From positions 1-23,264 of IMG/VR virus record IMGVR_UViG_3300020401_000099: 23,264 nucleotides of DNA. One strand, given 5' to 3'. This DNA comes from a virus. Made by a program: the position numbers and the translations under genes. The notes under the pieces are model-generated. The model saw only the letters and a program-made list of their open reading frames with translations. It was not told the DNA's origin and ran no database searches. The number at the start of each line of letters is the position of its first letter. Within the stretch, counting starts at the first letter, position 1. This document shows, piece after piece, positions 1-23,264 of the stretch.

Positions 1-2057
1 TCATCTTCTAATGTATCTGCAACAATTTCTAATGAACCGTTTGAAGAACCTGTTGTTACTGGATTTGTAATTAAACCTAAATCTTCAGCAAATGTTATAG
101 CTCCAGATACAATTGCTACATCATTTAAAACTGATTGTGAAGGTGTAATTATTGAAAATGAACTACCAGTATAAACAAGTAGATTATCATTAGATCTGTC
201 ATACCATAAATCTCCATCTTGCAACGCACTGCCATCTGCTCTTTGTGTAGGTTCATTATTTGATATTTGATATATATCTCCAAAATTATTTATATCTACT
301 ATGTTTGTACCTGCTGCTACAACATTACTTATGTTAGTTGCAACTGTATTTATATTAGTTTCGTTATTTTTGACAGCAGTAACGTTAGCATTATTACCTG
401 CTACTGCCGTAACGTCATCTTTTATATTAGCTACATCTGTAACATCAGTAGATATGCCAGCTACCGTGTTTACGTTTGCAATGTTATTTCCAACTGTATC
501 TACATTTGCTATAGCGTTTGCAACAGTATCTATTTCAGAAGTCGTTTCTTGTAAATCTGCTGCTGCTACTTCTATCTCAGAAACAGTTTCATTTAAATCA
601 TCAGCTACTTTTACAACTTTAGCTATATCTGCTGCTACTGTATTAACATTTCCTATATTATTAGCAACTGTATTTACATTTGCATTTGACCCTGCAACAG
701 TGTTTATATTTGTCTCATTAGATTGAACTGCATTAATATTAGAAGCATTAGCAGCGACTGCGTTTACATTAGAAATATTACCACCAACTGCATTAACATT
801 TGCATTTGCTGCTGCAACAGTATCTATATTATTTTTGTTTGCATTAACAGCATTTATATTAGTTTCATTATTAGCTACTGCATTAACATTAGAAATGTTA
901 CTTCCAACTGCATTTACATTGCTAATGTTTGCTTCTATAGTATTAACTTTTGCTTGATCATTTGATGTTAGTTTTAATAATACCCATACAGTGTTACCAA
1001 GGTCATAAACTTTAGTGACGTTATCTGTTGTATTAAAATATAAAGCTCCATCTATAAGTGCGTTACCATCATTGTCTAACGTAGGATCAGAAGATTTAGC
1101 ACCTAAATATCTATCATCAAAAGTATCTAATGCTGTTTCCGCTGCCGTTTGTGCAGTTTCTGCTGCGGCTTGTGCAGTTTCTGCGGCTGTTTTTGCGGTA
1201 TCTGCTTGAGTAGCTTTTGAAGTTGCAGTTGATGCAGAGCTTGCAGCATTTGTTTCAGATGTCGCTGCTGCTGTAGCACTATTAGCCGATGCGGTTGCTG
1301 AGTTGGCAGATGCTGTAGCAGATGCTGCTGCATTGTTTGCTGATATAGTTGCTGATTCTGCGTCTACAATTAAATCCCAATTTGCAGAATTAGCATTAGT
1401 TGTTAATGGTTGAGAACCAGATGATGTATGTGCTGTATTACAAAAGAAAATATTATTTGTTGATGTATCTTTAACTAAATCTCTAACTGCATAATTACGA
1501 CTTGCTGCCCAATCACCACGGTATGTTCCTAATTCTCTTAATACTTCAAATTCACCTAAGTTATCAAAACCTAAAACTCTGTTTTTTCTAGCGTTAGCAT
1601 TTTCAGTAATTTCTAAATTACCAATAGTATTTGTTAATGAAAAACTTATAGATCTATCTAATTTTTCTTGTTGTTGTTGATGCAATACAACTGCTTTATC
1701 TAATGCATCGTTAATAACTTCTGGAAAAAATCCACCTTGGTTTGTAAGATCTGTACCTTGTAATGGTTGTACAGCAGATGTAATAACGAGTTCAAACCCA
1801 GTAGGCAAATTAAAATCATTACCTCCTGATTTTAAAGTTATGCTTCCACCGGGATTACCATTTTGATCATCACTTAAAGTAACTATATAATCGTTGTTAA
1901 CGCCTAAAGTTAATGTAGTTTCTATACTTGTACTTACTTCTAATTTTTTTACAACTACATCTGCATCAGTAAAAACTTTAAAGGCAAAAGGATATGTTGC
2001 AGTATTACCATTACCAACTAAGTTACCTGTCTTTCGTGTAGTCGAATTTATTGTCAT
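1..2057 (-). CDS. Tail fibre protein, T7 gp17-like N-terminus (partial, 3' end outside window)
   Basis: The frame is open from ATG at 2057 to the window edge (685 codons, no stop), so the C-terminal receptor-binding part is missing. Residues 1 to about 150 start MTINSTTRKTGNLVGNGNTA, the usual beginning of T7-type tail-fibre N-terminal domains that dock the fibre to the tail. Residues about 177-230 form a small module beginning GTYRGDWAASRNYAVRDLV that resembles CBM5/12-type folds. An Ala/Ser/Thr-rich segment (about 232-305), probably a helical or coiled stalk, follows. Next is a DDRYLGAKSSDP...GALYFNT module (about 311-355), then decapeptide repeats (367-594), then a second short module (DGDLWYDRSNDNLLVY). 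The gene follows the ejection-protein block, as gene 17 does in T7. A copy of the putative phage promoter lies 50 bases upstream. No good Shine-Dalgarno sequence precedes the ATG. Family assignment is by recognition of motifs. Confidence 0.9.
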   Translation of the reverse strand, partial: MTINSTTRKTGNLVGNGNTATYPFAFKVFTDADVVVKKLEVSTSIETTLTLGVNNDYIVTLSDDQNGNPGGSITLKSGGNDFNLPTGFELVITSAVQPLQGTDLTNQGGFFPEVINDALDKAVVLHQQQQEKLDRSISFSLTNTIGNLEITENANARKNRVLGFDNLGEFEVLRELGTYRGDWAASRNYAVRDLVKDTSTNNIFFCNTAHTSSGSQPLTTNANSANWDLIVDAESATISANNAAASATASANSATASANSATAAATSETNAASSASTATSKATQADTAKTAAETAQAAAETAQTAAETALDTFDDRYLGAKSSDPTLDNDGNALIDGALYFNTTDNVTKVYDLGNTVWVLLKLTSNDQAKVNTIEANISNVNAVGSNISNVNAVANNETNINAVNANKNNIDTVAAANANVNAVGGNISNVNAVAANASNINAVQSNETNINTVAGSNANVNTVANNIGNVNTVAADIAKVVKVADDLNETVSEIEVAAADLQETTSEIDTVANAIANVDTVGNNIANVNTVAGISTDVTDVANIKDDVTAVAGNNANVTAVKNNETNINTVATNISNVVAAGTNIVDINNFGDIYQISNNEPTQRADGSALQDGDLWYDRSNDNLLVYTGSSFSIITPSQSVLNDVAIVSGAITFAEDLGLITNPVTTGSSNGSLEIVADTLED
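276..959 (-). repeat. Degenerate 30-base coding repeats (decapeptide NVNAVA type) in the tail fibre
   Basis: Translated units have the form NISNVNAVGS, NISNVNAVAN, NETNINAVNA, NKNNIDTVAA, NIGNVNTVAA and so on. The period is exactly ten residues over residues 367 to about 476. It is interrupted by a DLNETVSEIE/DLQETTSEID stretch and then resumes to residue 594. Valine, isoleucine and asparagine sit at fixed positions in each unit, which suggests a repetitive fibrous shaft. The period and the open frame show this is protein repetition, not a DNA-level tandem array, because third codon positions vary freely between units. Confidence 0.88.
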
Positions 2058-2106
2058 TAACTAGACTTATTCACTATCTTATTTAGACTACCAACTATTC
2101 TTTGCT

Positions 2107-2119
2107 TTACGGTCACACC
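2107..2119 (-). promoter_or_regulatory. Putative phage promoter element, copy A (GGTGTGACCGTAA)
   Basis: The minus strand reads GGTGTGACCGTAA, starting one base after the stop codon of the giant internal virion protein and 50 bases before the tail-fibre ATG. It is one of four near-identical copies (others at 13223-13235, 19208-19220 and 22538-22550), all on the minus strand and all at block boundaries. Similarity to the SP6 promoter core suggests recognition by a single-subunit phage RNA polymerase. That polymerase is not encoded in this window. Confidence 0.6.
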
Positions 2120-2120
2120 T

Positions 2121-5100
2121 TTAATCTCTGCCTTCACCTTTTTGACCAGACACTAAACCTCTAATTAAATCAATTGGCCCTCTTGGAATCCATCTGCCAT
2201 TTTTGTAATCATGTAATAAACCAATAGCTTTAGCAAACGGATATGTGGGTATTTGACCTATTAAACCCATAAGAGTTATAACACTTCTTACTTCATTACC
2301 TTTTACTTCTTTATTAGGATCAGCTAAATTTATAAAAAATCTTGCTGTTCCTTGCATAGTAGAATTTATTAATGATATTGATGGACTAATAGTTATACGA
2401 TCATTGTATGGCTTGTCATCAAATGCATTAAAAGGCAACATTAAAAATGTACTGCCTGTAGGAATAAAAGCTGACGTATAACGTGCATTTGAGAAAAATA
2501 TAAATTCTAAAATATCATCTAAATATCCATCTTCGTCTTCATCTACTAGACCACCACTAAAAGCTTCTTGTATACCTTCAGAAACAATAGCAGGTAAAAA
2601 TGAGCCAAATAAAAACGCATAAAATATTTGACCACTAAATCTACTATTTTTAAATCCAAGTTCTTTAACTGTTTTTTTGTATCGTGTCGCATTTAAATTT
2701 GCTTGTGAATTAAAATAACTTGTAAATTGAACAATAGCCTTAACAAGAGGAGTATCTATTTGATAAGCAGCTACATCTTCTGGTAATAAACTATCTTGTG
2801 TTTTACGCACATTTGCATCTGCTTGTGCTATAGCTTCTACTTGTATTTGTTGTGGTGTCATAGTTTTTGGTGCATTAGCTGTTACCTGATTCCATGTTGC
2901 TATCCAAACTAAACTATCTACAAAATTTTGAAATGCTTGTTGTAAAAAATATCCGTTTCTTCTTGTAAAGTTTTGAATTTTTTGATATTTATTTGGATTA
3001 ATAATTAAATCATTTAAAGTATTTTGTATATCGAACATTTGATTTATTTGTCGATCTGCCATAAAAGGTGACATTTCTGCTACTTCATCCATAGTTTCTA
3101 TTGGATTACGCAAATATCTTTTAAATGCATCTGTCATATATTTTTTTTCTAGGTTTAACATGGCAGGTAAAGCACCAGTTAATTGTTGTGAAGCATTTTT
3201 AAAACTCATAAACATATAATTTATACTTGTATTTTTTGTAAAATATTCAATTAAATTTCCAACTCCCCATCCTTCTTTTTTAATAGATGTTCTTTGTGTT
3301 GCTGCATTTTCTAACCAAGGCATAAGCATATTTTTATATGCAAACCTATCAATACGATTTAATTCAGATTTAAAATCTTTATCATTAAATAATTTTAATA
3401 AATCTGTAACAGCAGGTTGTACATAAGCAAAACGTAAAGCGTCATCTAAATGTTTTGCTTGATCAAATAAACTAATAGATAATGGTCTGTTTACTTCTGT
3501 TCTTGCTTTTGTAAATCCTCTAGGCACAGCAGGTACAGAATATCGCATTTCTTCTTTAATTTCTTCTAAAGTTTGATTTATATTTAAATCTTCATTTAAA
3601 ATATAATCAGGTTTTGCAGGTACATATCCTCCTTCAAATGTGCCAAATCTATTAACAATAGGAGTTGCACTTACTTCTTTAAAGTAATATCCAAAAACAT
3701 CTCTATGTGATTGTTGTATTAATGGTAATAATTCTTGGTTTAAATCAAATACTTTTTGTATAATTTCATAATCTTTTGCCGTTAAATATCCTTCGTCTTG
3801 CATACGTTTTTCAAATGCATCCCATTTAGTGCTATCTAATGATCCATCTTCTCTTAAACTACCCCAACCTCTACCTACTAATAATTTTGTTTTGTTGCTT
3901 AAATTACCTGTATGCAACAACGCTCCTATAAGTTCAACTTTACCTCTACCTGTTCTGTCACCAAATAAATAAGGTTCATCAAATTCGTAAGCATTAATTT
4001 TATCTGATCCAAAATCAAATTCTTTTAATAGTTCTAAATAACGTCCTGTATATTTTGGCCTTTCTGATCGCCATTTTGTAATTGGATCTTTAAGTGTTCG
4101 CCATATGTATCTTGTAAATGGCCCTGCTACATCTCCCTCTTTTGTTGTAAACACACCGCCACCTAATAGGCCATCACCTCTTAAAATTCTTGGTCTTGCA
4201 GCACTACCGTCAAGTCTCTCCGCCCAATGTTCTACACGATTACCTTTTGCTTTTTGACCTTCTAAAAATAATATTGTTTGTTGTATAAAACTTGCTTCTT
4301 TTCCTTTACCTGCTCTTATAGAAAGTCTGTCATCTTGTTCTTTCATAAGTGGTATTAATTCATCTTTTATAGCTTGTAGTTCTACTAATTTTTCACCAAT
4401 TTTAAATTGTTTATCTCGTCTAGATTGATACCACAATGAATCCATAATTTCAGTTAACGTATTAAAATCTCGATACGTTAAATCTGATATATCTCTACCG
4501 GGTAATAATTTTGCTTCAGTTATTATTGGATCTAATTGTTTGTATAAATCTGGTGCATAATTTTTAAGTTTATCTACAAAAGTTGCACCTGCTTCTAATT
4601 CTGGGCCTAATCCAAATCTAGATAATATTTCTTGACCTGCGTTAACAAATTCAATTGTTCTAGATTTTTTCTGACCAACTTTTTTATCACTATCTTTAAA
4701 AAACTTTTTAAAATCTTTTTCTGCTTTTATAAATTGTTTTTGTATTATTGCAGCTTCACGAGCTAGTTGGTTATGTAATAACTCTGCTTTTTTTGCTTGT
4801 ATAACTTTTAAATTATCACCTTCTCGCATAGCCTTTTCCGCATCTTTAACTGCTCTTTTACTTGCACGAGCGTATTCTGTTGGTCTAATCTCACCAATTT
4901 TTTTGTCAGCTAATATATCTCTTGCAACTTGTCTAGCAGCAGCTACTTGAAAACGTACTGGTTGCATAGTTTTAGTAAGAAATTTAAATTCAATAGCTAA
5001 AAATCTAGCTCTTGCTTCGTTATGTAATGCTTCTTGTATTTGTAATTCACGTTGTTCTGGATCTGTTAAATTACTAAATTCATCTAACATACGTTGTTCT

Positions 5101-8100
5101 GTACGTTCTTTTATAACAGTTTTTATAGGTTCTAAATCTACTAAACCATTAACCATATCTATTGCTGTATCAAAACCAAACATTTCTGCAACTATCTGTA
5201 CTGGTATGCCGTTCTTACCAACCATTCCGTTTTTACCTGTGCCTAATTTTTTTATTTCTGATGCCATGTCATAAAACGGCATAAGGTTTTTTAAACTATC
5301 AATATCTATTTTGCTAGTTTCTGCTGTTTTAAATTGGTCATTTTTTTTATTATTCCATTCGCCAGTTTTTAAAAACTTTTGTAATTTATACAATGGTTCA
5401 TTTTCTGCCTTAACAGTTTCTTCTGCCATAACTCTTTTACGAGTTTCTCTTGTTTCTCTGTTTTGTAATCTTTCTATTAATTTACTTTTTCTACTAAGCC
5501 ATTTAAGTTGACCCATACTTGCTTTAGTTAATGAATCTATAGCAGCATCCTGTGTTTCTTGTATAGCTTTTGTATATTCGTTCCATGTAGCATCATCCAT
5601 ACCACTTTGTTCCTGTGTTTCAAACATAGGTTTCATTGCGTATATTTGTTGTGATTGCAATATTGCATCTTCACTAGCTATCATGCGATCCATTACAGCC
5701 CTAACTTCATCAGTTAAAACAGGAAGATCTACACCATTTTCTTTCTTATATGTTTCATTTAAATCACCAACAATAGATCTATAAACTTTGCGTACATAAT
5801 CTCCAAACTTTATAAATATTTCTTGTAATCCAACATTAGGTGCTGCCTTTTTTTCTGTTAAATAAATTTCGTAATTATATGCAAATGCTTCATGGTATTT
5901 TCTTTTTTCTTTTAATGATAATTTGCTCCATGCATCTACATTTTCTACACCCCAAAAATCTAATAACGCATTAAAATCATTTTGTATTTCTGGTGTTGCT
6001 TGTCCTGTTAAGACTAGATCTTCCATGACAGTTAGCATAAAGTGTGCTGTTTCATGAAAAAACGTAGATATATCTGCTTCTGTATTTAAAAATGCAGTTA
6101 ATGTTTTAGGATCAAATCCACCTCTTGCATCATCGAAACCACTAGGTACTTGTTGTTGAGAAAATATTTTGCTTTGTTCTGCAAGATCTATAACATCTAC
6201 ACGAATAGATCCTCTAGGCTTTCCAACTGAGAGTCTGAAATCTCTTCGTCCATTTGGGAATTCATCATCGAGACTAAGTCTAGTAGGGTCGACTCTGAGT
6301 CCAACTGAGGTATCACCATAGCCAGTATCTGGGACATTTCTGGTGGTAACGTAGACATCAGGTTCTCCAGAACTTTTAAGTTCACCGGACTTTCTGATGC
6401 TGTCTGCTGCTTGTTTGTTGGTGTGATGGTAGACGGTAACTGTTCCGTCTTCGTTAAAGGGAAGTCCAGTTCCTTCATCAATTCTGGACTCAGGTTCGAT
6501 TCGTCCTTGTCGATAACTTTCATTATCCTGTTGTATTCCATCTGGTCTTCTTTCTCCTGATTCATCAACTCTTGCTCTGTCAATGCTCTGGTTTTGAATT
6601 TCAAGGTCTACCTCCTGTAATGTAGTTTGTATGTCAGTTTCTGATACACCAAATTTTTTAGCTAAATTTACAGAAGCATTAGCATAATCTGGTGCTTCGT
6701 CATCTACATAACCTTTAGTATCTTCTGCTTCTACTAGTTTAGCACTATCGTACAATCTTTTTTCGGGATACCATAGCAATGCTTGCAAGTCAGCCATTGT
6801 AAGATCTGGATTATTTTGTTGCAATACATCTAATGCTTGATTAAATACTTTTCTTATAAATCTTCTTTCTGGTGCACCACTTGGTGCTTCTTTTTGACCA
6901 TCTAAAAATTTTGTATAGCTAATACCATTTTTTCTTATTTCATCTCCTATACCTATTCTTACAGAACCTTTTCTTGGTTTTCCTAATATGTCAAATATTT
7001 TTTGTTCTACCTCTGGCTCGTCTTTTATGTTAGCTATTTCAATTATTGTTTCCCTAATATCTGTATCAGTACTTGCGTTATCTATAGCAACAGCAACTTC
7101 ATCTAAATTAGTCATTCTAATTTTGACACCTATAAGATCTTGTAATTTTTTTCTTTGTTTAGGACTTAATGCTTTTAACAATGGTTTTAACTGGTCACGT
7201 TTCATATTTGCTTGTTTACGTTGGTTTAAAACTAATGTTCCAGTTAAACGACCCCATGAACGTATTAACCACCTATCCATAGTAAGTTGTTCAAAAAATC
7301 CATATAAATTTGCAAAAAATCCATTACCAATTTTTGGCCCCATTACCGCAGCACCATAAACAATTTCAGATTCGTTTTCACCAGAAACTTTATCGTTTGT
7401 GTAAGCTTTAACTTCTTTTACTGTGTGTTGAGTTTTCATAAACTTTTCTAGTTCTACAAATTCTTTTTCTCTAATTAATCTGTTAAACAATTTAAAGTTT
7501 GCATTAATTGCCTGTGCTGCTTTACCTATTCCTATATCTGTAGGAAATTTACCAGTTTCTTTGTAATGTCTATATGCAATTTCTGCAAGTTCAAAGTTTT
7601 TATCTACTTTTATCATGTTAGAAGTATTTGCTAATGACCAAGTAAAAGCAAAATTAGCAACTGGATCTGTTGCTAGTTCTGGATGTATAAGTGATAATAT
7701 TCTTTTTGCTTTAGTTACTTTTTCGTTATACCAACCAACAGCATTACTATTTTCTATTAATGCAAAATTTGCATCATCTATAACTGATTGCACTAAATAT
7801 TTTTCTGTTTCTATTGACCCATCATTAACATCTATACCTGCTTCTTTTGCAGCTTGTTTAACTCTTTCTTGTAATTCTATTTTAAATTGTCTATTAGTAG
7901 GAAATGGTTTGCTTTTAGCAAAATCAAAACTATTTTCTAATTTATTAACTTGACTTACTGAATCTGGTATAGGTTTGCCTTGTTTTTGTGGCTTTGCTCT
8001 TTGTGAAAATATTTCACCTTCACTTTCTAACTCTTCAATTTTATTAAGTAATTCTAAATTTTTTAATTCCCATAGCCTACGTTTTGCATACGCATCTGTC

Positions 8101-10226
8101 ATTTTTGTCCTTGTCATTTTTTTGTTAACTGCCAATGGATCATTTGTCGTAACTTCTGCTTCTGACCCTGCAGTATATCTTTCGTCTTCTGGCACTTCTG
8201 GCGGTATATTTTGTTGATGTTCTTCGTGTTGTTTTTTTACCTTATCTAGTTCTTGTTTTACATCTTTTAAATTTTGTTGTTCAAGTACTTGTGTTTGTTC
8301 TGGCCCTACTACTTTATATGGATATTTTTCTACAAATTCATCAGGTGTTATTCCTAACCTATCTGATTGTGTTATTACATAACTTTGATAAAAAGTAGCT
8401 GCGTTAGTTGCGTCTTTATTTCTAAATTTACCAGTATCTAATAACATTTTTTCAAAATTGTTTTTTATTTTGCCAACACTATCTGTAAATTTATTAGTTT
8501 GATTTTCTTTTTTTTGTGTTATTTGTCTTGCTTCTTCGTATAGTTTTTGACGGTTAGTTTCAAAATATGTGCTTTCTGCCTTACTAAAACCATCTTTATC
8601 CCAACGTATATGTTGTTTTAAAAATCCATCAAATTCTGTACCTGCAAGTTTTGCTGCGTATTCACCTGTAGGTATAACAATATCCTGTCCAACTAATGCA
8701 CCTGATTTATTTAATTCTTTTATTTGATTAGCTATATTAGGTGACACTTGTTCTATGTCTTGCAAAGTAATGCCTTGTTGTTTCATTACTTCAACAACTG
8801 CTTGTGCATCTACATATGCAAATGGTTTGCCTTTATCGTTGCCTAAGTCTTGTGTTAAATCTTGATATTCTGTAGCACTTCTTTTTTTTAAAACACTTGC
8901 TGAAGAATTTGTTGATAATTCATTTAAAAATACTTCATTTTCTTTTGCCTTTCGTACTTTTTGTATATCACCTATAAATATTGGCCCACTTCCCGCCAAG
9001 CCAACTAAAGCCATACCTTGCATACTTCTTATAAAAGTAGTTGTTAATCTATCTGCTATTTCTGCTCGACCAGTTTCAGTTGAAATCTTTAATTCTAAAT
9101 CTGTATCGCTTAATGCTACTGCTAAATCACGACCTAAAACATTAGTAGCTTCTTGTGCTACTTCAGTTAATGATTCTGCCAACATATTATTTAAAAAATA
9201 ATTCTTAGCAAAATTTGTAATTGTAGTTTGTACAGTAGGCTTTGTTAATTTTTTTGTTAGTTGCTTTGTTGTTTCTTTTATTAATGCCTTTTTTACAGGT
9301 TGTGCAACTGCACCTAAACCAATAAATTCAAAACCTGCATTTACTAAACCAACACCTGTAGCAATATTTCTTGAAGTTTGACTATCTAAGTCTTCTTCTA
9401 ATAAATCAAGATACATTGAACCGCCTTCTATGGCGTAACTATCAAATGCCATTGAACCTAAAAATCCAACAATAAACCCACCTTTAGCTGTAAATATAGA
9501 ACCCGGCCCTGTAGCAGCACCTGCTACACCACTAGCAGCACCTGTATATAACCCAGTTTGTAATGCGTCTGGTAATGTTTTTGAGTATTGTCCAATTATA
9601 GAAAACCCTTCTTCAAATATTCCAGTACCATCTTTTTCTATTTCTTCTAATCTTTTATTAATTTCTGCTAATTCTTTATCTAATTCTTCGTCTGTATTGC
9701 CATACAATTTCATTGTACCTATTTTCCCTCTTCTTACATTTAATCTGCCTTTTTCCCAACCTTGTGCTGCATTTTCCGGAATGCTTTTAAAGTCATCAAA
9801 TAATTTTTCTAAACCTTGTAAATCACTTATATTGTCATAAGCAATAGCTGCAAACGTAGGATCAGTAAGTTTTAAATGTAATACAGGACTATATTTTGCA
9901 AGTTCTAAATCTTCTAATCGTTTTTGTCTATTTCTTTCTCGCATTAATTTTATTGCTTCATCGCTATCTAAAGCAAAACTTTTATCAAGCCCTATTTCTT
10001 CTGCAAGTCTTAAACCTTCACCTACCATCTCAGGGTCTTTTTTCATTACAGCTTGCAAATTAGCTTTAACTATATTGTTTCTACTTTCTTCATCACGTTT
10101 TGTTATTTCAGAATATGGGTTGTAATCAGGTTCACTACTAGTGCCAATGTTTTGACTAGGAGCTAATTCTATTATATTCTTTTTTTCTTCGTCATCTTTT
10201 GCAAATTGTTGGTAAATATTAGTCAT
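2121..10226 (-). CDS. Giant internal virion/ejection protein in the T7 gp16 position, with zincin and ART-like domains
   Basis: A single 2701-residue frame, about twice T7 gp16 (1318). It follows the gp14- and gp15-like genes, so it most likely forms part of the DNA-ejection conduit injected into the cell. A Gly/Ala-rich hydrophobic stretch lies at about 222-269. Two segments typical of large polyvalent phage proteins are at about 515-560 (IPTGEYAAKLAGTEFDGFLK) and 611-640 (YQSYVITQSDRLGITPDEF). An ART-like region spans about 1258-1345 (VYHHT at 1265-1269, DVYVTT from 1290, GYGD at 1302-1305). A zincin motif H1391-ETA-H1395 has candidate third ligands E1446 and E1453. Long helical stretches follow, then a GGYVPA motif near 2196 and a conserved-looking C-terminus with QADANVRKTQDS near 2469. 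I see no lytic transglycosylase domain. GGAAGG precedes the ATG, overlapping the end of the upstream gene. Residues about 1208-1343 are also open in a second frame. Domain roles are inferred from motifs. Confidence 0.82.
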   Translation of the reverse strand: MTNIYQQFAKDDEEKKNIIELAPSQNIGTSSEPDYNPYSEITKRDEESRNNIVKANLQAVMKKDPEMVGEGLRLAEEIGLDKSFALDSDEAIKLMRERNRQKRLEDLELAKYSPVLHLKLTDPTFAAIAYDNISDLQGLEKLFDDFKSIPENAAQGWEKGRLNVRRGKIGTMKLYGNTDEELDKELAEINKRLEEIEKDGTGIFEEGFSIIGQYSKTLPDALQTGLYTGAASGVAGAATGPGSIFTAKGGFIVGFLGSMAFDSYAIEGGSMYLDLLEEDLDSQTSRNIATGVGLVNAGFEFIGLGAVAQPVKKALIKETTKQLTKKLTKPTVQTTITNFAKNYFLNNMLAESLTEVAQEATNVLGRDLAVALSDTDLELKISTETGRAEIADRLTTTFIRSMQGMALVGLAGSGPIFIGDIQKVRKAKENEVFLNELSTNSSASVLKKRSATEYQDLTQDLGNDKGKPFAYVDAQAVVEVMKQQGITLQDIEQVSPNIANQIKELNKSGALVGQDIVIPTGEYAAKLAGTEFDGFLKQHIRWDKDGFSKAESTYFETNRQKLYEEARQITQKKENQTNKFTDSVGKIKNNFEKMLLDTGKFRNKDATNAATFYQSYVITQSDRLGITPDEFVEKYPYKVVGPEQTQVLEQQNLKDVKQELDKVKKQHEEHQQNIPPEVPEDERYTAGSEAEVTTNDPLAVNKKMTRTKMTDAYAKRRLWELKNLELLNKIEELESEGEIFSQRAKPQKQGKPIPDSVSQVNKLENSFDFAKSKPFPTNRQFKIELQERVKQAAKEAGIDVNDGSIETEKYLVQSVIDDANFALIENSNAVGWYNEKVTKAKRILSLIHPELATDPVANFAFTWSLANTSNMIKVDKNFELAEIAYRHYKETGKFPTDIGIGKAAQAINANFKLFNRLIREKEFVELEKFMKTQHTVKEVKAYTNDKVSGENESEIVYGAAVMGPKIGNGFFANLYGFFEQLTMDRWLIRSWGRLTGTLVLNQRKQANMKRDQLKPLLKALSPKQRKKLQDLIGVKIRMTNLDEVAVAIDNASTDTDIRETIIEIANIKDEPEVEQKIFDILGKPRKGSVRIGIGDEIRKNGISYTKFLDGQKEAPSGAPERRFIRKVFNQALDVLQQNNPDLTMADLQALLWYPEKRLYDSAKLVEAEDTKGYVDDEAPDYANASVNLAKKFGVSETDIQTTLQEVDLEIQNQSIDRARVDESGERRPDGIQQDNESYRQGRIEPESRIDEGTGLPFNEDGTVTVYHHTNKQAADSIRKSGELKSSGEPDVYVTTRNVPDTGYGDTSVGLRVDPTRLSLDDEFPNGRRDFRLSVGKPRGSIRVDVIDLAEQSKIFSQQQVPSGFDDARGGFDPKTLTAFLNTEADISTFFHETAHFMLTVMEDLVLTGQATPEIQNDFNALLDFWGVENVDAWSKLSLKEKRKYHEAFAYNYEIYLTEKKAAPNVGLQEIFIKFGDYVRKVYRSIVGDLNETYKKENGVDLPVLTDEVRAVMDRMIASEDAILQSQQIYAMKPMFETQEQSGMDDATWNEYTKAIQETQDAAIDSLTKASMGQLKWLSRKSKLIERLQNRETRETRKRVMAEETVKAENEPLYKLQKFLKTGEWNNKKNDQFKTAETSKIDIDSLKNLMPFYDMASEIKKLGTGKNGMVGKNGIPVQIVAEMFGFDTAIDMVNGLVDLEPIKTVIKERTEQRMLDEFSNLTDPEQRELQIQEALHNEARARFLAIEFKFLTKTMQPVRFQVAAARQVARDILADKKIGEIRPTEYARASKRAVKDAEKAMREGDNLKVIQAKKAELLHNQLAREAAIIQKQFIKAEKDFKKFFKDSDKKVGQKKSRTIEFVNAGQEILSRFGLGPELEAGATFVDKLKNYAPDLYKQLDPIITEAKLLPGRDISDLTYRDFNTLTEIMDSLWYQSRRDKQFKIGEKLVELQAIKDELIPLMKEQDDRLSIRAGKGKEASFIQQTILFLEGQKAKGNRVEHWAERLDGSAARPRILRGDGLLGGGVFTTKEGDVAGPFTRYIWRTLKDPITKWRSERPKYTGRYLELLKEFDFGSDKINAYEFDEPYLFGDRTGRGKVELIGALLHTGNLSNKTKLLVGRGWGSLREDGSLDSTKWDAFEKRMQDEGYLTAKDYEIIQKVFDLNQELLPLIQQSHRDVFGYYFKEVSATPIVNRFGTFEGGYVPAKPDYILNEDLNINQTLEEIKEEMRYSVPAVPRGFTKARTEVNRPLSISLFDQAKHLDDALRFAYVQPAVTDLLKLFNDKDFKSELNRIDRFAYKNMLMPWLENAATQRTSIKKEGWGVGNLIEYFTKNTSINYMFMSFKNASQQLTGALPAMLNLEKKYMTDAFKRYLRNPIETMDEVAEMSPFMADRQINQMFDIQNTLNDLIINPNKYQKIQNFTRRNGYFLQQAFQNFVDSLVWIATWNQVTANAPKTMTPQQIQVEAIAQADANVRKTQDSLLPEDVAAYQIDTPLVKAIVQFTSYFNSQANLNATRYKKTVKELGFKNSRFSGQIFYAFLFGSFLPAIVSEGIQEAFSGGLVDEDEDGYLDDILEFIFFSNARYTSAFIPTGSTFLMLPFNAFDDKPYNDRITISPSISLINSTMQGTARFFINLADPNKEVKGNEVRSVITLMGLIGQIPTYPFAKAIGLLHDYKNGRWIPRGPIDLIRGLVSGQKGEGRD
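6197..6604 (-). CDS. Candidate overprinted gene inside the giant virion protein gene (135 residues, unknown function)
   Basis: This same-strand frame is shifted by one base from the giant gene. It starts at TTG (6604-6602) and ends at TAG (6199-6197). Seven bases AGGAGGT stand five bases before the TTG, a perfect Shine-Dalgarno sequence in a position where the host frame only needs Gln-Glu-Val. The product is acidic and Met/Leu/Gln/Ser-rich, has no cysteine or tryptophan, and looks largely helical. Its end reads MMNSQMDEEISDSQLESLED followed by LFV. I recognise no family. In the overlapped segment the giant frame uses only CTT/CTC for leucine, while TTA dominates elsewhere in that gene; ordinary codon use returns outside the inner frame. 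This fits dual coding. An alternative is a recently acquired, less AT-rich ART-like module in which an alternative frame is open by chance. A role as partner or regulator of the ART-like domain would be pure guesswork. Confidence 0.5.
   Translation of the reverse strand: MKFKTRALTEQELMNQEKEDQMEYNRIMKVIDKDESNLSPELMKELDFPLTKTEQLPSTITPTNKQQTASESPVNLKVLENLMSTLPPEMSQILAMVIPQLDSESTLLDLVSMMNSQMDEEISDSQLESLEDLFV
6610..6616 (-). promoter_or_regulatory. Internal Shine-Dalgarno sequence for the overprinted frame
   Basis: The minus strand reads AGGAGGT, then AGACC, then TTG. The spacing suits initiation at 6604. In the surrounding gene Gln and Glu are usually CAA and GAA; here they are CAG GAG, which creates the site. 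This decides the start of the 135-codon inner frame. Confidence 0.55.
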
Positions 10227-10230
10227 GTTG

Positions 10231-12621
10231 TTAACCTTCCATTAATGCGTTATTTGTTTCTTCTGTTTCACGTATTTTTTGTGTAGTATCAGGTATAGAA
10301 TCAGTTTTAGGTTTACCTGCTTTTACCCAATACTCTGCAATTTTGTATTGAGTTACAGGTATTTTTGAATTTCTTAATTCCTTTATAATTTCTTTTTCTT
10401 GAGCATCTGGTATATCTTTCATAAAAATACGTTTGCCGCCTACTTTGACAAATATCTTTTTCATTTGATTTGTATTTATTGCACTTATTGGTACTGGTCT
10501 ACCACCGTAACCTAAACCTTTAGTAAATACTCTGTCTGCTAAAAGTCCTTGCAACAATGCTTCTTTTTGTTGCTCATTAGGTCTATTACCATATTCTTTT
10601 TCGTATTCCAATATTTTTTTTCTTAATGCATCTTTTATATCTAAATAATCATTACCTAATACTTGTACATTACCTTTATCTTTTAATAAATCTGTTTTAG
10701 TTTCAATTTTAAATTGCTGTAAATTTTTATCAAACATTGTAGTGTTAATAGTGTAAGTACCAGAACCGCTACCACTACCGCTTTTGGCATTGTTTACATC
10801 TGTTGCTAATTCAAAATATTTTTTTTCTGTCATTAAATGCCTTAACGATTCTAAACTTTGATATTTTGGATCAGTATCGTCAGTTATATTAATTTCTCCT
10901 TTTTGTATATCAATTAATGTATTTATATCATTTGATTTAGCATAACCTTTTTGTAGGTTTTCTTGATCTTCAAATTTTAGTTGATTCCAAATTTCTGGTT
11001 CTATATCTATCCAACCACCGGGTTTTGCATATGCTAATTTTTCAGCAGGGCCTAATATTTTATCTTTATAATTTTCTTCTGCAAACTCTGTTTGTTCAGA
11101 ATGTTTATCTTTTAAATTAGCTTCTACATATTCCAACACTTTTTTATCTTTTATATTTTCTCTAGCATTAGTTAATGCATCTTCTAAATTAAATACACCA
11201 TTTTCATCAACACGCATTGATGGTTGCTGTGTGTCTTTATATGTGTAATCTATTTTTGATACAACAGTATCTAAGTCTTTAGAATAAAGATCAAAATTAT
11301 TACCTTCTCCATATTTTTTACCTAATTCTTCTTTACTTAAACCTACAACTTTTTCCATTAATTTTGCATTTACTTCTGTTGCATAAGCAGAATCATTTTT
11401 TATTTTTTCTTTATCTATAACAAAGCCTTCTTCTTTTAATAATGTATTTGCTTTTGTAAATACACTATCTGCCTTTTGTACACCTAATTCTTTTGTTAAA
11501 AACAAATGTGTTGTGCGATGTTCTGGTGGTAATGATGTAGTTGCACCTTCTTTATAATATTTAGATTCTTTTTGTAATTTTTCTAGATTTAATATATTAA
11601 TTTCTTTTGTATTACCTTCGACGTATTGTAAACCATTACTTTGTATGGCATTATTGCTACCTTCTAATGAAGTAATTACTTGTGCAGAACTAGTAAAATT
11701 ACCATCATTAGAATTAATATTTTTTCCGTCTATTATATTGTTTGCAATATTTTCTCCATTTTCTTTATCAAAACCAGTTTTTATTGTTTTTGCATGTTTG
11801 CCTATTTGTGCTTCTGATATAGTTCCTTCTTTTTCGTGAAATTTAAGATACTCATTAGCTTTACGATATTCATTGTTAATTAATAGTTTTGATATAGATG
11901 CATCATGTACTTGGTTTAAATATCCATTTTTAATATTTAGATATGTTTCGCTATCTTCTGTACTACCTTGTGAATCACCTACAAATTTTATGCCTTTAGA
12001 TTCTGCATAATTTTTTATTTTTACATCAAGAGCAATTAAATTTTTTACATATTCACTGTTATCACCCATATTAAAATCATCTACAGACAACCCAGTTTCT
12101 ATAATTGAATTTTCTATATCAGCAATAGCTGCGTTATTTGCGTGTTTAGATCCTTCAGCTATTGAATGTTTACTCATTCGGTTTGTTGAAGATAATATTG
12201 TTGCTGATGACCTTTCATTAAATATTGCTAATTGATTTTTATTTTCTGTTTTTTCTGCTATTTCTTCTTTTAATGCATTAAGATCTTTTACTTTTTGATC
12301 ATATGCAGTAATAGGTGTAGTGCCATCGTCTTCATAACCAACTACCTTTACAGCATTACCTAGTTCTGTCGAAAGGTAATCATTTTCAATTTCTAATGCT
12401 CTTGTTTGATATTCAGTATGTAATTCTTTAGAATGTGCATCATCTCTTTCATCTTGTAAACCTTTTGCTATTTGTGCAAATTGCCTAAATGCTTTACTAG
12501 ATCTTTCTATATCATCAGTTACTACATCGTCCATAGGACGTACTTCTGTCGCACTTAACTGTGGTGCTGATCCAACTCTAAGTTGTTCTGTCGGTGTGTT
12601 TTGTAAAGGTACTGTAGCCAT
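10231..12621 (-). CDS. Internal virion protein, T7 gp15-like by position and size
   Basis: 796 residues, close to T7 gp15 (747), between a gp14-like and a gp16-position gene. In T7 these three form the ejectosome that spans the periplasm during DNA entry. The sequence is very hydrophilic and mostly helical, rich in Lys, Glu, Asp and Asn, with no signal peptide or membrane segment. The N-terminal part (about 40-180) has long heptad-like helices (FRQFAQIAKGLQDERDDAHS). A short Gly/Ser linker (GSGSGSG) lies at about 622-628, and the C-terminal region is lysine-rich. I see no catalytic motif. The ATG at 12621 follows the upstream stop after two bases, and the ribosome-binding site (GAAGGT) lies in the end of the upstream gene. 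The giant gene starts four bases after this stop. The assignment rests on gene order, size and overall character rather than a diagnostic motif. Confidence 0.75.
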   Translation of the reverse strand: MATVPLQNTPTEQLRVGSAPQLSATEVRPMDDVVTDDIERSSKAFRQFAQIAKGLQDERDDAHSKELHTEYQTRALEIENDYLSTELGNAVKVVGYEDDGTTPITAYDQKVKDLNALKEEIAEKTENKNQLAIFNERSSATILSSTNRMSKHSIAEGSKHANNAAIADIENSIIETGLSVDDFNMGDNSEYVKNLIALDVKIKNYAESKGIKFVGDSQGSTEDSETYLNIKNGYLNQVHDASISKLLINNEYRKANEYLKFHEKEGTISEAQIGKHAKTIKTGFDKENGENIANNIIDGKNINSNDGNFTSSAQVITSLEGSNNAIQSNGLQYVEGNTKEINILNLEKLQKESKYYKEGATTSLPPEHRTTHLFLTKELGVQKADSVFTKANTLLKEEGFVIDKEKIKNDSAYATEVNAKLMEKVVGLSKEELGKKYGEGNNFDLYSKDLDTVVSKIDYTYKDTQQPSMRVDENGVFNLEDALTNARENIKDKKVLEYVEANLKDKHSEQTEFAEENYKDKILGPAEKLAYAKPGGWIDIEPEIWNQLKFEDQENLQKGYAKSNDINTLIDIQKGEINITDDTDPKYQSLESLRHLMTEKKYFELATDVNNAKSGSGSGSGTYTINTTMFDKNLQQFKIETKTDLLKDKGNVQVLGNDYLDIKDALRKKILEYEKEYGNRPNEQQKEALLQGLLADRVFTKGLGYGGRPVPISAINTNQMKKIFVKVGGKRIFMKDIPDAQEKEIIKELRNSKIPVTQYKIAEYWVKAGKPKTDSIPDTTQKIRETEETNNALMEG

Positions 12622-12623
12622 AA

Positions 12624-13175
12624 TTAACCTTCAAAATATTTGTTTTTTGCTATATCGCCAATACCAGTTAATAACGTACTGCTCATATTTAAAAATGGAC
12701 TTACTGTTGATGCGTTAGCTAATGCTCCAGCTTGTGAAACACCAAGCATTGTACCTCTAATATCCATATTTACCTTACGCATTCTTGCTTCATTTATTGC
12801 TTGTACTTTATTTGTATTCATTGTAATTTTGTCTATTTCTTTCATAATTTCGTCACTAGCAAAAAGATTTGCTGTACTTCCATAACCTAAACTACCACCT
12901 CGTGCTGCTGCACTTGCTGTAGCTTTTCCTTTGCGTTGACCTGCTGCCATAGTTTTAATCATTATTTGTCTGTTATATGCTCTACTTACTTGTTGTGCTT
13001 GTCTTTCTAACATACGACTATTAATTTTAGCCATATCTTTTTTATGCTCATAATTAAGAGCCATTGATTTATATTTAAATTTTTCTGTTTCCGCAGCATA
13101 ATAAGAACCAATCAATCCTTGTACAGTTCCTGTTATAGAACTAATACCAGCTACTTTATTACCTATTGTTGCCAT
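12624..13175 (-). CDS. Internal virion protein, T7 gp14-like
   Basis: 183 residues; T7 gp14 has 196. In T7-like phages this protein leaves the capsid first and forms the outer-membrane part of the ejection channel. The N-terminus has a small-residue-rich stretch (SSITGTVQGLIGSYYAAE). Long amphipathic helices follow (LNYEHKKDMAKINSRMLERQ, EIDKITMNTNKVQAINEARM). The central ARGGSLGYGSTANLFASDEI stretch and the hydrophobic C-terminal part (TVSPFLNMSSTLLTGIGDIA) are typical of this family. It is the first gene after a promoter-like element, with TTGAGGTT as a plausible ribosome-binding site, and is almost contiguous with the gp15-like gene. Family membership is inferred from pattern and order. 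Confidence 0.8.
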   Translation of the reverse strand: MATIGNKVAGISSITGTVQGLIGSYYAAETEKFKYKSMALNYEHKKDMAKINSRMLERQAQQVSRAYNRQIMIKTMAAGQRKGKATASAAARGGSLGYGSTANLFASDEIMKEIDKITMNTNKVQAINEARMRKVNMDIRGTMLGVSQAGALANASTVSPFLNMSSTLLTGIGDIAKNKYFEG

Positions 13176-13222
13176 AACCTCAACAACTACTTATTTTTCT
13201 AATATACATACACTATATCTGT

Positions 13223-13235
13223 TTACGGTTACACT
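13223..13235 (-). promoter_or_regulatory. Putative phage promoter element, copy B (AGTGTAACCGTAA)
   Basis: This copy differs from the consensus at one central position (A for G). It overlaps the stop codon of the nozzle gene (13234-13236) and stands 47 bases before the gp14-like start, so it would drive the three ejection proteins. An AT-rich leader follows. Confidence 0.55.
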
Positions 13236-15699
13236 ATCCACCTATAGCTACTTCTAATGTTAATCCTACAATTGTTAATGGTAATGGATCAGATTGACGT
13301 ACAAACAACTGGCCATTATCTTGCCATGTAGGTGTAAGCATAATTTTTATATCTTCTGTTTTTAAATTAGGTGGTGAGCCATATGGTTCTGTTGTACGTT
13401 GTTTTGCTTCTACTAATTTATCTGCACTAGGCCCTGCAAAAATACCAGAACTTTCTAATACTCTTACCCATACATGGTTTAAATTTTTAACACGGCCTTG
13501 ACCAAATGCTTCTGCTTGCAAAGCTAGGGGTAATGATTGCAAATCGCTTTCATATGGTAATCCTACGTGAACAACACTAGCTGCACGGTCTAACGTAATA
13601 GAACCGCTAGAAACAACTTTTTGTGGATGCACAGCACCATCAGCTAATATGCTAACTGTTTTGCCTTCTAACCATGTAATGCCTGATATAACATTTCTTG
13701 CTACTTCATAAGTTGTAATTGGTGTATTACGCAAAGATGCAGGTAAATCTTTATCTAATTTTGCTGTTGCTACTGTTTGACTTGTAGTAGATACAATATT
13801 ACAACGATAGAAATCTGTGCCATCAACTAAAACAATTGCATCACCTTTATCATCAATGTTAGGTGGTGCATTAAATAAATTATAATTAGCAGTTATAGTA
13901 ACGCTTTCTCCTTTTGTATAGTTTGTGCCGCCAGATATAGTTACGTTAAGTCCTGTGTTTGTATTTGTGCCATTATATGTTGCACCTGCGTCAACGAAAA
14001 AACTATCACGTTGAGTTGCGTACAATCTTGTACCCATACGTTCTATATATTTTTTAGTAGCACCATTTATTGTTCTTTTTATAACGCAATAAACTACATC
14101 ATCATTACCTTCAGATACAGTAGCAACACTTTCAAACGTACCATCTGTATCATGTTGATGCCATGCCCCTACTTGCTGTTCTGGCACATATGTAAAACCT
14201 ATTAATTTACCACTACTACTTGTCATCCAAACAATAGGCAATGGTGCTTTAGCTAATGCCATATCTATTATTGTAAAATTATCAAACAAATGTGGTGCTC
14301 GAAGAGATAAATCACCTGTAATAAATCCATTTGCTTGCCAGTTATAACCAAGTTCTCTAACGTGACCGCCACGAGCAGCAGCATAAACCATACTGTTGTT
14401 TACAATAACTGGTTGTGCATTGTTTGCACCAACATAAGATTGTGGTTTTACCGATATAGAACTAGGTGTTATAGCGTCACTATTAACAGATGCTATACGC
14501 CATTCTGCTGATCCTGTAAGCAATAGTAATTGTGTTAATGGAACAATGTGTCGTATTGTGTTTGCTTCACGAGCAGCAACTCTAAACTTAATACGGTCAT
14601 CATCTCGTATAGGTATACCAAAAGACATATTACTTTCAGTACCTGATTTAGTCATGTAAATAGTTTGCGGATCATTGTTTGTACCTGCAAAAACTCTACG
14701 TTGTTCAAAATAAGATACAGCACCCGGAAAATTATTAGAACTAGGAAATGGATTGTCATAAACAGGTGGCGTTCTAGAAAAATCTGGTGCTATATTTGCA
14801 TCTACAATTGTTGTGCTAGTTGTTTCTCCTAAAAATCCAAATACACCTGCTTGTTCTTTATATACTCTGTATCTTGCAGCACCAGTAACAGCATTCCACG
14901 AAATAGTATTTTTAGCTCCAGTTACAAAAATATTATTATTAACTGAAGCAGAACTAGATTGTGCACTTTCATCTATAAGGTTACTACCAATAGCTGTTAC
15001 TACATATTCATGTGCTTCATATGTATCTGAATTAGTACTGGATGATGAAGGTATATATGCACTTACAGAAACATTAGTTGGTGATGCAATAGGACTACCA
15101 AAATTTATTGTTTTTAATTCCCATTTTGTTGCACCAAGTCTTCTTAATTCTCTAGGTGCGTGACTAGGATGCACGATTGTCATAACGTCTGCAGATTGCA
15201 CATAATGTATATCAAATAATTCTGCTTCTAAATACGGTGATGGTATTTCATATGTCATGTCAGCAGGTAATGCATACCAATTAGTTGCGTTTGGCGGCTG
15301 ACTATTGGAATGTGCAGTTTTAGCGTAATAATTAACACCGTTATATAACGCTATATCTCCTACTGCATAATTTGTGCCACTATTCCACGCTGCTCCATTG
15401 CTGTAATTTAATGTTGCACCTTGTGTATGAAATCTAAAATATTGATCACCCATTTCTATAACCATTGTTTGCACAGTAGAAAAAGTAAAAGACATTAATC
15501 TTACTGCTTTGGTGCTATCTTTTACTTCTTTTACAAATGCAAATCCCGGTCTGTTTTCGGCAGGGCCTTGTGGTTTAGCAATAAAATTACGCATTGTTGC
15601 TGCACCTTGTTGATATTTACTGTCATCAATACGTCCAAACATTTCTGGTGATATTTCACCTCCAGAAAACGCTTGTTTAAAATTGCGTGTTACAGGCAT
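13234..15699 (-). CDS. Tail nozzle / tail tubular protein B, T7 gp12-like
   Basis: 821 residues (T7 gp12: 794). The N-terminus (FKQAFSGGEISPEMFGRIDD, then the RNFIAKPQGPAENRPGFAFV stretch) is the recognisable signature of podovirus nozzle proteins, which close the tail tube and carry the fibres. Two insertions are visible. One is a CBM5/12-like module at about 103-140 (AWNSGTNYAVGDIALYNGVN). The other is a fibronectin type III-like segment at about 197-307 (SPTNVSVSAYIPSSSS ... NTISWNAVTGAARYRVYKEQ). The C-terminal half is beta-rich, with GINDxx-like motifs absent. The gene sits directly behind the adaptor gene (three bases between stop and ATG), and GGGAG in the end of that gene serves as ribosome-binding site. 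The stop overlaps promoter-like copy B. Confidence 0.92.
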   Translation of the reverse strand: MPVTRNFKQAFSGGEISPEMFGRIDDSKYQQGAATMRNFIAKPQGPAENRPGFAFVKEVKDSTKAVRLMSFTFSTVQTMVIEMGDQYFRFHTQGATLNYSNGAAWNSGTNYAVGDIALYNGVNYYAKTAHSNSQPPNATNWYALPADMTYEIPSPYLEAELFDIHYVQSADVMTIVHPSHAPRELRRLGATKWELKTINFGSPIASPTNVSVSAYIPSSSSTNSDTYEAHEYVVTAIGSNLIDESAQSSSASVNNNIFVTGAKNTISWNAVTGAARYRVYKEQAGVFGFLGETTSTTIVDANIAPDFSRTPPVYDNPFPSSNNFPGAVSYFEQRRVFAGTNNDPQTIYMTKSGTESNMSFGIPIRDDDRIKFRVAAREANTIRHIVPLTQLLLLTGSAEWRIASVNSDAITPSSISVKPQSYVGANNAQPVIVNNSMVYAAARGGHVRELGYNWQANGFITGDLSLRAPHLFDNFTIIDMALAKAPLPIVWMTSSSGKLIGFTYVPEQQVGAWHQHDTDGTFESVATVSEGNDDVVYCVIKRTINGATKKYIERMGTRLYATQRDSFFVDAGATYNGTNTNTGLNVTISGGTNYTKGESVTITANYNLFNAPPNIDDKGDAIVLVDGTDFYRCNIVSTTSQTVATAKLDKDLPASLRNTPITTYEVARNVISGITWLEGKTVSILADGAVHPQKVVSSGSITLDRAASVVHVGLPYESDLQSLPLALQAEAFGQGRVKNLNHVWVRVLESSGIFAGPSADKLVEAKQRTTEPYGSPPNLKTEDIKIMLTPTWQDNGQLFVRQSDPLPLTIVGLTLEVAIGG

Positions 15700-15702
15700 T
15701 AA

Positions 15703-16371
15703 TTATCTCCCAGATGTCCAAGGAACTATATGTTCTACTGTAATATCTCTTTGTAAATTATCAGCTTGTTTAGCTTGCACTAAATAACCTTGCATCATTT
15801 GTGTACTGCGTTTTGCTTCTGCCATGCCTTGATCACCTTTTATAATTGGCCCTGCCAACATAGAAGCTAAATGCCAAGACAAAGTAACAACAAATAATGG
15901 AGAAAACAATGATGGATCAGTAACAAATGATTGATATCTCAACATGGCATTTTCTTGATTTGTATATATTAATGATCCTTCTATTGCAAATTGTTGTGGA
16001 GTATATTGACCTGCAACTATTGTTGGTGCAAAATTAGCTGTTAAATTACCCGGAGTATCACCGGCAGACATTCTTGTAGCATAATCGTTTTGTGATGAAG
16101 GAGATATAACTGCAATAGGACTCATCATATCCGCAGGTGCTACATATGCATAATCCCATTGATCAAGAATATTTGTAGTTAATGCTAAATTTTGACGTTT
16201 TGCTGCAAAATTCCATGTGTGCATTTCCAATAAATTGTTTCGTGCTATTGGATAAAAGCGTGCAGCTTTTTCTGCTTGTGCTGATCCTTCTGGTGGATTA
16301 AGCGAAGCTATTGTTGCATCATCACCCAAGTGAGCTAGGGCAAGGTTGCAAATATCTACTTCAGTTGCCAT
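15703..16371 (-). CDS. Tail adaptor / tail tubular protein A, T7 gp11-like
   Basis: 222 residues (T7 gp11: 196). The N-terminus MATEVDICNLALAHLGDDA and the downstream AARFYPIARNNLLEMHTWNFA form the typical signature of the gp11/gp4-type adaptor family. These proteins form a dodecameric ring between portal and nozzle. The C-terminal half includes a helical AEAKRSTQMMQGYLVQAKQA segment. It is the first gene after the terminator at 16382-16419, with AGGAG six bases before the ATG directly next to the terminator U-tract. With no promoter element of its own, it probably depends on read-through. Confidence 0.93.
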   Translation of the reverse strand: MATEVDICNLALAHLGDDATIASLNPPEGSAQAEKAARFYPIARNNLLEMHTWNFAAKRQNLALTTNILDQWDYAYVAPADMMSPIAVISPSSQNDYATRMSAGDTPGNLTANFAPTIVAGQYTPQQFAIEGSLIYTNQENAMLRYQSFVTDPSLFSPLFVVTLSWHLASMLAGPIIKGDQGMAEAKRSTQMMQGYLVQAKQADNLQRDITVEHIVPWTSGR

Positions 16372-16381
16372 AACATCTCCT

Positions 16382-16419
16382 AAAAAAAAGGGAGGTTAGC
16401 AGTATTACTACTAGCCCCC
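16382..16419 (-). terminator. Intrinsic terminator after the head module
   Basis: On the minus strand a stem 5' arm GGGGGCTAGTAG (16419-16408) is followed by a five-base loop and the 3' arm CTGCTAACCTCCC (16402-16390). Eight T residues follow (16389-16382). The stem has about eleven pairs, with one G-U pair, one mismatch and one bulge. The position between head genes and the adaptor gene equals that of the T7 late terminator after gene 10, which allows capsid genes to be transcribed more than tail genes. Confidence 0.85.
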
Positions 16420-16444
16420 AGTAACAAAAATAAGAAAATAATGC

Positions 16445-16690
16445 CTACTTACTTGCTGATTCAAGTTGACTAATAAGAGTTTCTTTTGTTTGTCTTCTAT
16501 CTAGTTCAATACCGATAGTACGACCATAAACTTCGAGTTCGGCTTTTGTCATTGCTTGGTAATCAATAACATCAGACCCACCAACTATTTCAATATTGGT
16601 ATTTGGCTCTCCGTTGTATTCAAACTCTTCATCGGCTTCTCGCATGGATTGACCAACAAAGCACTTAATTTTAGCTCTGTAAATAGGCAT
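16445..16690 (-). CDS. Small head-module protein with SAP/LEM-like C-terminal helix pair
   Basis: 81 residues, no recognised named family. The first half (MPIYRAKIKCFVGQSMREAD, then EEFEYNGEPNTNIEIVGG) looks like a small beta unit. The last 35 residues (MTKAELEVYGRTIGIELDRR, then QTKETLISQLE) have the pattern of SAP/LEM/Rho-N-type helix-extended-helix segments: a leucine helix, a G-I-x-L turn and a second helix. Such tails occur in several small phage head proteins. It is the last gene before the terminator, 12 bases behind the decoration protein, with AAGGAG as ribosome-binding site. A head-completion or capsid-accessory role is inferred from place only. Confidence 0.7.
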   Translation of the reverse strand: MPIYRAKIKCFVGQSMREADEEFEYNGEPNTNIEIVGGSDVIDYQAMTKAELEVYGRTIGIELDRRQTKETLISQLESASK

Positions 16691-16702
16691 ACATTCTCCT
16701 TA

Positions 16703-17134
16703 TTAAACTACGGTAAAGCCAGAAGCATAGTACTTTTGACCATCACCAATTGTTTCTACTATATCAGCAGTAACTTTACCTGCATTCATAGTACCAACAA
16801 CTGTGTATCTAGCACCAAGATATCTCTGGCCTTTGCCGGCAATATCTGGATTTAGACGTACAACAATGTTCTTACCTAATGTAAGTGCTGCTGTAGCTAA
16901 TACTGCACTGCTACCAATAACGGTAGGTGTACCCAAGTTTGCAGCCGCACTAGTAATAACTTCAAAAGTTACGCTAGTACCGTTAGCAAATGCTTCGGTT
17001 AATGCAAAGTTCATGTACAAAGCCGTACCTTCACCTATGTCTCTAGCAACACCTAGATCAACAGTGTTAGTTGATACAGCAGTTGTTGTAACTGCTTGAT
17101 CTTCGCTTACTCTAAGTAATGCATCTGTAATCAT
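16703..17134 (-). CDS. Probable capsid decoration/cement protein, Bbp16-like
   Basis: 143 residues. The start (MITDALLRVSEDQAVTTTAV followed by STNTVDLG) and the pattern of short beta-strands through the whole length (ALYMNFALTEAF, TSVTFEVIT, NIVVRLNP, RYLGARYTVVG) resemble the Bbp16-type small capsid protein of Bordetella phage BPP-1. That protein sits on the capsid shell next to its major capsid protein Bbp17. Here too it is directly behind the Bbp17-like gene (27 bases between). AAAGGAG precedes the ATG. Base composition is clearly less AT-rich than in the tail genes, as expected for a high-copy structural protein. No signal peptide or Cys is present. Confidence 0.72.
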   Translation of the reverse strand: MITDALLRVSEDQAVTTTAVSTNTVDLGVARDIGEGTALYMNFALTEAFANGTSVTFEVITSAAANLGTPTVIGSSAVLATAALTLGKNIVVRLNPDIAGKGQRYLGARYTVVGTMNAGKVTADIVETIGDGQKYYASGFTVV

Positions 17135-17161
17135 TTTAGATCTCCTTTAATAAAATAAAAA

Positions 17162-18181
17162 TTAAACTACACGAGCTTCGTTGTTGATTAACGAATCAAC
17201 CTGTCTTATTGGAGTACCCAAGAATGATAAGTAGCTCTTAGCTGTTCCAAACTGTGATAAACCTTCTTGTATTTTTAAAACATTTTGTGATTTATCTAAT
17301 GCTGCGATAGACAATCCAGAATGAACTGTTCTGTTCATATAGAATGCTGCTCTACCCATAGCCATGTTTGGTATTCTGTAAGTTGCTCTTGCCATTAATT
17401 TGATAAGAGAAGTTGCAGCACTTGCTGATTGTGTACCAGTAACACCAAGTAAGTCAGAAATGTCAACATTGCAAATACGAACAACGTATCTCCAATCTTT
17501 AACAACTAAACCATTTTTCCACTGATAACGAGTAGCAAAAGCTTGTAATCTTGTACCGTCACTGTTGTATACAGTTTGCTCGCCAAGATCTTCGTGAGTT
17601 AAACCTGCTTTAGATCCTTTAGGGAAAGGACAATATACAGTTTGATCACCCCAAACAACTAGATATACAGAAGCGTTATCAGAACCTGATCCACCTGCAT
17701 CAAGAATGTTTACAGCATTATCAGCGGATAAGTCACCATATCTTGGTGCAAGTCCTAAAAATTTCTTAGGATCTGTTCCGGGGTTGCCATAGAACATTGT
17801 CTCAGCTTGAGTCTGGTTCATTGCTTCCAAGAACGCAGTGTCTTCAGATAAACGGAACTGTGCAGTGTTACCATTTAACATTGCTAAGTCTTTGTCTACT
17901 TCAGAACGTGCTTCAAGGATTGCACAGGCTTCATCAACTTGAGCAGTTGTTGATTTGCTGCCGGGAATACCTTGGTTTAATGCACGAAAATAAACTGATG
18001 GTAAACCAGTTCTAATAATTACACGTTCACCAGTAGGTAAATTACCTTCTTTAAAAACGCAATCATCTAATATTTCGTTGGTTTGAGATAGTAGCTCTGC
18101 AACGATGGGAACTCTACCGTCTGGGTCAGATCTTTTTGCCCAATCCGCTAGTGTTAAATTTGAGGTTGAGAGTGTAGCCAT
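17162..18181 (-). CDS. Major capsid protein, BPP-1 Bbp17-like
   Basis: 339 residues, the usual size for this branch of HK97-fold capsid proteins. Recognisable stretches are the N-terminal LSTSNLTLADWAKRSDPDGR, the VIIRTGLPSVYFRALNQGIP segment, and the region around ETMFYGNPGTDPKKFLGLAP. The NMAMGRAAFYMNRTVHSGLS stretch near the C-terminus also fits. It assembles on the scaffold encoded just upstream (11 bases between genes). AAGGAG is the ribosome-binding site. Codon use includes many C-ending codons (AAC, TTC, GAC), unlike the tail genes, in line with strong expression. It is not a T7 gp10-type protein, so the head module is of a different lineage from the tail genes. Confidence 0.9.
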   Translation of the reverse strand: MATLSTSNLTLADWAKRSDPDGRVPIVAELLSQTNEILDDCVFKEGNLPTGERVIIRTGLPSVYFRALNQGIPGSKSTTAQVDEACAILEARSEVDKDLAMLNGNTAQFRLSEDTAFLEAMNQTQAETMFYGNPGTDPKKFLGLAPRYGDLSADNAVNILDAGGSGSDNASVYLVVWGDQTVYCPFPKGSKAGLTHEDLGEQTVYNSDGTRLQAFATRYQWKNGLVVKDWRYVVRICNVDISDLLGVTGTQSASAATSLIKLMARATYRIPNMAMGRAAFYMNRTVHSGLSIAALDKSQNVLKIQEGLSQFGTAKSYLSFLGTPIRQVDSLINNEARVV

Positions 18182-18192
18182 TTAATAACTCC

Positions 18193-18876
18193 TTACTTGT
18201 TTTGCTGATTTGAATATAGTGCGTTAGCAATGCTGTTAAAATCTTTAGGATCTGCCCCTTCAGACATAGCACCTTCTGAATTACCAACATAACTGTCTTC
18301 ACTAATTGCCTTACCTGCTTTGTACATAAACCTGATTATCTCAGGGTGATTTCCAAAGCCTGTTTCATGCAGCAGCGACTTCAAAGAATCAGAACCAAAA
18401 GCATCGAGTGCAGTTTTAGCAACATTAAGATTTTCAGCTAAATTTTCACCGCCAAATTCTTTATCAGCTTGTGAATCATTAGCCCACTCAAGTTTTACTT
18501 GCTCTAGTACTTTGGCTTGTTTTGCCTGTATAACAGGTGCAACTTTGTCTAATACTTTTTGTGCAGCATCTTGTGGCAGGTCAAGCTCTTTAGCGACTTC
18601 ACCGAATGCAGTTACTACTTCGGGGTCGAGTTCAGAAGAATCGTCAGTAATTTTCGTATTGAACTCGTATGTCTCAGGTGCTCCTTGTGGTGCTTCCTGA
18701 TCGCTAGTTTCACTTTCAACAGCGGTTTCATCCGAAACTTGTTGATCCTGTACACTTTCAGCTTGCTGCTGTGTGTCAGTAGTTGCTTCAGTTGATTGCT
18801 CAGTTGTTGCGTCTACTGTCTGCTGCGAGTCACCTTCATTTGTTTGGTTGGCTTCCGTCATCAGCGTCTCTGACAT
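18193..18876 (-). CDS. Capsid scaffolding protein
   Basis: 227 residues, very acidic. Residues 1-70 are Gln/Thr/Glu/Ser-rich and probably disordered (TEQSTEATTDTQQQAESVQD). Residues about 80-160 are helical (VVTAFGEVAKELDLPQDAAQ), and a C-terminal helical part is likely to contact the coat. Composition, size and the position just before the major capsid gene are characteristic of scaffolding proteins, which shape the procapsid and then leave it. The start at 18876 lies inside the last 41 bases of the upstream Bbp19-like gene, with AAGGAG at the proper distance, so translation is probably coupled. Confidence 0.88.
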   Translation of the reverse strand: MSETLMTEANQTNEGDSQQTVDATTEQSTEATTDTQQQAESVQDQQVSDETAVESETSDQEAPQGAPETYEFNTKITDDSSELDPEVVTAFGEVAKELDLPQDAAQKVLDKVAPVIQAKQAKVLEQVKLEWANDSQADKEFGGENLAENLNVAKTALDAFGSDSLKSLLHETGFGNHPEIIRFMYKAGKAISEDSYVGNSEGAMSEGADPKDFNSIANALYSNQQNK

Positions 18877-19180
18877 TTTTTTGCTCCTTAATCATTGTCG
18901 GATACAGTTCTGGGCAGAGAGTGTGGACTTGGTTAAGGAGTTGCAAACCATAGTTTCTGTTACCTTCGCTAAATGACATTGCCATTGCGTTAGTGTTAAA
19001 CGATGATCGAAATACACCTGCCATTTCCAGAAGTCTCCAGACAAATCTGCGACCCCTCTTGCTGCTCATGAGCCATTTTATATCCGCTTCCTCGTTCTGT
19101 CGGTCAATTCTGTCTACAAACTTTTTATTGTCTTTAGATTTTTGTTGACCTTTAAGATCGAGAGGGTTATATTCGCTCAT
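18836..19180 (-). CDS. Bbp19-like conserved phage head protein
   Basis: 114 residues. The central block (RRFVWRLLEMAGVFRSSFN, then AMSFSEGNRNYGLQLLNQVH and PELYPTMIKEQ) matches the pattern of the Bbp19-type family found next to scaffold genes in BPP-1-like phages. The function is unknown. The N-terminus is charged (LKGQQKSKDNKKFVDRIDRQ). It is the first gene after promoter-like copy C and overlaps the scaffold gene by 41 bases. The ATG at 19180 has only a weak ribosome-binding site, but the leader is short and AT-rich. Confidence 0.78.
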   Translation of the reverse strand: MSEYNPLDLKGQQKSKDNKKFVDRIDRQNEEADIKWLMSSKRGRRFVWRLLEMAGVFRSSFNTNAMAMSFSEGNRNYGLQLLNQVHTLCPELYPTMIKEQKNVRDADDGSQPNK

Positions 19181-19207
19181 GCTTAAATATATCTAGTTAT
19201 AACTTGG

Positions 19208-19220
19208 TTACGGTCACACC
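19208..19220 (-). promoter_or_regulatory. Putative phage promoter element, copy C (GGTGTGACCGTAA)
   Basis: Identical to copy A over all 13 bases. It overlaps the last base of the stop codon of the 51-residue ORF and stands 27 bases before the Bbp19-like start. It would serve the head block, which ends at the terminator at 16382-16419. With its upstream flank it reads ATAGGTGTGAC, close to the TTAGGTGACAC core of the SP6 promoter. Confidence 0.62.
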
Positions 19221-19375
19221 TATTTTTGATTAGGATACATTTTTTTTGCAGTTTTTGCTGCGTTTTTAAAATCTTTAGCAGTTGGCCTACCCTTTTCACC
19301 TTTCTTTTTCATACGCTCGCCAGAACCTTCTTTAATTCTTTTGCGTTTTTTGTGGATATTTTCGTATAAACTCAT
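19220..19375 (-). CDS. Small basic protein with YENIHKKRKR motif (51 residues)
   Basis: ATG 19375-19373, stop TAG 19222-19220. The product starts MSLYENIHKKRKRIKEGSGE and continues with KKKGEKGRPTAKDFKNAAK, about one-third Lys/Arg. Very similar short proteins are common near head genes of marine phages; their function is unknown, and nucleic-acid binding is only suggested by charge. The start follows the previous stop after two bases, and the frame ends exactly at promoter-like copy C, so it closes the portal block. Confidence 0.72.
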   Translation of the reverse strand: MSLYENIHKKRKRIKEGSGERMKKKGEKGRPTAKDFKNAAKTAKKMYPNQK

Positions 19376-19377
19376 AA

Positions 19378-19515
19378 TTAATTATGATTTGAATTTGGAT
19401 AATACTTTTTAAGTAACTCTTTTTCTTTTTTTGTTAGTTCACCATAACCACCTACTTCAAGTTTTGTTTTTGCTTCAGCAGCTTTTTTCTTTTCTAGGTT
19501 TTTCATTAAGCCCAT
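19378..19515 (-). CDS. Small lysine-rich protein (45 residues), unknown
   Basis: ATG 19515-19513, stop TAA 19380-19378. The product (MGLMKNLEKKKAAEAKTKLE, then VGGYGELTKKEKELLKKYYP) is helical and charged, with a central GGYGEL turn. GGAGGT, a perfect ribosome-binding site, lies nine bases before the ATG inside the end of the preceding gene, and stop and start overlap as TAATG. No family recognised. The strong translation signal and tight packing support a real gene. Confidence 0.7.
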   Translation of the reverse strand: MGLMKNLEKKKAAEAKTKLEVGGYGELTKKEKELLKKYYPNSNHN

Positions 19516-19664
19516 TAGTTGTTACCTCCATAAAGTTTTTCTGCAAATTGTTCTAATTTAGATTTTTTTTTATTTTTCTTTTTGTTTGCTTCATCAGCGT
19601 TATGTTGTTCTATCATTTTGCGATACCTTACTTTGGCATCAGGTGATAAATTTTCAAATCCCAT
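19515..19664 (-). CDS. Small lysine-rich protein (49 residues), unknown
   Basis: ATG 19664-19662, stop TAA 19517-19515, overlapping the next start by one base. The product begins MGFENLSPDAKVRYRKMIEQ and contains an almost pure Lys/Asn run (KKKNKKKSK) before a helical end (LEQFAEKLYGG). GGGAG from the end of the upstream gene precedes the start. No family recognised. It is part of a run of three tiny basic proteins between the candidate head-accessory gene and the head block. Confidence 0.68.
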   Translation of the reverse strand: MGFENLSPDAKVRYRKMIEQHNADEANKKKNKKKSKLEQFAEKLYGGNN

Positions 19665-19666
19665 AG

Positions 19667-20041
19667 TTAACTCCCAGTTAAATAAGTACCTGTAGTAGGT
19701 GTAGTAACAGGCTGTGCTTTTGGTGGTGCAGATGCCTTGTTTCCATACAATCCTTGTGCTTGATCATTACTTAAATCTATAGGTTCAATAGCCATTGCAC
19801 ATATTTGTAACTCAACATTTTGTTCTACGCCATCTTTTTCTTGACTTTCCCTAACTGTTTTGACATATGCTTTTGCTTTTAGCATCATTTCAGTACCTGC
19901 TTCCGGTAGTTTTTCTATGCCTAATTTTTGTAATTCTTCTTTACCTAAAGATATACACAAACCGTAGCTATACATCGGCTCGTCAAACATTTCTTTACTG
20001 TCAATAGGTTGTGGGTCTTTTTTTAAATCAATTAAATCCAT
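19667..20041 (-). CDS. Conserved phage head-accessory protein, possible capsid-staple type
   Basis: 124 residues. The start MDLIDLKKDPQPIDSKEMFD is followed by the beta-type core YSYGLCISLGKEELQKLGIE, LPEAGTEMMLKAKAYVKTVR and VELQICAMAIEPID. The tail is Pro/Thr-rich and probably disordered (APPKAQPVTTPTTGTYLTGS). Short proteins with this MDLIDLK start and core occur beside portal genes in many podoviruses and are thought to clamp or staple the capsid. I cannot confirm that assignment from sequence alone. The ATG directly follows the portal stop codon, with GGAGGT in the last portal codons as ribosome-binding site, which suggests coupled translation. Confidence 0.72.
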   Translation of the reverse strand: MDLIDLKKDPQPIDSKEMFDEPMYSYGLCISLGKEELQKLGIEKLPEAGTEMMLKAKAYVKTVRESQEKDGVEQNVELQICAMAIEPIDLSNDQAQGLYGNKASAPPKAQPVTTPTTGTYLTGS

Positions 20042-21718
20042 TTATACCTCCAATGGTGATGGTGAATTGTAACCACTAAACTGGTTCATTATATCCATAG
20101 CATTACCTGAGTCTACTTTACCAAGTTTTGCCATGTTTTCTACTGCTTGTTGTTGTTGTTCTGCTTGTGCTGCTGCCTGTTGTGCCTGTGCTCTTTGTTG
20201 TCGTATCTTAGCTACAACTTGTCCGGGTACTATTAATGACGGATCAATGCCTAACATATCAGCATAACTATCTGCCCATGCATCAGAATCAAATTTATCA
20301 AGTACATCAGGCTTCATTTGTGCAATAGCACCCATTGTATTTGTATATCTATCAACACTATTTGTACCAATAGCACGTTGAGCTTGTGCCAACATAGATA
20401 CAAACTCTACATTTAATTCCATACCTTGCAATTCTTCTGGTGCAGGTGGCACTAAATCTGCTTCTATCATTCTGCTAAATGTAATATCTATTAACGGATC
20501 TAATAATTCGTTATGTAATCTTTCTAAAACAGGCCCTAACATAAGTAATTTTTCTTCGTGACGCTCTGCTACTTCTGTTGCAGTCATTCTTGTGTCCGTA
20601 GCATTGGCCAACATAAGAAACAAATCAGCATAAAAACTACCATTTATGCGTTGCCTTACGTCTTGTATGTCCATTAACAAATGTTGTAAATTTAAATTTA
20701 CGTTAAATGCTGTCTCAATTTTGCCTTGTTGCCCATCAATAAACGTAACGCCACCCGGTAAACTATCTACATCACGGTTCTTAAGGTAACTAGGTACTTG
20801 TAATGGTGGTTTAGTTTGGTAATCAATGCCTTGTGCCTTGCGTAATTGCTCATGCTGTAGCTGTTTTATGTCCCCTAATGCTTCCATACCCGGTGAATTA
20901 CCATAAATATCGCCACCAGATATACCCCATCTTGGTACAACTACAGGAAAATCTTTAAATCCACTTTCTCTTAGCACTTTATCTCCTTCACCACCTTGCT
21001 CGAAGTAACAAGATTTGTATGCCATGTTCATATTGTCTTTCTTACTAAAATCACGCTCTCTATCGTCTCTTGGTTCTATCGCATGAATTATTGTAATCCA
21101 TTGATCTAATGAACCTCTGTCGTGCAAGTTCTTAACAGACGTTGAACAATTGTTATATCCAAACTCTCTTACCGTTTCTCCTACTGTTTTTTGAAATTCT
21201 CTAAACAATGTATTAACTCTGCCTTGATAGTCTGTAGCAATTGCATATTCACCACACGTTACTGGGTAATGATGTATTGCGTTTTTCATGTCAGGTAAAA
21301 TAATTGACCCTGCCGTACCAAATGCTCCTAATTCTTCATAAATACTGTGTAATGTGCGATATGTATTTGATTTTGTAAACACTAATTGCATACGTTCTGT
21401 GACATCGTTTAGCCACATTTTTACTGGTGGATATTTATTTAATTCTGGATCAACTGTACCTAATCTAAACCAAGGTCTTGCAGGTGATGTTGCACCGGCC
21501 ATCATACCTGCACCTAACGTTCTTAATGCTCTTGTACCTGTATTGTCGTATATCGAGTTATGTCTTCTATGCCCTTTGTTTCTATCTTGTACAAAATAAC
21601 GTCCATTTCTTGGCAGTAAATATGTCGTTACTTCTTGCCAATGCGACCACCAAGTAGCCCTTTCTGATCGAAGGTGACCCCACCTTGTCAATAATTTACT
21701 TCTCTTGGTTTCGTACAT
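20042..21718 (-). CDS. Portal (head-tail connector) protein
   Basis: 558 residues (T7 gp8: 536). The opening YETKRSKLLTRWGHLRSERA followed by WWSHWQEVTTYLLPRNGRY, and the TGTRALRTLGAGMMAGATSP and RPWFRLG segments, are signatures of the podovirus head-to-tail connector family. The protein forms the dodecameric ring through which DNA is packaged and ejected. The region about 390-410 (MLANATDTRMTATEVAERHE) fits the conserved stem/helix part. The C-terminus (about 505-530) is a Gln/Ala-rich helix (RAQAQQAAAQAEQQQQAVEN), the probable crown or barrel extension. It lies three bases behind the small tail-proximal gene and is directly followed by the head-accessory gene. Confidence 0.94.
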   Translation of the reverse strand: MYETKRSKLLTRWGHLRSERATWWSHWQEVTTYLLPRNGRYFVQDRNKGHRRHNSIYDNTGTRALRTLGAGMMAGATSPARPWFRLGTVDPELNKYPPVKMWLNDVTERMQLVFTKSNTYRTLHSIYEELGAFGTAGSIILPDMKNAIHHYPVTCGEYAIATDYQGRVNTLFREFQKTVGETVREFGYNNCSTSVKNLHDRGSLDQWITIIHAIEPRDDRERDFSKKDNMNMAYKSCYFEQGGEGDKVLRESGFKDFPVVVPRWGISGGDIYGNSPGMEALGDIKQLQHEQLRKAQGIDYQTKPPLQVPSYLKNRDVDSLPGGVTFIDGQQGKIETAFNVNLNLQHLLMDIQDVRQRINGSFYADLFLMLANATDTRMTATEVAERHEEKLLMLGPVLERLHNELLDPLIDITFSRMIEADLVPPAPEELQGMELNVEFVSMLAQAQRAIGTNSVDRYTNTMGAIAQMKPDVLDKFDSDAWADSYADMLGIDPSLIVPGQVVAKIRQQRAQAQQAAAQAEQQQQAVENMAKLGKVDSGNAMDIMNQFSGYNSPSPLEV

Positions 21719-21721
21719 TGA

Positions 21722-22045
21722 TTAACCGCCTAATAAGGTGGATTTGCCTAGATTTAATTGATTTGGATCTACACCCATGTTGCCAGTAAGCATAGTACCT
21801 GCTGCACCACCTTTACCTGCTAGTACACTTTCGTCACCTATAGCACCAACATCTGCTGTCTGTCTGTTTGCTTTGTTGTACTCCATGTCAGCACGATCAG
21901 CTTCTGCTTTAGCTTGCTTTCTGGCATCCTCATTAGCTTGTCGTTGCATAGCTAATTGCTTTTTTTGTTGCTTTTTCTGTTGCTGCCCTTGGTAAATTTG
22001 ATAACCAGTGCTAGCAACTGCTGCTATAGCTGTCGTAATAGCCAT
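21722..22045 (-). CDS. Small virion-associated protein next to portal (107 residues)
   Basis: I place the start at ATG 22045, not the upstream in-frame ATG at 22084. AAGGAG (22058-22053) stands seven bases before 22045, and the upstream gene stops at 22047, one base away. The product starts with a short hydrophobic segment (MAITTAIAAVASTGYQIYQG), possibly a membrane or packing helix. A long Gln/Lys/Ala-rich charged helix follows (QQKKQQKKQLAMQRQANEDA), then a Gly-rich end with GGAAGTMLTGNMGVDP and GKSTLLGG. Small proteins with this LTG/LLGG ending are common beside portal genes in podoviruses and are thought to be tail or connector accessory factors. The function is not established here. Confidence 0.75.
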   Translation of the reverse strand: MAITTAIAAVASTGYQIYQGQQQKKQQKKQLAMQRQANEDARKQAKAEADRADMEYNKANRQTADVGAIGDESVLAGKGGAAGTMLTGNMGVDPNQLNLGKSTLLGG

Positions 22046-22046
22046 G

Positions 22047-22556
22047 TCATAGCTCCTTAGAAAAGATAATATCTTGTACACCATATTTTAATCTCGGTAG
22101 CATATGAGCCAAGGTGGTGCTTTCTTTGGCGTGCCATAACATAAGTTTGCATCCGAGCAATGTTGCGTGTTTTTCTGTCTCTTTTATTAACTTTAAACCA
22201 ACTCTGCCACCCCTGTGTTCTTTGCTAATAAACAACAAATCATTTTGGGCTAGTTTTAAATCGGCATAATGTAAATGATTAGTGACAAAATTAACAGAAT
22301 AACCAATTAACTTATCGTTTTGCCTAGCTGACAATATAAAAATAGTACCCATCTCTTCAGACTTACGGTACGTTTCTTCGTCTGGCTTTAGCACCATAAC
22401 GTGTTTGTTGCGTGCAATCTCTTCGTAATGCTCGTCAAACAATGTTTGGGCTTCTGCCAACATTTCGTCAACTGTGGCAAGTTTGATTTCCGTTTTGGAT
22501 ATCCTACTTTTGTCTACAGTAGCTGTACTATCAGTAGTTACGGTCACACTGGTCAT
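22047..22556 (-). CDS. GNAT-family N-acetyltransferase
   Basis: 169 residues from ATG 22556. The GNAT fold is visible: first strand and helix (EIKLATVDEMLAEAQTLFDE), central strands (GTIFILSARQNDKLIGYSVN), and strand 4 followed by the acetyl-CoA pyrophosphate loop (NDLLFISKEHRGGRVGLKLI, with R-G-G-R-V-G as the R/Q-x-x-G-x-G/A motif). Two further strands lie near the end (CKLMLWHAKE, YGVQDIIFSKEL). It would transfer an acetyl group from acetyl-CoA to an amine; the target is unknown. Acetyltransferases of this type are frequent in podovirus structural regions. The ATG lacks a clear ribosome-binding site, and promoter-like copy D lies inside codons 3-7, so the true start is uncertain. The first GNAT strand near residue 23 argues against the later ATG at codon 32. 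Confidence 0.82.
   Translation of the reverse strand: MTSVTVTTDSTATVDKSRISKTEIKLATVDEMLAEAQTLFDEHYEEIARNKHVMVLKPDEETYRKSEEMGTIFILSARQNDKLIGYSVNFVTNHLHYADLKLAQNDLLFISKEHRGGRVGLKLIKETEKHATLLGCKLMLWHAKESTTLAHMLPRLKYGVQDIIFSKEL
22053..22058 (-). promoter_or_regulatory. Ribosome-binding site deciding the start of the small portal-adjacent gene
   Basis: AAGGAG on the minus strand, inside the last codons of the acetyltransferase gene, lies seven bases before ATG 22045. The alternative ATG at 22084 has no comparable site and would overlap the acetyltransferase gene by 38 bases. Confidence 0.7.
22538..22550 (-). promoter_or_regulatory. Putative phage promoter element, copy D (AGTGTGACCGTAA)
   Basis: One base different from copies A and C. 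It stands at the head of the whole leftward block (acetyltransferase to the 51-residue ORF), but within codons 3-7 of the acetyltransferase frame rather than in front of it. It also lies 52 bases from the divergent terminase start. Confidence 0.5.
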
Positions 22557-22601
22557 AGTAGATATAATATTTATAACTATTATTGAAACTATTTCTAATT
22601 A

Positions 22602-23264
22602 ATGCAAGTAAGTCTTGACTATACGGCTCGTGAGTGGCAAAGACAATGTCATCTCAATAAACAAAGGTTTAGTGTTTACGCATTACATAGACGATCTGGT
22701 AAAACTGAACTCGCCATAATGGAGTTAATAGATAAAGCTATGAAGACACAACAGGATTTACCTGTATTTGTTTATGTCGCTCCCTTCTTACGTCAGGCTA
22801 AAGCAATTGCTTGGGCTAGATTAAAACAAAAATTAGAACCATTAAGGCAAAGATCAGCTATAGAAATAAATGAGGGTGAATTATCTATAAAATTTAAACA
22901 TAATGGTGCAATTATTCGTTTATTTGGTGGTGACAATCCCGATGCTATGCGTGGCCTACGTCTTGATGGCATAGTCATGGATGAAGTTGCTCAGTTAAAA
23001 AACGAGCTATGGACAGATATCGTTCAACCCGCGTTAAGCGACCGTTTGGGTTGGTCTATTTTTATTGGTACTCCGTCAGGAATAAATTTATTTAGTGAGT
23101 TGTATTACAAAGCTATTGATGAAGACGATTGGACAGCAGCCAGATATACCGTTTATGACACTGATTCGCTACATCCTAATGAGGTGGCTCGTCTTAAACG
23201 TGATATGAGTGAGACATCATTTGCGAGGGAATATCTATGCGACTTTTCAGCACAAGGTGATGAT
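22602..23264 (+). CDS. Terminase large subunit (partial, N-terminal ATPase)
   Basis: 221 codons to the window edge; the nuclease domain lies outside. An in-frame TAA six bases before the ATG fixes the frame opening. The product has an N-terminal REWQ (Q13, adenine-binding type), Walker A R30-RSGK-T35, Walker B I124-VMD-E128 with the catalytic glutamate at 128, and the coupling motif G156-TPS-G160. These are the ATPase elements that power DNA packaging through the portal. It is on the plus strand, divergent from the other structural genes, with a 45-base AT-rich gap and no clear Shine-Dalgarno sequence. No small terminase gene lies in the window. Confidence 0.93.
   Translation, partial: MQVSLDYTAREWQRQCHLNKQRFSVYALHRRSGKTELAIMELIDKAMKTQQDLPVFVYVAPFLRQAKAIAWARLKQKLEPLRQRSAIEINEGELSIKFKHNGAIIRLFGGDNPDAMRGLRLDGIVMDEVAQLKNELWTDIVQPALSDRLGWSIFIGTPSGINLFSELYYKAIDEDDWTAARYTVYDTDSLHPNEVARLKRDMSETSFAREYLCDFSAQGDD

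Follow-up and report, generated by a model that had tools for sequence, protein, structure and literature searches.

The locus: a giant ejection-type gene with a second frame inside it

The window, meaning the whole 23,264-nucleotide stretch of viral DNA analysed here (IMG/VR record IMGVR_UViG_3300020401_000099), carries a podovirus late module with a terminase fragment, portal, scaffold-like, capsid and tail genes, gp14-/gp15-like genes, a giant gene and a tail fibre gene. The giant gene (10226..2121, minus strand) encodes a protein of 2,701 residues; its C-terminal half matches phrog_9880, and a region near the N-terminus matches LPD22. These matches, together with the gene order, identify it as a giant internal virion or ejection-type protein. 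Elsewhere on the minus strand, three consecutive lysine-rich small ORFs of 49, 45 and 51 aa (19664..19515, 19515..19378 and 19375..19220) lie at 19220–19664 between two conserved late genes, near-abutting or overlapping by one base.

Within the giant gene, on the same strand and in the +1 frame relative to it, we find an inner frame of 135 codons (6604 to 6197, minus strand) that begins with TTG (6602..6604) and ends with TAG. The start codon is preceded by a Shine-Dalgarno sequence, AGGAGGT (6616–6610), and a 5-nt spacer, AGACC; an in-frame stop, TAG (6608..6610), lies two codons 5' of the start, and the Shine-Dalgarno sequence is not hidden in strong predicted RNA structure. Re-reading the sequence reproduced the coordinates, TTG start, spacing and length given for this frame in a preliminary description, as well as its position over the linker and the ADP-ribosyltransferase (ART)-like segment of the giant protein.

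The overlap spans two parts of the outer protein, a linker (residues ~1207–1246) and an ART-like cassette (residues ~1247–1345; 6192..6488, minus strand). In the structure predicted for the outer protein under the inner gene, a 40-residue disordered linker is followed by a beta-rich domain, over which the AF2 pLDDT is mostly above 85. The best PDB matches of this predicted domain in Foldseek are the ART-fold proteins 6b, RhsP2 and TreTu, with probabilities of 0.89–0.99, yet with E-values of 0.04–0.12. Directly 5' of the overlap lies the outer domain of residues ~739–1207 (6606..8012, minus strand), the coding end of which bears the inner start signal. Soon after the cassette, at outer residue ~1385 in the window, the giant protein also has an HExxH metallopeptidase-like motif, FFHETAHFML.

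The inner frame is open in relatives

An open frame of the observed length was reached in none of 5,000 synonymous-codon redraws of the outer protein, either for the window or for each of six relatives; in the redraws for the window, the longest open run averaged 35 codons and reached 110 at most, compared with the 135 observed. The first two scans of viral contigs yielded 29 distinct contigs with the overlap segment, all of which have 124–138 open inner codons and GGAGG at one fixed position, followed by TTG or ATG 11 nt after the first base of GGAGG (in L028, ATGATG begins at 8 nt). A further scan, queried with the inner alignment, found 95 relatives. The 80 that were retrieved carry the inner frame within a long outer ORF; five of the 80 were placed by manual reading, and in these the inner frame is also complete. 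Most of the sequences compared are assembled metagenomic contigs.

Additional scans used the outer domain 739–1207, which lies 5' of the overlap, so that the inner frame was not presupposed and the sampling was not biased towards it. These scans returned 356 loci with the domain, a redundant set from which ~119 distinct sequences were read, and the inner motif follows directly 3' of the domain in 348 of the 356; four further loci are cut off and four lack the motif. The latter are three Rhizobiales plasmid proteins, which are not in evident phage modules, and a remote locus in a metagenome-assembled genome (L142), the inner frame of which reads WRPLDVQQEWEEENE. All readable phage copies of the outer domain except the remote L142 have the inner motif after it, and the motif is absent from all 22 loci truly without the domain. 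The second frame thus stays open in homologues, the outcome that the preliminary description expected of a genuine gene.

Distant homologues of the outer domain (25–29% identity) occur on alphaproteobacterial plasmids of Rhizobium, Bosea and Methylorubrum (L131, L132 and L133), where the nested motif is absent. The Bosea copy is part of a hypothetical protein of 533 aa (WP_069052323.1) with no evident phage module around it.

Start signals of the inner frame

Among 79 long forms of the inner frame, the start triplet is ATG in 55, TTG in 18 and GTG in six; AGGAGG is present in 75, and an in-frame stop two codons 5' of the start, at the same spacing, in 57. The outer residue at the inner start varies between Asn, Asp, Leu, Ser and Arg. 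Nearly all relatives start with ATG, TTG or GTG; some freshwater members have weaker start signals or none, and there some inner starts were assigned by reading frames directly. Among these members, the Shine-Dalgarno sequence is weak in some loci, and L231, L233, L236, L239 and L240 have ACG where others have ATG; an in-frame ATG occurs further 5' in L231, L239 and L240, and none is nearby in L233 and L236. In the Limnohabitans phage DC33 (PQ492659.1), an isolate that grows on Limnohabitans sp. DCL3, an ORF is present at the expected place but is not matched by the family profile, and it counts as the least secure member of the family. The taxonomy line of this record says Inoviridae; the genome has a podovirus-type giant ejection gene.

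Silent variation is halved over the overlap

In 77 long-form sequences, the outer gene has a synonymous diversity of 0.290 upstream of the overlap, 0.146 within it and 0.293 downstream, and third-position heterozygosity follows the same course (0.380, 0.227 and 0.399). Similarly, across 49 full-length genes, the synonymous diversity of the overlap is 0.148, compared with 0.328 +/- 0.026 in 100-codon windows elsewhere, the lowest of which is 0.268. The overlap is the minimum of the 2,701-codon gene, ~7 standard deviations below the other windows, and the 14 windows of lowest synonymous diversity all fall in residues 1151–1390. The silent variation of the giant gene, which the preliminary description had singled out as informative, is therefore halved over exactly the overlap. 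Since the third position of the outer frame is the second position of the inner frame, this loss of silent change matches the prediction for selection on the inner protein.

Individual codons point the same way. Inner residue Gln11 is present in all of 112 sequences, encoded by CAA in 73 and CAG in 39, where the outer residue is Ala, Thr or Ser; Asn/Asp15 is kept in 111 of 112, through AAC, AAT, GAC and GAT, where the outer residue is Gln, Glu, Gly, Arg or Lys; and Glu19, where present, uses both GAG and GAA. Taken together, these comparisons indicate that purifying selection acts in both frames.

The ART-like segment as a mobile cassette and natural control

The ART-like sequence (..DE.TGLPLN.DGTVTVYHHT..) is found elsewhere at ~60–69% identity, both as stand-alone ORFs of 112–121 aa and as insertions in several other large proteins (L373, L374, L376, L377, L379 and L381, as well as L368, L378 and L385, which are ejection-type proteins without the 739–1207 domain). 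The segment is a mobile cassette. In these other genes the cassette has one to seven stops in the inner frame, whereas in the nested setting the frame is open to its own terminal stop; because of these stops, the ART-like amino acids do not force an open inner frame. An intact ART-like segment with stops in the second frame, the case named in the preliminary description as speaking against a gene, is indeed found, always in genes without the upstream start-bearing domain and never in the nested context. In L106 and L112, the ART-like part is changed at several otherwise conserved residues (e.g. VYVTT to VNLTT) and the nested ORF is intact, which suggests a decay of the outer function only.

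Short forms and the history of the inner gene

A short inner ORF (23–85 aa in our set), with the same start site and the motif M..Y.P.S.Q.E.N...E, is present in freshwater relatives that lack the cassette, among them GenBank MW202722 and MW202640. The inner protein of MW202722 alone retrieves that of MW202640, at 41.5% identity over the full length and an E-value of 0.02. A quick tree built from the outer domain, with the root on a long branch to bacterial homologues, places the phages with the cassette in a single clade (SH-aLRT 99), nested among cassette-free phages that already have the short inner ORF. The apparent exceptions are an incomplete contig (L201) and the altered cassettes of L106 and L112, which the search pattern had overlooked; in the clade of the window, cassette and long inner form always go together.

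The simplest account of these data would be an old, short nested gene, a single insertion of the cassette and a subsequent lengthening of the inner frame over it. This polarity of events is likely rather than certain, because the tree is a quick one with a long root branch. The comparison supports an inner gene that is older than the cassette and common to those podoviruses, marine and freshwater alike, whose giant protein is of this version, the constant part of its predicted product being the N-terminal motif of ~20 residues.

Properties of the predicted inner protein

The inner protein of the window has a pI of 4.2 and a charge of about -15 at pH 7. Its predicted structure, at a modest mean pLDDT of 68.5, consists of an N-terminal helix (residues 10–33), a disordered stretch and four C-terminal helices, in line with the ordinary acidic helical protein that had been anticipated. 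The N-terminal part (6503..6604, minus strand) contains the consensus motif, with the invariant Gln11 and the near-invariant Asn/Asp15 lying within the predicted helix, and the C-terminal four-helix region (residues 76–134; 6203..6379, minus strand) is found only where the outer gene has the ART-like cassette. GRAVY values of the inner sequences range from -0.5 to -1.6, and no transmembrane segment, lipoprotein signal or export feature of the kind found in spanins is evident in them.

Searches of Pfam, NCBIfam and PDB sequence profiles gave no significant match to the inner protein, nor did comparison of its predicted structure with the PDB and a viral structure library. The C-terminal region has a weak profile match to phrog_1371 in 27 of 29 members (best E-value 1.9e-6; window 0.061). 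The short forms tested do not match this family, a member of which was not found in seven named phages or in the 274 genomes searched, and the match is possibly compositional. A PADLOC match of the window's inner protein to PDC-M38B (E-value 0.0015, 16 bits) was absent in a relative and was disregarded. As an ordinary gene, the inner protein was not found in an isolate phage collection (queried with the window protein), in bacterial genome contigs or in the whole records of relatives without the domain, and a profile search for the N-terminal motif in other window proteins matched inner ORFs only.

Discussion

From the open frame in homologues and the reduced silent variation, we conclude that the locus almost certainly contains a genuine gene nested out of frame in another, the "gene within a gene" of the first description. 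The wider proposal, which adds to the gene its mode of expression and its origin, we regard as very likely. Ribosomes would start at the dedicated Shine-Dalgarno sequence and start codon within the giant-protein mRNA, and this internal initiation would yield a separate small acidic protein, 135 aa long in the window, the C-terminal half of which would have arisen by overprinting once the mobile ART-like cassette had entered the outer gene.

For the function of the product, we tentatively propose a part in assembly: as an accessory factor in the cytoplasm, it may bind the giant ejection protein by its N-terminal motif and act as a chaperone or holding factor. This role is suggested by the presumed translation of both proteins from one mRNA and by the retention of the gene in every phage with the adjoining domain. 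The evidence for it is genomic linkage, which physical nesting itself forces, and no family or fold match backs it in Pfam, NCBIfam, the PDB or the viral structure library. A bolder version, which we consider unlikely, makes the nested protein a built-in escort that would hold or silence a domain of the giant protein, most likely 739–1207, in the producing cell and be left behind at ejection, so that one message would encode effector and guardian in overlapping frames, with a tail overprinted on a toxin-like mobile cassette.

It is quite possible, if short of probable, that the product is instead a virion or host-directed protein that does not physically associate with the giant protein. It might be, for instance, a small adaptor in the head core, or a factor in host takeover for which the giant-protein message is no more than a vehicle for late expression; this would change the role assigned to the gene and not the gene itself. 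Short docking motifs typically show this pattern of a constant N-terminal motif and a variable tail, and no sequence feature makes an interaction with the giant protein necessary. However, a freestanding function should be movable, and in none of the phage records searched does the inner protein have an ordinary gene of its own.

A specific partner, inhibitor or antitoxin of the overlapped ART-like segment, as put forward in the preliminary description, is improbable. Although the long inner form and the cassette always co-occur in the window's clade, and the predicted structure of the overlapped segment resembles ART-fold toxins, the inner gene, along with its start site and N-terminal motif, persists in cassette-free relatives, cassettes elsewhere, stand-alone ORFs included, lack the inner frame, and in L106 and L112 the inner ORF is intact over a changed ART-like sequence. 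A role tied to this segment is unlikely because the inner gene appears to precede the cassette.

Shine-Dalgarno-like sequences stimulate frameshifting in known cases, e.g. prfB. The AGGAGG could accordingly stimulate a programmed +1 frameshift in translation of the outer gene, and the product would then be a shortened giant protein ending in inner-frame sequence; the freshwater loci L233 and L236 do keep the frame without a canonical start near the motif. We hold this to be very unlikely: the stop two codons upstream of the start, seen in 57 of 79 long forms and also in the window, would leave only two codons in which to shift, and what is conserved is not a slippery sequence but a start triplet at normal Shine-Dalgarno spacing. 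Least credible of all is that there is no second protein and that base composition, an RNA element or unusual outer codons account for the open frame and the low silent variation, since the overlap segment does differ in composition from its surroundings but codon redraws never give the open frame, inner residues stay invariant through synonymous codons where outer residues vary, cassette relatives in other genes have stops, and neither an Rfam match nor unusual folding was found at the inner start.

The nested gene seems to be widespread among phages and overlooked by annotation pipelines: it is unmarked in all three GenBank records examined, no PHROG, Pfam or NCBIfam model clearly describes it, and we found no paper on a gene nested in an ejection protein in the open-licence literature. 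It also offers a traceable case of overprinting, in which the arrival of a mobile domain would have been followed by the extension of a short nested gene across it; copies of that domain in other settings provide the natural negative control. If the inner protein does escort the giant protein, a previously unrecognised part would be added to the assembly and delivery of very large injected proteins in podoviruses.

In the spanin genes of lambda-type phages, Rz1 is nested inside Rz. Like this pair and other same-strand, out-of-frame phage overlaps, the inner gene is a small gene wholly within another, in a shifted frame, with its own initiation site and with both frames under selection. Rz1 is a lipoprotein that acts in lysis with its host gene (PMC6139136, PMC5295617), whereas the inner protein is acidic and hydrophilic (GRAVY -0.5) and is encoded within an ejection-protein gene rather than a lysis gene. 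The outer gene resembles those of T7 gp16-type internal virion and ejection proteins (PMC8954989) in following gp14/gp15-like genes and preceding the tail fibre in a podovirus late module; it differs in that its product, at 2,701 aa, is twice as long and polyvalent, and in that it bears a nested gene. The word "overlapping" does not occur in that review, nor in the paper on the polyvalent proteins of phages and conjugative elements (Iyer et al. 2017, PMC5512222). The giant protein is like these polyvalent proteins in uniting LPD22 with an ART-like domain in a single very large phage polypeptide encoded close to virion genes, and relative to that paper the nested gene, as read from sequence, is new.
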